DNA of 64,000 nucleotides from Oceanibaculum nanhaiense (GTDB lineage: Bacteria > Pseudomonadota > Alphaproteobacteria > Oceanibaculales > Oceanibaculaceae): positions 186,001 through 250,000 of the forward strand of contig NZ_MPOB01000001.1 of assembly GCF_002148795.1 (NCBI RefSeq). The letters are read 5' to 3'. A program made the position numbers and the translations under genes. The notes under the pieces were generated by a model that saw only the letters and a list, made by a program, of their open reading frames with translations, was not told the origin of the DNA and ran no database searches. Positions within the stretch are counted from its first letter, which is position 1; the number at the start of each line of letters is the position of its first letter. Below are positions 1 through 64,000 of the stretch, piece by piece.

Positions 1-57
1 GAGCGATTCGCTGGCCTCCAGCGAGGCCGAAGGCACCGCCTGAGCGGAGGCAGGCAT
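1..57 (-). CDS. N-terminal fragment of a gene, possibly SecB chaperone (partial)
   Basis: On the minus strand an ATG at 57 opens a frame with no stop to the window edge. The 19 visible residues are rich in Ala and Ser and carry no recognisable motif. It lies 18 bases downstream of the dnaQ stop in the same direction. In many alphaproteobacteria secB follows dnaQ, and SecB often has a short disordered N-terminal tail, so secB is the best positional guess. There is no clear ribosome binding site, and the frame could also be chance. Confidence 0.35.
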   Translation of the reverse strand, partial: MPASAQAVPSASLEASESL

Positions 58-75
58 CGCCCGGCTGGCTCTGGG

Positions 76-771
76 TTAGCCCTGCTTCAGCCAGATCGGA
101 TTTTTCAGCTTCTCCAGCATACCCGTATGCGCCTCCAGCTCTGCCTGGGTTGGCGCATGCGGGCGTGGTGGCCGTTTCTGCTCGGCCCCTGGCGGCACCA
201 CCAGGATGGTTTCGCCGGCCTGTCTTTCCTCGCCGGTTCCGGCCAGCAGCAGTCCGGGTTCACGGCCGCCGATCAGTTCCAGATAGACCCCCGCCAGCAG
301 ATCGGCATCGACCAGCGCGCCATGCAGATCGCGGTGGCTGTTATCGATGCCGAAGCGGCGGCACAGGGCGTCCAGACTGCTTTGCGCACCGGGGAACTTG
401 CGGCGCGCGATGGCCAGCGTATCGACGGCGCGCTCTTTCGGCAGAGCAGAAAGGCCGAGTTGGGTCAGCTCGGCATTCAGGAACCGCATGTCGAATTCGG
501 CATTGTGGATTACCAGCCTGGCATCGCCGATGAAATCCAGGAATTCCCGGGCGACCTCGGAGAAGACCGGATGGCCGGCAAGGAAGTCGGCGGACAGGCC
601 GTGCACCCGAAAGGCCTCTTCCGGCATATCGCGCTCAGGATTGATATATTGCTGGTAGGTGCGGCCCGTCGGCAGGAAATTATCCAGCTCGACACAGGCA
701 ATCTCGACGATGCGGTGGCCGGCCTTGGGATCGAGGCCAGTGGTTTCCGTGTCGAGCGCGATCTCACGCAT
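76..771 (-). CDS. dnaQ: DNA polymerase III epsilon subunit (3'-5' proofreading exonuclease)
   Basis: The 231-residue protein carries the three DEDDh exonuclease motifs: ExoI DTETTG (D7, E9), ExoII HNAEFD (N90, D94) and ExoIII with H150 and D155. It proofreads mismatched 3' ends during replication as part of the Pol III core. The C-terminal tail after about residue 190 is proline-rich and ends in a short hydrophobic helix, as expected for the part that binds the alpha subunit. Length is close to the E. coli protein. The start overlaps the end of coaE by 8 bases, so the two are probably co-transcribed with maf and ppsR, reading away from the origin. Confidence 0.95.
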
Positions 772-1405
772 GGTTTCTCCGTCGGCGGCGATAGGAATCC
801 GGATTTTCCCGGAGGAGTCTGACGATGCGTTTCAGCTGCCGCAAGCTCCGATCATGGCCAAGCCCGGTGGACACCACGAAATCGGCGCGGCGGCGCTTCT
901 CGGCATCGGGCATTTGCTGCTGCAGGATCTGCGCGAATTTCTGCTGGGTCATGCCGGGACGGGCCAGAACGCGCCGCGCCTGCAGGATGGCGGGGGCGGA
1001 CACCACGATCACCGCATCCACACGGGCAGCGCCCCCGGTCTCGTAAAGCAGCGGAATATCGAGCACGACGATCCGCTTACGGCGGCGGCGCATCCGTTTC
1101 AGGAAGGCCTGCTCTTCCTTGCGTACTAACGGATGCAGCACGGATTCGAGGCGGCGCAGCGCGGCCGGATCGGCGAAGACGATGCCGCCCAGCCTCTGCC
1201 GGTTCACCGCTGCCTTCTCGTTCGCGCCAGCTTCGACAGCCGTGGGAAACAGCGCCTGGATCGCCGGTACGGCCTTGCCACCGGGGCCGAGCAGCCGGTG
1301 CACGGCCGCGTCGGCATCATGGACCGGCACGCCGAGGCGGCGCAGCGCCCGCGCGGCGCTGGTCTTACCCATGCCGATGGAACCGGTGAGGCCGAGAATG
1401 ATCAT
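764..1405 (-). CDS. coaE: Dephospho-CoA kinase
   Basis: This 213-residue P-loop kinase catalyses the last step of coenzyme A synthesis, phosphorylating the 3'-hydroxyl of dephospho-CoA with ATP. The Walker A motif GSIGMGKT is at residues 8-15, followed by the HDADAAVH segment typical of CoaE substrate binding. The C-terminus carries a short arginine-rich extension. Its ATG overlaps the maf stop in a TGATG arrangement, which indicates translational coupling, and its end overlaps dnaQ. The maf-coaE-dnaQ order is common beside the alphaproteobacterial origin. Confidence 0.95.
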
Positions 1406-2004
1406 CAGCGCTTCAGGACACCTTGCAGCCGCAGGAAATCGAGCAGCGGCAGCAATGGCAGGCCCAGGATGGTGAAATAATCACCCTCAATCCGGCTGAA
1501 AAGCTGCGCGCCGAGCCCTTCCAGCTGATACGCGCCGACCGAATTGAGCACGGCCTCGCCGGCAGCATCAAGATAGGCCTCGATGAACGCCTCGCTCAAG
1601 GGACGCACGCTCAGCCGGGCCGTCGAGAGATGGTGCCAGATCCGCTGCCCGTCGCGGGCGACGACAATGCCGCTTGAGAGGGTGTGGTCGCGGCCGCGCA
1701 AGGCCTGCAAATGCGCGCGGGCATGATCGCGGTCGCCGGGTTTTTCGAACCAGACACCATTGCAATCGAGCATCTGGTCGCAGCCGATGACCAGGGCACC
1801 GGGCCGCTTACGGGAAACCCTAAGGGCTTTCGCCTCGGCCAGCACGATAGCCGTGTCGCCGGCACTGGCGCCCTCAGCCTGCAGCGCGATGCGGATTTCG
1901 GCCTCATCGACCGGCGCCGTCTCAATGCTGAAATCCAGCCCGGCACCACGCAGAAGCTGGGCGCGAATGAGGCTGCCCGACGCCAGAATCAGCGCTGTGG
2001 CCAT
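1405..2004 (-). CDS. maf: Maf family nucleoside triphosphate pyrophosphatase
   Basis: The protein has the Maf signature near its start (LASGSLIRAQLL), the acidic APVDEAEIR segment and VIGCDQ, as in the YceF-like branch. Such enzymes hydrolyse non-canonical nucleotides to monophosphates, and the YceF branch prefers 7-methyl-GTP. The frame is open upstream to 2109, which would overlap ppsR by about 70 bases. I prefer the ATG at 2004 (199 residues), which has GGGG nine bases upstream and places the conserved ATALILASGS block at the N-terminus. The ATG at 2019 is an alternative. The stop overlaps the coaE start. Confidence 0.92.
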   Translation of the reverse strand: MATALILASGSLIRAQLLRGAGLDFSIETAPVDEAEIRIALQAEGASAGDTAIVLAEAKALRVSRKRPGALVIGCDQMLDCNGVWFEKPGDRDHARAHLQALRGRDHTLSSGIVVARDGQRIWHHLSTARLSVRPLSEAFIEAYLDAAGEAVLNSVGAYQLEGLGAQLFSRIEGDYFTILGLPLLPLLDFLRLQGVLKR

Positions 2005-2038
2005 TGCGGCAGGCCCCATGACCCGGGTGGTGTCTGTT

Positions 2039-2878
2039 TCAGTCTCGATCGCTGTCACTGTCTCTGCGGTCCTGATAAAGCTGGAGAATCTCGGCGGCGG
2101 TTTCCTCAATGGAGCGGCGGGTCACGTCAATGACCGGCCAGCCCTGGCGTTCGAAGAGGCGGCGCGCCTCGGTGACCTCACGGCGCACCTCATCAAGATT
2201 GATATAGTCGCTCTCAGAGCCCTGGTTCAGCATCAGCAGGCGATTTCGCCTTATCTGCACCAGCCGGTTCGGATCGTTGGTCAGCCCGACGATCAGCGGA
2301 TGGGTTGCCGTGGTCACTTCGCGCGGCAGGCTGATCCCCGGCACCAGCGGCACGTTGGCAACCTTGAGGCCGCGATTGGCGATGTAGAGGCAGGTCGGCG
2401 TCTTGGAGGTGCGCGACACGCCGACCAGCACAATATCGGCATGATCAATATCGTGCAGATGCTGTCCATCATCATGCATCAGGGTGAACTGCATCGCCTC
2501 AATACGGCTGAAATAGGCAGCGTCCATCTCATGCTGCCGTCCTGGACGGCCACGTGCCTTTTTCCCCAGATAATGATGCAGCGCGCCCAGTACCGGATCG
2601 AGCACCGAGATCACCGGCAATTGCAGCTTGCGGCCGGCCGCCTCCAGCTTGCTGTGAAGATGCGGGTCGAGCAGCGTCACCAGGACGGGGCCGGGATGCG
2701 CCTCGATACCGGCGATCACCTTATCGACATGGGCCGGCGTGCGTACCAGGAACCAGGTATGTTCTATCGCCTTCACCCCTTCAAACTGAACGAGGCAGGC
2801 GCGGGCCACCTGATGGATCGTCTCGCCGGTGGAATCCGAGACGAGATGCAGATGAATCGTCGACTCCGAAGGCGTCAT
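2039..2878 (-). CDS. ppsR: Pyruvate, phosphate dikinase / PEP synthase regulatory protein (DUF299)
   Basis: The 279-residue protein belongs to the DUF299 family of bifunctional Ser/Thr kinases and Pi-dependent phosphorylases. They inactivate and reactivate pyruvate phosphate dikinase or PEP synthase, using ADP rather than ATP as phosphoryl donor. The P-loop-like GVSRTSKT is at residues 153-160, and the N-terminus HLHLVSDSTGET is characteristic. This gene corresponds to the RP001-type gene that flanks the Caulobacter and Rickettsia origins opposite hemE, which supports calling the gap upstream oriC. Transcription runs away from that gap. Confidence 0.93.
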   Translation of the reverse strand: MTPSESTIHLHLVSDSTGETIHQVARACLVQFEGVKAIEHTWFLVRTPAHVDKVIAGIEAHPGPVLVTLLDPHLHSKLEAAGRKLQLPVISVLDPVLGALHHYLGKKARGRPGRQHEMDAAYFSRIEAMQFTLMHDDGQHLHDIDHADIVLVGVSRTSKTPTCLYIANRGLKVANVPLVPGISLPREVTTATHPLIVGLTNDPNRLVQIRRNRLLMLNQGSESDYINLDEVRREVTEARRLFERQGWPVIDVTRRSIEETAAEILQLYQDRRDSDSDRD

Positions 2879-2917
2879 AGGGAACCCGTCACAGGCTGTG
2901 AGTATCGGTGAATCCAG

Positions 2918-2939
2918 GGGATAAGACCGGACTTATCCC
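2918..2939. repeat. 8-bp inverted repeat of DnaA-box-like half sites in oriC
   Basis: GGGATAAG and its exact reverse complement CTTATCCC are separated by six bases. Each arm contains TTATCC, the core of the DnaA box, so the element presents two diverging DnaA-like sites 40-60 bases upstream of the ppsR start. It may be a DnaA-binding element of the origin, an autoregulatory operator for ppsR, or both. Confidence 0.6.
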
Positions 2940-3174
2940 GGTGCTCGCGAAAACCATCCCGGCACCCGGTTTCCGCCACCCGGTTTTGTTCGGCTTGGGA
3001 TGAAAAATCGCACCCGTCCGGGGAAACTTTCCTGCGGTGCCGAGATTCCAATTCTATCCCCATGATTCAGATTTTTCGGGAAAGCTACTCTGTCGCCGTT
3101 AGGCTTGGAGAATCTCCGCGATGATCGATGTAACCCACAAACCGGCAGCGGGGTTAAGGTGCTGTGCCCAAGAC

Positions 3175-3183
3175 TGTGGAGAA
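3175..3183 (-). promoter_or_regulatory. DnaA-box-like nonamer (one mismatch)
   Basis: The minus strand reads TTCTCCACA, one mismatch from the consensus TTATCCACA. It lies inside the origin gap, about 40 bases from the second one-mismatch box. Confidence 0.5.
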
Positions 3184-3214
3184 ACCGGGCGGTTGCAATA
3201 ATCCCCATTCATCA

Positions 3215-3263
3215 TGCGGATAAACTACTACTACCACTATATTTTAGAATCTAGTTTAGGTAA
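3215..3263. promoter_or_regulatory. Putative origin unwinding element: DnaA box, CTA triplets, A+T-rich stretch
   Basis: The nonamer at 3215-3223 reads TTATCCGCA on the minus strand (one mismatch to consensus). One base later come three CTA triplets, then CCA and CTA (3225-3239), so the bottom strand carries repeated 3'-GAT-5' triplets. An A+T-rich stretch to 3263 follows. This resembles the DnaA-box plus DnaA-trio unwinding system described for bacterial origins. The adjacent box is in the opposite orientation to the Bacillus example as I recall it, so the match is suggestive only. Confidence 0.5.
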
Positions 3264-3300
3264 GGGAATGCGGCCCTTCCCACCTTGGCAGGAGACCATA

Positions 3301-4335
3301 ATGGCGATCACACCCGGCAAACGGATGTTACGTGCCCTCAAGGGAGAGCGCCTCGACAAACCGCCCTTCTGGCTGATGCGCCAAGCAGGAAGGTACCTGC
3401 CCGAATATCGCGAGATACGCAGCCAGGCTGGCGGATTCCTCGATCTCTGCTTCTCACCGAAGCTGGCCTGCGAAGTGACCCTCCAGCCAATCCGCCGCTA
3501 TGGCATGGACGCGGCCATCCTGTTCTCCGATATCCTGATCGTGCCCTACGGTCTGGGCCAGGGGGTCGCTTTCAAGGAAGGCGAGGGGCCAGTCCTCGAT
3601 CCGGTCCGCAACGCCAGCGATCTTTCACGCCTGTCATTGGATGGTTTTCACGAACGCGTTGCACCGGTCTATGAGACCGTTTCGCGAATTGCCGAAGCTC
3701 TGCCCAAGGAAACCACGCTGATCGGTTTCGCGGGGTCACCCTGGACGGTTGCGACCTATATCGCCGAAGGCGGCGGCAGCAAGGAATTCGTTGCCGTGAA
3801 GCGCTGGGCCTATGGCGACCCGGAAGGGTTCGGGCAGCTGATCGACCTGCTGGTCGAGGCCACTGTCAGCTATCTGAGCCATCAGGTCGAGGCCGGTGCC
3901 GAAGTATTGCAATTGTTCGACAGCTGGGCCGGCGCGCTGCCGGAGCCGGGTTTTCGGCGCTGGTGTATCGAGCCGACCATCCGTATCGTGGCCGCGTTGA
4001 AGGCAAGACATCCGGATATCCCGATTATTGGTTTTCCCCGTGGTGCCGGGACGCTTTACGTTCCCTATGCGACGGAAACGGGGATCGATGCGGTGTCGCT
4101 GGATACGACGGTTTCGGTTGCCTGGGCAGCCGAGGCGCTGCAATCGAAGCTGCCGGTACAGGGCAATCTCGATCCGATCTTGCTGGTTGCCGGCGGCGAT
4201 GCCCTGGATCGCGAGGTCGAGCGCATCCTGAGTGGTTTTTCAGGCGGCGCGCATATTTTCAATCTCGGGCATGGTGTGACCCAGACAACCCCGCCAGAAA
4301 CTGTGGAAAGGTTGGCGCGGCGTTTGCGCGCATGA
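3301..4335 (+). CDS. hemE: Uroporphyrinogen decarboxylase
   Basis: The enzyme removes the four acetate carboxyls of uroporphyrinogen III to give coproporphyrinogen III in cytoplasmic haem synthesis. The N-terminal [17 protein letters not shown] signature and the [12 protein letters not shown] segment, whose aspartate binds substrate, are both present. The frame is open from 3214. I choose the ATG at 3301 (344 residues) because AGGAG stands about eight bases upstream and the family begins here. The extra upstream codons would translate A+T-rich origin DNA. It is the first gene right of oriC and is followed by hemH and hemJ. Confidence 0.96.
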
Positions 4336-4382
4336 AGACAGGAGGGGCTGGTAAGGACGGATAGGAGTACCACATCATCGCC

Positions 4383-5414
4383 ATGACAAAGACAGCCATC
4401 GTCCTCTTCAATCTCGGCGGACCGGATCGCCCTGACTCGGTTGAGCCCTTTCTGTTCAACCTGTTCAACGACCCGGCAATCATATCCTTGCCGAATCCGT
4501 TCCGGTTTCTGGTGGCCAAGCTGATTTCCCGGAAGCGCGCGCCGATTGCCCGCGAGATTTACGAGAATCTGGGTGGTGGCTCGCCGCTGCTGCCCAATAC
4601 GGAGGCGCAGGCAGAGGCGCTGTCGGCTGCCTTGCCGGATCTGGGTGAGGTGAAGTGTTTTATCGCCATGCGCTACTGGCATCCGATGACAGACGAAACC
4701 GTGCAGGCGGTGAAGGCCTTTGCGCCCGATCGCGTGGTCCTGCTGCCGCTCTATCCGCAATTTTCAACGACGACGACAGGCTCTTCATTACGTTTATGGA
4801 ATAAACGGGCGGAAGCCGCCGGCCTGCGTGTGCCGACCCATGTTATTGGCTGTTATCCTAGGGCTTCAGGCTATGTGAACGCGGTTGCCGGATTGGTCCG
4901 CAAGGCGCTGGATGGCATGGAAGGCCGCAAGCGGGTGCTGTTTTCCGCCCATGGCCTGCCGAAGAAGGTGATCGACAAGGGCGATCCCTACCAATGGCAG
5001 GTGGAACGCAGCGCTGAAGAGGTCGTCAAGACACTGAATATCCCGGATCTTGACTGGATTGTTTGCTATCAGAGCCGTGTCGGACCGCTGGAATGGATTG
5101 GTCCCTCCACCGATGCGGAGATCCTGCGGGCCGGGAAAGACGGTGTCGGCATCATCGTCTGCCCGATTGCCTTCGTTTCAGAACACTCTGAAACTCTTGT
5201 AGAAATCGAACTGGAATATCGAGAGTTGGCGGAAGAATCCGGTGTTTCGGCCTTTGCCCGCGTCCCGACGCCGGGGGCGGATCCGCTGTTCATCGAAGCC
5301 CTGGCTGATCTGGTGCGTCTTGCGCTGCAACGGCCGGTTGGTGTCTGTGCCGGCGAAGGGTCACGAATTTGCCCCGCGGAGTTTGGCAAATGTCCCTGCC
5401 GGGACGCCGCATGA
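4383..5414 (+). CDS. hemH: Ferrochelatase, with a C-terminal cysteine cluster
   Basis: The 343-residue enzyme inserts Fe2+ into protoporphyrin IX, the final step of haem synthesis. The FSAHGLP motif near residue 189 supplies the catalytic histidine, and the SEHSETLVEIE motif near 265 supplies the conserved glutamate. The last 22 residues contain four cysteines (C322, C330, C337, C339). Some alphaproteobacterial ferrochelatases, including that of Caulobacter, are known to bind a [2Fe-2S] cluster through C-terminal cysteines, so a cluster is likely here. The gene lies 47 bases after hemE and 47 before hemJ, consistent with one operon. Confidence 0.96.
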   Translation: MTKTAIVLFNLGGPDRPDSVEPFLFNLFNDPAIISLPNPFRFLVAKLISRKRAPIAREIYENLGGGSPLLPNTEAQAEALSAALPDLGEVKCFIAMRYWHPMTDETVQAVKAFAPDRVVLLPLYPQFSTTTTGSSLRLWNKRAEAAGLRVPTHVIGCYPRASGYVNAVAGLVRKALDGMEGRKRVLFSAHGLPKKVIDKGDPYQWQVERSAEEVVKTLNIPDLDWIVCYQSRVGPLEWIGPSTDAEILRAGKDGVGIIVCPIAFVSEHSETLVEIELEYRELAEESGVSAFARVPTPGADPLFIEALADLVRLALQRPVGVCAGEGSRICPAEFGKCPCRDAA

Positions 5415-5461
5415 TACGGTCCGGCGACTTGGTAGAAATGAAAAAATCCGGAGGCGGATAA

Positions 5462-5902
5462 ATGGGCGGCGATCTCTATTCCTGGATCAAGGCACTGCAT
5501 GTCATCAGCGTGATCGCCTGGATGGCGGGTATGTTCTATCTGCCGCGGCTCTACATCTACCATGTCGATGCGCCGGTGGGTTCGCCACAGTCCGAGACTT
5601 TCAAGGTGATGGAGCGCCGCTTGCTGCGGGCGATCATCAACCCGGCAATGATCGCCAGCTTTGTTTTCGGCATCTGGATGCTGTCGCTGCTGGGCAGCGC
5701 TGTCTGGTCGGAAGGCTGGTGGCATGTGAAGCTGACGATGATCATCCTCATGAGCGCCTATCACGGATTTCTGTCGCGCTGGCGGCGTGATTTCGAGGCG
5801 GACCGGAATCGCCGCTCCGCGCGATTCTATCGCTTCGCCAATGAAATTCCGACCGTGCTGATGATCGTGATTGTCGTCATGGTCATCGTAAAACCCTTCT
5901 AA
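5462..5902 (+). CDS. hemJ: Protoporphyrinogen oxidase HemJ
   Basis: This 146-residue integral membrane protein has about four hydrophobic segments. Its start contains ALHVISVIAWMAGMFYLPRL, with the conserved histidine that coordinates haem in HemJ. It oxidises protoporphyrinogen IX to protoporphyrin IX, the step before ferrochelatase, and replaces HemG or HemY in most alphaproteobacteria. A GGAGG-type ribosome binding site lies just upstream of the ATG. It completes the hemE-hemH-hemJ set. Confidence 0.93.
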   Translation: MGGDLYSWIKALHVISVIAWMAGMFYLPRLYIYHVDAPVGSPQSETFKVMERRLLRAIINPAMIASFVFGIWMLSLLGSAVWSEGWWHVKLTMIILMSAYHGFLSRWRRDFEADRNRRSARFYRFANEIPTVLMIVIVVMVIVKPF

Positions 5903-5949
5903 ACCGCGGCAAGAGGGACGAAACAAAAGCGACGCCGTGCAATGGCAGA

Positions 5950-5978
5950 TTGACTTGCGGCGCCGGACACACTATTTG
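5950..5978 (+). promoter_or_regulatory. Possible sigma70-type promoter for rho
   Basis: TTGACT at 5950-5955 is followed after 17 bases by TATTTG at 5973-5978. The -35 match is good and the -10 match is weak. It would give a leader of roughly 140 bases before rho. A long leader would suit the autoregulation by attenuation known for rho in other bacteria. No other signal is visible in the 225-base gap between hemJ and rho. Confidence 0.35.
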
Positions 5979-6127
5979 TTTGGCAAATATGGCGGTCACT
6001 CGCCGTAAATATCATTCCCAAAAAAACCGCACGCCCCTACCAGCCCTGATGCTGGCCGTCCTTACACAAGGACCGTTAGTCGGATCGCGCCGCTGGTTTT
6101 CCCACCACCTGATATCAAGAAATATCC

Positions 6128-7384
6128 ATGCATTTGCAGGAACTTAAATCCAAGACGCCGTCCGAGCTTCTGGCCTTTGCCGAGGAGCTGGAGGTCGAGA
6201 ACGCCAGCACGCTGCGCAAGCAGGACATGATGTTCGCCATTCTGAAAAGACTGGCGGAAAAAGACATACCGATCTTTGGTGAAGGCGTGCTGGAAACGCT
6301 GCAGGACGGCTTTGGCTTCCTTCGGTCACCGGAATCGAACTATCTGCCGGGCCCGGACGATATTTATGTGTCGCCCAGCCAGGTCCGGCGTTTCAGCCTG
6401 CGCACCGGCGATACAGTGTCCGGGCAGATTCGAGCGCCCAAGGATGGTGAGCGTTATTTCGCGCTGCTGAAGGTCAACGAGATCAATTTCGAGCAGCCCG
6501 AAGCGGTCCGTCATCGCATCAATTTCGATAATCTGACGCCGCTATATCCGGACGAGAAGCTGAAATTCGAGATCGACGATCCGACGGCCAAGGACCCGAC
6601 GACGCGCGTCATCGACCTGATCTCACCGATGGGCAAGGGCCAGCGCGCCCTGGTCGTGGCGCCGCCGCGCACCGGTAAGACGGTGATGCTGCAGAATATT
6701 GCCCATGCGATTTCGGCGAACCATCCGGAAGTGTATCTGATCGTCCTGCTGATCGACGAACGGCCGGAAGAAGTGACCGACATGGATCGGTCAGTGAAGG
6801 GCGAGGTTATCAGCTCCACCTTCGACGAGCCGGCCAGCCGGCACGTACAGGTCACCGAGATGGTGCTGGAAAAGGCCAAGCGACTGGTCGAGCACAAGCG
6901 GGACGTGGTCATCCTGCTGGATTCGATCACCCGTCTGGCGCGTGCCTACAACACGGTCGTGCCGTCCTCTGGCAAGGTGCTGACCGGCGGTGTCGATGCC
7001 AATGCGCTGCAGCGCCCGAAGCGCTTCTTCGGTGCTGCCCGCAATATCGAGGAAGGCGGCTCGCTGACCATTATCGCCACGGCGCTGATCGATACCGGCA
7101 GCCGCATGGACGAGGTGATCTTCGAGGAGTTCAAGGGCACCGGCAATTCCGAGCTGATCCTGGACCGCAAGCTGGCCGACAAGCGCAGCTTCCCGGCCAT
7201 CGACATCACCAAATCCGGCACCCGCAAGGAAGAGCTGCTGGTTGATAAGGGCACGCTCTCCAAGATGTGGGTCCTGCGCCGTGTGCTGATGCCGATGGGC
7301 ACGGTGGATGCGATGGAGTTCCTGCTCGACAAGCTGAAATACTCCAAGACGAATTCGGATTTCTTCGATTCGATGAACACCTGA
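6128..7384 (+). CDS. rho: Transcription termination factor Rho
   Basis: The 418-residue hexameric RNA helicase has the usual Rho layout: an N-terminal helical domain beginning [20 protein letters not shown], an RNA-binding cold-shock-like domain around residues 50-120 (GFGFLRSP), and an ATPase core. The Walker A motif PPRTGKT lies near 178-184 and the Walker B segment [16 protein letters not shown] near 258-273. It terminates transcripts by translocating along C-rich RNA. The length matches the family. An intrinsic terminator and then a parS site follow it. Confidence 0.97.
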
Positions 7385-7412
7385 TCGATACCCAGTACGA
7401 CCTTGTATGAAA

Positions 7413-7443
7413 AAGGGCGGGAAAATTCTCCCGCCCTTCTTTT
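7413..7443 (+). terminator. Rho-independent terminator after rho
   Basis: AAGGGCGGGA (7413-7422) pairs perfectly with TCCCGCCCTT (7429-7438) around a six-base loop, followed by a short T-rich tail. It ends the rho transcript 30 bases after the stop codon. Confidence 0.85.
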
Positions 7444-7449
7444 GTCGCC

Positions 7450-7465
7450 TGTTTCACGTGAAACA
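7450..7465. other. parS: parS centromere site 1
   Basis: The sequence is exactly TGTTTCACGTGAAACA, the 16-bp palindromic ParB-binding consensus shared by most bacteria. It lies in the short gap between the rho terminator and the end of the convergent oxidoreductase gene, about 4.2 kb from the origin and 9.9 kb from parB. Confidence 0.95.
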
Positions 7466-7487
7466 GAGTCCTATCGGTTAGGGCCGG

Positions 7488-8462
7488 TTACGGCAGGAAC
7501 ACCGTGGACCCCGTGGTCTTGCGGGCTTCCAGATCCTGATGCGCCTTCACCACCTCCTTCAGTGGGTAGGTCTGGTTGATGTCGATCCTCACCTTGCCGG
7601 ATTTCACGACATCGAACAGATCGCTGGTGGTTGCCACCAGATCCTCGCGCTTGGCGGTATAGGTCATCAGTGTAGGCCGGGTGACGAACAGTGACCCCTT
7701 CGCCGAGAGCACGCCCAGTTCCAGCGGCGGTACATTGCCCGATGACTGGCCAAAAGCGACCATCAGACCGAGCGGCGACAGGCAGTCCAGCGACTTCATG
7801 AAGGTGTCCTTGCCAACACCGTCATAGACCACGGGAACCCCCTTGCCGCCGGTGATCTCCTTCACCCGTTCGACGAAATCCTCCTTCTTGTAGAGGATGG
7901 TATGGTGGCAGCCATGAGCCTTGGCCAGTTCGGCCTTCTTCTCATCGCCGACGGTGCCGATCACAGTGGCGCCCAGCGCGGCCGCCCATTGGCAGAGGAT
8001 GAGGCCAACGCCGCCGGCGGCGGCGTGCATCAGGATGGTGTCTCCAGCCTTTACCTTGTAGGTGCGGCGGATCAGGTACTGCGTGGTCATGCCTTTCAGC
8101 ATCATCGCGGCCGCCTGCTGATCGCTGACGCCTTCCGGAATTTTCACCAGCCGGTCAGCGGCGATGATGCGGGCTTCCGAATAGCTGCCGGGAGGGCCGG
8201 CGGCATAGGCAACGCGGTCGCCTTCCACCAGGTCCTTCACGTCGGGGCCAACGGCTTCCACGATGCCGGCGCCCTCCATGCCGATGCCGGCTGGCAGGGG
8301 CAGGGGATAGAGGCCGCTGCGGTGATAGGTGTCGATATAGTTGAGACCGACCGCGGTGTGGCGGACACGGGCCTGGCCGGGACCGGGCGCCGGCAGGTCG
8401 ATTTCCTGCCATTGCATGACTTCCGGACCGCCGGGCTGCTGGATGCGGATTGCTTGGACCAT
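7488..8462 (-). CDS. Quinone oxidoreductase family NADPH dehydrogenase (zinc-free MDR)
   Basis: The 324-residue protein is a medium-chain dehydrogenase/reductase of the Qor type. The N-terminal GroES-like half contains VGLNYIDTYHRSGLYP, and the Rossmann half carries AAAGGVGLILCQWA at about residues 148-161. Structural-zinc cysteines are absent, as in quinone reductases. It probably reduces quinones or other unsaturated carbonyls with NADPH; the substrate cannot be read from sequence. It lies 11 bases downstream of the dienelactone hydrolase gene in the same direction and is probably co-transcribed with it. Confidence 0.88.
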   Translation of the reverse strand: MVQAIRIQQPGGPEVMQWQEIDLPAPGPGQARVRHTAVGLNYIDTYHRSGLYPLPLPAGIGMEGAGIVEAVGPDVKDLVEGDRVAYAAGPPGSYSEARIIAADRLVKIPEGVSDQQAAAMMLKGMTTQYLIRRTYKVKAGDTILMHAAAGGVGLILCQWAAALGATVIGTVGDEKKAELAKAHGCHHTILYKKEDFVERVKEITGGKGVPVVYDGVGKDTFMKSLDCLSPLGLMVAFGQSSGNVPPLELGVLSAKGSLFVTRPTLMTYTAKREDLVATTSDLFDVVKSGKVRIDINQTYPLKEVVKAHQDLEARKTTGSTVFLP

Positions 8463-8473
8463 TGGGAATTTCC

Positions 8474-9169
8474 TCAGGACAGGTTGTTTTTCAGGAAGGC
8501 GGCCGTGCGCTGATGCGCCAACGTGGCCGCTTCCTTGTTGTAATGCTCGCCGCCGACCCGCGCGAAGGCGTGATCGACCTCTGGATAGACATGCGCCTCG
8601 ACGCGCGGGTGGTCTTTGAGGCCAGCCAGAATCTTGTCCTGGGCTGGTTTTGGGACGAATTTGTCAAGGGCTGCGATGTGCATGAGCAAGGGTTTCTTGA
8701 TGCTCGCGGCTTCGCCCAGCAAATCCTGAATGCCGACACCGTAATAGCTGATGTTGCAATCGGCATCGGAGCGGGTTGCCATCAGATAGGCCATCTTGCC
8801 GCCTAGGCAGAACCCCATCGTGCCAACCTTGCCGTTACTGCCATCGATAGAGCGGGCGACCTTGACCGTCTCGATGAGATCGGAAACGCCTTTTTCGACA
8901 TCGAAGCCGTTGAACAGCTCGAAGGCGCGGGCCCATTCCGCCTCGCTCTGGTCGGTAATCTGGATTCCCGGCTCCTGGCGCCAGAACAGGTCGGGACAGA
9001 TGGTGATGAAGCCATCGCTGGCGAGATCGTTGCAGATATCCCGCATCACCTCATTGACGCCGAAGATTTCCTGGATCACGACGATGATGGCTGCGGGAGT
9101 CGTTTTTGGTGTGGCCATATAGGCCATGAAGGAGCCGCCATCGGCGGCCTTGATCTTTATCTCGGGCAT
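8474..9169 (-). CDS. Dienelactone hydrolase family protein
   Basis: This 231-residue alpha/beta hydrolase has the cysteine-nucleophile elbow GFCLGG (C121), with D169 and H200 (VDHAF) completing the Cys-Asp-His triad of carboxymethylenebutenolidase. Members open lactone or ester rings. The classical role is in chloroaromatic degradation, but no other catabolic genes are nearby, so the natural substrate is unknown. A GGAGGAA-type ribosome binding site precedes the ATG. Confidence 0.88.
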   Translation of the reverse strand: MPEIKIKAADGGSFMAYMATPKTTPAAIIVVIQEIFGVNEVMRDICNDLASDGFITICPDLFWRQEPGIQITDQSEAEWARAFELFNGFDVEKGVSDLIETVKVARSIDGSNGKVGTMGFCLGGKMAYLMATRSDADCNISYYGVGIQDLLGEAASIKKPLLMHIAALDKFVPKPAQDKILAGLKDHPRVEAHVYPEVDHAFARVGGEHYNKEAATLAHQRTAAFLKNNLS

Positions 9170-9234
9170 TGGTTCCTCCGAGTTTGGACAGATGGGGAGA
9201 TCATGGCGGCTTGAGGCAAAGATTCAAGCCGCTC

Positions 9235-9729
9235 CTACAATTCCGTCATCAGGCCGGACAGCAGAGGCAGGGCGGGTGCTTCATGATCCAGCAGCCGGGC
9301 CTTGGTCTTTTTGCCGTCGCCGCCGCTGAAGCCCACCAGGGAACCGTCCTTGCCGATCACCCGGTGGCAGGGAACGATGAGGGGGATGGGATTGGCGCCG
9401 CAGGCCATTCCGACCACACGCGGGTTGGAGCCGATCCGCGCCGCGATATCGCCATAGGTCAGGGTCTCGCCATAGGGGATGGTGAGCATTTCGTGCCAGA
9501 CCGCCAGATTATGGTTTGATCCGCGCAGATCGAGCGGCAGATCGAAATCTTTCAGCTGGCGCGCGAAATAGCCGGATATCTGCCGGGCGGATTCCTGCAG
9601 GACAGGGTCGTCGCTGTGGCGCGGACCACCAGCGGCGAAACGCAATGCGCAGATGGCGCCCTGCCGCGCGGTCACGGTCATCGGGCCGACGGGGCTGTCC
9701 AGGGTGAGTTGGGCGAGGGACTCCGTCAT
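9235..9729 (-). CDS. ogt: Methylated-DNA--protein-cysteine S-methyltransferase
   Basis: The 164-residue suicide repair protein transfers the alkyl group from O6-alkylguanine or O4-alkylthymine to its own cysteine. The active-site motif IVPCHRV (cysteine near residue 122) and the upstream helix GMACGANPIP are intact. The length fits Ogt rather than the longer Ada. Its ATG overlaps the stop of the upstream DUF255 gene by four bases, indicating translational coupling. Confidence 0.94.
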   Translation of the reverse strand: MTESLAQLTLDSPVGPMTVTARQGAICALRFAAGGPRHSDDPVLQESARQISGYFARQLKDFDLPLDLRGSNHNLAVWHEMLTIPYGETLTYGDIAARIGSNPRVVGMACGANPIPLIVPCHRVIGKDGSLVGFSGGDGKKTKARLLDHEAPALPLLSGLMTEL

Positions 9730-11768
9730 GCATCGCCCCGGGCGGCCAGCAGGGCCTCGCTGAGCGCCTTTGGATCAAGCAGGGGCAGGGAACAGCTCTG
9801 ACCGACACAGAGGTACGCAGCGCTCTGCGCAGGGGCCCCCAGAGCGGCACTGGCCGGATGGTTCGGGGGTAAGCTGCCCTTGGGCCCCAGCTGATGCAGA
9901 ATGAGGCCCGGCGCGGAAATTTCAGCGATGGCGCGCAGCAGGCCGACATAGGTGGGCGTGGCCGGATCGCCGGTTAGGGTGATTTGCAGCGGGCGCTGGG
10001 CGGTATCGCAGGCATTGAGGAAGGTGGCCAGCGGGAAGAAATTGCGGCCGATCTCTCCGGCAAACCGGGGAATCAGAATATCGGCTCGTTCCCGGTATTT
10101 CTCATTTCCTGTCAGATGATAGAGGGTCGTCAGCACCTGCAACATCGTGCCATTGCCGGCGGGTACGGCATTGTCCTGGGCGTTCTTGGCGCGCAGCAAG
10201 ACATCATCGGTATCGTCCGCGGTTGCGAAATAGCCGCCATCCGCCTGATCCCAGTAATGGGTGTCCAGGGTCTCAACCCAGCTGCGGGCCTGGTCGAGGA
10301 ACCGCTGATGGCGCGTGACCTGGAACAGCGCAAGCGCGGCGGATGCCATGTTGGCATAATCCTCCAGCGTTGCCGGGTGGCGCAGGATATGGCCGCGCCG
10401 ACTGTGACGCAACCGGCCGTCGATCGTCATTTTTTCGATCACATGATCGAAGGCGCGGATCGCGACCCGCAGCCAGTCGGCATGGGCGAAAGCGAAGCTG
10501 GCATGGGCGAGCGCGCGGATCATCAGGCCGTTCCAGTCGGCCAGCACTTTATCGTCCCAGCCTGGCCGCACGCGTTTCTCGCGATGGCTGAGCAGGGTTT
10601 GGCGAAGCTGGGCGAGCTGGCTCTCCGCCGCGCCATTGCCGAGGTCAGGCCGGCGATTGCGGTGCAGGATGGTAACGCCTTCCCAGTTACCTTCCGACGT
10701 CACGTCATAGGCGCGTTTGAAACTCTCCAGGGCCTCGTCCGGCTGATCGGCCAGCAGCCGATCGATCTCCGTCTCGCGCCAGACATAGAACTTGCCTTCC
10801 TCACCCTCGCTGTCGGCATCGAGCGAGCTGGCGAAACCGCCTTCCTCGGTGACCATTTCGCGCAGCACCCAGCCGATGGTCTCTTCCAGGCGCTGCCGGA
10901 ACAAGGGCCGGCCGGTTTCCAGGGCAGCGTGAGTCAGCAATTCGATGAGCTGGGCATTGTCGTACAGCATCTTCTCGAAATGCGGGGCCAGCCATTGCGC
11001 ATCGGTGGAATAGCGGGCAAAGCCGCCGCCCAGATGATCGTAGATGCCGCCCTGGCACATGCGCTCCAGCGTGAGCAGCACATAATCGCGCGAATCGCGG
11101 TTGCCGCGGCGCAGCCAGTGCCGCCACAGCATCATCAGGATGCCGGGCTGGGGGAATTTAGGCGCCCCACCGATACCGCCATGGATCGGATCGATCTCGC
11201 GGTGCAGGCGCTCGGCGATGCGGTCGAGCAGGGCCGGTTCGACGGACTCGCCGGCGGCTGGCTGTGCGAGCTGCCGCAGCGCCTCGCGCAGGGCGGTGGC
11301 GTTGCGCGAGACCTTGTCCGAACCTTCGGCATGGGCGTCGGCGATGGTCTGCAGGACCGATGTGAAGCCCGGCCGGCCGTAACGCGGCTCTTTCGGGAAA
11401 TAGGTGCCGCCCCAGAAGGGCTCGCCCTCGGCCGTGAGGAACATGGTCAGCGGCCAGCCGCCCTGTTCGCCCAGCAGGGCGAGCGCGGACTGGTAGATGT
11501 GGTCGATGTCCGGACGCTCTTCGCGGTCCACCTTCACATTGATGAACAGCTGGTTCATCAGGGCGGCGGTTTCTTCGTCCTCGAAGCTCTCATGCGCCAT
11601 CACATGGCACCAGTGGCAGGCGGCATAGCCGACGGAGAGCAGGATCGGCTTGCCCTCAGCGCGCGCGCGGTCGAGCGCGTCGCGTCCCCATGGCATCCAA
11701 TGTACAGGGTTGTCCTTGTGCTGAAGAAGATAGGGGCTGGCTTCCTGCGCCAGAAGATTGCCGCTCAT
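9726..11768 (-). CDS. Thioredoxin domain-containing protein of the DUF255 / YyaL family
   Basis: The 680-residue protein begins with the DUF255 thioredoxin-like domain (EASPYLLQHKDNPVHWMPWG, then the CHWC redox motif near residue 50). A long alpha/alpha toroid resembling glycoside hydrolases or N-acylglucosamine epimerases follows. The family is found from bacteria to the mammalian spermatogenesis-associated SPATA20. Its biochemical role is unsettled, and I do not assign one. It is translationally coupled to ogt. Confidence 0.9.
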   Translation of the reverse strand: MSGNLLAQEASPYLLQHKDNPVHWMPWGRDALDRARAEGKPILLSVGYAACHWCHVMAHESFEDEETAALMNQLFINVKVDREERPDIDHIYQSALALLGEQGGWPLTMFLTAEGEPFWGGTYFPKEPRYGRPGFTSVLQTIADAHAEGSDKVSRNATALREALRQLAQPAAGESVEPALLDRIAERLHREIDPIHGGIGGAPKFPQPGILMMLWRHWLRRGNRDSRDYVLLTLERMCQGGIYDHLGGGFARYSTDAQWLAPHFEKMLYDNAQLIELLTHAALETGRPLFRQRLEETIGWVLREMVTEEGGFASSLDADSEGEEGKFYVWRETEIDRLLADQPDEALESFKRAYDVTSEGNWEGVTILHRNRRPDLGNGAAESQLAQLRQTLLSHREKRVRPGWDDKVLADWNGLMIRALAHASFAFAHADWLRVAIRAFDHVIEKMTIDGRLRHSRRGHILRHPATLEDYANMASAALALFQVTRHQRFLDQARSWVETLDTHYWDQADGGYFATADDTDDVLLRAKNAQDNAVPAGNGTMLQVLTTLYHLTGNEKYRERADILIPRFAGEIGRNFFPLATFLNACDTAQRPLQITLTGDPATPTYVGLLRAIAEISAPGLILHQLGPKGSLPPNHPASAALGAPAQSAAYLCVGQSCSLPLLDPKALSEALLAARGDA

Positions 11769-11938
11769 CTGTGGCCTTTCCCGCCTGCTGTGCCCGGTAT
11801 AGGGTTGATATCGGCTTGGCAGAGCCAGTCTTAATGGTTGGCCGTTACAGGCTTGAGTTCAAGTCCGCACAGTCTGAGGGGCGGATGATGGCAGCGCAGG
11901 GCGATTTAATCGTTACGTAAGCGGTATATGAGGCGCCG

Positions 11939-12202
11939 ATGAAGATCACGGTCAATATCGATTGTACACCGGAAGAGGCGCGGCGCTTCTTCGGGCTGCC
12001 CGATGTCCAGCCGATGCAGGAGGCCGTGATGGCCGAAATGCAGGAGCGGCTGCTCGGCGGCATCAAGCAGATGGATCCGGACGCCATGCTGAAGAGCTGG
12101 TTCCAGGGAGTGCCCGGTGGTATGGCCTCCATGGAGGCGCTTCAGAAGATGTTCTGGAGTCAGTTCGGCGACAGCGGAAACAAGGGAGAAAAGCCAGAGT
12201 GA
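11939..12202 (+). CDS. Small DUF6489-type protein of unknown function
   Basis: This 87-residue acidic protein has a conserved-looking N-terminus (MKITVNIDCTPEEARRFFGLPDV) and a helical, glycine-containing C-terminal half with no membrane segment. I recognise the pattern as the alphaproteobacterial DUF6489 family, which has no known function. Its TGA stop overlaps the GTG start of the next gene (GTGA), so the two products are translated together. The 170-base gap upstream contains the palindrome CTTGAGTTCAAG at 11852-11863 and no further gene. Confidence 0.75.
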   Translation: MKITVNIDCTPEEARRFFGLPDVQPMQEAVMAEMQERLLGGIKQMDPDAMLKSWFQGVPGGMASMEALQKMFWSQFGDSGNKGEKPE

Positions 12203-12582
12203 CCGATATCTCGACCGGAATTGCTGATAAGAATCAAGAGGACTTCGAGTCGTACTACCGCTGCCATGTTTTCTGCTGCACGAATCGCAGACCCGATGGC
12301 CACAAGCGCGGTTCCTGCGCGGCGAGCGGTTCCGAACCGCTGCGTGCCTATATGAAGGCGCGCGCCAAGGAACTCGCCATACCCGGTGTCCGGATCAACA
12401 ATGCCGGCTGTCTCGACCGCTGCGAGCTGGGGCCAGTGCTGGTGATCTATCCGGAAGGCGTCTGGTACAAATATCAGACACAGGCGGATATCGATGAAAT
12501 TCTGACCGTGCATCTGCGCGATGGCGGACGCGTGGCGCGTCTGATGCTGCGCCCGGAAGACGGGCCAGACCAGGCGGGCTGA
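12199..12582 (+). CDS. Thioredoxin-like [2Fe-2S] ferredoxin
   Basis: From a GTG start overlapping the previous stop this gives 127 residues. Six cysteines (C22, C26, C27, C40, C71, C75) include the C-x12-C and C-x3-C spacing of thioredoxin-fold [2Fe-2S] ferredoxins, with GCLDRCELGPVLVIYPEG as the clearest signature. Such proteins carry electrons or act as redox sensors. The partner is unknown, but the coupled DUF6489 protein is a candidate. An open frame continues upstream to 11962, but there it only shadows the DUF6489 gene. Confidence 0.85.
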   Translation: MTDISTGIADKNQEDFESYYRCHVFCCTNRRPDGHKRGSCAASGSEPLRAYMKARAKELAIPGVRINNAGCLDRCELGPVLVIYPEGVWYKYQTQADIDEILTVHLRDGGRVARLMLRPEDGPDQAG

Positions 12583-12607
12583 CCGCACTTACCGTAACGG
12601 CCCAATC

Positions 12608-13942
12608 ATGACTGACCAGACGATCTTCGCGCTGGCGACGCCTTCAGGCCGTTCCGGCATTGCTGTCGTGCGGCTGTCCGGTCCGGCGACGGGGGCGGCG
12701 CTGCAGGCCATGACCGGGCGCCCGCTGCCGCCGGCGCGCAAGGCGGTGCGCCGGCCCGTGTGTGATCCGGAGAGCGGGGAGATGCTGGATGCGGCGCTGA
12801 TTCTCTGGTTTCCCGCACCGGCCAGCTTCACCGGCGAGGATGTCGCGGAGCTGCATCTGCATGGCGGGCGGGCGGTCATCGCCGCGGTGATGCAGCTTCT
12901 CGCCCGGCAGCCGGGCCTGCGCCTGGCGGAACCAGGGGAATTTACCCGCCGCGCCTTCCTTGCCGGCAAGATGGACCTGACCGCGGTCGAGGGGCTTGCC
13001 GATCTGATCGATGCGGAGACGGAGGCCCAGCGCCGCCAGGCCCTGCGCCAGATGGGCGGGGCGTTGGCCACGCTTTATGAGGGCTGGCGCAGCCGGCTGT
13101 TGCGGGTGCTGGCGCATGCCGAGGCGGTGATCGATTTCGCCGACGAGGATTTACCGGAGGAGACCAGCACCCAGCTTCAGGCCGATGTGGCGGCGTTGCG
13201 CGCGGAAATAGCTGCGCATCTGGGTGATTCCAGGCGCGGGGAAAGGCTGCGCGAAGGGGTCCGTATCGCCATCATCGGCCCGGCCAATGCTGGAAAATCC
13301 AGCCTGCTGAACTGGCTCGCGGGACGCGATGCCGCCATCGTCTCGGCCGTGGCGGGCACAACGCGCGATGTGATCGAAGTACATCTGGATCTGGGCGGCT
13401 ACCCGGTTTTGCTCGCAGACACGGCGGGATTACGGGAGACGCCGGATGCCCTGGAAGAAGAGGGGATACGGCGCGCGCGGCGCTGGGCGCAGGAGGCGGA
13501 CTACCGCATTTTGCTGCTCGACGGCTCGGTAGCGAGGGATGCGCAGTCTCTGGCCCTCATCGCACAGGAAAATCCATCTATTGTGGTTCTTAATAAGGCA
13601 GACCTCATGATGTCGGGGCCTACCAGCGCTACGTCAGAAGCGGATTGTATTACAATTTCGGTCTCGTCCGGTCAGGGGTTGCAGGAATTTCTGATGCGGT
13701 TGGAACAGGAGGTAGCGCGCTTGGCAGCACCCGGGGAGGCACCCGCCCTGACGCGGATACGGCACCGTATGGCCCTGCAGGCGGCGCAGGAATCGCTGGA
13801 CCGTTTCTCTGCAGCAGCGTCTCCGGATCTGGCCGCGGAAGATTTGCGGCTGGCGGTGCGGGAGATCGGTCGGATTACCGGGCGGGTCGATGTCGAGGAT
13901 CTGCTGGATGTGATCTTCCGCGATTTCTGCCTCGGCAAGTAG
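12608..13942 (+). CDS. mnmE: tRNA uridine-5-carboxymethylaminomethyl modification GTPase
   Basis: The 444-residue MnmE works with MnmG to modify U34 of certain tRNAs. It has the N-terminal tetrahydrofolate-binding domain (FALATPSGRSGIAVVRLSGP), a helical domain, and an inserted G domain with the P-loop GPANAGKSS near 223-231, DTAGLRET and NKAD. It ends with FCLGK, whose cysteine is the conserved C-terminal catalytic residue. A parS site separates it from its partner mnmG. Confidence 0.96.
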   Translation: MTDQTIFALATPSGRSGIAVVRLSGPATGAALQAMTGRPLPPARKAVRRPVCDPESGEMLDAALILWFPAPASFTGEDVAELHLHGGRAVIAAVMQLLARQPGLRLAEPGEFTRRAFLAGKMDLTAVEGLADLIDAETEAQRRQALRQMGGALATLYEGWRSRLLRVLAHAEAVIDFADEDLPEETSTQLQADVAALRAEIAAHLGDSRRGERLREGVRIAIIGPANAGKSSLLNWLAGRDAAIVSAVAGTTRDVIEVHLDLGGYPVLLADTAGLRETPDALEEEGIRRARRWAQEADYRILLLDGSVARDAQSLALIAQENPSIVVLNKADLMMSGPTSATSEADCITISVSSGQGLQEFLMRLEQEVARLAAPGEAPALTRIRHRMALQAAQESLDRFSAAASPDLAAEDLRLAVREIGRITGRVDVEDLLDVIFRDFCLGK

Positions 13943-13974
13943 GGGATTAGCCGTCGCTGGGTCGGGGCATATGC

Positions 13975-13990
13975 TGTTTCACGTGAAACA
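13975..13990. other. parS: parS centromere site 2
   Basis: A perfect TGTTTCACGTGAAACA lies in the 87-base gap between mnmE and mnmG, about 3.4 kb upstream of parB. It should bind ParB and contribute to the partition complex near the origin. Confidence 0.95.
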
Positions 13991-14029
13991 TCGCTTTATG
14001 ATCGCCCTTGGAATCGTTAAAGTCCGGCC

Positions 14030-15916
14030 ATGAAGAATTTCGATGTAATTGTGGTTGGCGGCGGTCACGCCGGTTGCGAGGCAGCTGCCGCGTCGGCGCG
14101 CCTGGGCGCGCGTACACTGCTGCTGACCCATCGGCGCGATACGATCGGCGCCATGTCATGCAATCCGGCCATTGGCGGGTTGGGCAAAGGGCATCTGGTG
14201 CGGGAGATTGATGCGCTGGATGGTGTGATGGCGCGCGCCATAGATCGTGCCGGCATCCAGTTTCGTCTATTGAACCGCAGCAAGGGGGCGGCCGTGCGTG
14301 GGCCGCGCGCCCAGGCCGACCGCAAGCTCTATCGGCAGGCAATCCAGGCCTTGCTCGCGGAGCAGGCCGGTTTGACTATTCAGGAAGGGGCGGTCGAGGA
14401 TCTGCGCCTTGATGCCGATGGCCGCGTGACGGGCGTCATTCTGTCTGGTGGTGAGGAAATAGCATCGGCTGCCGTGGTGGTTACTACGGGAACTTTTTTG
14501 CGCGGCATCATCCATCGCGGTGAGGAGCAGACACCGGCGGGCCGGGTTGGCGAGGCGCCATCTATCGGGCTGGCACGGACGCTGGAACGCGCCGCTTTCG
14601 CGATGGGGCGGCTGAAGACCGGAACGCCGCCAAGGCTGGACGGCAAGAGCATCGACTGGGCGGCGCTTGAGGTCCAGCCGGGCGATGATCCGCCGATCCC
14701 GTTTTCCTTCCTGACAGACAAGATCACGACACCGCAGATCGTCTGCCATATCACCGAGACCCGGCCCGAGACCCACGCGATCATCCGCGCCAATCTGCAC
14801 CGGTCGGCGGTGTATTCCGGGCAGATCGCAGGGACGGGGCCGCGTTATTGTCCGTCCATCGAGGACAAGGTGGTGCGCTTTGCCGAGAAGGAACGGCACC
14901 AGATTTTCCTGGAGCCGGAGGGTCTGGACGACGACACCGTCTATCCCAATGGCATTTCGACCTCGCTGCCGGTCGAGGTTCAGGAAGCGCTGATTGCGAC
15001 TATGCCGGGCCTGGCGCGGGCGCGCATCCTGCAGCCGGGCTACGCCATCGAGTATGATTTCATTGACCCGCGCGAGTTGAAGCCGAACCTGGAAACGCGC
15101 CGCCTGCCGGGACTGTTCCTGGCCGGGCAGATCAACGGGACGACCGGCTATGAGGAGGCGGCGGGGCAGGGCCTCATCGCCGGCATCAATGCGGCGCTGC
15201 TCGCGGGCGGGGCGGCAAACGTGTTTACGCTGGATCGGGCGGAAGCCTATATCGGCGTAATGATCGACGATCTGGTGACGCGCGGGGCGGACGAGCCCTA
15301 TCGGATGTTCACCTCGCGCGCGGAATACCGATTGTTGCTGCGGGCCGATAATGCTGACCAGCGCCTGACCGAAAAAGGCGTGGCGCTGGGTGTGGTGGGC
15401 AGCGAGCGCGGCCGCGCGTTCACACAGAAGAAGAAGGCTTTGTCCGAGGCGCGCGGCATGCTCGAAAATCTCCGGGCGACGCCAAGCTCTTTGGCCCGTC
15501 AGGGTGTTCCGATCAATCAGGATGGTGTGATCCGGTCAGCGGCCGAGCTGTTGTCTTATCCGGACATTAGTCTCACGCGCCTGACGCAGATCTGGCCGGA
15601 GCTCTCCGCCATCGCCGCGCCGATTGCCGAACAGCTGGAAATCGACGGGCTTTATGCGGGCTATCTGAAGCGCCAGCAGGCAGATGTCGATGCCTATCGC
15701 CGCGACGAATCGCTGCTTCTGCCGGACAGGCTCGACTATGCATCCGTTGGCGGGCTCTCGACGGAAATCCGCGACAAGCTGAGCCGTGCCCGGCCAACGA
15801 CATTGGGGGCGGCGGCGCGCATCCCGGGCGTGACGCCGGCGGCGCTGACGGCATTGCTGCGCCATGTCCGCGCTCGCTCTGTGGCGCTGACGGATGAGGC
15901 GAGCCTTGTCGGCTGA
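14030..15916 (+). CDS. mnmG: tRNA uridine-5-carboxymethylaminomethyl modification enzyme MnmG
   Basis: The 628-residue flavoprotein pairs with MnmE to install the carboxymethylaminomethyl or aminomethyl group at U34 of tRNA. The FAD-binding [10 protein letters not shown] is at residues 9-18, followed by the family signature GIKTGTP-like segment [11 protein letters not shown] and the second signature [10 protein letters not shown] near 371-380. Length is normal for the long form. The 3' end overlaps rsmG by 23 bases, as is common in the mnmG-rsmG-parA-parB operon. Confidence 0.97.
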
Positions 15917-16547
15917 TCGGGAGCAGGGCGTTTTGACAGCTGAGGACGTTCGGGCGGCCACGGATGTTTCACGTGAAACACTGATCCGCCTCGAGGCCTA
16001 TGTCGATTTGCTCGCCAAATGGCAAAAGGCAGTCAATCTGGTCGGCCCCAGCACGCTAAAAGATGTCTGGCGTCGCCATATCCTCGATTCCCTTCAGCTT
16101 ATGCCGTATAGTCCAGAACAGAGTGCTTCCGCGCTCGATCTTGGAAGCGGGGCCGGATTGCCGGGACTTATCCTGGCAATCGCAGGAGTGAAGGGGATGA
16201 CGCTGGTCGAATCGGATGCGCGTAAGGTTGCCTTCCTGCGGGAGGCGACCCGGGTGACCGAGACGGAACTGGAAGTCTTTCATGGCCGGATCGAGACGCT
16301 CCCGGCCCGGAAAGTGGATCTGGTAACCGCCCGCGCCCTGACATCCGTGGCCGGACTCCTCGGCTATACTTGGCCATACCTACAGCCTGGGGGGCGCTGT
16401 CTGTTCCTGAAGGGCAGGGGCGTCGATGATGAGCTGAAAGCGGCAGAATCGCTTTGGGAAATGCGGGTCACCAAATATCCCAGCCGGACCGCGCCGGACG
16501 GGGTGATCCTTCAACTGGAGGGCATACGTCATGTTGGAGATGCTTGA
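15894..16547 (+). CDS. rsmG: 16S rRNA (guanine(527)-N(7))-methyltransferase
   Basis: The 217-residue SAM-dependent enzyme methylates N7 of G527 in 16S rRNA. The SAM-binding motif [11 protein letters not shown] lies near residues 80-90. The start at 15894 overlaps mnmG; a TTG at 15907 is an alternative. Residues D24 to T29 (DVSRET) are encoded by a perfect parS site, so the sequence serves two purposes. The end overlaps parA by 17 bases, consistent with one operon. Confidence 0.94.
15965..15980. other. parS: parS centromere site 3, inside rsmG
   Basis: A perfect TGTTTCACGTGAAACA is embedded in the coding sequence of rsmG, where it encodes most of DVSRET. It is the parS site closest to parAB, about 1.4 kb upstream of parB. 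Confidence 0.95.
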
Positions 16548-17358
16548 CGAGTCTGAGTCGCTGGTCGCGATGGTTCAGGATGGGCCGCGTATCATTTCCG
16601 TGGTCAATCAGAAGGGCGGGGTCGGCAAGACGACGACCACGATCAACCTGGGTACGGCGCTCGCCGCTTGCGGCAAGACGGTTCTGTTGATCGATCTCGA
16701 CCCGCAGGGCAATGCCTCCACCGGCCTTGGCATTCCGCGGGCCGCACGGGAGCAAGACATCTATGCCGTGATTTGTGATGGGCTCGATATCGGGGCTGCG
16801 GTGACGCCGACCGTGATTCCGGGCATGTCCATCGTGCCGTCGTCGGTCAATCTGTCCGGTGCGGAAATCGAGCTGGTGAATTTCGAGCGCCGGGAATACC
16901 GCATGCAGGAAGCGCTGACCGGCCTCACCGAGAGCTTCGATTATGTCCTGATCGACTGCCCGCCCTCGCTCGGGCTGCTTACCCTGAATGCGCTGGTTGC
17001 CTCGGATGCGGTTCTGGTGCCGCTGCAGTGCGAATTCTATGCGCTGGAAGGGCTCAGCCATCTGCTGAATACGATCAAGCGGGTGAAGAAGAATCTGAAC
17101 CCGCGGCTGGAAATTCAGGGCGTGGTGCTCACCATGTTCGACCGCCGCAACAACCTCTCGGAAGCGGTGGCGGCCGATGTGCGCGGCCATCTGGGCGACA
17201 AGGTCTACACCACCGTGATTCCGCGCAATGTGCGGATTTCAGAAGCGCCGTCGCACGGCAAGCCGGTCATCGTCTATGACATGCGCTGCCCGGGCGCGCA
17301 GGCCTATATCCATTTGGCCAGCGAAGTAATGAAACGCGAACGGAGCCTGGCCGCCTGA
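16531..17358 (+). CDS. parA: Chromosome partitioning ATPase ParA
   Basis: The 275-residue ATPase has the deviant Walker A motif KGGVGKTT at residues 28-35 and a Walker B-like VLIDCPPSLGLL near 135. ParA dimers bind nucleoid DNA and pull ParB-parS complexes apart as ATP is hydrolysed. An internal ATG at 16570 would remove 13 poorly conserved residues and cannot be excluded as the start. The stop overlaps the parB ATG by one base. Confidence 0.96.
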   Translation: MLEMLDESESLVAMVQDGPRIISVVNQKGGVGKTTTTINLGTALAACGKTVLLIDLDPQGNASTGLGIPRAAREQDIYAVICDGLDIGAAVTPTVIPGMSIVPSSVNLSGAEIELVNFERREYRMQEALTGLTESFDYVLIDCPPSLGLLTLNALVASDAVLVPLQCEFYALEGLSHLLNTIKRVKKNLNPRLEIQGVVLTMFDRRNNLSEAVAADVRGHLGDKVYTTVIPRNVRISEAPSHGKPVIVYDMRCPGAQAYIHLASEVMKRERSLAA

Positions 17359-18398
17359 TGGCACGCGAAAAGAGACAGAATCTGGGGCGGGGCCTCGACG
17401 CGCTGCTGGGCGAGGACAGCGAGGATTATGCCGAGCTCGACAAGGTGCGGCAGGGCAAGACCGCGCCGATCGAGTATCTGGAGCCGGGACCGTTTCAGCC
17501 GCGCCGACTGTTCGCCGCCGAGGAGATGGAATCGCTGATCGATTCGATCCGTGACAAGGGCGTGCTGCAGCCCATCCTGGTCCGCCGGCACCCGTCCGAT
17601 CCGACGCGCTACCAGATTATCGCCGGAGAGCGGCGCTGGCGCGCGGCGCAGGCGGCGCAACTGCATGAAGTTCCGGTCGTTATCCGCGAATTCGACGACC
17701 GCGAGGCGCTGGAAGTCGCGCTGGTCGAGAATATCCAGCGCCAGGACCTGACCCCCATCGAGGAGGCCGAAGGCTATCGGCGGCTGATGGAGGAATTTGG
17801 TCATACCCAGGAGGCGCTGGCGCAGGTCATCGGCAAGAGCCGCAGCCATATCGCCAATATGCTGCGTCTGCTGGGGCTACCGGTTGCGGTGCGTGAAGCC
17901 GTGGAAGAAGGCAAGATCAGCGCCGGTCATGCCCGGGCGCTGCTGGTCGTGCCGAACAGCGAAAACCTGCTGGGGCAGGTCATCGCCAAGGGGCTCAGCG
18001 TCCGCGATACGGAAAAGCTGGTGCAGCGGGCGAAAGCGCCGGAAACCGACGATGCCGAGGGCACGGCCGCAGCGGACGGGCCGAAGCGCCGCAAGGCATC
18101 GGCGCGCGAGAAGGACACCGATACGCTGGCCCTGGAGCGCGATTTGTCTGCCCTGTTGGGACTGACGGTCAGCATCGATTTCAGGCCTGGTCAGGGTGGG
18201 GTGCTGTCCATCGAATATCGCACGCTCGAACAGCTCGACGATGTGCTGTCGCGCCTGAGCCGCGGCGGACGCCAGCCCGATGTTGAAGGTGAGGAGGCGG
18301 GGGAAGGTTTCGGCGAAGATGCCATGATGGCCTCATTCGACCCCGAGGATCCGTTGATACCCGACACTGAAGAAGAACCGGAAGAGCCGCAAGGCTGA
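17358..18398 (+). CDS. parB: Chromosome partitioning protein ParB (CTPase centromere-binding protein)
   Basis: The 346-residue protein has the basic N-terminal [14 protein letters not shown] ParA-stimulating segment. The CTP-binding ParB domain with [11 protein letters not shown] lies near residues 90-100, the helix-turn-helix ([21 protein letters not shown]) at about 147-170, and a C-terminal dimer domain is followed by an acidic tail rich in Glu. It loads at parS and spreads as a CTP-dependent clamp. Three perfect parS sites are visible in this window. Confidence 0.97.
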
Positions 18399-18415
18399 CG
18401 CGCCCTTAGGGCCCC

Positions 18416-19462
18416 TTAGGCCCGAGCACCGCCACGGGACCGATTGCGTGCCGACAGCGCAATGCCCAGCAGGGTCTGGCCGGTAATGGCGTCGGCCGGC
18501 AGGCCGGTTGTCTTGCACTGCATTTCCGCCTCTACCAGCCGGTTCATCGCTTCGCTGAGGCGGTTTGACGGCCAGCCACGAAGCTGGCGCGCCAGCCGAT
18601 CAGACACTTTCCACAGTGCGCCGCGAAAGCCGGCCGCCTTGAAGGCGGCATCGATGGATTGTCCACCCGCCACCAGATTGCTCGCCAGATGCAGCACACG
18701 CAGATGCTGTTGCGCGGCGCGGAGGACCGGCTGGAAATTCATCCCTTCCGCCCGTGCCCGGACCAGCGCCCGGTCCAGCGATTCCGGATCTCCCTCGGCC
18801 ATCGCGAAGACGATATCGTCGAGCCGCAGGGCGGCATTGTCACCGATGGCCTGGCGTGCCTCTTCCAGGGAAGCGGTGCCGCCTTCGCCGATATAGAGGA
18901 TCAGCTTGTCCAGCTCCATGCGGGTCAGCAGCCGGTCGGCGCCCAGATGGTCGGCAAGAAAGGCGATGACATCGTCGCCGCAGCGGATATTCGCCTGTTG
19001 CAGATGGGTGCGCACCAGGCTGCGCAGATCACGCTCTTCATCGGCATAGCAGGCGATGGCCGCGGCGTTCCGGGCGCCCTCGAACAGTTTCCGTAGCTTG
19101 GAGCCGGCCGCCAGCGTTCCTGCTTCGGCCAGGACCAGGCAATCGCCCTGAACAGTCTCCAGCATATTCTGGAAAATCTCGGCATTGCCGTCGCCGGCGT
19201 CGCGCACCCGGATCAGCCGCCGCCCCCCGGTCAGGGAGAGTGCGGCGGCCTCGTCCGCGAGCCGGGCCGGATCGTCGCGCAGCTGGGCGCCGGTCAGATC
19301 GGCAAGGCGGAACGGATCGTCGAAGGAGGGCAGGACGGTATGGCCGAGCCTGTCCGAAAATTCCTTTATTTTCCCGGTATCTGGCCCGAAAAGCAGGACC
19401 GCCCGTATGGCCGGGTCCGGCGCACGAAGGAAGGCATCGATCTGGCGGTCACTGATCTTCAT
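18416..19462 (-). CDS. holA: DNA polymerase III delta subunit
   Basis: The 348-residue clamp-loader subunit begins MKISDRQIDAFLRAPDPAIRAVLLFGPDTGKIKEFSDRL, typical of HolA: an AAA+ fold without a working Walker A motif. It opens the beta clamp during loading. It is the last gene of the leftward leuS-lptE-holA operon, 15 bases after lptE, and converges on parB with a 17-base gap. Confidence 0.92.
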   Translation of the reverse strand: MKISDRQIDAFLRAPDPAIRAVLLFGPDTGKIKEFSDRLGHTVLPSFDDPFRLADLTGAQLRDDPARLADEAAALSLTGGRRLIRVRDAGDGNAEIFQNMLETVQGDCLVLAEAGTLAAGSKLRKLFEGARNAAAIACYADEERDLRSLVRTHLQQANIRCGDDVIAFLADHLGADRLLTRMELDKLILYIGEGGTASLEEARQAIGDNAALRLDDIVFAMAEGDPESLDRALVRARAEGMNFQPVLRAAQQHLRVLHLASNLVAGGQSIDAAFKAAGFRGALWKVSDRLARQLRGWPSNRLSEAMNRLVEAEMQCKTTGLPADAITGQTLLGIALSARNRSRGGARA

Positions 19463-19477
19463 CCGCCGGTTCTGCCC

Positions 19478-20014
19478 CTAGTTAGCGGCTTTTGCCTGGC
19501 GGTCGAAATAGATGCCTAGGCGCACGCGCATATCGTCGCTGATCGCTTCAACGGCACGGCTTCTCGCATCATCCTCGGCCACCAGATTGGCGAATTGCGA
19601 GCGCACCAGATTGTAGCTCGCGGTGAAGCGGCTCTGCCCCTTATAGAGCACATCATTGCTGGCGGCGTCGTGCAGTGTGTAATTGGCGATCAGCTGAAGA
19701 TTGGCCAGCGTCGCCGAGGCGTCGTCGCGGATCGCCAGATCGGTGCGGATTTCGTTGAGGCGTGTCTGTAGCCGGTATCGGGTGCTGGCGGGCGCGCCGC
19801 GCGGATTCAGCCTGACACGCAGGTGATTCTGCAATTCCTGGCCGATACGCTCCGGAATCGGCGCGATTTCGACGGCTGCCATATATTGCGTGGTCGCCGG
19901 GCTGTTCGCCTGCTCGCCATAGAGCGGGCGAAAGCCGCAGCCAGCCAGCGTCAGCGCCGCGACAAGCAGCGCCAGCGCGGCTATGCCGTTGTTTTTACGC
20001 CACAACATTGACAA
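19478..20014 (-). CDS. lptE: LPS-assembly lipoprotein LptE
   Basis: The 178-residue precursor has a hydrophobic signal ending in the lipobox LAGC (C26), followed by GFRPLYG, the usual LptE start in alphaproteobacteria. LptE plugs the LptD barrel in the outer membrane for lipopolysaccharide insertion. The gene overlaps leuS by 20 bases and precedes holA, the conserved leuS-lptE-holA arrangement. Confidence 0.9.
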
Positions 20015-22565
20015 TACGATTGGGCACGACGATCACCTTGCGCGGAGCCTTGCCTTCAAGCTGCTGCAGGACGGCCGGAAGTGCAAGGGCGGCTGTTTCC
20101 GCTGTCTGTTTATCGATGTCGCGCGGCAGTTCGATGGTCCCGCGCAGCTTGCCGTTGACCTGCACGGCGATGGTCACGCTGTCATCCACCAGCATCGCCG
20201 GGTCGGCCTCGGGCCATGGGGTCTCGGCCAGCAGCGTCTGGTGGCCGAGCAGGCCCCACAGTTCCTCGGCGAGATGCGGCGTCATCGGGCCGATCAGCTG
20301 CACCAGCGTCTCCAGCCCGCGCCGCTTCATCCAGCGGCTGCCCTCATCCTGGCCGTCCAGATCTTCAAGCTGGTTGCTGAACTCGCGGATCCGGGCGACG
20401 GCCTTGTTGAAATGGAACCGGTCCAGATCGTCGGAAACGCCGGCAATCGTCTTGTGCAGCGCCTTCTCGGCGGCGGCGGCCTTGCCGTCCAGCGAGTTCG
20501 GCCGGGCGCCCTTCACCGGGGCCAGCGTGTCCAGCCCCTCGTCAATCAGCCGGTGCAACCGGTTCAGATAGCGCCAGGCGCCGTCGATGCCGGCATCGGT
20601 CCAGTCCAGATCGCGCTCCGGCGGGCTGTCCGACAGCATGAACAGCCGGGCCGTGTCGGCACCATAGCTGCCGATGATGTGCACGGGATCGACGACATTC
20701 TTGCGTGACTTGCTCATCTTCTCGGAGCGGCCGACGGTGACCGGACGGCCCCCCTCGACAGTCACGCTGTTGCCGTTTGCATCCTTCGTGACCTGTGCGG
20801 GGAACAGCCATTTGCCGTCCGCATCCTTGTAGGTCTCGTGGCAGACCATGCCCTGGGTCAGCAAGCCGGCGAAGGGCTCTTCCACGTCGGTATAGCCGCA
20901 TTTTTTCAGCGCCCGCATGAAGAAGCGCGAATACAGCAGATGCAGCACGGCATGCTCAATGCCGCCGATATACTGATCGACTGAGAGCCAATAGCCGGCC
21001 TTGTCACGGTCGAAGGCTGTCTCTCCCCTTGCATCGGCGAAACGGGCGAAATACCAGGAGGATTCGAAGAAGGTGTCGAAGGTGTCGGTCTCGCGCTGCG
21101 CCGGCTTGCCGCAGGACGGGCAGGCGACATGTTTCCAGGTCGGATGCCGGTCCAGCGGGTTACCCGGCGCGTCGAAGGTGACATCATCCGGCAGCACGAC
21201 CGGCAGCTGGTCCTCCGGCACCGGCACGATGCCGCAATCGGCACAGTGGATGAAGGGAATCGGGCAGCCCCAATAGCGCTGGCGCGATACGCCCCAGTCG
21301 CGCAGCCGGTAGCTGATATTGGCCTGACCCAGCCCGTTCTTCTCCAGCTCCGTTACGATGCGCTGCTTGGCGTCCTCGACCGGCAGCCCGTCCAGGAAAC
21401 GGGAATTGAACAGCACCCCCTCGCCGGGGAAGGCAGTGTCGCCGATCTCGACAGTCTCCGCATTGGCCGGCTTCACCACCGGGATGACCGGCAGCCCGTA
21501 CTTGCGGGCGAAATCGAGGTCGCGCTGGTCGTGTGCCGGACAGCCGAAGATCGCGCCGGTGCCATATTCCATCAGCACGAAATTGGCGACATAGATCGGC
21601 ACCTGCCAGGAGGGGTCCAGCGGATGGACCGCCTTCAGCCCGGTATCGAAGCCCTTCTTCTCCGCCGTTTCGATGGCCGCCTCACTGGTGCCGATGCGGC
21701 TGCATTCGGCGATGAAGTCGGTCAGTGCCGGATTGTTTGCTGCCAGTTCGCCGGCCAGCGGGTGGTTGGGCGAGATCGCGCAGAAGGAGGCGCCGAACAG
21801 CGTGTCGGGCCGGGTGGTGAAGACTTCCAGCTTCTCGTCACGTCCCCCAGGGAGATTGGCAATAGGGAAAAAGACCCGGGCACCCTCGGACCGGCCGATC
21901 CAGTTGTGCTGCATCAGCCGCACCCGGTCCGGCCAGCGCTCCAGTGTCTGGATCGCCTGCAGCAGATCCTCGGCATAGTCGGTAATCTTCAGGAACCATT
22001 GCGACAGCCGCTTCTTCTCGACCGGCGCGCCGGAGCGCCAGCCCTTGCCGTCGATCACCTGCTCGTTGGCCAGAACCGTGTTCTCGACCGGGTCCCAGTT
22101 GACCCAGCTTTCCTTGCGGTAGGCGAGGCCGGCCTTGTGGAAATCGAGGAACATCTTCTGCTCATGCCGGTAATAATCCGGATGGCAGGTCGCGATTTCG
22201 CGCTCCCAGTCATAGGACAGGCCCATGCCCTGCAGCTGGGTGCGCATCGAGGCGATATTCTCATAGGTCCATTTGGCGGGATGGACCTTGTTCTCGATGG
22301 CGGCGTTCTCCGCCGGCAGGCCGAAGGCGTCCCAGCCCATCGGATGCAGCACGTTGAAGCCGCGCGCCTTCTTGTAGCGCGCCACCACATCGCCCAGCGT
22401 GTAGTTGCGGACATGGCCCATATGGATGCGCCCCGACGGGTAGGGGAACATCTCCAGCACGTAATATTTCGGCCGGGAGGCGTCTTCGGTCACGTTGAAG
22501 CAGCGCTTCTGTGTCCAGATGCGTTGCCACTTCGCCTCGGTTTCCTTGAAATTATAGCGTGCCAT
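19995..22565 (-). CDS. leuS: Leucyl-tRNA synthetase
   Basis: The 856-residue class I synthetase has the HIGH-type motif HMGH at residues 48-51 (after PYPSGRI) and KMSKS near 618 (EKMSKSRKN). A large editing (CP1) insertion lies between about 220 and 420, and two CxxC-like pairs (CADC, CPSC) lie near 440-490. It charges tRNA-Leu and hydrolyses misacylated products. Length and motifs are normal. Confidence 0.97.
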
Positions 22566-22678
22566 CTCGCTCGGCCTGATCTGTCGCGGGTCCGCGTCGC
22601 GCGGTTTCGGCCGGGATTATTCGCCCAACAGCGGGGGCAAAGGCAAGCCGTTCGATGGTTTCCCGTTATTCCGGGCGC

Positions 22679-23224
22679 CTAGCGCTGGGCGCTGGAAACC
22701 CGAAGCTGCCGGGCGCGCGTCAGGATGGTGTTCTCGAGTTCGTTGCCGATAGCTGTCTCTACCGCGGCATCCTGCCACTGGCCGGTGGTGGTGCGTTGCT
22801 GCCGGAAGATCGCGGCGCGGATGCCATCGGCGCGCAGGGCCCGGTCCAGGATGAACAGGTTGACCTTGAACCGCTCGGCAGGGTTCTCGGGTGCCGAATA
22901 CCAGTCGGTGATGATGACGCCGCCGAACGGATCGGCCGAGGCGATCGGCATGAAGGAGAGCGTATCCAGCGAGGCGCGCCACAGATAGGCGTTCACGCCA
23001 ATCCCGGTGCCGCCGGCCGGCGCTTCTTCCTCGCCACCGAACAGGCTGAGGCCGGCCGGGCCCAGGATGCTGCCGTTCTCTTCCTTGCCATAGATGCTGG
23101 GATTGGTGTCGCCAGGCCGCATCGTCGGGTATTCGTATTTTGTCTCGCCGCAGCCGGCCAGCAGTGCCGTCGTTACCAGACAAGCGGCCAGAAGACCGCG
23201 ATCGGATTTGAGGGTAAGCGCCAC
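22679..23224 (-). CDS. DUF3576 domain-containing lipoprotein
   Basis: From a GTG at 23224 the precursor has 181 residues with a lipoprotein signal ending in LLAGC (C25). The frame is open to another GTG at 23269, which would give an unusually long n-region. The mature part resembles the DUF3576 family, with GVNAYLWRASLDTLSFMPIASADPFGGVIITDWY as the core. It is probably an envelope lipoprotein of unknown function. It sits 113 bases upstream of leuS in the same direction. Confidence 0.82.
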   Translation of the reverse strand: MALTLKSDRGLLAACLVTTALLAGCGETKYEYPTMRPGDTNPSIYGKEENGSILGPAGLSLFGGEEEAPAGGTGIGVNAYLWRASLDTLSFMPIASADPFGGVIITDWYSAPENPAERFKVNLFILDRALRADGIRAAIFRQQRTTTGQWQDAAVETAIGNELENTILTRARQLRVSSAQR

Positions 23225-23589
23225 AGTCGGTCCAATCCTGTCGAACAAGGAGATAAACAAGCCAAACACCGCTATTCTAACGCCACGATCCGGTCAAGAC
23301 TAAGGCAAAATCACAGCAGCCCTTAATGCCATATATAAGCACCGCAGCGGTAACTGACTGGATATGAAGGACATATGAGCGCGCCCAAAATGTGTCCTTC
23401 CTGCAACATGTGTGCACAATTATCACGCGGCAAGGCCGAGTTTGGTTGACTAACGCCCTCGCATGGATAGCCTTCACCCAGTCCAAACGGGCGGCACGGC
23501 ATACGTCGTCTGAACCGGGGGGATAGTGGCTGCCGGGTAACCCGCCTGGTGGCTTTATGTGAGGCAAACCTTTTTAGTAGGGGGCACAA
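23225..23589. promoter_or_regulatory. Intergenic region with the promoter of porin 1
   Basis: This 365-base gap between divergent genes contains no convincing gene. It holds an 8-bp inverted repeat, GAAGGACA and TGTCCTTC, at 23366-23373 and 23393-23400 with a 19-base spacer. It also holds a TGTGCACA palindrome near 23411 and a TTGACT at 23446 without a good -10 partner. A purine-rich AGTAGGGGG ribosome binding site precedes the porin ATG. The DUF3576 promoter should lie in the left part. Confidence 0.6.
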
Positions 23590-24672
23590 ATGAAGAAGGT
23601 TCTTCTCGGCACGACCGCTCTGGTCGCCGCAGGCCTGCTGGCTCAGCCGGCTCTGGCATCCGATCCGATCAAGCTGCAGGTGAAGGGTTACTACCAGAAC
23701 CTGGTCACGTTCTCGGACGTTGACGAGCCGGCCGGTTCGACCGCGAACTACAAGGACGCGCAGTTCCGTCATGAGGGCGAAGTCCACTTCAAGGGTGAGA
23801 CCAAGCTCGACAACGGCCTGACCGTCGGCTTCGACGCGCAGCTCGAAATCGTCAACGTCGGCCTGTCGGGCGGCCAGCCGCGCGACATGGACGAGACCTA
23901 CATGTACTTCTCGGGCGGCTTCGGTAAGCTGCAGCTCGGCTCCGAGAACGGCGCCGCCTACCTGCTGCATGTCGGCATCCCGTCGGTCGGCCTCGGCTTC
24001 GACGACCGCAACTTCGGCGTTGCCGCCTCGAATGGTGGCCATGGCCGTCCGAACATCTCGGGCGACACCGCCAAGGGCACCTACTTCACCCCGAACATGG
24101 GTGGCTTCCAGGCTGGCGTCAGCTACAGCCCGAACATCGACCATCAGGCTCTGAGCGGCAACGGCTTCGGCGTGATGACCGTCGGCACCGGCTCGGTTGA
24201 GGACGTTGTCGGCCTCGGCCTGAAGTACTCCGGCAAGTTCGGCGGCGCCTCGGTTGCCGTGTCGGGCAGTTACGAGACCGGCGAAGTCGTCGGCGGCGGC
24301 AGCAATGTCGATCCGGAGATCTGGTCCGTCGGCCTGAATGTCGGCTTCGGCGGCTTCACCGTGGGCGCTGTCTATGCTGACAGCGAGAACTACGACAGCG
24401 GCAGCCTGAACCCGGGTGCGGACGGCGACGTCATGGCTCTGGGCCTGGCCTACAAGACCGGCCCGTGGGGCGTTTCTGCCGGCTACCAGAAGACCGACTA
24501 CGAGATCGCCGGTGTGGCCACCAGCCGTACCGCCGACGAGTATGAGCTGGCTGCCAGCTACCAGCTGGGCGCTGGCGTCCAGCTGCGCGGTGGTCTGATC
24601 CATGCCGACATGGATCTGAACACCCTGCCGGACACCACCACCCTGTTCGTCGGCACCTTCCTGAGCTTCTAA
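23590..24672 (+). CDS. Outer-membrane porin (porin 1)
   Basis: The 360-residue precursor has a Sec signal (MKKVLLGTTALVAAGLLAQPALA) and a mature start SDPIKLQVKGYYQ. A glycine-rich, aromatic-girdled sequence of alternating strands follows and ends in F (GTFLSF), the usual terminal aromatic of outer-membrane barrels. It is a general 16-strand-type diffusion porin. Codon choice is strongly biased to C-ending codons, as in highly expressed genes. A paralogue of the same length is encoded at 57560-58642. Confidence 0.92.
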   Translation: MKKVLLGTTALVAAGLLAQPALASDPIKLQVKGYYQNLVTFSDVDEPAGSTANYKDAQFRHEGEVHFKGETKLDNGLTVGFDAQLEIVNVGLSGGQPRDMDETYMYFSGGFGKLQLGSENGAAYLLHVGIPSVGLGFDDRNFGVAASNGGHGRPNISGDTAKGTYFTPNMGGFQAGVSYSPNIDHQALSGNGFGVMTVGTGSVEDVVGLGLKYSGKFGGASVAVSGSYETGEVVGGGSNVDPEIWSVGLNVGFGGFTVGAVYADSENYDSGSLNPGADGDVMALGLAYKTGPWGVSAGYQKTDYEIAGVATSRTADEYELAASYQLGAGVQLRGGLIHADMDLNTLPDTTTLFVGTFLSF

Positions 24673-24701
24673 AGCTCTGGTCGGTCCGAAAGGACTTGGG
24701 G

Positions 24702-24736
24702 AAAGGGCGCGGCTTCGGTCGCGCCCTTTTCTTTTT
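24702..24736 (+). terminator. Rho-independent terminator after porin 1
   Basis: AAAGGGCGCG (24702-24711) pairs with CGCGCCCTTT (24720-24729). The apex forms a C(TTCG)G tetraloop, and TTTTCTTTTT follows. This strong terminator stands 30 bases after the porin stop. Confidence 0.9.
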
Positions 24737-24777
24737 GCCCGCTTTTCTTTCGGGCCGCTTCGGGCAAGGATGCGCGC

Positions 24778-25626
24778 ATGGGACGTCTGATCTGGCTCGC
24801 CTCCTATCCGAAATCCGGCAACACATGGATGCGGGCCTTCCTGCACAATCTCTTCCGCAACCCGCCAAAACCGGCCGGCATCAACGAGCTGGACCAGTTC
24901 TGCCTCAGCGAGTCCAAGCCGCACTGGTATCTGCCCTATACGGGCGGCCAGCCGACCGAAAACCTGTCGCTGGCAGAGATCATGGCGATCCGGCCGCGTG
25001 CCCAGCAGGACATGACCCGCGCCTTTCCCGATTCCGTTTTTGTGAAAACCCATAATTTTCTCGGCGAATCGCACGGTCACCCGCTGGTGAACCAGGCGGT
25101 GACGGCCGGCGCGATCTACATCGTGCGCAACCCGCTCGACGTAACCCTGTCTGCAGCCGACCATTTCGGCCTGACCATCGACCAGGCCGTGGATTTCATG
25201 GCGACGGAAGGGGCCGCGACCCTGAACAGCGCCAGCAATGTGCCGGAAGTCCTCAGCTCCTGGTCATCCCATGTGAAAAGCTGGACACAGAACCCGCATC
25301 CCGCCCTGCTGGTGCTGCGCTACGAGGACATGCTGGAAAATCCGAAGGACGCCTTCAGCCGTGTCGTCAGCTTCCTGCGGCTGCCACCCAGCCCGCAGCG
25401 GCTGGACAAGGCGCTGCGCTTCTCCTCCTTCAAGGAGCTGAGCAAGCAGGAAAAGAAAGCCGGATTCCGGGAACGCAGCCAGAATTCGCAGAGCTTCTTC
25501 CGGGTTGGCCGGCGCGACCAGTGGCGCGAGGTGCTGACACGAGATCAGATCGCGCGGATCGTCGAGCTGCAGGGCGCGCAGATGCGCCGCTTCGGCTATA
25601 TCCCCGACGGGGTTGCGGCTGGGTAG
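24778..25626 (+). CDS. Sulfotransferase domain protein
   Basis: The 282-residue protein has the 5'-phosphosulfate loop YPKSGNTW (residues 10-17) and the 3'-phosphate motif IYIVRNPLDVTLS near 118-130, where Arg and Ser contact PAPS. It therefore probably transfers sulfate from PAPS to an unidentified hydroxyl or amine. No PAPS-synthesis genes lie in the window. AAGGA stands eight bases before the ATG. It converges on the PKHD hydroxylase gene with a three-base gap. Confidence 0.88.
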   Translation: MGRLIWLASYPKSGNTWMRAFLHNLFRNPPKPAGINELDQFCLSESKPHWYLPYTGGQPTENLSLAEIMAIRPRAQQDMTRAFPDSVFVKTHNFLGESHGHPLVNQAVTAGAIYIVRNPLDVTLSAADHFGLTIDQAVDFMATEGAATLNSASNVPEVLSSWSSHVKSWTQNPHPALLVLRYEDMLENPKDAFSRVVSFLRLPPSPQRLDKALRFSSFKELSKQEKKAGFRERSQNSQSFFRVGRRDQWREVLTRDQIARIVELQGAQMRRFGYIPDGVAAG

Positions 25627-25629
25627 GGC

Positions 25630-26295
25630 CTAATTGTCGGTCCACATCCGCAGTGTATTCTGGTGGATGCGGCCGAACCGCTCCAGATAGGGGCTTCCCG
25701 GCATTTCCGCTGCCAGGTCGCGGCGCAACCTGTCCATCTCATAGGCCATTTCGCGTTGCAACGGGTCGCGGATGAAGGATTGCGCCCACCCGATGGCGGC
25801 CAGCCTCGTGCCCTTGCGCACCGGCTCCACCCGGTGCAGCACCAGCGACGGATAGACCACGACGGTGCCGGCCGGCTCCTTGCAGAAATGCTCGCCATAG
25901 GGCGTAACCATAACCAGCTCGCCGCCCTCATAGGTCGCGGGGTCGCTGAGGAACAGGGTGAAAGACACGTCGGACCGCACCGCCTTGTCCTGCGACGGGC
26001 CGATCAGTGCCGCGTCGATATGCTCGCCATAATGCATGCCGACATCGTAGCGGTTGAACACAAGGTGCAGCTTGCGCGGCAGCGCATACATGGTGAAGCC
26101 ATCGGTGCGCATCAGCGCGTTGGTGACCGTCTGCAGGAGCTGCGGTAGCTGCTGCGAGACCTGATCGCTCTGCAGATTCTGCTTCAGCCCTTTCTTGCCC
26201 GTCACGGTGCCGTCCTGGAATTGGGTGCGGCCCAGTTCCATGCGCAGCTTGGCAAGTTCCTCGCGGCTCAGCACATCGGGAATCTTCAGCAGCAT
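25630..26295 (-). CDS. Fe(II)/2-oxoglutarate-dependent PKHD-type hydroxylase
   Basis: The 221-residue protein belongs to the YbiX/PiuC family of prolyl-4-hydroxylase-like dioxygenases. The iron ligands are visible as H92 and D94 (YGEHIDAAL) and H154, with R164 (GTRLAAIGW) binding 2-oxoglutarate. PiuC-type genes often accompany iron-siderophore receptors, but none is adjacent here. Its substrate is unknown. Confidence 0.9.
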   Translation of the reverse strand: MLLKIPDVLSREELAKLRMELGRTQFQDGTVTGKKGLKQNLQSDQVSQQLPQLLQTVTNALMRTDGFTMYALPRKLHLVFNRYDVGMHYGEHIDAALIGPSQDKAVRSDVSFTLFLSDPATYEGGELVMVTPYGEHFCKEPAGTVVVYPSLVLHRVEPVRKGTRLAAIGWAQSFIRDPLQREMAYEMDRLRRDLAAEMPGSPYLERFGRIHQNTLRMWTDN

Positions 26296-26420
26296 GATGG
26301 CGTATCCTCAGCTAGTGTTCGACGCGCAAGGCCGGTTCCCTTGCCCGCCGCTTCTTGGCATGCTGGCGAAGCTAACGCTGTTTTGTCCTGCAACTCAACA
26401 TCCCGCGTTCTGGAGCCTTC

Positions 26421-27149
26421 ATGTCCGACGCCCCGTCCGACTCCGATCTCGATTCCGGCCTCGCAAAGGCCATTGCCGGCAATATCGCCACGATTCGCAA
26501 CCGTATCGCCAAGGCCGCCAGGGCGGCGCGGCGCGATCCGGCGGAAATCCGGCTGATCGCGGTCTCCAAGGCGCAGCCGGCCGACCGAATCCAGGCGGCG
26601 CTGGCGGCGGGGCAGCGGCTGTTCGGCGAGAACCGGGTGCAGGAGGCGCAACTGCGCTGGCCGGATTTGCGGGCCAGCCACCCGGATCTCGACATCCATC
26701 TGATTGGTCCGCTGCAGACCAACAAGGTGAAGGAGGCGGTGGCGCTGTTCGATGCCATTCAGACGGTGGACCGGCCGAAGCTGGCGCAGGCGCTGGCGGC
26801 GGAGATGGAGAAGACCGGGCGGCGCCTGCCCTGCTATGTCCAGGTGAACACCGGGGAGGAGGAGCAGAAGGCCGGCGCGCTGCCAGATGAGGCGGATGGT
26901 TTCATCACCGAGTGCCGGACGCTCGGCCTCGATATTGTCGGCCTGATGTGCATCCCGCCGGTTGAGGAGGAGCCAGGCCTGCACTTCGCCCTGCTGCGTG
27001 AAATCGCTAGGCGCAACGGGATTGAGCATCTGTCGATGGGGATGAGCGCCGATTACGAGGCCGCCATTCCGTTCGGCGCGACCGAGGTCCGCGTCGGCAC
27101 CGCGATCTTCGGTGACCGTGGCGACTGGAAGCAGCTGGTCGGCCGCTAG
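26421..27149 (+). CDS. yggS: YggS-family pyridoxal phosphate homeostasis protein
   Basis: The 242-residue PLP-binding protein has the cofactor lysine in LIAVSK (K50), then LFGENRVQEA, and MGMSADYEAAIPFGATEVRVGTAIFG at the C-terminus. It is a single-domain TIM barrel without the racemase second domain. The family stabilises cellular vitamin B6 and amino-acid pools. The first 15 residues are an acidic extension. It converges with the L,D-transpeptidase gene, overlapping by four bases. Confidence 0.94.
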   Translation: MSDAPSDSDLDSGLAKAIAGNIATIRNRIAKAARAARRDPAEIRLIAVSKAQPADRIQAALAAGQRLFGENRVQEAQLRWPDLRASHPDLDIHLIGPLQTNKVKEAVALFDAIQTVDRPKLAQALAAEMEKTGRRLPCYVQVNTGEEEQKAGALPDEADGFITECRTLGLDIVGLMCIPPVEEEPGLHFALLREIARRNGIEHLSMGMSADYEAAIPFGATEVRVGTAIFGDRGDWKQLVGR

Positions 27150-27676
27150 GCGAGTTCCACGCGCAGGATCGTTTCGGATCCGCAACGCGCCAGCAACCGG
27201 CGCAGATCGGCTTCGGCCAGCGCGACGCAGCCTTCGGTGGGCGCGTAATCCGCGCGCGCGATGTGCAGGAAGATGGCGCTGCCCATGCCGGGCAGGACCG
27301 GCTCGTCATTATAGCCAAGCTCGACCACCAGATCGTACAGACCATCCTCGCGCCACATGGTTTCGTGGCTGGCGGGGTGGGGCAGGCGGACTGGCCTGTT
27401 ATAGGCGGGGTCGGCGGGATCGTCGCACCAGCCATCCAGCCGCCCGATGGGGCGGCTCGGCAGGGCGGTCAGCGGGGCGCCGCCGCGGTCCGCCCGGTAA
27501 TGCAGCTGGCGCAGCGGCCAGTCGCCGAGCGGCGTGCCGCCATCGCCCTCCCGCTTGTCCGCCACCGGCCCGCCCCTTCCCAGGGCACAATGCAGGCTGA
27601 GCCCGTCGGTTTCCAGACGGCCCTGCCGGGCACCGGGTTTGGCAAGCACGCGAATTAGGGTAAGTAAAGCAGACAT
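27146..27676 (-). CDS. L,D-transpeptidase catalytic-domain protein
   Basis: The 176-residue protein has the YkuD-type active site near its C-terminus: H138 (FLHIARADYAPTEG) and the nucleophile C150 in GCVAL. This is the alphaproteobacterial single-domain form. No clear Sec signal is present; the first residues are only mildly hydrophobic, so export is uncertain. Such enzymes cross-link peptidoglycan or attach proteins to it. No partner gene is evident. Confidence 0.85.
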   Translation of the reverse strand: MSALLTLIRVLAKPGARQGRLETDGLSLHCALGRGGPVADKREGDGGTPLGDWPLRQLHYRADRGGAPLTALPSRPIGRLDGWCDDPADPAYNRPVRLPHPASHETMWREDGLYDLVVELGYNDEPVLPGMGSAIFLHIARADYAPTEGCVALAEADLRRLLARCGSETILRVELA

Positions 27677-27724
27677 TTAGGGATCATGCCGGAACAACCG
27701 ATAGCGGTCCAGTTCCGCTTGGGG

Positions 27725-28564
27725 CTAGGTCTCGCCGCGCTGACGCGCCCGCATCAGCGCCTCATATTTCTGCAAGGCGTCCTGCATCAGTGACGGCACG
27801 CCGCCGGTCTGTTTGCTCGGGGTCTGGTTGCTCGGGGTGGGCGCGGCCGGCGCGGTATCCTGCGCCTTCGCTTCGGAAGCATTCGCCTCGGACGTATTCG
27901 CCTGCGGGGGCACCTGGAACCGGGCGATCACCCTGGCGCCTTCGCCTTCCTGCTGGCGGCTGCTGGCGGCAATCAGTGCATCCAGCCCATTCGCCTGGCC
28001 GGCATTCAGCGCCATTCTTTCCGGCTCCGCCGCCTTTGCGGCGGCCTGCGCGGCCGTTTCGTTTGCGGCCGTTTCGGTTGCGGCCGTTTCGCTTGCTGCC
28101 GGGGCGGGCGCTTCGGCAATGCGGTTGCCGCCGCTGCCGCCAAAGCCAGCCTGGGCCAGCACTTCCTCGCCAACGCCACGGCCATTCTCCGCCTCGAACA
28201 CGGCATGCGCGCCAGCAGCCAGAAGGCCGAGCGGCCCGCCCAGCAGGCCGGCGCCGGCCATCTGCATTTCCGGCCGGATCGTGTCGCCGGTCAGCTCGCG
28301 GTAAATGCTGGAGACGATGGGTATGTGCTGCAGCGGATTGATGAGGTCCAGAAAGTCGAAGAAGGACAGGCCCTCGGATGTGCCATTGTCGGGTGTTTCG
28401 CCAACTTCGGCATTATTAAAAGAATCGGGGGCGACGCGCTCCGTCCTGTCGGGGGCAGGGGCAGGGATGGTCAGGCGCATCGCCCCCTGAGAGGCCGCGT
28501 CCCGCTGGGAGGGAGGCAGGGACGGCGGCTGGGAGGCCAGTATCTGTGAGGCACTAACGGACAT
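27725..28564 (-). CDS. Conserved-looking protein of unknown function with Ala/Glu/Thr repeats
   Basis: From the ATG at 28564 (AGAGGA upstream) the product has 279 residues; an upstream start at 28633 is less likely. The central part (about residues 60-135) looks folded, with DLINPLQHIPIVSSIYREL, TGDTIRPEMQ and a glycine-rich LLGGPLGLLAAGAH segment. The rest is low complexity: three ETAA[TNQ] pentapeptides and SEANASEA repeats, a Gln/Ser/Thr-rich tail and no signal peptide. I do not recognise a named domain. It may be a cytoplasmic or membrane-associated structural protein. Confidence 0.7.
   Translation of the reverse strand: MSVSASQILASQPPSLPPSQRDAASQGAMRLTIPAPAPDRTERVAPDSFNNAEVGETPDNGTSEGLSFFDFLDLINPLQHIPIVSSIYRELTGDTIRPEMQMAGAGLLGGPLGLLAAGAHAVFEAENGRGVGEEVLAQAGFGGSGGNRIAEAPAPAASETAATETAANETAAQAAAKAAEPERMALNAGQANGLDALIAASSRQQEGEGARVIARFQVPPQANTSEANASEAKAQDTAPAAPTPSNQTPSKQTGGVPSLMQDALQKYEALMRARQRGET
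27867..27896. repeat. Two 15-bp tandem repeats in the unknown-function gene
   Basis: Units TTCGCTTCGGAAGCA and TTCGCCTCGGACGTA lie in tandem and a third partial unit follows. They encode the SEA-type repeats of the unknown protein's tail. Confidence 0.7.
28050..28094. repeat. Three 15-bp tandem repeats in the unknown-function gene
   Basis: Three units of GCGGCCGTTTCGNTT run in perfect register at 28050-28064, 28065-28079 and 28080-28094, differing at one or two positions. They encode the ETAA pentapeptides and are a likely site of copy-number change. Confidence 0.85.
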
Positions 28565-28722
28565 CGGATTCCTCTCTTCATCCGCCCTTGCTTGTGCAAG
28601 CCGGATGCCAAAAGGAAATCGTCTATAGATCAAGGAATTACGCGGAAGGCGCCCGGCTGTTGACGCCGTGCTCGGCAGGATTGGCCGGTCCGGGCGGGGC
28701 GGGGCGGCAGAATCTGCCCGCC

Positions 28723-29907
28723 CTAAAAGAGATGTCCTGAGCGTTTCGCCTTGGTCTTCAGATAGGCCTCGTTGTGGCTGTTCGACGGGAAGGCATGGGC
28801 GACGCGCTCCGTCACCTCGATGCCGTGCCGGGACAGCCCGTCCACCTTCTCCGGATTATTGGTCATCAACCGCACGCGGGTTGCCCCCAGCTGGTGGAGC
28901 ATCTCGGCCGCCGGCGCGAAGGCCCGCTCGTCGGCATCGAACCCCAGATGCTCGTTCGCATCGACCGTATCGAGGCCAAGATCCTGAAGCTGATAGGCAC
29001 GCAGCTTGTTGACGAGGCCGATGTCGCGGCCTTCCTGCGCCAGATACAGCAGGATGCCGGTGCCCTGTTCCGCGATCGCGCGGATCGCGCCGCGCAGCTG
29101 ATCGCCGCAGTCGCAGCGCAGGCTGCCCAGCAGGTCGCCGGTGAAGCATTGCGAATGCAGCCGCACCAGCACCGGCCTGCCGGCGGCGATCTCCGCTTCC
29201 GGGCTGCCGATCAGGATGGCAATGTGCTCGACCCCGCCATCGGGCGGTCGGAAAGCGGCCAGTCTGGCATCCTCGATATCGGCCAGCGGCACCCGCGCCT
29301 CGGCGGCCAGCGTCAGCCGGGCAGCGGCCAGCGCCGGATAGGCGGCGATCTCCTCCGCCTCGATCAGCACCAGATCAGCGGCTTCGGCGGTAGCAGCGAT
29401 ACGTTCCGAATCGGCGTCGGCGAGCCGGGCAAGCAGGGCAGCGGGAATCAGCCGCGCTTGCTTCACCAGGGCGAGCGCTGAGGCGGCAAGCCCGTCCTCC
29501 GGTTCCGGCAGGATCGCCACCGCTTTCGACAGGGCGGGCGCGGGGCCGGCGGTGGGGTCGGCGAGCCGGCGCACGAAATCAGGATCGGCCTCGGCCGGCA
29601 GGGCCAGCGATTCGACGCTGCCGACAGGCTGGCCCGGCTTCAGGGCCGCCGCGCGCCGCGCGGTGAGCACCAGCGTCGGCCGGGATCCGGCGGCGCGGGT
29701 CAGGCCCGGCAGGCTGGCAGGCGTCACCATTTCGGCCGCCATCAGGATGCCGGCACTTTCCCGGGCGCGGTTGCGCACCAGCACCTGACCGCCGCGCCGC
29801 AGCTCCGCGATGGCGCGCTCGACGCGCTTCACCGTCGCCGCGCGCAGCGAGGCCGGCGACAGGTTCTGGGAGGCCGGTGGGGAATCCGGTGGAGGGGCCG
29901 AGGACAT
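28723..29907 (-). CDS. ribA: GTP cyclohydrolase II with a degenerate RibB-like N-terminal domain
   Basis: The 394-residue protein begins riboflavin synthesis by opening the imidazole ring of GTP. The C-terminal half is an intact RibA domain: zinc ligands in RLHSQCFTGDLLGSLRCDCG near 253-272, then YLAQEGRDIGL and MTNNPEKVDGL. The N-terminal 190 residues still resemble DHBP synthase (AIAELRRGGQVLV, MAAEMVTP), but the catalytic acidic loop DDEDRENEGD is replaced by RNRARESAGI. It is therefore a RibBX-like fusion with an inactive first half. Two neighbouring genes are unrelated. Confidence 0.92.
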   Translation of the reverse strand: MSSAPPPDSPPASQNLSPASLRAATVKRVERAIAELRRGGQVLVRNRARESAGILMAAEMVTPASLPGLTRAAGSRPTLVLTARRAAALKPGQPVGSVESLALPAEADPDFVRRLADPTAGPAPALSKAVAILPEPEDGLAASALALVKQARLIPAALLARLADADSERIAATAEAADLVLIEAEEIAAYPALAAARLTLAAEARVPLADIEDARLAAFRPPDGGVEHIAILIGSPEAEIAAGRPVLVRLHSQCFTGDLLGSLRCDCGDQLRGAIRAIAEQGTGILLYLAQEGRDIGLVNKLRAYQLQDLGLDTVDANEHLGFDADERAFAPAAEMLHQLGATRVRLMTNNPEKVDGLSRHGIEVTERVAHAFPSNSHNEAYLKTKAKRSGHLF

Positions 29908-30017
29908 GAACAGTGCCTTGCGGATCGGGAAACTGAGCCCAATCTAGGCGTTGCACCGGCCGCTGAAAAGGGCGGCGGCGCCCGAAAGCTTTATCCGCCT
30001 ATACGGAGACGCCTGCT

Positions 30018-30887
30018 TTGCCCTATCGCGACTACGACCAGGCCGGGCTGGATGCCCAGTATAACAACCGGGCGATGGTGCCTGATCATGCCGCCTATAT
30101 CGACAGCTGGGCGACGCGTAGCGCCGAGGCCCGCCGGCATCTTTCCGTCGATCTCGACCTGGCCTATGGCGATGATCTGCGGCAGCGGCTGGATTTTTTT
30201 CCGGCCCCGCAACGCGACGCGCCGGTGCTGGCCTTCATTCATGGCGGCTACTGGCAGGCGCTGGACAAGCAGCATTTCAGCCATGTCGCGCCGTTGTTCG
30301 TTGCCGCCGGGATCGCTGTGGCGGTGCTGGGCTACCGGCTTGCGCCGGCGCAGCGGATGACGGCAATCGCCTCGGATATCCGCACGGCGCTGGCTTTTCT
30401 CTACCGCGAACTGCCATCGCTGGGCGGTGACCGGGCACGGATTCATCTGGCCGGCCATTCGGCGGGCGGCCATCTGGCAGCACTGGCGGCGCAGACCGAC
30501 TGGCCGGCGCTCTCCCCCGAGTTGCCGTCGGGCCTGGTGCGCGGTGTGTGTTCGATCAGCGGGCTTTACGATCTGGAGCCGATCCGGCGCAGCTATCTGA
30601 ACGAGGCGCTCGCGCTGGACACGGCGGAAGTGGCGGCGCTCAGCCCGATGCCGCATTTGCCGGCCAAGGCGAGCGGCCCGTTGCTGCTGGCGGTTGGCGG
30701 TGCCGAAAGTGCCGAATATCACCGCCAGCAGGCCGATTATGCCGCCCGGCTGCGGGCCGCGCGCCACCCGGTGCAGGCGATTATTCTGGAGGGTCGCCAT
30801 CATTTCAGTGCCGCCGATGCGCTGGCCGAGCCGGATTCACCGCTGTTCGAGGGCGTGTTGCGGCAGATCCTGGCGCCGCGTTTCTGA
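30018..30887 (+). CDS. Alpha/beta hydrolase (esterase / arylformamidase-like)
   Basis: The 289-residue protein starts with TTG, nine bases after GGAG. It has the oxyanion HGGYW motif near residue 75, the nucleophile elbow GHSAGGH near 147, an Asp near 240 and His in EGRHHFS near 262. The HGGYW form and the N-terminal YNNRAMVPDH segment resemble the kynurenine-formamidase branch of alpha/beta hydrolases. No tryptophan catabolism genes are adjacent, so substrate assignment stays open. Confidence 0.82.
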   Translation: MPYRDYDQAGLDAQYNNRAMVPDHAAYIDSWATRSAEARRHLSVDLDLAYGDDLRQRLDFFPAPQRDAPVLAFIHGGYWQALDKQHFSHVAPLFVAAGIAVAVLGYRLAPAQRMTAIASDIRTALAFLYRELPSLGGDRARIHLAGHSAGGHLAALAAQTDWPALSPELPSGLVRGVCSISGLYDLEPIRRSYLNEALALDTAEVAALSPMPHLPAKASGPLLLAVGGAESAEYHRQQADYAARLRAARHPVQAIILEGRHHFSAADALAEPDSPLFEGVLRQILAPRF

Positions 30888-30977
30888 CAATTTTCTGTGA
30901 TCAACCGGCTTCGGCTTACCCGGTTACGATGTTCTGGGATATGGTTCCCTTACAAAAGGTAAGGCCGTGGAGAGGCG

Positions 30978-31667
30978 ATGAGCAACGGCAAGAAGATTCT
31001 GCTGGTGGAAGACGAGGATTTGCTGCGCCAGTCTCTGGCCGAGCAGCTTCAGCTCCATGAGGAATTCACCACGATTGAAGCCGCCGACGGTGCCGAGGCG
31101 CTGGCCAGGGCGAAGAGCGAGCAATTCGACCTCGTGCTGCTTGATGTCGGGCTGCCGGATATGGATGGCCGCGAGGTTTGCCGGCTGTTGCGGCGCGGCG
31201 GGCTGAAATCGCCGATCATCATGCTGACCGGCGCGGTGTCGGACGCGGACACGATCCTCGGCCTGGATTCCGGGGCCAATGATTATGTGACCAAGCCGTT
31301 CCGCCTGAACGTCCTGCTGGCCCGTATCCGCGCCCAGCTGCGCCAGCATGAGCAGAGCGACGATGCGCTGTTCACCATCGGCCCCTACAGCTTCACGCCC
31401 AGCCTGAAGCTGCTGGTCGATGCGGCGAAGAACCGCAAGATCCGCCTGACCGAGAAGGAAACGGCGATCCTGAAATATCTCTACCGCACCGGCAATCGCA
31501 CGGTCAGCCGCGATGTGTTGCTGAACGAAGTCTGGGGTTATAACGCTGGCGTAACGACCCATACGCTGGAGACCCATGTCTATCGCCTGCGGCAGAAGAT
31601 CGAGACCGATCCGGCCAATGCCGCGATCCTGGTGACGGAGCCGGGCGGCTATCGCCTGGTGCCCTGA
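30978..31667 (+). CDS. OmpR-family response regulator
   Basis: The 229-residue regulator has a receiver domain (acidic pocket E11-D12, phosphoacceptor D56 in LLDVGLP, T84, K106 in TKPF) and a C-terminal winged helix (VSRDVLLNEVWGYNAGVTTHTLETHVYRLRQKIE). No histidine kinase is encoded next to it, so it is an orphan here. GGAGAGG stands just upstream of the ATG. A 6-bp inverted repeat AACCGG/CCGGTT lies at 30903-30925. A metallo-hydrolase starts three bases after its stop. Confidence 0.92.
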   Translation: MSNGKKILLVEDEDLLRQSLAEQLQLHEEFTTIEAADGAEALARAKSEQFDLVLLDVGLPDMDGREVCRLLRRGGLKSPIIMLTGAVSDADTILGLDSGANDYVTKPFRLNVLLARIRAQLRQHEQSDDALFTIGPYSFTPSLKLLVDAAKNRKIRLTEKETAILKYLYRTGNRTVSRDVLLNEVWGYNAGVTTHTLETHVYRLRQKIETDPANAAILVTEPGGYRLVP

Positions 31668-31670
31668 CGT

Positions 31671-32528
31671 TTGGCCGGGACGGTGGCAGATGGTGGCCTG
31701 ACCGTCCGCTTCTGGGGGGTGCGCGGCAGCATCGCCTGCGCTGACCCGGCGATGATGCGCTATGGCGGCAATACCTCCTGTGTCGAGGTCCGCTGCGGTG
31801 ACAGGCTCATCATCCTCGACGCAGGCACCGGGCTGAAGCCTCTGGGCGAGGCGCTCGCCGCCATGGGGGCCGCCACCGGCGCGCCTGTCGAGGCCGATCT
31901 GCTGCTGAGCCACACCCATCTCGACCATGTCACCGGCCTGCCGTTTTTCCGTCCGGCCTTCGATCCGGGAAACCGGCTCCGGCTCTGGGCCGGGCATCTC
32001 TATCCGATCCGGCGGCTGCGCGAGGTTCTGGCCGGGCTGATGGCGCCGCCGCTGTTCCCGGTGCCGCTGGATATCTTCCGTGCGATCATCGCCTATGAGG
32101 ATTTCCGCGCCGGCGAGGAATTGCCGCTGGGCGGCGGGATTGCCGTGAGGACCGCGCCGCTGAACCATCCGAACGGGGCCACCGGCTACCGGATCGCCTA
32201 TGGCGGGCGTTCCGTCTGCTACATCACCGATACCGAGCATCGGGAAGGCCAGCGCGACCCGGCAATCCTGGATTTGGCGGCTGGCGCCGACCTGATGATC
32301 TATGACAGCACCTACACCGATGCCGAATATCCCCTGTACCGTGGTTGGGGTCATTCCACCTGGGAGGAGGGGGTGCGTTTGGCCGAGGCCGCCGGTGTCG
32401 GCCAGCTGGCGATCTTCCATCACGACCCGAATCATGACGACAGCTTCATGGACGGCGTCGCGACGGCGGCGGCGCAGGCGCGGCCGGGCACCATCGTGGC
32501 GCGTGAGGGGCTGGAACTGACGCTGTAA
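31671..32528 (+). CDS. Metallo-beta-lactamase-fold hydrolase (phosphodiesterase-like)
   Basis: The 285-residue protein has the zinc motif SHTHLDHVTG (H81, H83, D85, H86) and the N-terminal VRFWGVRGSIACA plus GGNTSCVEV pattern of the branch near PhnP and class-II-like cyclic nucleotide phosphodiesterases. Start is TTG three bases after the response regulator stop, so the two are almost certainly co-translated. A GTG at 31683 is an alternative start. It probably hydrolyses a phosphodiester; the substrate is not evident. A nucleotide cyclase follows. Confidence 0.82.
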   Translation: MAGTVADGGLTVRFWGVRGSIACADPAMMRYGGNTSCVEVRCGDRLIILDAGTGLKPLGEALAAMGAATGAPVEADLLLSHTHLDHVTGLPFFRPAFDPGNRLRLWAGHLYPIRRLREVLAGLMAPPLFPVPLDIFRAIIAYEDFRAGEELPLGGGIAVRTAPLNHPNGATGYRIAYGGRSVCYITDTEHREGQRDPAILDLAAGADLMIYDSTYTDAEYPLYRGWGHSTWEEGVRLAEAAGVGQLAIFHHDPNHDDSFMDGVATAAAQARPGTIVAREGLELTL

Positions 32529-32610
32529 CGCAGGTTTCACGACCTTCTGAAGCCGCGTGATGCGCAGGCAGTGTTAAGCAGAAACATCGCCATCGACGGA
32601 GATGAGGGGC

Positions 32611-34041
32611 ATGTCCGAACAGAATGCCGGCCATATCGCCCGCCATGTCGCCCATCATGTCAACGGGGTGCGGAACTGGCTGATCGGGCTGCCCCGCCTT
32701 CTGCCGGGCCTTTTGCCATTCGGGACGGGCCGGCGGCTGGTCCTGCCCGGGCGGCTGCGCGAGGCCATCGCCCGGCAGCAGGAAAACAGCGAAATCCTGA
32801 TCGGCTGGATCCAGCTTGGCGTCGTCGTCACCTTCGCGGTGCTCTATACGCTGGCGCCCAAGACCTTCCATCCTGACGTCATGTTCGAACCGGTGCCGCT
32901 GGTGCTGGGCGTCTATGCGGTATTCACCCTGCTGCGGCTGGTGCTGGCGCACCGGCGGGCACTACCGGGGTGGCTGCTCTATGTCTCGATCCTTGCCGAC
33001 ATGGCGCTGCTGATGGCGGCGATCTGGAGTTTTCACCTGCAGTATCAGCAGCCGCCCTCCTTCTATCTGAAGGCGCCGACCCTGCTCTATGTCTTCATCT
33101 TCATTGCCTTGCGCGCCTTGCGTTTCGAGGCGCGTTTCGTGCTGCTGGCAGGCGCCGCGGCCGCGCTGGGCTGGCTCGGTCTGGTCGGCTACGCCACCCT
33201 GTCCCGCCCGGACGACACGATGATCACGCGGAACTATGTGGAATATCTGACCTCCAACAGCGTGTTACTGGGGGCGGAATTCGACAAGATCATCTCCATC
33301 GCCATGGTTACCGTCATTCTCGGCCTCGCCATCCTCAGGGCGCGCGGGTTGCTGGTGCGTGCGGTGGTTGAAGGGCAGGCGGCGCGCGACCTGTCGCGCT
33401 TCTTCGCGCCGGAGGTGGCGGCGAAGATCACCGGGACCGAGCACCAGATTCGCGCCGGCGAGGGCGAGGTCCGCGAGGCGGCCATTCTGACGCTGGATCT
33501 GCGCGGCTTCACCGCCCTGTCGACGGCGCTGCCCGCGCGCCAGGTGCTGGCCCTGCTGGCGGACTACCAGGCGCGTGTGGTGCCGGTGATCCAGGCGCAT
33601 GGCGGGTCCATCGACAAGTTCCTGGGCGATGGCATCATGGCGACTTTCGGCGCCGCCCTGCCGACCGGCCGCCATGCCGCCGATGCGCTGCGCGCCGTTA
33701 CCGCCATCATGGCGACCATCGATGGCTGGAACGCCGAACGGCTGGCTGCCGGGCAGTCGCCGATCCGCGTCGGCGCGGCGGTCAGTGCCGGGCCGGTGCT
33801 GTTCGGCGCGGTGGGCGACGAGACGCGGCTGGAATATACGGTGATCGGCGAGGCGGTGAATCTGGCGGCAAAGCTGGAAAAACACACCAAGGCGGAAGGG
33901 GTGCGCGCCTTATCCACCCGGATGGCGCTGGAACTGGCGGAACAGCAGGGCTATCGCCCGGTGCAGCAGCATCGCGTGCTGGCCGCCTGTGTTGTGGAGG
34001 GCATTGCCGGTCCGCTCGACCTTGTCGTGCTGGCGGAGTAG
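32611..34041 (+). CDS. Membrane adenylate/guanylate cyclase-domain protein
   Basis: From the ATG at 32611 (GGAG nine bases upstream) the product has 476 residues; an ATG at 32602 is possible. About six hydrophobic segments fill residues 60-250, then a class III cyclase domain runs from about 290. Both metal aspartates are present (LDLRGFT and FLGDGIMA), the adenine-selecting lysine is in DKFLGDG, and threonine in EYTVIGEAVNLAAKLE fits adenylate specificity. The transition-state arginine (NxxxR) is lysine here, so activity is uncertain. It probably forms homodimers in the inner membrane. Confidence 0.85.
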   Translation: MSEQNAGHIARHVAHHVNGVRNWLIGLPRLLPGLLPFGTGRRLVLPGRLREAIARQQENSEILIGWIQLGVVVTFAVLYTLAPKTFHPDVMFEPVPLVLGVYAVFTLLRLVLAHRRALPGWLLYVSILADMALLMAAIWSFHLQYQQPPSFYLKAPTLLYVFIFIALRALRFEARFVLLAGAAAALGWLGLVGYATLSRPDDTMITRNYVEYLTSNSVLLGAEFDKIISIAMVTVILGLAILRARGLLVRAVVEGQAARDLSRFFAPEVAAKITGTEHQIRAGEGEVREAAILTLDLRGFTALSTALPARQVLALLADYQARVVPVIQAHGGSIDKFLGDGIMATFGAALPTGRHAADALRAVTAIMATIDGWNAERLAAGQSPIRVGAAVSAGPVLFGAVGDETRLEYTVIGEAVNLAAKLEKHTKAEGVRALSTRMALELAEQQGYRPVQQHRVLAACVVEGIAGPLDLVVLAE

Positions 34042-34082
34042 GGCGCTTCCACTAACTATTTGATACAAAGCCATTTATCGGC

Positions 34083-34156
34083 TGGCTGGGGCGCCAGGAT
34101 TCGAACCTGGGATCACGAGACCAAAACCCGTTGCCTTACCGCTTGGCCACGCCCCA
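34083..34156 (-). tRNA. tRNA-Gln(UUG)
   Basis: The minus strand folds into a complete 74-base cloverleaf with encoded CCA: acceptor TGGGGCG/CGCCCCA, a D arm, anticodon stem ACGGG/CTCGT with loop TTTTGGT (anticodon TTG), and T arm CCAGG TTCGAAT CCTGG. The first pair is U1-A72, as in other bacterial tRNA-Gln. No clear terminator is seen downstream. Confidence 0.95.
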
Positions 34157-34310
34157 TCGCCGGGTGCCCTGAACGGGCGGCGCGCAAGATAGGCGCAAAT
34201 CCGGCGCGGTGCAACCTGTGGCGATGCGCGGCGGCTTAACAGAATGGGTATTCTTTGTTATGGGTTGGTAGTGCCGCCGCTTGGCGGCGCCATCCAGTCG
34301 GGAGATCGGC

Positions 34311-34775
34311 TTGGCACAGGCAAAGCCCAAAGCGAAGACGGCCGGGAAAAACAGTACGGCCAAGCGCAATATGCCCTGGAGCATCAAGGGCGTCTCGACC
34401 GAGGCGCGGGACGCGGCGCGGGCGGCTGTCGAGGCCTCTGGCGGCACCATGGGCGAGTGGCTGGGCGAAGCGATCCGTGCGGTCGCCGCCGAGGAACGCG
34501 GCGTTGCGGAAATGCCGGATGCGGTGCCGGCGGCGCCCGAGATGACCCCGGAAATGCTGGAACCGCTGGCCGAGCGCATCGCCGCCGCCGAGCGCCGCAC
34601 CGCCCTGATGGTAGCGCCGCTGCACGAATTGCTGGAGACCATTGCCCGGCGGCTGGAAGGGCTGGAAAGCCGCCTGCCGTCGCCACCGGTGCCTTCCGGG
34701 GAGCAGCTGACGGCGCCCTCGCCATCCGATGATACGCCGGCGCCGGACAGTGCGCCGCCAGCGGACCGGCCCTGA
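34311..34775 (+). CDS. Small protein with the PWS[IV]KG PodJ-type N-terminal motif (paralogue A)
   Basis: From a TTG at 34311, six bases after GGAG, this gives 154 residues; a TTG at 34281 without a good ribosome site would add ten. A lysine-rich leader precedes the motif PWSIKGVSTEARDAARAAVEASGG followed by MGEWLGEAIR, which recurs in the next two genes. After that come an amphipathic, probably coiled-coil stretch (LAERIAAAERRTALMVAPLHELLETIARRLEGLE) and a Pro/Asp/Ser-rich disordered tail. No membrane segment is present. Function is unknown; a role at the cell pole is inferred from the motif. Confidence 0.7.
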   Translation: MAQAKPKAKTAGKNSTAKRNMPWSIKGVSTEARDAARAAVEASGGTMGEWLGEAIRAVAAEERGVAEMPDAVPAAPEMTPEMLEPLAERIAAAERRTALMVAPLHELLETIARRLEGLESRLPSPPVPSGEQLTAPSPSDDTPAPDSAPPADRP

Positions 34776-34874
34776 TCTAACCCTGCCCTTGACCTTATTC
34801 TGACTGGGCCTGTTGGTATTCCGCTGCTTTTTCGGACATACTGAAATCCGCATTACCCGTATTCGAGGGCCGGC

Positions 34875-35372
34875 ATGGCGCAGATATCGCCCTGGAGTGT
34901 TAAGGGAGTTTCGCCCGAGGACCGCGAGGCAGCGAAGCGGGCCGCGCGGCAGGCGGGGCTGCCGGTGGGCGCCTGGCTCAGCCAGACCATCCGCCATGCC
35001 GGCCATGAGCCTGGCGCCGGCATGACGCCGGCGGCGGCTCCCTCTGATCCCGATTCGGCGGCGGAAATCCGGGCGCTGCGCGCGGAAGTCACGACCCTGG
35101 CCGGTCGGTTGGAGGCGTTGCGCGACGGCATGACCGGGCTGCAGGCGGAATTTGCGGCGCTGGCTGAAAGCCGGTCGCCGTCCAATGATCCGGACGGACC
35201 GTCAGTGGACCAGCCGGGAGAATTGTCGCCGGAAGCCCTGGCCACGCAGAAGGCGCTGGAACGCGCGGTTCTGCGGCTCTCCGACCGGCTTCGGGTGCTG
35301 GAGTCTGAAGCCGAGGCGGCACGCACCGGGGCTTCCGCCGGTTTTCTGAGGCGGCTTTTCGGCCGTGGCTGA
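34875..35372 (+). CDS. Small protein with the PWS[IV]KG PodJ-type N-terminal motif (paralogue B)
   Basis: The 165-residue product opens directly with the motif (PWSVKGVSPEDREAAKRAARQAGLPVGAWLSQTIRHAG). A heptad-like coiled coil follows (about residues 58-100, EIRALRAEVTTLAGRLEALRDGM, and again 120-150), and the protein ends in a basic FLRRLFGRG tail that could contact membrane or acidic partners. GAGGG lies five bases before the ATG. It sits 99 bases after paralogue A and 103 before paralogue C, so the three may be co-transcribed or separately initiated. Confidence 0.75.
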   Translation: MAQISPWSVKGVSPEDREAAKRAARQAGLPVGAWLSQTIRHAGHEPGAGMTPAAAPSDPDSAAEIRALRAEVTTLAGRLEALRDGMTGLQAEFAALAESRSPSNDPDGPSVDQPGELSPEALATQKALERAVLRLSDRLRVLESEAEAARTGASAGFLRRLFGRG

Positions 35373-35475
35373 CGGTGCTGGTACTACCCGGCTTAACAGC
35401 GGCCCCTTTCGCGGTATAGGATGGTAGGGTTGGGACTACCGGGCGCCGACACGCCGATCGGGAAAAGGCTATAGG

Positions 35476-37608
35476 ATGCGGAAGGCTGGTTCGAAAGCCA
35501 CGCCCTGGAGCGTGAAAGGGATCGATGACGCGACGCGGGCCGTCGCGCGCGAAGCCGCGCAGGAGGCCGGGCTGACCCTAGGCGCCTGGATCGACCGCGC
35601 CATTTTGCGGCATGCCGGCATAACCCCGGTTCCCGCCAATGATATGCCGGATGCCGGTACAGGGACTGAGGCGGATCCAAAGACGCTGGAAACCCAGGTC
35701 GCCGTTGCCGAAGGGCGGATCGAAGACCATCTCCGGCCGGTCGGCCTGGCGGTAGCGCGCATCGCGCAGCGGATGGTCCTGCTGGAGCGCGGCCTGAAAT
35801 CCCTGCCGCCGGACTGGCCCTCCACCGTGACCATGCCCGGCGGCGCAGCGGATCCGTCTCTGCCTGTGGACGAGAACCCTGTGGGCGAGGACCATATGGC
35901 TGGCGGCGTCGCCGACGATACGCCGGATGACGATGCGCCGGACGATGAGATCGTTTTTCCGCCCTCAACAACGGACGATGAGGCGACAGGCGAAAAGACC
36001 GCGGGCGAAAAGCCAGCGGGCGAAAAGCCTGAATCGCCGGAAGAGAACTGGGAAGCGCGCTGGGACCGCTTCAAGACGGAGCTGGCCGGTGAAAGTTCTG
36101 AGGAGACACGGGACGACGCGCCGGAACCGCCAGCAGCGGTAGCGGCCGGCGAAAACACCCCGTCTCCGCCCGGCTCCCCGCCAACCGCGGCGGATCAACG
36201 GCCGGTAAGGCGGCATTTCCCGGGCAAGCTCATAGTCGGCGGCCTCGTTCTGGTCATCGGTGTGGGCAGCGGGATCGCGCTGATGAGCCAGAGCGAGCGG
36301 CTGGGTATGGCGCCAGCCCTGCAGCGGGCGGCGGACGGCGTCATCGGGCTCGGCGAGGACGCCAGGCAGGTCTTGCAGAGCGGCACGCGCTGGATTGAGG
36401 AGCGGGCCTGGCAGCTGCGTGGCGGCCGGGACGGCGTCGAGGGCGGCGCTTCGTCAGAGTCTGCGGCACCCGATCCGGCGACGCCCGACATGTCCGCTTC
36501 GCCGCCTTTGGTGCAGCCCGAACCGGCGCAAGCCTCAGCGCCGCCAGCGTTATCCCCGGCTGCATCAGACCGATCTGAACCGGCGCCATCGCCCGAGCCC
36601 GCAGCACCCTTGCCAGTGGCACCGAAGGCAGCACCTGCGCCGACAGCGGCTGGTACAGCCTCTGGCGATGCGCGGCCAGCGGCAAAGCCAGAGGTCGCGG
36701 CCCTGCCGGATACCAAGGGGCCGGCTCCCAAAAGCCCGGATCTCAAGGGCTCCACTGTCAGTCCAAGCGCATCAGCGCCGGGCTTCGCCGGGCTGATGGA
36801 ACAGCGTGCGCGCCAGGGCGATCCCGAGGCGCAGCACGATCTGGCGGTGCTCTATGCGACGGGTGAGGGCCGCCCCCAGGATATGCGGGAAGCGGCCTAC
36901 TGGTTCCGTGAGGCGGCAATCCAGGGGATTCCCGGCGCACAGTACAATCTCGGCGTGCTCTACGAAAAAGGCACTGGTGTGCAGCAGGACGATGTTCGTG
37001 CGCTGCTCTGGTATCACAGTGCGGCCGAGCGCAACCATCCGCGCGCGCAGTATAATCTGGGCCTGTTCTATGCCCAGGGGCGGGGCATACCGGTGAACTA
37101 CGCCGAGGCCCGCAAATGGCTGCGCCGTGCCGGCGACCAGAATATGACGTCGGCGCTGTTCGAGCTTGGGCAGATGGAGGAGCGCGGGCTGGGCGATGCG
37201 CCTGACCTGAGCAAGGCGCGCGCGCTCTATGCCCAGGCGGCGGCGCTGGGCGATCAGGCGGCGGCGGAACGGTTGGTTGCGATGCCGCTGAGCAACAGCG
37301 CGCCACCATCCGAAGCGACCGGTAGTGCTGCCAGGGGTGATGCGGGCGCGGCGCCGGCCTCCGCCAAGCCCCTGTCGCCGGACGCGGAACGGGAGACGAT
37401 TCGCGCGATCCAGCAGATCCTGATCCGCCTCGGCTATGAAGTCGGGGCGGCGGACGGACTGCTTGGCGATCGCACGCGTGAGGGCATCCGCGATTATCAG
37501 CGCCGCCACGACCTGCCGGTCAACGGTACGCCATCGGCACTGCTGCTGCAGCATATGCTGCAAACCATGGGCGAAAAACCCGCCGCCGACCGGGCCGCCC
37601 GAGGCTAG
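35476..37608 (+). CDS. PodJ-like polar organiser: motif, single membrane segment, Sel1 repeats, peptidoglycan-binding domain (paralogue C)
   Basis: The 710-residue protein has, in order, the shared motif PWSVKGIDDATRAVAREAAQEAG with LGAWIDRAI; an acidic, disordered cytoplasmic region with GEK[TP]A repeats; one membrane segment at about 250-272 (KLIVGGLVLVIGVGSGIALM); a Pro/Ala-rich linker; four Sel1-like repeats at about 435-600; and a PG_binding_1 domain at about 637-700 (AIQQILIRLGYEVGAADGLLGDRTREGI). This is the layout of the alphaproteobacterial polar localisation factor PodJ. Orientation would put the Sel1 and wall-binding parts in the periplasm. It is shorter than Caulobacter PodJ. Confidence 0.82.
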   Translation: MRKAGSKATPWSVKGIDDATRAVAREAAQEAGLTLGAWIDRAILRHAGITPVPANDMPDAGTGTEADPKTLETQVAVAEGRIEDHLRPVGLAVARIAQRMVLLERGLKSLPPDWPSTVTMPGGAADPSLPVDENPVGEDHMAGGVADDTPDDDAPDDEIVFPPSTTDDEATGEKTAGEKPAGEKPESPEENWEARWDRFKTELAGESSEETRDDAPEPPAAVAAGENTPSPPGSPPTAADQRPVRRHFPGKLIVGGLVLVIGVGSGIALMSQSERLGMAPALQRAADGVIGLGEDARQVLQSGTRWIEERAWQLRGGRDGVEGGASSESAAPDPATPDMSASPPLVQPEPAQASAPPALSPAASDRSEPAPSPEPAAPLPVAPKAAPAPTAAGTASGDARPAAKPEVAALPDTKGPAPKSPDLKGSTVSPSASAPGFAGLMEQRARQGDPEAQHDLAVLYATGEGRPQDMREAAYWFREAAIQGIPGAQYNLGVLYEKGTGVQQDDVRALLWYHSAAERNHPRAQYNLGLFYAQGRGIPVNYAEARKWLRRAGDQNMTSALFELGQMEERGLGDAPDLSKARALYAQAAALGDQAAAERLVAMPLSNSAPPSEATGSAARGDAGAAPASAKPLSPDAERETIRAIQQILIRLGYEVGAADGLLGDRTREGIRDYQRRHDLPVNGTPSALLLQHMLQTMGEKPAADRAARG
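35986..36030 (+). repeat. Three 15-bp tandem repeats inside the PodJ-like gene
   Basis: Units ending GGCGAAAAGNCN follow each other at 35986-36000, 36001-36015 and 36016-36030 and encode three GEK-containing pentapeptides in the disordered cytoplasmic region. The last two units differ at one base, consistent with recent duplication. Confidence 0.8.
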
Positions 37609-37628
37609 AGCGGCTGTTTTCTTAAAGT

Positions 37629-38501
37629 CTAAAGCCCGGCGGGCCGCAGCCTGGTCGCCCGCACCCACCAGCTCGGCTGCACCGTTTGCAACGCTGCGGC
37701 GCCGGATTCCGCCGATTCTTCATCCTGCATCAGCGCGAAGCAGGTCGGGCCGCTGCCGGACAATCGTGCCAGCAGGCAGCCCGGCAGCGCTTCCAGATGG
37801 CTGAACACAGTGCCGATCTGTGGCACGAGAGCCAGGGCGGCGTCCGTCAAATCATTGCGCTGGGTGCGAAGGAAATCCAGCAAGCGGGCTGGTTCTTCGA
37901 GAGGTAGGACCGGTGCCGCTGCCCCGTATTTGCCGCTACGGGCGTGGAAGACGGCGGGGGTTGACAAAGGTACCCCGGGATTGACCAGCAGCACCGGTAG
38001 TGCCGGCAGCGACGATAGCGGTACCAGTGTCTCGCCGATGCCGGTCAGGCGGCAGGGCTGGTCCAGCAGGCAGACCGGCACATCGGCACCCAGCTCCAGC
38101 CCCAGCGCCATCAGCCGCTCCGTTGGTATTTCCAGGTTCCATAACCGGGCCAGTGCGCGCAGCGTGGCGGCGGCGTCAGCCGAGCCACCACCAATGCCGG
38201 CGGCGACCGGCAGGTTCTTTTCCAGCGTCAGCGAAGCTGCGGGCGGTATGTCAGCGTCCCCGGCCAGCAGGCGGGCGGCACGCAGCACCAGATTGTCGGC
38301 CTCGCCATCCAGGGCACCGGCGAACGGCCCGGTAATGGAAAGGCTCAGGGAATCGGCGGATTTCGCGGTAATCCGGTCGCCGGTTTCCGCGAAAGCGACG
38401 AGGCTGTCCAGCAGGTGATAGCCGTCCGCGCGGCGGCCGGTGACATGCAGGAACAGGTTCAGCTTGGCGGGGGCCTCCGCCGTTACGGAGGCGGCGGTCA
38501 T
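37629..38501 (-). CDS. ispE: 4-diphosphocytidyl-2-C-methyl-D-erythritol kinase
   Basis: The 290-residue GHMP kinase phosphorylates CDP-methylerythritol in the MEP isoprenoid pathway. Catalytic lysine K13 lies in APAKLNLFLHV, and the glycine-rich ATP loop LPVAAGIGGGSADAA is at 97-111. The length is normal. The start overlaps the stop of the upstream TPR gene by four bases (ATGA), so the two are co-translated. It converges on the PodJ-like gene with a 20-base gap. Confidence 0.95.
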   Translation of the reverse strand: MTAASVTAEAPAKLNLFLHVTGRRADGYHLLDSLVAFAETGDRITAKSADSLSLSITGPFAGALDGEADNLVLRAARLLAGDADIPPAASLTLEKNLPVAAGIGGGSADAAATLRALARLWNLEIPTERLMALGLELGADVPVCLLDQPCRLTGIGETLVPLSSLPALPVLLVNPGVPLSTPAVFHARSGKYGAAAPVLPLEEPARLLDFLRTQRNDLTDAALALVPQIGTVFSHLEALPGCLLARLSGSGPTCFALMQDEESAESGAAALQTVQPSWWVRATRLRPAGL

Positions 38502-40228
38502 CCGCCGCGCTTGGCGTCGCGCTTGGCGGACTCCGGCAGCCCGTCTTTCAGCTTCTTATCGACGGCCTCGATCAGGCTCTGGTCCTCGGGTTTCAGCGTC
38601 AGCACGCGCTGCCACTGGAACCGGGCTTCCAGCCGGCGTCCGACCTGCCAGTAGGCATCGCCGAGATGGTCATTGATGACGGGATCGTTGGGCTGCAGCT
38701 CAATGGCGCGTTCCAGCTGCCGCACCGCATCCTCGAAGCGCCCCTTGCGGTAGAGCACCCAGCCCAGGCTATCGACGATATAGCCGTCGGTCGGCCGCTG
38801 TGCCACGGCGCGCTCGATCATCTCATGCGCCTCGTCCAGCTTGATGTCCTGGTCGATCCAGGAATAGGCCAGGTAGTTCAGCACCAGCGGCTGCTCGGGC
38901 TGCAGGTCCAGAGCCTTCTGGAAATCGGATTCGGCCAGCGCCCACTGCTTGGCGCGCTCATGCGCGATGCCGCGCACATAGTACAGAGTCCAGTTCGCCC
39001 CTGTTCCCTGATCGATGCGGGCCATCGCTGCGTCATAGGCGGCGATCGCTTCCTGATATTTCTCCTGTCCGCGCAGCAGATCGCCGACCCGGACCAGCGC
39101 TTCGTGGCGGTCCTTGTGGCGTTCCGACATGGCGCGGAAATGGGCGACGGCCTCGTCGCGCCGCTTCATCGCATTCAGCGATTCGCCGATTGCCATGGCG
39201 GCGTTCCAGCCATAGGGCGAGTCGTCCGGGACATCCCTGAAGGCAGCGATGGCCTCTTCCCAGCGGCGCTGGTCCTGTAGCAGGTCGCCAATCAGCAGGA
39301 TTTTGCTTGCATGGCCGGGATCGAGATGCAGCGCCAGCTGCGCATGGATAAGTGCGGCTTCGGTGGCACGGTCATTGCGCAATCCGGTGGCGATGTCGTA
39401 GAGCGCTTCGGCGAGGCCGCCGAGCACATCCGTCGCCACGGGGTTCGGTGCCTGCCCCCGGTCCAGCCGCGCTATCCAGAGGTCAATGATCCGCCCGTCC
39501 GACTGGTCGCGGCGTGCCGAATTGTACAGCGCCCGCGCTTTGTCCGTCTTGCCCTGGCTTTCGTAGATCCAGCCCAGCGTCATGACCAGCCGCAAGGGCG
39601 GGGCCTCCAGCCTGCCCATCAGCGCTTCCAGCGATGCGGTGGCCTCCTCCGGACGGCCGGCCACCATCAGCAGCAGCCCGCTATGGAAGCTGGCCAGCAG
39701 CGACAGCCCATCCTCCTGCCGGATATCGCTCAGCAGCTTCAGGGCCGCATCGGTATCGCCCTGCCCCTGCAGCAGCCAGGCAAGCAGCAAGGGCCGGGTC
39801 AGTTGCATCAGCCCGCGCGCCGGCTGGTCGAGCAACTGCGTGGCGGCACCGTCGAAATTCTCCTGTCGGGCCATCTCGAGCGAGAGATAGAGGGCGGCGA
39901 CCGGGTCGCCCGGCGCCAGATCGGCCACCCGACGGGCCAGCGACCCCAGGGAATCGAGCCGGCCTTCGGCGATCTGCAGCACCAGAACACGGCGCAGCAG
40001 CGTCGGATTGTCCGGATCGGCGGCCAGCGCCTGGATCATATAGTCGGCGGCGGCGCCGAGGTCGGCCTCGCGGTAGGCGTGCTGGCCGGCCAGATAGCTG
40101 CCCGAGGCGGCCGTGGCGGCGGCGTGAGCCGGCCGCGCGGCCATCGGATGCCAGGCCAGAACGGAGCCGCCGATGAGGGCGGCACAGGCCAGACGGGCAA
40201 GACGGCAGGGCGGCAACGGGCGTGTCAT
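38498..40228 (-). CDS. Exported tetratricopeptide-repeat protein
   Basis: From the ATG at 40228 the precursor has 576 residues; the frame is open further upstream to 40324, but the signal-like segment (LARLACAALIGGSVLAW...ARPAHA) fixes the start. The mature protein is a solenoid of about a dozen TPR-like helical pairs, for example the AYREADLGAAADYMIQALAADPDNPTLL unit near the start and AVRQLERAIELQPNDPVINDHLGDAYWQVGR near the end. It probably is a periplasmic or outer-membrane scaffold. It is translationally coupled to ispE, a common arrangement in alphaproteobacteria. Confidence 0.88.
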   Translation of the reverse strand: MTRPLPPCRLARLACAALIGGSVLAWHPMAARPAHAAATAASGSYLAGQHAYREADLGAAADYMIQALAADPDNPTLLRRVLVLQIAEGRLDSLGSLARRVADLAPGDPVAALYLSLEMARQENFDGAATQLLDQPARGLMQLTRPLLLAWLLQGQGDTDAALKLLSDIRQEDGLSLLASFHSGLLLMVAGRPEEATASLEALMGRLEAPPLRLVMTLGWIYESQGKTDKARALYNSARRDQSDGRIIDLWIARLDRGQAPNPVATDVLGGLAEALYDIATGLRNDRATEAALIHAQLALHLDPGHASKILLIGDLLQDQRRWEEAIAAFRDVPDDSPYGWNAAMAIGESLNAMKRRDEAVAHFRAMSERHKDRHEALVRVGDLLRGQEKYQEAIAAYDAAMARIDQGTGANWTLYYVRGIAHERAKQWALAESDFQKALDLQPEQPLVLNYLAYSWIDQDIKLDEAHEMIERAVAQRPTDGYIVDSLGWVLYRKGRFEDAVRQLERAIELQPNDPVINDHLGDAYWQVGRRLEARFQWQRVLTLKPEDQSLIEAVDKKLKDGLPESAKRDAKRGG

Positions 40229-40292
40229 GATCGGTTTTCCACCCATCGGCCTGACGGAAACGCCGCGGCTGTGCGGCGCCCCCGGCGGCCTT

Positions 40293-41933
40293 CTACATGT
40301 TGGGATAGTTGGGCCCGCCGCCACCTTCCGGAACGACCCAGTTGATGTTCTGTGACGGATCCTTGATGTCGCAGGTTTTGCAATGCACGCAGTTCTGCGC
40401 GTTGATCTGCAGCCGGGGATTCGATCCGTCGTCGTCGCGCACGATCTCGTACACGCCGGCCGGGCAGTAGCGCTGCTCCGGTGCGTCGTAGAGCGCCAGA
40501 TTCACCTCGATCGGCACGCTCTTGTCGCGCAGAGTCAGATGCGCCGGCTGGTTCTCCTCGTGATTGGTGTTCGAGATGAACACCGAGGAGAGCTTGTCGA
40601 AGGTGATCTTGCCGTCGGGCTTGGGGTAGTCGATCGGCGTGCACTCGGACGCTTTCTTCAGCTGCGGATGGTCGGCGTGGTTACGGAAGGTCCACGGCGC
40701 CTTGCCCCGCAACAGGTAAGTATCGACAGCCGAATAGGCAAGGCCCGCCCACATCCCGTTATGGAAGGCCGGCCGGATGTTGCGCACACCGCGCAGCTCC
40801 TGCCATACCCAGCTTGCCTTCAGCGCTTCCGGATAGGCGGTCAGCTCGATACCGTTGCCGGCGCCTTCCTGGGTGAGCGCCTCGAAGGCGGATTCGGCGG
40901 CCAGCATGCCGGATTTCATCGCGGTGTGCGTGCCCTTGATCTTCGGCACGTTCAGGAAGCCGGCGGTGCAGCCGATCAGCGCGCCGCCCGGGAAGGTCAG
41001 TTTCGGAATCGACTGGAAGCCGCCCTCGTTCAGCGCCCGGGCACCATAGGAGATGCGGCGCGCGCCCTCGAAGAAGGGTTTCACGGCGGGGTGCAGTTTG
41101 AAGCGCTGGAATTCGTCGAACGGGCTGAGATAGGGATTCTGGTAGTCCAGTCCGATGACGAAGCCGACCGCCATCTGGTTGCCCTCCAGATGGTACAGGA
41201 AGGATCCGCCATAGGTGGCGCTGTTCATCGGCCAGCCGATGGAGTGCCAGACCAGCCCGGGCTGATGCTTTTCCGGGTCGATCTCCCACAGTTCCTTGAT
41301 GCCGATCCCGAAGGTCTGCGGGTCGCACTCCTTGCGCAGCTCGTATTTCTGAAACAGCCCCTTGCTCAACGAGCCACGGCAACCCTCGGCGAACAGGGTG
41401 ATCTTCGCGTGCAGCTCAACGCCCGGCGTGTGGTTGGCGGTGGGCTCGCCATCCTTGCCGATACCCATGTCGCCGGTGGCGACGCCGCGCACCGCGCCAT
41501 TCTCGTCATACAGCACCTCGGCGGCGGCGAAGCCGGGGTAGATTTCCACGCCCAGCGCCTCGGCCTGCTCGCCCAGCCAGCGGCAGACATTGCCCAGGCT
41601 GACGATATAATTGCCGTGATTGTTCATCTGCGGCGGGGTCGGCAGCTTGAACGCCTTGTTTTCCGTCAGGAACATGAAGCGGTCATCGGCGGCCGGCGTG
41701 TTCAGCGGCGCGCCCTTTTCCTGCCAGTCGGGAATCAGCTCGTTCAGCGCGCGGGGTTCCAGCACCGCGCCGGAAAGAATATGCGCCCCGACCTCGGAGC
41801 CCTTCTCGACGATGCAGACGCTGACATCCTTGCCGCTTTCGGCGCAGAGCTGCTTCAGCCGTATCGCTGCGCTCAGACCCGACGGGCCGGCGCCGACGAT
41901 GACGACGTCATATTCCATGCTTTCGCGTTCCAT
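40293..41933 (-). CDS. Electron-transfer flavoprotein-ubiquinone oxidoreductase
   Basis: The 546-residue enzyme passes electrons from ETF to ubiquinone, linking fatty-acid and amino-acid oxidation to respiration. The N-terminal FAD loop GAGPSG is at about residues 13-18. Near the C-terminus, C490 and the trio C515, C518, C521 ([12 protein letters not shown]) supply the [4Fe-4S] ligands, and the protein ends in the usual GGGPNYPNM. Start could also be the ATG at 41918. It lies 64 bases upstream of the TPR gene. Confidence 0.95.
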
Positions 41934-42070
41934 TTACCCTGTCCTGCTGCGCTAGACCAAATCGTGGCGGACCGGAATTGCGGCCGGTCGGTCGATCTTT
42001 CGTCCTCTCGGGCCGCAGCTTCCTATATAGTTCGTCAAATCAGAAACCGCCTATCCCTTAGCGCAACGCG

Positions 42071-42964
42071 ATGGCGATTGCCATGCCAGAACCGCAATAT
42101 TCCAATCCGATCCGCCTGTTGCAATGGTATGCCGAGGCCGGAATCGACGAGGCGATCGAGGATCAACCGATCGATCGCTACGCTATTGCGGCGCGCGCCC
42201 GGCCGTCCGCCGCCGCAACCGGCGCAGACCAGGGGCGGCAGAGCGTTCCGGCGGGGTCACGACCGCTGCCTGCGGCGCTGGCGCAGCCTCGCCCAGCCGT
42301 AGCCCCAGCCTCTCCTGGTATAGCGGCCAGCAGCTTTGACGGGGCGGCCGATGCGCGGCGCCGTGCCGCCTCGGCCGACTCGCTGGACGCGCTGCGCACG
42401 GCACTGGCCGCCTTCGATGGGTGCGCCCTGAAGCAGACCGCGATGAATCTGGTGTTCGCCGACGGCAACCCGGCCGCACCAATCATGTTCATCGGTGAGG
42501 CGCCGGGGCGTGACGAGGACCGGCAGGGCCTGCCCTTTGTCGGCCGCTCCGGCAAGCTGCTGGACAGTATGCTGGCGGCCATCGGGCTGGAGCGCCATGC
42601 CGAGAAGCCCGAACAGGCCGTCTATATCGCCAATATCCTGCCCTGGCGGCCGCCCGGCGACCGCACGCCGACCGCCGCCGAGATTGCTGCTTGCCTGCCC
42701 TTTATCGAACGGCATATCGCGCTGGTGAAGCCGCGCCATGTCGTTCTGCTGGGCGGCACGGCGGCGAAATCCCTGCTGAATCGCAGCGAGGGCATCATGC
42801 GGCTGCGTGGACGCTGGTATGAGCACCCGGTCGAGGGGCTCGATAAACCGGTATCCTGTCTCGCGACCCTTCATCCGGCCTTCCTTTTGCGAAGCCCGAA
42901 GGAGAAGCGGAGCGCCTGGCGTGATTTTCTCGAGCTAAAGTCGAAATTAGGAACTTCTGTATAA
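42071..42964 (+). CDS. Uracil-DNA glycosylase, family-4-like, with reduced iron-sulphur ligands
   Basis: The 297-residue protein has a disordered Pro/Ala-rich N-terminal 100 residues, then a glycosylase core: motif [25 protein letters not shown] near 140-163 and motif [11 protein letters not shown] near 275. It removes uracil from DNA in base-excision repair. Family 4 enzymes bind [4Fe-4S] through four cysteines. Here only C118 (FDGC) and the AAC cysteine near 216 match; the first ligand is not cysteine and the third is tryptophan (NILPWRPPG). It is thus probably the Fe-S-free alphaproteobacterial type. Confidence 0.88.
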
Positions 42965-43080
42965 CTTATTGACTTCACACCCGAAGCCAAATTTCCAGAA
43001 AGTTGACGTTAAATAACCGCCAGGGGCTGAGACGATTCAACGTCTTGCCAGACCCCTCTTCTTCTGTTTTACCTAGCGCT

Positions 43081-44949
43081 ATGAATCCGCGTGATACTAG
43101 AAAAATCATAGCGATTTCAAAGGCATCAATGCTCGCAGCGCTTTTGGCGGTCGGGCTGGCGATGCCGGCGAAGGCCCTTGACGGGCTGCCGATCGAAACC
43201 GCGCTCCTGTCGCCGGGCACGCTCGAGAAAGCTCTCGAGGGGCAAGCCTCTGGTTTGCCTGCCGTTTTGCGGCCGTCGGATGCGCAACTCTACAAGCGCA
43301 TCTTCTCCCTGCAGACGCTGGGGCGGTGGGAAGCGGCCGATCGTGAAATCGCTAAACTGAACGACCGGTCGCTGATGGGGCATGTCCTCTATCAGCGCTA
43401 TATGCATCCGACCGCCTACCGCTCCTCCTATGAGGAATTGCGGCGCTGGCTGGAGTTGTATGCCGATCATCCTGAGGCCAGCCGGGTCCATGGCCTGGCC
43501 CTGAAGCGCAAGCCCGCCGGCGCGAAGGCGCCGACGGCCCCGGTGCAGGGCTTTCTGTACGGCAATGGTACCGAAGGCTCGGGCATGCCGGAGCGTATCA
43601 GCATCCGCAACCGGGCCGGCAAGCTGGTCAAGAACGCCGCCGCCGATCAGGTGTTGCGGCAGATCACGGCGCTCTCGCGTGACGGCTCGCCGAGCGCGGC
43701 GCTGAAGCTTCTGGAAGAGCGGCTGACGGGCGAGATCGATGCCCTGCCCCTCGCGCTTGCGCGCGGCGAGATCGCCGCCGGCTATTACCTCGCCAACCGC
43801 GACGATCTGGCGCTGGAGCATGCCGCCAAGGCGGTGCGCCAGTCGGCCGACCGCGACATGATGGCGGCCTGGGTTGCTGGCCTTGCCGCCTGGCGGCTTG
43901 GCAAGTTCGATGCCTCGGGCCGCTATTTCGAAATGGTGGCGCTTGACGACGATGTTTCCGGCTGGACCGCCGCTGCCGCTGCCTATTGGGCCTCGCGCGT
44001 GCATCTGAAGCAGCGCCGCCCGGCCGAGGCGACGCGCTGGCTGGCCCGCGCAGCGACCTTCCCGGCGAGCTTCTACGGGTTGCTGGCGCGCCGGGCGCTG
44101 GGCGTCGAGACGCCGGCGAACTGGGGCGAGCCGCCGCTCGATACTTCGGATTTCCGCTATCTGATGGCGCAGCCGGGCGGCAAGCGCAGTCTGGCGCTGA
44201 TTCAGCTGGACATGACCGAACTGGCGGAGATGGAGCTGCGCAAGCTCTACCCCCGGATCGAGCCGGAGCGCGCCACGGCAGTGCTGGCCGTCGCCAACCG
44301 CGCCAATATGGCCGGCTTGGCCCTGCGGCTGGCCAGCCGGCTGCAGGTTGCGACCGGCGAGCGCTACAAGGTCGGGCTGTTTCCGATGCCGCAATGGGAG
44401 CCGCCGGGCGGCTTCATCGTCGATAAGGCGCTGCTGTTCAGCATCATCCGCCAGGAATCGGCCTTCGATGTCCGCGCCCAGAGCGGCAGCGGCGCGCGCG
44501 GCCTGATGCAGCTGATGCCGAGCACGGCGCGGCTGATGGCGACCGATGAGGAATATGCTGGCAACCGGTCGGAGCTGTTCGACCCCGACCTGAATCTGAC
44601 GCTGGGCCAGCGCTATCTGCAGCATCTGATCGGGCTGGACACGCTGGATGGCAACCTGTTCTGGGTGGTTGCTTCCTATAATGCTGGCCCGGGCAATCTG
44701 CGGCGCTGGCTGAAGCAGGTCGATTACCGCGATGATCCGCTGCTGTTCATCGAATCGATCCCGTCGCGCGAGACACGGAATTTCGTCGAGCGGGTGGTGG
44801 CGAATTTCTGGACCTACCGCATGCGCATGGGCCAGCCCTCCCCGTCGCTGGACCAGGTGGCGGCCGGCCAATGGCCGATGTATGAATCGCTGGACCCGCA
44901 GGCCCCGGACAACGGTTCGATTGCCCAGACCATCTCGGCGACGCATTAG
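43081..44949 (+). CDS. Soluble lytic murein transglycosylase
   Basis: From the ATG at 43081 the precursor has 622 residues, with a Sec signal ending near MPAKA; the open frame begins at 43003. A long alpha-helical superhelix is followed by the catalytic SLT domain: [11 protein letters not shown] (glutamate near 458), [10 protein letters not shown] and ASYNAGPGN. The enzyme cleaves glycan strands of peptidoglycan in the periplasm, leaving 1,6-anhydromuramic ends. It precedes moaB by 23 bases in the same direction. Confidence 0.92.
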
Positions 44950-44972
44950 CGCACAGAGAGCGGCTCCCGATC

Positions 44973-45521
44973 ATGGCTATTGACGAGCGTATTCCCTTCG
45001 TCGCGATCAGCATCGCGGTTCTCACCGTTTCCGATACGCGCGGCCTGGCCGAGGACCGCTCCGGCGACACGCTGGTGCAGCGCATCGCGGCGGCGGGCCA
45101 TCGGCTCGCCGACCGCGCCATCGTGAAGGACGAGATCGCTGATATCGTCGCCCGGCTGCAAGGCTGGATCGAGGATCCGGCGGTGGATTGCGTGATTTCC
45201 ACCGGCGGTACCGGCGTGACCGGCCGCGATGTGACGCCGGAGGCCTTTGCCCAGGTGTTCGAAAAGGACATACCGGGCTTCGGCGAGCTGTTTCGCTGGC
45301 AGAGCTACCAGAAGATCGGCAGCTCTACCATTCAGTCGCGCGCGGTCGCCGGCGTGGCCAGGGGGACATACCTGTTCGCCCTGCCCGGCTCGACCGGTGC
45401 CGTGAAGGATGCCTGGGACGGTATCCTTGCGCAGCAGCTCGATATCCGCCACCAGCCCTGCAATTTCGTGGAGCTGATGCCGCGCCTGCGCGAGCATGAG
45501 GGCTGGGGCCGTAAATCCTGA
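44973..45521 (+). CDS. moaB: Molybdenum cofactor biosynthesis protein B
   Basis: The 182-residue MogA/MoaB-fold protein contains the [13 protein letters not shown] start and [17 protein letters not shown] near 75-91, the molybdopterin-binding signature. Members adenylylate molybdopterin or bind it, supporting molybdenum cofactor synthesis. No other moa or moe genes are in the window. It ends one base from the convergent glycosyltransferase gene. Confidence 0.93.
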
Positions 45522-45522
45522 C

Positions 45523-46131
45523 CTAACCGGTTGCTTTCTGTCTTTCCCGCCAGCGCGCCAGATCGGCGCCGGTGTCGATATCCTCCAGCGTCGCGGCCAG
45601 ACCGACAGAAAGCCCGCCCATGGCGCGCCTTGTATCGGCCATTGCCTGCGGGCCCGACCAGCGTACCGCTGACAGGTCCAGACGCCGGGGCCGGGAATTC
45701 TGATTAAGGCCGATCAGCCAGTAACCGCCATCGCCGGCCGGCCCCAGCACGGCATCGTGACGCTTCAGCAGGCGAAAAGCGCCGGCGGTGTTGCGGCGTG
45801 AAACCTCCGGAATGTCGCTGCCGATCAGCAGCGCCGGGCCCGGCGGCATCCGCTTGAAAGCCCGCAGCATACGGGCGCCCAGATCGCCTGGCCCCTGGGG
45901 CAGAACGCGCCAGCCGGCTGGCCAGCGGTGCTGGCGGGCTGCGGCATCGGGCGTCACCGCCAGCCAGCAGCGCCAGCGCGGATCCCGCCCGAGCCGCCGC
46001 AGCAGGCCGGCAAGCTGCGCACGGTAGAAGCGCCAGGCGGGAACGCGGCCGATATCCCGGGCAAGACGGCTCTTCACCCGGCCGATCCGCGGCTGTTTGG
46101 CGAAAACGATCAGATTGGGCCGCCCTCTCAT
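45523..46131 (-). CDS. TIGR04282-type glycosyltransferase (DUF2064)
   Basis: The 202-residue GT-A-like protein has FAKQPRIGRVKSRLA at the start, LLIGSDIPEVS near 101 and GPAGDGGYWLIGL near 131, the signature of the family named for arsenosugar clusters. Its ATG overlaps the upstream TIGR04283-type gene by four bases. No arsM or arsenosugar radical SAM gene is nearby, so arsenic chemistry is not supported here and a nucleotidyl- or glycosyl-transfer role is all that can be claimed. Confidence 0.85.
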   Translation of the reverse strand: MRGRPNLIVFAKQPRIGRVKSRLARDIGRVPAWRFYRAQLAGLLRRLGRDPRWRCWLAVTPDAAARQHRWPAGWRVLPQGPGDLGARMLRAFKRMPPGPALLIGSDIPEVSRRNTAGAFRLLKRHDAVLGPAGDGGYWLIGLNQNSRPRRLDLSAVRWSGPQAMADTRRAMGGLSVGLAATLEDIDTGADLARWRERQKATG

Positions 46132-46826
46132 GGGTAGAACCGCGCGATACGCTCCGGCGGCACACCGAGGAAGTAGGCACCAAGGCAGACCCAGTTACGG
46201 ACTACTCGCCGGGCTGCGCCATTCCGGCGGTAGCGCCCGGCGGATGTGATGGCCGTCACGCCGGGCAGCAGAATCAGGTTGCGCCGTCCTATACGCCGAA
46301 CCAGCGCCACATCCTCCATCAGCGGCAGCGCCGCGTACTCCCCGAGACTGCGGTAGTAGTCCCGCTGAATCAGCAGCGCCTGGTCGCCATAGGGGAGCCC
46401 CAGCAGCCGGCTGCGCAGCATGGCCGCTGCCGCGATCAGCCGATACGCCGGTCGGGTGTCGTCAAAAGCGAGGCGGGCATAGGCGGCGCGCTGGCGGTTT
46501 GCCGGACCGGCGATAAAACCGGCAATCGCGTCGGGCCAGTCGCCAGCGAGAATCGTGTCGGCATGCAGGAACAGCAACCAGTCGCCCCGCGCCGCCTGTC
46601 CGCCGGCCCGCAACTGCCTGCCGCGCCCCCGTTCGGCCGTGACGATATGGGCGCCGGCCTGCTTGGCGAGCGCGACGGTGCTGTCGCTGGAACCGCCATC
46701 GGCGATGAGGATCTCATGCGGTAGCCCGGCGCGCCCCACCAGCCTGAGTGCCGCGAGGCAGGAAGGCAGGGTTTTCGACGCGTTCAGCGCCGGGATCACG
46801 ATGGACAGGGTCGGCTTTTCGGTCAC
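46128..46826 (-). CDS. TIGR04283-type family 2 glycosyltransferase
   Basis: From a GTG at 46826 the product has 232 residues. It begins LSIVIPALNASKTLPSCLAAL and carries the DGGSSDST nucleotide-sugar motif and FLHADTIL near 90. The C-terminus has basic and hydrophobic stretches but no full membrane domain. ATG codons at 46877 and 46922 are alternative starts upstream. It is coupled to the TIGR04282-type gene. The pair recurs together in many genomes. Confidence 0.85.
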   Translation of the reverse strand: MTEKPTLSIVIPALNASKTLPSCLAALRLVGRAGLPHEILIADGGSSDSTVALAKQAGAHIVTAERGRGRQLRAGGQAARGDWLLFLHADTILAGDWPDAIAGFIAGPANRQRAAYARLAFDDTRPAYRLIAAAAMLRSRLLGLPYGDQALLIQRDYYRSLGEYAALPLMEDVALVRRIGRRNLILLPGVTAITSAGRYRRNGAARRVVRNWVCLGAYFLGVPPERIARFYP

Positions 46827-46920
46827 GTTCCGGCGAGCGCCTATGGCTGGGGATTGCGTGTGTCTCGTTCCTACCATAGACCGGAGGTCGAGGCTGTTAA
46901 CGAAGTGGTGAGGAGGAGGC

Positions 46921-48000
46921 ATGGCGCGCCTGGTCGATCTGTCGGCGCTGCACCGGGCGCTGGTCCGGCTGCCGGGCTATGAGCAGGTGCCGCTTGGCGC
47001 GCTGGCCGCCCTGCCGGAAAAGGGGCTGGCGCATGATCATGTGCAAATCGCCGGCACCAGGGCATTGCTGCGGGTGCCGAGGCAGAGCCAGTTCGACTTT
47101 TCGGCGCGCGACAATCTCGCCTACCAGAAGGCCTGCTTCGAACGCTGCCAGCCCAGTGGCCATACCCCGGCGCTGCTGGGCGTTCTGGAGCCATCGGATG
47201 AAGTGCCGATGGGCGCGCTTCTGGTCGAACATATTGACGGGGTAGTGCTGTCTCTTCCAGGCGACATGGCGGGTATTGCCGCCTGCCTTGCCGCCATCCA
47301 TACGCTGCCTTTGCCGCTCGAAGCGGATCGTCCGCCCTTGCAGGAACATCGCGAGGCAGTATCCGGCACGCTAGCCATCATCGAACGCCAAACCTTGGGG
47401 CTGGCGCAGGCGGCACTCGACAGGGAGGCCGCGGATCAGATCGAGAAGGAGCTTGCCTGGGCGCGCGGTTTTGCCGCCGAGGCGGCGCAGTGGCCGCAGC
47501 CGCTGGCGCTGGTGTTGAGCGACACCCATCCAGGCAATTATTTGCGCGCGGCGTCAGGCCAGGTGGTGTGCGTCGATCTGGAGAAGGCGGTCTATGGCGC
47601 GCCGGCGATCGACCTCGCCCATGCCAGCCTGCACACCTCAACCACCTGGGATGTGGACGCTGCCGCCAGCCTGTCGCGCGGCGAGATCGAAGCTTTTTAT
47701 GCCGCCTATCTCGATCTCCTGCCACCGGCCATGCGGGAGGCGCTGATGCCCTGGCTGCTGCCGTTGCGCCGCCTGACCTGGCTGCGCTCGGTCACCTGGT
47801 GCGTGCATTACCGGGTCGAATCGGCCAGGGCCCGGCGGCGCGACAAGCATCTGGCCGCCAGCACCGAGGACTGGTCCACCGAGGATGTGGATGCGGCCCT
47901 CACCGCCCATGTCGAGGGCCGGGTGGCGGATTATCTCGACCCCGCCACCATATCCGCCATCCGCGCCGAATGGCTTGGCCCGGCGCGGCTTAGCTTCTAG
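46921..48000 (+). CDS. APH-like phosphotransferase (aminoglycoside/choline kinase fold)
   Basis: The 359-residue protein has the kinase-like motifs LVLSDTHPGNYL near residues 198-209 and VCVDLEKA near 217. The catalytic aspartate, histidine and asparagine of the DxHPGN loop are kept, but the usual leading histidine of HGDxHPGN is leucine. The metal-binding aspartate is in VDLEKA. It probably phosphorylates a small sugar or alcohol. It is divergent from the glycosyltransferase pair and could act in the same pathway. Confidence 0.8.
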   Translation: MARLVDLSALHRALVRLPGYEQVPLGALAALPEKGLAHDHVQIAGTRALLRVPRQSQFDFSARDNLAYQKACFERCQPSGHTPALLGVLEPSDEVPMGALLVEHIDGVVLSLPGDMAGIAACLAAIHTLPLPLEADRPPLQEHREAVSGTLAIIERQTLGLAQAALDREAADQIEKELAWARGFAAEAAQWPQPLALVLSDTHPGNYLRAASGQVVCVDLEKAVYGAPAIDLAHASLHTSTTWDVDAAASLSRGEIEAFYAAYLDLLPPAMREALMPWLLPLRRLTWLRSVTWCVHYRVESARARRRDKHLAASTEDWSTEDVDAALTAHVEGRVADYLDPATISAIRAEWLGPARLSF

Positions 48001-48009
48001 AGTCGCCGC

Positions 48010-48195
48010 ATGGGAGAGATCGTCAATCTGCGGCAGGCCCGCAAGGAACGCGACCGGCGGGAAAAAGAACGCCGGGCAGAGGAAAACCGCGCCGCCTTTG
48101 GCCGCACCAAGGCGGAAAAGCGCACGACAGAGGCCGGGAAAAAGCGGGAAGACAAGAAGCTCGACGGCCACCGCCTCGATCCGGAAGAGCGCTAG
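48010..48195 (+). CDS. DUF4169 family small basic protein
   Basis: The 61-residue product is almost wholly charged, with IVNLRQARKERDRREKERRAEENRAAFGRTKAEK. This is the DUF4169 pattern seen in alphaproteobacteria, and it is predicted to form one long helix. It starts nine bases after the kinase stop and is probably co-transcribed with it. No function is known. Confidence 0.82.
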   Translation: MGEIVNLRQARKERDRREKERRAEENRAAFGRTKAEKRTTEAGKKREDKKLDGHRLDPEER

Positions 48196-48234
48196 CCTCG
48201 ATTCTTGTTCTTGATTTGTTCCGATTTCGCGATC

Positions 48235-49338
48235 ATGTTTCCAGACATGGTCGAGGAAGCCCCCATCCTGCCCAAGAAGGGCCGTGGCGCCGTCCGCAAC
48301 GAGAGCGGCCGCTACGAGAAATTCGCGCGCATCGCCGTGTCGGATGGCTGGGACCGCGTATCCGAGGATGAATTCCCCGATGAGAACCGGCCGCGCACGG
48401 AGATCCGGACCGACAGCAGCCGCAGCATCGTCAGCCATAATGACTCGCCGGATATCCCGTTCAGCAGTTCAATCAATCCCTATAAGGGCTGCGAGCATGG
48501 CTGCATCTACTGCTTCGCGCGGCCGACCCATGCCTATCTCGGCCTGTCGCCGGGGCTGGATTTCGAGACCAAGATCTTTGCCAAGCCCGACGCGGCGCAG
48601 CTGCTCGACAAGACATTCCGGGGCCGGAATTACAAACCCAGCGTGATCGCTATGGGCGCCAATACGGACCCCTACCAGCCGGCGGAGCGCAGCTTGCGCA
48701 TTACCCGCGCCGTGCTGGAGGTGCTGGAACGGTTCGGCCATCCGGTCGGCATCGTCACCAAATCGGCGCTGGTCACCCGCGATATCGACATTCTGGCGCG
48801 GCTGGCGAAACGGCGCCTCGTGGCGGTCAGCCTGTCGGTCACCACGCTGGACCGCGATCTTGCCCGGGTGATGGAGCCGCGCGCCTCCACCCCGCCGCGC
48901 CGGCTGGAGGCGATCCGGCAGCTGAGCGAGGCCGGCATTCCGACCGGGGTGATGGCGGCGCCGATGATTCCGGCGCTGAACGACACTGAGCTGGAGGCAA
49001 TCCTGCAGGCGGCGGCCGAGGCCGGGGCGACATCGGCCGGTTATGTGCTGTTGCGGCTGCCGCTGGAGATCAAGGATCTGTTCGCCGACTGGCTGGAGGC
49101 ACACCGGCCCGACCGGGCGAAACATGTTCTCTCACTGGTACGCGACACGCGCGGCGGCGCGCTCTATACGGCGGAATTCGGCAAGCGCATGCGCGGCGAT
49201 GGTCCCTATGCCGAGCTGATTGGCCAGCGTTTTCGCGCCGCCGTGAAACGGCTGGGGCTGAATCGCGACCGCTGGGCGCTAGACCTCAGCCAGTTCAAGG
49301 TGCCGCCACCGCAGACCGGGCAGCTCAGCCTGTTCTGA
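48235..49338 (+). CDS. PA0069-family radical SAM protein
   Basis: From the ATG at 48235 the product has 367 residues; an ATG at 48247 is equally possible and neither has a clear ribosome site. The radical SAM cluster motif CEHGCIYC near residues 85-92 (CxxxCxxC) binds [4Fe-4S] and SAM, in a domain resembling spore photoproduct lyase. The N-terminal [17 protein letters not shown] segment is characteristic. Substrate is unknown. Confidence 0.88.
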
Positions 49339-49406
49339 TCGTACCAGCCTTTGCCCCCGCCGCTGCTTTCGCTATGCTGGCCTTGATCGTAACGAAGGCG
49401 GAACCA

Positions 49407-50027
49407 ATGCCGGACTTCAGTCTCGAACAGGCGCATGGCGGGCTTGTCGCTGGCATCGACGAGGCCGGGCGCGGCCCCTGGGCCGGGCCTGTGGTGGCCG
49501 CCGCCGTGATCTTCGACGCCAAGCGCATGCCTTTGGAGCTGCTGTCCCTGATCGACGATTCCAAGAAGCTGAAAAAATTGCGGCGCGAAGCGCTGTTGCC
49601 GGCGATCCGCGCCTGCGCCTGGATCGGCATCGGGGCGGCCAGTGCCGCTGAGATCGACCGGGTGAACATCCTGCAGGCGACATATCTTGCCATGCAGCGT
49701 GCGGTCGCGCGGCTGCCGGTGCGGCCCAGCCTGGCGCTGGTCGATGGCAACCGGGCGCCTGCCCTGCCCTGCCCGGCGCGCACCCTGATCGGCGGCGACG
49801 GGCTGTCGCTCTCCATTGCCGCCGCCTCGATCGTCGCCAAGGTGACGCGCGACCGGGCGATGGAGCGGCTGGATGCGCGTTATGGGGCCTATGGCTGGGC
49901 CAGCAATGCCGGCTATGGCACGGCGGTGCATCAGGCGGCGCTGCGCGATCTGGGGCCGACCCGTCACCACCGGCAGTCCTTCCGTCCGATTCAGGCGCTT
50001 CTGGAGCAGCCCGAAGGAATCGGTTGA
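49407..50027 (+). CDS. rnhB: Ribonuclease HII
   Basis: The 206-residue enzyme cleaves the RNA strand of RNA-DNA hybrids and removes misincorporated ribonucleotides. The catalytic D18 and E19 lie in [16 protein letters not shown], the third acid in VDGNR, and the conserved [10 protein letters not shown] near 130. An AAGGCGGA ribosome site supports the ATG at 49407 over the upstream ATG at 49374. It is immediately upstream of ccrM; the two are separated by 75 bases full of GANTC sites. Confidence 0.95.
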
Positions 50028-51209
<1,182 letters not shown>

Positions 51210-51210
51210 G

Positions 51211-52500
51211 CTAATCCCGCCGCGCCGCCGGTTCCTTCAGCGGCAGCAGGATCAACAGCCCCACGACGAAGAAGGCCAGGATTGTCGCCATGCCGGCGCG
51301 CTGGCTGTCGAACATCAGCGTCACGCCGCCCAGCAGCATCGGCCCCGCCCAGGCGGTGGCCTTGCCGGACAGCGCGAACAGGCCGAACATCTCCGCCTCC
51401 TTGCCCACAGGGGCAAGTCGCGCCATCAGGCTGCGCCCGGCCGCCTGTGCCGGGCCGACGAACAGCCCCAGCGTCAGCGCCAGGATCCAGAACCAGGTCA
51501 CGCTTTCGACCACCAGCACCGGAATACCAAAGCCGATCAGGAAGACCAGCGTGATCAGGATGGTGCGTTTCGGGCCGATCCAGTCATCGACCCAGGCGAA
51601 CAGGAAGGCCCCCAGGCCCGCTGTCACATTCATCGCGATGCCGAACTGGATGATTTCGGCAAAGCTCATGCCGAAGGTGCCGGCGGCGTAGATGCCGCCG
51701 AAGGCGAACAGGGTGACCAGCCCGTCGGTGTAGAACATCCGCGCCAGCAGGAAGCGCACGATGGTCCGGTGCTGGCCGATGTCGCGCAGCAGCTGGTGCA
51801 ATTCCCGAAGCCCCTGCCGTGCCGCCTGTGCCATCGGCAGGGCGCTGCGCGGCCGGTCCGGCGTCCACAGCAATAGCGGGATCATGAACAGCGCGTACCA
51901 GATGGCGACCAGCAGGGCGGTGGCGCGCACCGGCTCCGCCTGCTCCGGGTCGAGGCCGAAGGGTGGCGGATCGGCCTGCACCAGCCCGTACAGCGCCACG
52001 ACCAGGCAAGCCAGCCCGCCGCCATAGCCAGCGGCCCAGCCCCAGCCGGACAGCCGCCCGGTGCGACCGGGCGTGGTCAGGTCCGGCAGCATCGAATTAT
52101 AGAAGATGGTGGCGTATTCGTAGCCCAGCGCGCCCAGCGCCACCAAAGCCAGGGCCAGCGGGATATCCCCGGCATCGGGCCTCACGAACCAAAGGCAGGC
52201 GCTGGCGGCGATTGACAGCAGGCTGAACCAGAAGATCCAGGGTTTACGCGCGCCGGCACGGTCGGCGATGGCCCCCAGCACGGGGCCGGTCAGCGCGACG
52301 GCCAGCCCGGCCAGCCCGGTCGCCTGCCCCCACAGGAAAGTGCCCTGTTCCGGCGTTTCCGCCACCGCACGGGTGAAATAGGCGGCGAAGATGAAGGTGG
52401 TGATGACCGTCGGGTAGCTGTTGTTCGCCCAGTCGAACAGGCACCAGGAGAAGATCGCCCGGCGGTCCGGCCGCCGGGTGGAGGGCACGCTATCGCTCAT
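51211..52500 (-). CDS. MFS transporter of the UMF1 / BtlA-like family
   Basis: The 429-residue inner-membrane protein has about twelve hydrophobic segments. The N-terminal SWCLFDWANNSYPTVITTFIFAAYFT and the loop ADRAGARKPWIF are typical of the UMF1 family related to autophagy protein Atg22. It is a likely secondary transporter, possibly for amino acids, but its substrate is unknown. It ends one base from ccrM and lies ten bases downstream of the glutamate dehydrogenase gene in the same direction. Confidence 0.88.
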   Translation of the reverse strand: MSDSVPSTRRPDRRAIFSWCLFDWANNSYPTVITTFIFAAYFTRAVAETPEQGTFLWGQATGLAGLAVALTGPVLGAIADRAGARKPWIFWFSLLSIAASACLWFVRPDAGDIPLALALVALGALGYEYATIFYNSMLPDLTTPGRTGRLSGWGWAAGYGGGLACLVVALYGLVQADPPPFGLDPEQAEPVRATALLVAIWYALFMIPLLLWTPDRPRSALPMAQAARQGLRELHQLLRDIGQHRTIVRFLLARMFYTDGLVTLFAFGGIYAAGTFGMSFAEIIQFGIAMNVTAGLGAFLFAWVDDWIGPKRTILITLVFLIGFGIPVLVVESVTWFWILALTLGLFVGPAQAAGRSLMARLAPVGKEAEMFGLFALSGKATAWAGPMLLGGVTLMFDSQRAGMATILAFFVVGLLILLPLKEPAARRD

Positions 52501-52510
52501 CGGTTAGCGT

Positions 52511-55500
52511 CTAGGCGGGCAGCAACGCGCGCAGCTGCGCGTTCGCCACAGTCAGCATGGCGAGATCGACGCCACCCGGCGTGTTGCGGAAATCGGCCAG
52601 CAGCTGCGCGGCCTTGTCCGTCGCCGCGCGATTCTGGGAGACCCAGCTTTCGATCTTGTCCTCGCTATTGCCCTTGGCGGTCTTTCCCGTGGTGGCGAGT
52701 ACGCTCTGGGTCAGCAGTGCCTGATGGCTGTAGAGATCGCCCACCGCACTGTCCACGGCGATCTTCTGCCAGTGATTGTCGAGCGACAGTCCGTCGGCGG
52801 CATTGCGCAGCCAGTCGAGACCGAAGCGGGTGCCGACGGCGAAATAAATGCGGGCGACATCGACAATGTCAGTCTTGCTGCCCGCCATTTCGGCGATCTT
52901 CACGATATCCGGCGCGCTCAGCAGATAGTCGATGGCGACGATCTCCGAGGCCAGCGATGCCGGGACGCCGTGCTTTTCCAGCTCGGCCTTGCGCTGTTTC
53001 AGGGCACCCGTGTCAGCTTCCGGTATCGCCGTGTCGAGTGCCTTGCAGAGGGTGGCGATGCCGGGGCCGAAACGGCCGGTCTCGGCGGATATGTCGAGCG
53101 GCCGGGCGGCGTTCGCCAGGAACCACAAGGTGGCCCGCTCGACCAGCCTTCCATATTCCAGCAGCATGCCGATCTGGACGTCCGCCGGCGCCTTGCCGTC
53201 CAGCGCCTCGATCTCGGCCCAGCGGTCCCGCAAATTGAACGCCTCACGGCTGATCGTGTAGGCGCGCGCGATATCGACGGCGGGCTGGCCGGTCTTCTCG
53301 CGGATCGAATCGACGAAGGCGCTGCCGACCCGGTTCACCATCGAATTTGTGGTGACGGTGGTGATGATCTCGCGGCGCAGCCTGTGCCCGGCGATATAAT
53401 CCTTGTAGGGGACGCGCAGCCGCTCCGGGAAATAGCGCAGCAGATCCTCGACCAGCAGCGGGTCATCCGGCAGATCGGAGGCCAGCAGGTCGTTATAGAG
53501 CGCGATCTTAGAGTAGGAGAGCAGGATTGCCAGTTCCGGCCGGGTGAGGCCGGCATTGGCCGCCGCGCGGTCGGCGATGGTGTCGTCGTCGGGCAGGAAT
53601 TCGATGGCCCGGTCCAGCTTGCCGGCGCGCTCCAGATGGCGCATCAGCCTGGCATGCAGGTCCAGCAAATCGCCGCCGCGCGCCTGTTCCATGCTGATCG
53701 CCTGGGTCTGCAGGTAATTGTGCCGCAGCACATGCTCGCCGACCGCTTCCGTCATCTGTTCCAGCAGCTTGTTGCGCTGCTTTTCGGTCATGTCGCCGGC
53801 CTGCACCACGCCGCCCAGCAGGACCTTGATGTTTACCTCATGGTCGGAACAATCGACGCCAGCGGAATTGTCGATGAAGTCGGTGTTCAGCCGCCCGCCG
53901 GACAGGGCGTATTCGATGCGTCCGCGTTGCGTCATGCCGAGATTGGCGCCTTCGCCCACCACTTTGGCGCGGATGTCCTGCCCGTTGATGCGGATCGCGT
54001 CATTGGCCCGGTCGCCGGCATCGGCATGGCTCTCGCTGCGCGCCTTCACATAGCTGCCGATACCGCCGAACCACAGCAGATCGGCCTCGGCCTTCAGGAT
54101 CGCGGTCATCAGCGCGGTGGGGGTCAGGGTCTCCTCGGCAATGTCCAGTGCTTTCCGTGCCTCGGGCGAGAGCTTCAGCGACTTCGCCTTGCGGTCGAAC
54201 ACCGCCCCGCCCTTCGAGAGCACCTTGGGGTCGTAGTCCGCCCAGCTGGAGCGCGGCAGATCGAACAGCCGCTGGCGCTCGGCAAAGCTTGTGGCCGGGT
54301 CGGGGGTGGGGTCGATGAAGATGTGCAGATGGTTGAAGGCGGCGATCAGCTTGATATGCCGGGACAGCAGCATGCCGTTGCCGAACACGTCGCCGGACAT
54401 GTCGCCGACGCCGGTCACGGAGAAATCCTCGGCCTGGATATCGCGGCCCAGCTCGCGGAAATGCCGCCTGACCCCTTCCCAGGCGCCGCGCGCGGTGATG
54501 CCCATCTTCTTGTGATCGTAGCCGGCGGAGCCGCCCGAGGCGAAGGCGTCATGCAGCCAGAAGCCATAGTCGATGGAAACCGAATTGGCGATGTCGGAGA
54601 AGGTGGCCGTGCCCTTGTCGGCGGCGACGACCAGATAGGGGTCGTCCTCGTCCAGCCGCACCACATCAGGCGGCGGCAGCAGGTCGGACCCGGCGACATT
54701 GTCGGTGATGTCCAGCATGCCGCACATGAAGGTCTTGTAGCAGGCGATGACCTCTTCCATCAGCGCCTCGCGCCCCCCCTCGGCGGGCGGACGTTTCACC
54801 ACGAAGCCGCCCTTGGAGCCGACCGGCACGATGACGGCGTTCTTCACCATCTGCGCCTTCATCAGCCCCAGCACCTCGGTGCGGAAATCCTCCTTGCGGT
54901 CGGACCAGCGGATTCCGCCGCGCGCCACCTTGCCGCCGCGCAGATGCACCGCCTCGACACGCGGCGAATAGACCCAGATCTCGACCATCGGGCGGGGCAG
55001 CGGCAGCTCGTCGATGCGCTGGCTGTCCAGCTTGAAGGAAAGGTAGGGTTTCGGACGCCCGTCCGCACCTTTCTGGAAGGCGTTGGTACGCAAGGTCGCC
55101 ATCACCAGATTCACGAAGCGCCGCAGGATGCGGTCCTCATCCAGGCTGGAAACCGCGTCCAACGCGTGTTCGATCTCGACCAGGATGCCGCCCTCGCGGA
55201 CGTCGGCATCCTTGCGGTTCGCGGGATCGAAGCGGGCTGTGAACAGCGCCACCACCAGCCGGGCGATGTCGGCGTATTTCGCCAGAGTCTGCTCGATATA
55301 ATCCTGGCTGAAGGTGAAGCCGGTCTGGCGCAGATATTTGGCGTAGGCCCGGATGATCGCGGCTTCGCGCGCACTCAGCCCGCCGCGCAGGACCAGCCGG
55401 TTGAAGGCGTCGTCTTCCGTCTCGCCATCCCAGACGGCGGCAAAGGCATCCTGGAACTTCTGCTTGGCGCGCGTGAGGTCGATAGCGATTGCATCGGCTG

Positions 55501-57382
55501 CGTGCAGATGGAAATCATGCACCCAGATTGAGGAGCCGAATCCGGCCGGTTCGATCTCGAACGGCACCTCGCTGATCGCCCGCAGCCCCATATTCTCCAG
55601 CATCGGCAGAATATCCGACAGCGGCACCGGCTGGCCGGTGCGATAGACCTTGAAGTGAACCTCATGCTCCGCCGCGCCGATCGGCCGGTAGAGATTCATG
55701 ACGAGGTTGCGGTCGCCGCGCAGCGCTTCGATGCGGTCGATGTCGAGCAGGGCGGACTGGGCGTTGAAATATTCCGTGTAGCCGATCGGGAAGGCGCGCC
55801 CGTAGGTCTTGAACAGCGCCATACCGCGCTCCTCGCCCTTGGCCTCGATCAGGGCTTCGGACAGCCGGTCGGTCCAGGATCGCCCGGCCTCGACGATCTG
55901 CGCTTCCAGTTCCTTTACGTCGTAGGACGGAATTTCGCCCCGGGTCGTTTTGATAATGTAATGAACCCGCGCCAGCACGGAATCGGAGAGCTGGGTGTAG
56001 AAGGCGGCAAGCGTGCCGTTGAAGCTCTTTTCCAGCAGCGCCTGGATCTTCAGCCTGAGGTCGGTGTTGAAATTGTCGCGCGGCACATAGACCAGGCAGG
56101 AGATGTGGCGCTCGAAGGCGTCGCGGCGGACAAACAGCGCGGTGCGCTGGCGTTCCTGCAGATGCAGGATGCCGAGCGTCATCTCGAACAGCTCGTCATC
56201 ATTGATCTGGAACAGTTCGTCGCGCGGGAAGGTCTCCAGAATGTTGACCAGCGCCTTGCCATCATGGCTGGCCGGCGGGAAGCCGGCGCGCGCCAGGATG
56301 CGCGCGACCTTCAGGCGCAGCAGCGGAATGCTGGTTGGAGATTGATTGTAGGCGACCGAGGTGAACAGGCCGACGAAGCGCCGCTCGCCAATCACCTTGC
56401 CGGCGGCATCGAATTTCTTGACGGCGATGGAATCCATATGCACCGGGCGATGCACCGTGGCCAGCCGGTTGGTCTTCACCACGTCCAGGATGGTTGGCGT
56501 CAGCAGATAGTCGCGCACATCGTCGGGCAGCTGGCCCAGCTCGCGCATGCCGTCGAACACCTGCACCTCGGGGTCGCGCAGGATGCCGAGTCCGGTATCA
56601 GGCACCACCTCGCGCTTGGCCTGCTTGCCGCGGCCCGTATAGCCATATTCGCGGTATCCCAGGAAGGTGAAGTGATCCGCTTCCATCCAGCGCAGGAAGG
56701 CGCAGGCCTCGGCCAGCTCGTCGGCGGCCAGATTGGCTGGCGGCGCTTTTTCGATGCTCTCCACCTCGGTCAGCACGGCGGCGCGCATCTTGCGCCAGTC
56801 CTCCACCGCCGCGCGCACATCGGACAGAATGCCGGCCAGCCGCTCCTCGATATGCTCCAATGCCGCCAGGTCCGATTGTTCGGAGGCCTCGATGTGCATG
56901 ATCGATTCCAGCCGGCTATCCCCGATACCGTCTTTTGCCTCGGCGTCCGGCGGCAACAATTCGATCATCTTGCCGGTTTCGTCGCGGCGGACGCGGGCGA
57001 TCGGGTGGATGACGAGATGCACGGTCATGCCGTGGCGGCTGAGTTCCGCCGTGACCGAATCGACGAGGAACGGCATGTCGTCATTGACGATCTCGATGGC
57101 GCTGTGCAGCGAGTGCCAGCCATTTGCCTCGAAGGTGGGGGCGAAGGCGCGAACTTTCGGCGTATTGGCGGGGCGTTGTGCGACGAAGCTCCAGGTCGAG
57201 AGCACGGCGCCGAGCAGATTCTCCGTATCGCGGTCCAGTATGTCGTCGGGCGGCACATGCGCGTAGAACAGCCGGACGAAGGTTTCCAGCGCCTCGCTCT
57301 GCCCGGGCGAAAGACGTTGCCGTGCCAGCCGGATAACGGCGTCGATGGCTTCCTGCTTGCGGGTCTCGAGTTTGCCGAGCAT
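52511..57382 (-). CDS. gdhB: NAD-dependent glutamate dehydrogenase, large (about 180 kDa) type
   Basis: From the ATG at 57382 (GGGGGAGAAGG just upstream) the product has 1623 residues. It oxidises glutamate to 2-oxoglutarate and ammonia with NAD. The first 700 residues hold ACT-like regulatory domains, and the catalytic Glu/Leu/Phe/Val dehydrogenase core is in the middle: PVGSKGGFVVKRP carries the active-site lysine, and the VTGVGDMSGDVFGNGM segment is in the NAD-binding part. A long helical C-terminal region follows. Length fits the alphaproteobacterial L-180 class, used mainly in glutamate catabolism. The symbol follows common usage and is not certain. Confidence 0.95.
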   Translation of the reverse strand: MLGKLETRKQEAIDAVIRLARQRLSPGQSEALETFVRLFYAHVPPDDILDRDTENLLGAVLSTWSFVAQRPANTPKVRAFAPTFEANGWHSLHSAIEIVNDDMPFLVDSVTAELSRHGMTVHLVIHPIARVRRDETGKMIELLPPDAEAKDGIGDSRLESIMHIEASEQSDLAALEHIEERLAGILSDVRAAVEDWRKMRAAVLTEVESIEKAPPANLAADELAEACAFLRWMEADHFTFLGYREYGYTGRGKQAKREVVPDTGLGILRDPEVQVFDGMRELGQLPDDVRDYLLTPTILDVVKTNRLATVHRPVHMDSIAVKKFDAAGKVIGERRFVGLFTSVAYNQSPTSIPLLRLKVARILARAGFPPASHDGKALVNILETFPRDELFQINDDELFEMTLGILHLQERQRTALFVRRDAFERHISCLVYVPRDNFNTDLRLKIQALLEKSFNGTLAAFYTQLSDSVLARVHYIIKTTRGEIPSYDVKELEAQIVEAGRSWTDRLSEALIEAKGEERGMALFKTYGRAFPIGYTEYFNAQSALLDIDRIEALRGDRNLVMNLYRPIGAAEHEVHFKVYRTGQPVPLSDILPMLENMGLRAISEVPFEIEPAGFGSSIWVHDFHLHAADAIAIDLTRAKQKFQDAFAAVWDGETEDDAFNRLVLRGGLSAREAAIIRAYAKYLRQTGFTFSQDYIEQTLAKYADIARLVVALFTARFDPANRKDADVREGGILVEIEHALDAVSSLDEDRILRRFVNLVMATLRTNAFQKGADGRPKPYLSFKLDSQRIDELPLPRPMVEIWVYSPRVEAVHLRGGKVARGGIRWSDRKEDFRTEVLGLMKAQMVKNAVIVPVGSKGGFVVKRPPAEGGREALMEEVIACYKTFMCGMLDITDNVAGSDLLPPPDVVRLDEDDPYLVVAADKGTATFSDIANSVSIDYGFWLHDAFASGGSAGYDHKKMGITARGAWEGVRRHFRELGRDIQAEDFSVTGVGDMSGDVFGNGMLLSRHIKLIAAFNHLHIFIDPTPDPATSFAERQRLFDLPRSSWADYDPKVLSKGGAVFDRKAKSLKLSPEARKALDIAEETLTPTALMTAILKAEADLLWFGGIGSYVKARSESHADAGDRANDAIRINGQDIRAKVVGEGANLGMTQRGRIEYALSGGRLNTDFIDNSAGVDCSDHEVNIKVLLGGVVQAGDMTEKQRNKLLEQMTEAVGEHVLRHNYLQTQAISMEQARGGDLLDLHARLMRHLERAGKLDRAIEFLPDDDTIADRAAANAGLTRPELAILLSYSKIALYNDLLASDLPDDPLLVEDLLRYFPERLRVPYKDYIAGHRLRREIITTVTTNSMVNRVGSAFVDSIREKTGQPAVDIARAYTISREAFNLRDRWAEIEALDGKAPADVQIGMLLEYGRLVERATLWFLANAARPLDISAETGRFGPGIATLCKALDTAIPEADTGALKQRKAELEKHGVPASLASEIVAIDYLLSAPDIVKIAEMAGSKTDIVDVARIYFAVGTRFGLDWLRNAADGLSLDNHWQKIAVDSAVGDLYSHQALLTQSVLATTGKTAKGNSEDKIESWVSQNRAATDKAAQLLADFRNTPGGVDLAMLTVANAQLRALLPA

Positions 57383-57490
57383 GACCTTCTCCCCCTTGGA
57401 TCGCCGGTGCGGGTCGATGCTGTCTCCGGCCCTGCGCAATCTTTAACCAAAAACTAGCGCAATCCGCGGGCACAAAGAAGGGACAAGGCG

Positions 57491-57532
57491 GAAAACAAAA
57501 AGAAACGGCCGGCGCTGTCAGGCGCCGGCCGT
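57491..57532 (-). terminator. Rho-independent terminator after porin 2
   Basis: ACGGCCGGCGC (57505-57515) and GCGCCGGCCGT (57522-57532) form an 11-bp perfect stem with a six-base loop. On the minus strand the stem is followed by a T-rich tail (TTCTTTTTGTTTTC). It ends the porin 2 transcript before the glutamate dehydrogenase gene. Confidence 0.9.
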
Positions 57533-57559
57533 CTCCTCCGCAAATAGGGGGGATGCGGA

Positions 57560-58642
57560 TCAGAAGGTCAGGAACGTGCCGAAATAGACGGCAACCGCCT
57601 TGTCGTCGGCGCCGCTTGCCGGGGCGGGATCGAAATCGCCGAGGATAAAGCCGCCGGCGAATTTGATGCCGTCATTGACGGTATAGGAGGCGGCAATGTC
57701 GAACAGCTTCGCTTCGGCGTTGCTGCCCTCATTATCGCCGTTGAAGTAGGTCAGGCCGAAGCCCCAGGGGCCGGTCTCGTAGATTACGCCCAGATCCCAG
57801 GCCTTGCTGTCATTGTCGCCGGACAGGCCGTTGTTGAATTTGGCGTAGGAGCCGCCGACGGTGAAGCCGGAGAAGCCGACATTGGCGCCGAAGGAATAGC
57901 CCTTGAAGTCATCGAAGGTGCCCGCACCGTCGTTCCCGCCGAGGCTGGCGAACTCATAGCCGGCCGACAGGCCAAGCTCCACCCCGCCGACTTCCCGGGT
58001 ATAGGCGGCCGCCAGGCTGACCCAGTCCTCCTGCTCGCCGATCCCGCCCTTGGGCAGAACGCCGAAGCCCTGGGTGTTGCCATCGGTGTTGGTGGTGTCC
58101 GGCACGTAGGACAGGCCGAGCTGGAAGCCGCTGAACTGCGGGGTGAAATAGGTGATCTTGTTGGCGTCGTTGGTTTGCACCAGATAGGTCGAGGTCGGCG
58201 CGCCGTTATTTTCGTAGGGCGCGATGTCCGGCGTGTTCACGCCGATGCCGACATAGGGCGCCTGATAATGCATCAGATAGGCTGCGGTCTCCTTGGAGCC
58301 GAGCTGCACCTTGCCGAAGCCGCCTTCGAAATACATGAAGACTTCGTCGGTCGGGCCGTTGGTCGAACCGGTGTTCACGATTTCCAGATTGGCCAGGAAG
58401 CCGACGGTCAGGCCGTTGTCCAGCTTGGTTTCGCCATTGAACTGGACCTCGCCCTCATGCCGGAAGGCGACTTTCTTGAAATCGGTCGCGCTGCCATCCT
58501 GGTCGGAATAGGTCACCACATTGCTGTAATAGCCGTTCACCGACAGCTTGATCGGATCGGATGCCAGAGCCGGCTGCGCCATTGCCCCCATCGCCGTCCC
58601 CGCCGCCACCAAGGCGGTGCTGCCCAAAAGCAATTGCTTCAT
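57560..58642 (-). CDS. Outer-membrane porin (porin 2)
   Basis: The 360-residue precursor has a Sec signal ending AQPALA and a mature start SDPIKLSVNGYYSN, nearly the same as porin 1 (mature SDPIKLQVKGYYQ). The two share RHEGEV, GETKLDNGLTVGF and LEIVN, and both end in FGTFL[TS]F-type strands with a terminal phenylalanine. They are clearly paralogues 33 kb apart. The central loops differ, so permeability may differ. Expression is probably independent, given separate upstream regions and a dedicated terminator. Confidence 0.92.
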   Translation of the reverse strand: MKQLLLGSTALVAAGTAMGAMAQPALASDPIKLSVNGYYSNVVTYSDQDGSATDFKKVAFRHEGEVQFNGETKLDNGLTVGFLANLEIVNTGSTNGPTDEVFMYFEGGFGKVQLGSKETAAYLMHYQAPYVGIGVNTPDIAPYENNGAPTSTYLVQTNDANKITYFTPQFSGFQLGLSYVPDTTNTDGNTQGFGVLPKGGIGEQEDWVSLAAAYTREVGGVELGLSAGYEFASLGGNDGAGTFDDFKGYSFGANVGFSGFTVGGSYAKFNNGLSGDNDSKAWDLGVIYETGPWGFGLTYFNGDNEGSNAEAKLFDIAASYTVNDGIKFAGGFILGDFDPAPASGADDKAVAVYFGTFLTF

Positions 58643-59020
58643 TTGCTATGCCTCTTGCTTCGATTGCCCCTGTTTCCCGACCCGTAATCCCGGTCTTCCG
58701 GGCAGTCGCGTCGGGTTTGACGCCTTATGCGTTGCCGTATTTCTGCAATATACAGGCCAATTCCGGTTTTTACCAAGTAGCCGGGAAAGTATGGAGTTCT
58801 GACTACAGAACAGAGGCCATGGTTATTTAAAAGGCCAAAAAAAGCGCAAGAAATCGGCAAGTGGCGAAAATATGAGCAGAAGCTTGATTGGCGCCTGCGC
58901 GCCAGCGTAATGCCGGAGGGCTGGTGGGGTATCATGGTGGGGAAGTATGGGCACGAAGGCGGAGGGCATGAAAAAGGCCGCTGAGTCAGCGGCCTTTTCG
59001 TTGCGCTTTCGCGCCTCTAT
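58643..59020. promoter_or_regulatory. Intergenic region upstream of porin 2
   Basis: This 378-base gap contains no convincing gene. It is A+T-richer than its surroundings. It holds a perfect inverted repeat, GTTCTG ACTA CAGAAC, at 58796-58811, about 155 bases upstream of the porin start; a CCCGG/CCGGG hairpin at about 58690-58703; and, near its right end, the terminator of tRNA-Gly. The porin 2 promoter should lie here, but no clear -35/-10 pair is evident. Confidence 0.55.
58971..58998 (-). terminator. Rho-independent terminator of tRNA-Gly
   Basis: A 13-bp perfect inverted repeat (AAAAGGCCGCTGA, 58972-58984; partner 58986-58998) is centred on 58985. On the minus strand it is followed by a run of five T, and it lies 23 bases downstream of tRNA-Gly. 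The flanking A and T runs would allow it to work in both directions. Confidence 0.85.
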
Positions 59021-59095
59021 TGGAGCGGGCGATGAGATTCGAACTCACGACCCCAACCTTGGCAAGGTTGTGCTCTACCCCTGAGCTACGCCCGC
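59021..59095 (-). tRNA. tRNA-Gly(GCC)
   Basis: The minus strand gives a 75-base cloverleaf with encoded CCA: acceptor GCGGGCG/CGCCCGC, D arm GCTC/GAGC, anticodon stem CAACC/GGTTG with loop TTGCCAA (anticodon GCC), and T arm GTGAG TTCGAAT CTCAT. A terminator follows directly. Confidence 0.96.
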
Positions 59096-59261
59096 ATTGG
59101 GTACGTCCCGACCGTCAGGCCGTGGCGAGGCCGCGATAATACCCATTGCGATCTCCTTTGCAAGCGGTGAATCGCGGAAAAATTCCAAGCCGCATGAAGG
59201 GCCGCTTTCGGCCGATCTTTCCGGTTGAGTTCTTCTCCGCCGGTTCGTTAGGCTGCTGGCC

Positions 59262-59813
59262 ATGATGGAGCAATCTCAAGACGATAAGGCGAAGGACGAC
59301 GGGGCGATGGCGGCGATTGCCCCAACCACGGCTGACGCGCTGCTGGCGCGGCTGGACGCACTCGGCGTCGCCTATACGGAACACCGGCATCCGCCTTTGT
59401 TCACGGTGGAGGATTCGAAGGCGCTGCGCGGCGAACTGCCGGGCGGGCACTGCAAGAACCTGTTCCTGAAGGACAAGAAGGGCCAGTACTGGCTGGTGGT
59501 GGCGCTGGAGGACCGGCCAATCGACCTGAAAGCGCTGGACAAGAAGATCGGCGCGGCGCGGCTGTCCTTCGGCAGTGCCGAGCGGCTGTGGCAGGTGCTG
59601 GGTGTGCGGCCGGGCGCGGTGACGCCCCTGGCGCTGGTCAACGACAAGGCCGGCCAGGTGAATCTGGTGCTCGACAAGGGCATGCTGGCGCATGACCCGC
59701 TGAATTATCATCCGCTGGTGAATGACCGTACCATCGCGCTCAGCCCGGAGGGGCTGCTGGCCTTCCTGCGTGACACCGGCCATGATCCGGCGATCCTCGA
59801 TCTGGAGGAATAG
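59262..59813 (+). CDS. Prolyl-tRNA editing (ProX/YbaK-type) protein
   Basis: The 183-residue protein is a free-standing aminoacyl-tRNA deacylase of the prolyl-tRNA synthetase-associated family. The core includes YTEHRHPPLFTVED, GHCKNLFLKDKKG near 65-77 and VTPLALVNDK near 125. It matches the ProXp-Ala branch, which hydrolyses Ala-tRNA-Pro. The first 20 residues are a charged, probably disordered tail. Two ATG codons in tandem begin the frame. Confidence 0.9.
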   Translation: MMEQSQDDKAKDDGAMAAIAPTTADALLARLDALGVAYTEHRHPPLFTVEDSKALRGELPGGHCKNLFLKDKKGQYWLVVALEDRPIDLKALDKKIGAARLSFGSAERLWQVLGVRPGAVTPLALVNDKAGQVNLVLDKGMLAHDPLNYHPLVNDRTIALSPEGLLAFLRDTGHDPAILDLEE

Positions 59814-59974
59814 CCGTCTGCACAAGCTGCGTGCGGTATGGGGCCGCCATGCGGCTTTCGCGGCTTGTATCCGGCGCGTATTGCCGCCACATTTGCTGCG
59901 ATCCGGCGGCCGGTGCTTCCGATTGCACGCATGTCCGCCCCACCAGCAAACACGGTCAATAACGGTGAATACCG

Positions 59975-60916
59975 ATGGATTTTCTGATCGGCGGCGGCCC
60001 TAAGCCCGCATCCGGCGGCGGCACGCAGAGCCCCTACGTCAAGGACACCACGACGGCGAGCTTCATGGCGGATGTCGTCGAGGCCTCGCAGCAGCAGCCG
60101 GTGATTGTCGATTTCTGGGCGCCGTGGTGCGGCCCCTGCCGGCAACTCGGCCCGGCGCTGGAGAAGGCGGTGGCGGAGGCCAAGGGCGCGGTCCGCATGG
60201 TGAAGATCAATGTGGACGAGAATCAGGAGGTCGCCGCACAGCTGCGCGTGCAGTCGATTCCGACCGTCTATGCCTTCTTCCAGGGCCGTCCGGTCGATGC
60301 CTTTCAGGGGGCATTGCCGGAAAGCCAGGTGAAGGAGTTCGTGAAGCGGCTGGTCGATGCCGCCGGCGCGGGTGGCGGCGAGGCCGAGGCCGTGCAGGCG
60401 GCGCTCGATCAGGCGGCGGAATTGCTGGCCACGGACGATTTCCAGAATGCCGCGGCGCTGTATTCGCGCATCCTGCAGCACGATCCGGAAAGTCTGCCGG
60501 CGATCGCCGGCCTGTTGCGCGCGCTGATTGGCGCCGGACAGATCGACCAGGCCAAGGCCCTGCTGGCTGATTTGCCGGAAGAAGTGACGAAAAGCGCCGA
60601 GGTCGAGAGCGCGCGTCAGGCGCTGGAGCTGGCCGAGGAAGCCCAGGCCGCGGCCGGCGAGCTGGTTCAGCTGGAGGCGCTGCTGGCGCAGAATCCAGCC
60701 GATCATGACAGCCGCTTCAAACTGGCGATGGCGTATTACGCCACCGGCGACAACGAGGCGGCCGCCGGGGCATTGCTGGAGATCATCCGCCGCAATCGCG
60801 CCTGGAACGACGAGGCCGCGCGCACCCAGCTGCTGAAGTTTTTCGAGGCCTGGGGACCGAAAGATGAGGTCACGCTCTCGTCGCGGCGGGCCTTGTCCTC
60901 CATATTGTTTGCATGA
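59975..60916 (+). CDS. cnoX: CnoX/YbbN-type thioredoxin-TPR chaperone
   Basis: The 313-residue protein has an N-terminal thioredoxin fold with the redox motif WCGPC (C52, C55), so unlike E. coli CnoX (YbbN) it keeps both cysteines. C-terminal TPR-like repeats run from about residue 140 to the end. The family works with GroEL and DnaK to protect proteins during oxidative stress. The next gene starts by a four-base overlap (ATGA), so it leads a small operon with the Lon-N-like gene. Confidence 0.9.
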   Translation: MDFLIGGGPKPASGGGTQSPYVKDTTTASFMADVVEASQQQPVIVDFWAPWCGPCRQLGPALEKAVAEAKGAVRMVKINVDENQEVAAQLRVQSIPTVYAFFQGRPVDAFQGALPESQVKEFVKRLVDAAGAGGGEAEAVQAALDQAAELLATDDFQNAAALYSRILQHDPESLPAIAGLLRALIGAGQIDQAKALLADLPEEVTKSAEVESARQALELAEEAQAAAGELVQLEALLAQNPADHDSRFKLAMAYYATGDNEAAAGALLEIIRRNRAWNDEAARTQLLKFFEAWGPKDEVTLSSRRALSSILFA

Positions 60917-61605
60917 CCGAATCGCCCTTCGACCCAAAGTTCGACGAATTACCGCAGACCCTGCCAATTTTTCCGCTGTCGGGCGTGCTGCTGTTGCCGC
61001 GCGGGCGCCTGCCGCTGAACATCTTCGAGCCACGCTATCTGGCGATGACCCGCGATGCGCTGGCGGGTGACCGGCTGATCGGCATGGTGCAGCCGAAACC
61101 CGGCCCCGATGGGCATAAGGCAGGCGATGCCGGTGCGCGCGATTCCGGCGCGGCGGAGATCTATCCGGTGGGCTGCGCCGGTCGGCTCACGGCCTTCGCG
61201 GAGACCGACGATGGCCGCTACCTCATTACCCTGACCGGCTTCTGCCGGTTCCAGGTGCAGGAAGAGCTGCCTTTGAAGCAGGGCTATCGTAGCGTGCGGG
61301 TCGATTGGAGCGGCTATGCCGCCGACCGTGAGATGGCGGCCCCCTCCGGGCTGCGCCGCGACGATTTCGAATCGACGCTGGCGCATTATTTCCGGCTCTA
61401 CGGCATTCAGGCCGACTGGGCGACCATCAAGGAGGCGCCGGACGAGCGGTTGATCACCTCGCTGGCGATGATCTGCCCCTTCGCGCCGACCGAAAAGCAG
61501 GCGCTGCTGGAGGCGCCGACCCTGGCAGACCGGGCGCGTGTCATCCACACGCTGATCGAGATGGCCGTTGCCGAGCGCGGCAGCGGCGATACGGCCCGGC
61601 ACTGA
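60913..61605 (+). CDS. LON N-terminal (substrate-binding) domain protein
   Basis: The 230-residue protein has the LON_substr_bdg fold: LPIFPLSGVLLLPRGRLPLNIFEPRY at residues 15-40 and GCAGRLTAFAETDDGRYLITLTG near 80-100. It lacks the AAA+ and peptidase domains of Lon. Its function is unknown, though it is linked with cnoX in many alphaproteobacteria and may act in protein quality control. Start overlaps the cnoX stop. Confidence 0.9.
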   Translation: MTESPFDPKFDELPQTLPIFPLSGVLLLPRGRLPLNIFEPRYLAMTRDALAGDRLIGMVQPKPGPDGHKAGDAGARDSGAAEIYPVGCAGRLTAFAETDDGRYLITLTGFCRFQVQEELPLKQGYRSVRVDWSGYAADREMAAPSGLRRDDFESTLAHYFRLYGIQADWATIKEAPDERLITSLAMICPFAPTEKQALLEAPTLADRARVIHTLIEMAVAERGSGDTARH

Positions 61606-61639
61606 TTGATGAACACGGCACTGACGAAAGAGGCTGCAC

Positions 61640-61885
61640 GTGACGGAACATGAGGCTGGCCAGGCCAAGGCCACAGGGCGAGATGGGGCCACAGGAAGCG
61701 TCGATCCGAAATTGCTGGAAATCCTGGTCTGTCCGCTGACCAAGGGTCCGCTGCGCTACGACGCGGCCCGGCAGGAACTCATCAGCGACCAGGCGCGGCT
61801 CGCCTATCCGATCCGCGACGGCATCCCGATCATGCTGGTCGATGAGGCGCGGCAGCTCGACGATACGGAACTGAAGCGCCGATGA
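61640..61885 (+). CDS. Trm112-family protein
   Basis: The 81-residue protein begins at a GTG at 61640 with a disordered N-terminal 20 residues. It then carries [20 protein letters not shown] and [12 protein letters not shown], the YcaR-like Trm112 fold. Only one cysteine of the usual zinc-type CxxC remains (CPLT), so metal binding is doubtful. The TGA stop overlaps the next ATG by four bases. Confidence 0.88.
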
Positions 61886-62268
61886 GCGAGGAATTCGATA
61901 CCGCGCACTGGCCGACCGAGGTCACGCTGAAGAAGGCCGAGAAGCTGCTGGAAATCAGCTTCGACAATGGCCGGAGCTTTCGCCTGCCGGCGGAATATCT
62001 GCGTGTTGAAAGCCCGTCGGCCGAGGTGCAGGGCCATGGCGCCGGCCAGAAGAAGACCGTTCACGGCCGCGCCCATGTCGGCATCATGGGGCTGGAGCCG
62101 GTTGGCAATTACGCCATCCGCATCAAGTTCGACGATCTGCACGACAGCGGCATCTTTTCCTGGCGCTATCTCTACGAACTGGGCGAGCGTCAGGATGAGC
62201 TGTGGGCGAAATATCTGGCGGAGCTCGAGAAGCTCGGCCTGTCGCGCGAGCCGAAGCGGCGCTCCTGA
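61882..62268 (+). CDS. DUF971 protein (gamma-butyrobetaine hydroxylase-like N-terminal domain)
   Basis: The 128-residue product has [37 protein letters not shown] and ends with [17 protein letters not shown], the DUF971 pattern. The fold resembles the N-terminal domain of gamma-butyrobetaine hydroxylase, and in bacteria the protein is often linked to Fe-S or Mrp-type genes. It is translationally coupled to the Trm112 gene. Function is unknown. Confidence 0.88.
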
Positions 62269-62274
62269 GCGGCT

Positions 62275-63498
62275 TCAGCCGCCGATTGTGCCCATGGCGT
62301 GGCGCATGAACAGCCGCTTCAGCGGCGGCAGCTGGTTGACGGCGGCGAGGCCCAGCCGGCGGGCCAGCCGGACCGGGGCGATATCGTTCGAGAACAGCCG
62401 GTTTAGCCCGTCCGTCGCGGCGACCAGCGTCATCGTATCGACCCGCCGCCGCCGGTCATAATCGGCCAGCAGCGCCGCCGAACCGAGATCGAGGCCAAGC
62501 CCTTGCGCTTCGGCCAGCAGCTCGACCAGCACCTCGACGTCGCGCAGGCCAAGATTGAGGCCCTGCCCGGCAATCGGATGGATGCCGTGCGCGGCATCGC
62601 CGACCAGCGCCAGCCGGCGGTCGGTCATGCGTTCCGCCAGCAGCAGCGACAGCGGATAGTGCCAGCGCCGGCCGAGCAGTGTCAGCCTGCCGCAATAATC
62701 GCCGAACCGCCGGTTCATCTCGGCGCTGAAGGCATCATCGTCCAGCGCCAGCATCTGCGGCACCAGATCGTCGCGCTCGGTCCAGACGATGGAGGCCCGG
62801 TTCGGATGGCCCGGAATGCCGGTCATCGGCAGCAGCGCGAAGGGTCCGGCCGGCAGGAAGCGCTCATGCGCGATATTGCGGTGTGGCCGTTCCATTGACA
62901 CCGAACACACGATGCCGGTCTGGCCGTAGCTCCAGCGCGTGACCTTGATGCCGGCCTCCTCGCGCAGCCGGGAGCCGCGGCCATCGGCGGCGATGGCGAG
63001 GCGTGCGGAGACAATGCGGCCATCGGCCAGCGTCGCGGCCACGCCATCTTGCCGGCGCTCCAGCGTCGCCACATTCATCGGCGCCAGCAGGGTCAGGCCC
63101 GGCACCTCGGCAAGACCATCGAACAAGGCGCGGCGAGTCACGGTATTCTCGACGATCCAGCCCATCGGCTGGTCGCCGACCTCGCGGTGGTCGTAATGCA
63201 GGAACAGGCGGGAATCGCCGTCGGATACCCTGATGTCGAGGATTGGACCGGCCTCCGGCACGATGCGGTCCCATAGACCGATGCGGTCCAGCAACTGCTT
63301 TGACCCCAGCGCGATGGCCGATCCGCGCCCGTCATAGGCGGCATCGGTCTGACTCTCGGCGGGCTCGCGGTCCACTGCCACGCTGCGTATGCCTTTCAGC
63401 GCCAGCGCCCGGCCCAGCGTCAGCCCGACCAGGCCGCCGCCGACGATCAGTATGTCGGTTTCGATTCGCATGCCGGTCTCGTTTTGCTGTGCGCTCAT
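62275..63498 (-). CDS. UbiH/UbiF/COQ6-family ubiquinone hydroxylase
   Basis: The 407-residue FAD monooxygenase has the GxGxxG motif in ILIVGGGLVGLTLG near residue 15, the DG motif AADGRGSRLR near 170, and GDAAHGIHPIAGQGLNLGLRDV near 295. It introduces a ring hydroxyl in ubiquinone synthesis. The position of hydroxylation (C1, C5 or C6) cannot be read from sequence, as alphaproteobacterial members vary. The ATG at 63498 has AGAGAG upstream; 63471 is an alternative. Confidence 0.9.
   Translation of the reverse strand: MSAQQNETGMRIETDILIVGGGLVGLTLGRALALKGIRSVAVDREPAESQTDAAYDGRGSAIALGSKQLLDRIGLWDRIVPEAGPILDIRVSDGDSRLFLHYDHREVGDQPMGWIVENTVTRRALFDGLAEVPGLTLLAPMNVATLERRQDGVAATLADGRIVSARLAIAADGRGSRLREEAGIKVTRWSYGQTGIVCSVSMERPHRNIAHERFLPAGPFALLPMTGIPGHPNRASIVWTERDDLVPQMLALDDDAFSAEMNRRFGDYCGRLTLLGRRWHYPLSLLLAERMTDRRLALVGDAAHGIHPIAGQGLNLGLRDVEVLVELLAEAQGLGLDLGSAALLADYDRRRRVDTMTLVAATDGLNRLFSNDIAPVRLARRLGLAAVNQLPPLKRLFMRHAMGTIGG

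Positions 63499-64000
<502 letters not shown>

Follow-up and report, generated by a model that had tools for sequence, protein, structure and literature searches.

A very probable chromosomal replication origin in the ppsR-hemE gap of Oceanibaculum nanhaiense, with a candidate opening element shared across Alphaproteobacteria

Where does the chromosome of Oceanibaculum nanhaiense begin to replicate? In many bacteria, the origin lies beside mnmG/gidA or dnaA. The window studied here is the whole analyzed stretch of 64,000 nucleotides (C1:186001-250000) within C1, a 628-kb contig of a 3.84-Mb genome assembled in 40 contigs. It contains a 422-bp gap between divergent ppsR and hemE genes, at positions 2879 to 3300 (C1:188879-189300), and a sequence-only reading had called this gap the chromosomal replication origin. 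That call was borne out by a switch in GC skew, the gene context, the position of parS and parAB, the density of DnaA boxes, and a class-wide unwinding-type element. Judged from its sequence, the gap is very probably oriC, an origin of the hemE-ppsR type already described in Caulobacter and Rickettsia.

The two flanking genes had been named correctly, as both exceed curated NCBIfam cutoffs.

2039 to 2878, minus strand: ppsR (COG1806, RP001 type), left flank of the gap; NCBIfam PRK05339.1, 336.7 bits, cutoff 225
3301 to 4335, plus strand: hemE, right flank of the gap; NCBIfam TIGR01464.1, 405 bits, cutoff 303

The PpsR protein is 86% identical to that of Oceanibaculum pacificum, the closest named genome, and the ppsR-hemE pair, with a gap of 0.3 to 0.7 kb, was found again in most relatives examined. 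Farther left, a family search placed dnaQ and coaE over their cutoffs and a Maf-like gene below its own; to the right lie hemE, hemH, rho, mnmE, mnmG, parA, and parB. The published Caulobacter and Rickettsia origins are located between the same two genes, hemE and the COG1806/RP001 gene (PMC1914354), the context that the sequence-only reading had recognized, and marker frequency in Hyphomonas neptunium peaks close to hemE (PMC6650430). The further claim that gene directions diverge from the gap holds only nearby: four genes on the left read leftward and four on the right read rightward, but the block at 7488-12588 reads leftward again. Crude open reading frame calls gave no strand bias over C1, and this line of evidence was uninformative. 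The open frame of hemE could begin earlier, at an ATG at 3214 within the unwinding region; we prefer the start at 3301, which follows a plausible ribosome site, AGGAGA.

GC skew was computed over all of C1 and C7 and over samples of the other contigs. Across all 628 kb of C1, its sign is negative to the left of about 186 kb and positive to the right. The cumulative minimum lies at C1:186321 (window position 321), 2.6 kb to the left of the gap that had been proposed for it, and skew cannot place an origin to the base. A two-segment fit gave a change-point at 185.0 kb, and the 2-unit support interval, 182 to 190 kb, takes in the gap; the gap position itself is 1.5 log-likelihood units below the best. 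None of 1,000 block shuffles matched the strength of the switch. The sequence-only reading had named cumulative skew as a check, and the outcome favors its call. The loci that had been named as competitors do not fit, being worse by 22 (mnmG/parS), 28 (parAB), and 66 (dnaA) log units; dnaA, at C1:299.7 kb, lies 111 kb from the gap. Sampled stretches of contigs C2 to C6 showed one skew sign each. Sampling of the complete genomes of two relatives, G012 and G170, showed that skew turns from negative to positive between the stretches flanking the hemE gap and from positive to negative about halfway round. Motifs of FtsK polarity (KOPS-like) were too sparse on the left side of the gap to be of use. 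Separately, C7:1-13375 has a skew opposite to that of the rest of its contig, perhaps through an inversion, a mobile island, or a misjoin. The resulting second negative-to-positive change was rejected as an origin, as it marks a 13-kb contig end and C7 has no parS and no match to the BUS-type element described below.

The segregation genes and sites were also located close to the gap, in line with the earlier claim.

7450 to 7465: perfect parS, exact match to TGTTTCACGTGAAACA
13975 to 13990: perfect parS, exact match to TGTTTCACGTGAAACA
15965 to 15980: perfect parS, exact match to TGTTTCACGTGAAACA
16531 to 17358, plus strand: parA, matched by ParA-type ATPase models, none over its own cutoff; adjoins parB
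17358 to 18398, plus strand: parB; TIGR00180, 209 bits, cutoff 58

These three copies of TGTTTCACGTGAAACA are the only ones in the whole assembly, all lie 4 to 13 kb to the right of the gap, and none is expected in shuffles of the window. Their location is what could place the origin in another gap close by, between mnmE and mnmG or beside parAB; the skew fit, 22 to 28 log units worse there, and the lack of a second BUS match in the genome make this extremely improbable. Elsewhere in the assembly, contigs C10 (110 kb) and C16 (36 kb) are likely plasmids: both have ParB-like matches and a lower GC content, which is about 0.60 over their first 10 kb.

The motifs of the ppsR-hemE gap, and a methylase gene elsewhere in the window, are listed here.

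2916 to 2924, minus strand: DnaA-box-like TTATCCCCT; GGGGATAA is conserved in four of four genus members
2933 to 2941, plus strand: weak DnaA-box-like TTATCCCGG, from the box scan
3054 to 3062, plus strand: DnaA-box-like CTATCCCCA with the W-box core TCCCCA (consensus from PMC4285127); TCCCC is conserved in the genus
3055 to 3067, minus strand: candidate IHF site AATCATGGGGATA, overlapping a box; exact WATCAN5WTR (consensus from PMC1914354)
3131 to 3139, plus strand: DnaA-box-like TAACCCACA; CCACA is conserved in the genus
3175 to 3183, minus strand: DnaA-box-like TTCTCCACA, one mismatch, from the box scan
3215 to 3223, minus strand: DnaA-box-like TTATCCGCA, one mismatch, within the BUS spacer, from the box scan
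3197 to 3256: A+T-rich stretch, presumed DNA unwinding element, 32% GC
2910 to 2914, 3044 to 3048, 3064 to 3068, 3110 to 3114, and 3247 to 3251: GANTC sites 1 to 5, from the motif scan
50103 to 51209, plus strand: CcrM-type adenine methylase, likely the GANTC methylase (N6_N4_Mtase and RAMA)

The sequence-only reading had described imperfect DnaA boxes, five GANTC sites, and an A+T-rich stretch, with no perfect TTATCCACA, and each of these observations was reproduced. Compared with TTATCCACA, the gap has no perfect box, two boxes with one mismatch (3175-3183 and 3215-3223), and six with at most two. These counts are reached by 0.07% (one mismatch) and 0.045% (at most two) of 422-bp segments of C1, for which the mean number of boxes within two mismatches is 0.47. 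With C allowed at position 7 (TTATCCMCA), there are five boxes with at most one mismatch and nine with at most two, and no other 422-bp segment of C1 reaches either count. TCCCCA, known as the weak W-box in Caulobacter (PMC4285127), is present in two boxes. The Caulobacter origin is described as relying on weak boxes, stronger ones being located at promoters elsewhere (PMC4468827). The gap is 52.8% GC, compared with 65.8% for C1, and the stretch at 3197-3256 is its lowest-GC 60-bp segment, within the lowest 0.12% of C1. The single exact match to the IHF consensus compares with about 0.1 expected by chance, by our own estimate. Five GANTC sites per 422 bp are reached by 0.29% of C1 segments; together with the CcrM-type methylase, they fit cell-cycle methylation, to which they lend weak support because counts in relatives vary from 0 to 5. 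No match to GcrA was found in the genome, and both the paired CtrA site TTAA-N7-TTAA and the G-box TGATCCACA are absent from the gap. A review denies CtrA sites to alphaproteobacterial origins outside Caulobacter, Rickettsia possibly excepted (PMC4468827), and such sites are therefore not required for a hemE-type oriC.

It had also been warned that programs looking for strict boxes could miss this origin, and the warning was apt: the densest cluster of near-perfect TTATCCACA boxes in C1 precedes sdhC, at C1:314.04-314.46 kb, and is separated from dnaA by 13 kb. With the most boxes of at most one mismatch in C1 (four in 422 bp), an A+T-rich block beside it, and a form recognizable in the genus, this cluster could be proposed as the origin instead, but it shows no skew switch (70 log units worse), has no parS nearby and no BUS match, and is absent from most relatives. 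Skew, parS, BUS match, and conservation all count against it, and we give it next to no credence. As an observation in its own right, the cluster (C1:314041-314462; L018:14041-14462), which precedes sdhCDAB, holds an inverted box pair, TTATCCACC/TGTGGATAA, in four of four Oceanibaculum genomes, and possibly serves DnaA control of sdh or DnaA titration.

The sequence-only reading overlooked a candidate opening element in the ppsR-hemE gap, a box 17 bp before a run of CTA-trios, which has the form of a DnaA-trio element of the basal unwinding system (BUS).

3199 to 3207, plus strand: BUS DnaA box TAATCCCCA; TAATCCCC is invariant in the genus
3225 to 3239, minus strand: DnaA-trios, CTA CTA CTA CCA CTA on the plus strand, equal to 3'-GAT GAT GAT GGT GAT-5'
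3198 to 3249 (C1:189198-189249), plus strand: match to model R1, E value 6e-5

Since the plus strand reads CTA CTA CTA CCA CTA, the lower strand matches the DnaA-trio consensus, with four GAT trios of five. The box has two mismatches to TTATCCACA, within the BUS limit of two. Its distance of 17 bp from the trios compares with a published limit of one less, 16 bp (PMC8287927), although the published rule may permit longer layouts with tandem boxes. The run at 3225-3239 is the sole one in C1 with at least four CTA in five in-phase triplets. A combined box-spacer-trio score, devised after the sequences had been seen, was 15 at the gap, and the runner-up among 1,844 boxes in C1 scored 9. An alignment of four Oceanibaculum species showed the strongest conservation in the part of the gap next to hemE, in the order AATAATCCCC, a ACTACTACTACCACTAT-like run, and A+T-rich DNA. 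Across lineages, the layout is a box, a second box (TTCCACA-like), a few bases, trios, and A+T-rich DNA; the second tandem box is degenerate in Oceanibaculum.

Because the score had been devised after the fact, an independent test was made with R1, a 63-bp sequence-only DNA model built without Oceanibaculum DNA and without coding sequence from the aligned corresponding 61 to 62 bp of ten gaps outside the genus. In the whole 3.84-Mb Oceanibaculum genome, the match listed above was the only one, even at an E value of ≤10. Among 190 sampled Alphaproteobacteria genomes, 29 of the best 30 matches immediately preceded hemE, and 19 or more of these came from genomes outside the training set; for 3 of the 29, the stretch fetched contained no ppsR. 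The 30th (L210, in the 0.8-Mb alphaproteobacterial genome G135) has no hemE and lies between a gene that we take, from its translated sequence, to be fabI and an array at the contig end. That array consists of 10.9 perfect tandem copies of the DnaA-box-like GTTATGCACAG and runs off the contig. The BUS-like element itself reads TTATGCACA-G-TTTGCACAG-GCC-CTACAACTACTACCT, followed by TTTTATATA. Taken together, the locus (L210:1490-1772) resembles an origin that has been displaced and adjoins an iteron-like array. Its position away from hemE speaks for R1 detecting a DnaA element rather than a hemE promoter.

The last point bears on whether the gap is only a divergent ppsR/hemE promoter region, with the element at 3199-3250 serving hemE as promoter or leader and the origin located nearby. 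A divergent gap must contain promoters, and in most genomes the conserved element is about 100 bp before hemE. We nevertheless regard this as very unlikely, given that the element is a DnaA-box plus DnaA-trio sequence at a spacing of 16 to 17 bp, that it recurs without hemE beside fabI and the GTTATGCACAG array, and that its position matches the skew switch, both in Oceanibaculum and in the two relatives with complete genomes. It may have a promoter role in addition to its role in the origin, which remains our reading of the gap.

By analogy with the BUS model (PMC6669920, PMC8287927), DnaA would load on boxes scattered across the gap, most of them weak. Starting at the conserved box TAATCCCCA, it would extend onto the lower strand at 3225-3239 and stretch the trios, and the A+T-rich stretch would open from 3225 to about 3260. 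Loading of two helicases could follow, with one fork moving into ppsR/maf/coaE/dnaQ and the other into hemE/hemH/rho/parAB. ParB bound to the three parS sites would segregate the new origins, and GANTC methylation by the CcrM-type enzyme would probably report the replication state. Of this picture, the skew switch, the set of motifs with its rarity, and the conservation are observed; the binding of DnaA, the opening at the trios, the firing in both directions, and the control by methylation are inferred.

Known systems resemble this arrangement to different degrees. The Cori of Caulobacter crescentus has the same flanking genes, in its hemE-COG1806 gap (PMC1914354), and mostly weak boxes that include the W-box core TCCCCA (PMC4285127, PMC4468827), and Caulobacter shares a CcrM-type enzyme with Oceanibaculum. 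However, Cori has G-boxes and five CtrA sites, which the Oceanibaculum gap lacks; CTA-type trios, clear in Oceanibaculum, are weak in the Caulobacter gaps scored; and the GcrA of Caulobacter has no counterpart found in Oceanibaculum. The Rickettsia prowazekii origin (hemE-RP001) shares the gene pair and a similar gap size (383 to 396 bp in Rickettsia; PMC1914354), but Rickettsia gaps are about 82% A+T, compared with 47% in Oceanibaculum. In Hyphomonas neptunium, the origin is likewise near hemE, and parAB and parS lie some 7 kb from it (PMC6650430), but it was mapped by marker frequency, whereas that of Oceanibaculum is deduced from sequence. The BUS of Bacillus subtilis and others also has a DnaA box, a short spacer, and repeated 3'-GAT-5' trios (PMC8287927), and the orientation is that of the Clostridioides difficile trio CTACTACTATTACTACTA, whose boxes are immediately upstream (PMC7561715). 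Unlike these, Oceanibaculum has a weak box, a tandem partner that has decayed in the genus, and a 17-bp spacer.

Origins of the hemE type are textbook knowledge. As, in addition, BUS sequences have been predicted in 85% of 2,070 origins (PMC8287927), the Oceanibaculum origin belongs to a known kind. The new part is possibly the class-wide element of fixed spacing and its use as an origin finder; the searched texts of the main BUS papers make no mention of Alphaproteobacteria or Caulobacter. On balance, we favor the view that a single ancestral opening element is common to hemE-type origins throughout Alphaproteobacteria, with a weak box like TAATCCCCA, a partner of the TTCCACA type, and CTA-trios in fixed spacing, and that the 63-bp model would suffice to find the origin in genomes in which skew or strict boxes fail, among them genomes whose origin has moved from hemE. 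For Oceanibaculum, the replication origin would be fixed, with the box at 3199-3207 and the trios at 3225-3239 as base-level targets in experiments on the opening of an alphaproteobacterial origin with weak boxes. As the class-wide model suggests, a single mechanism may underlie both the published "weak box" origin of the Caulobacter type and the unwinding system of the Bacillus type.
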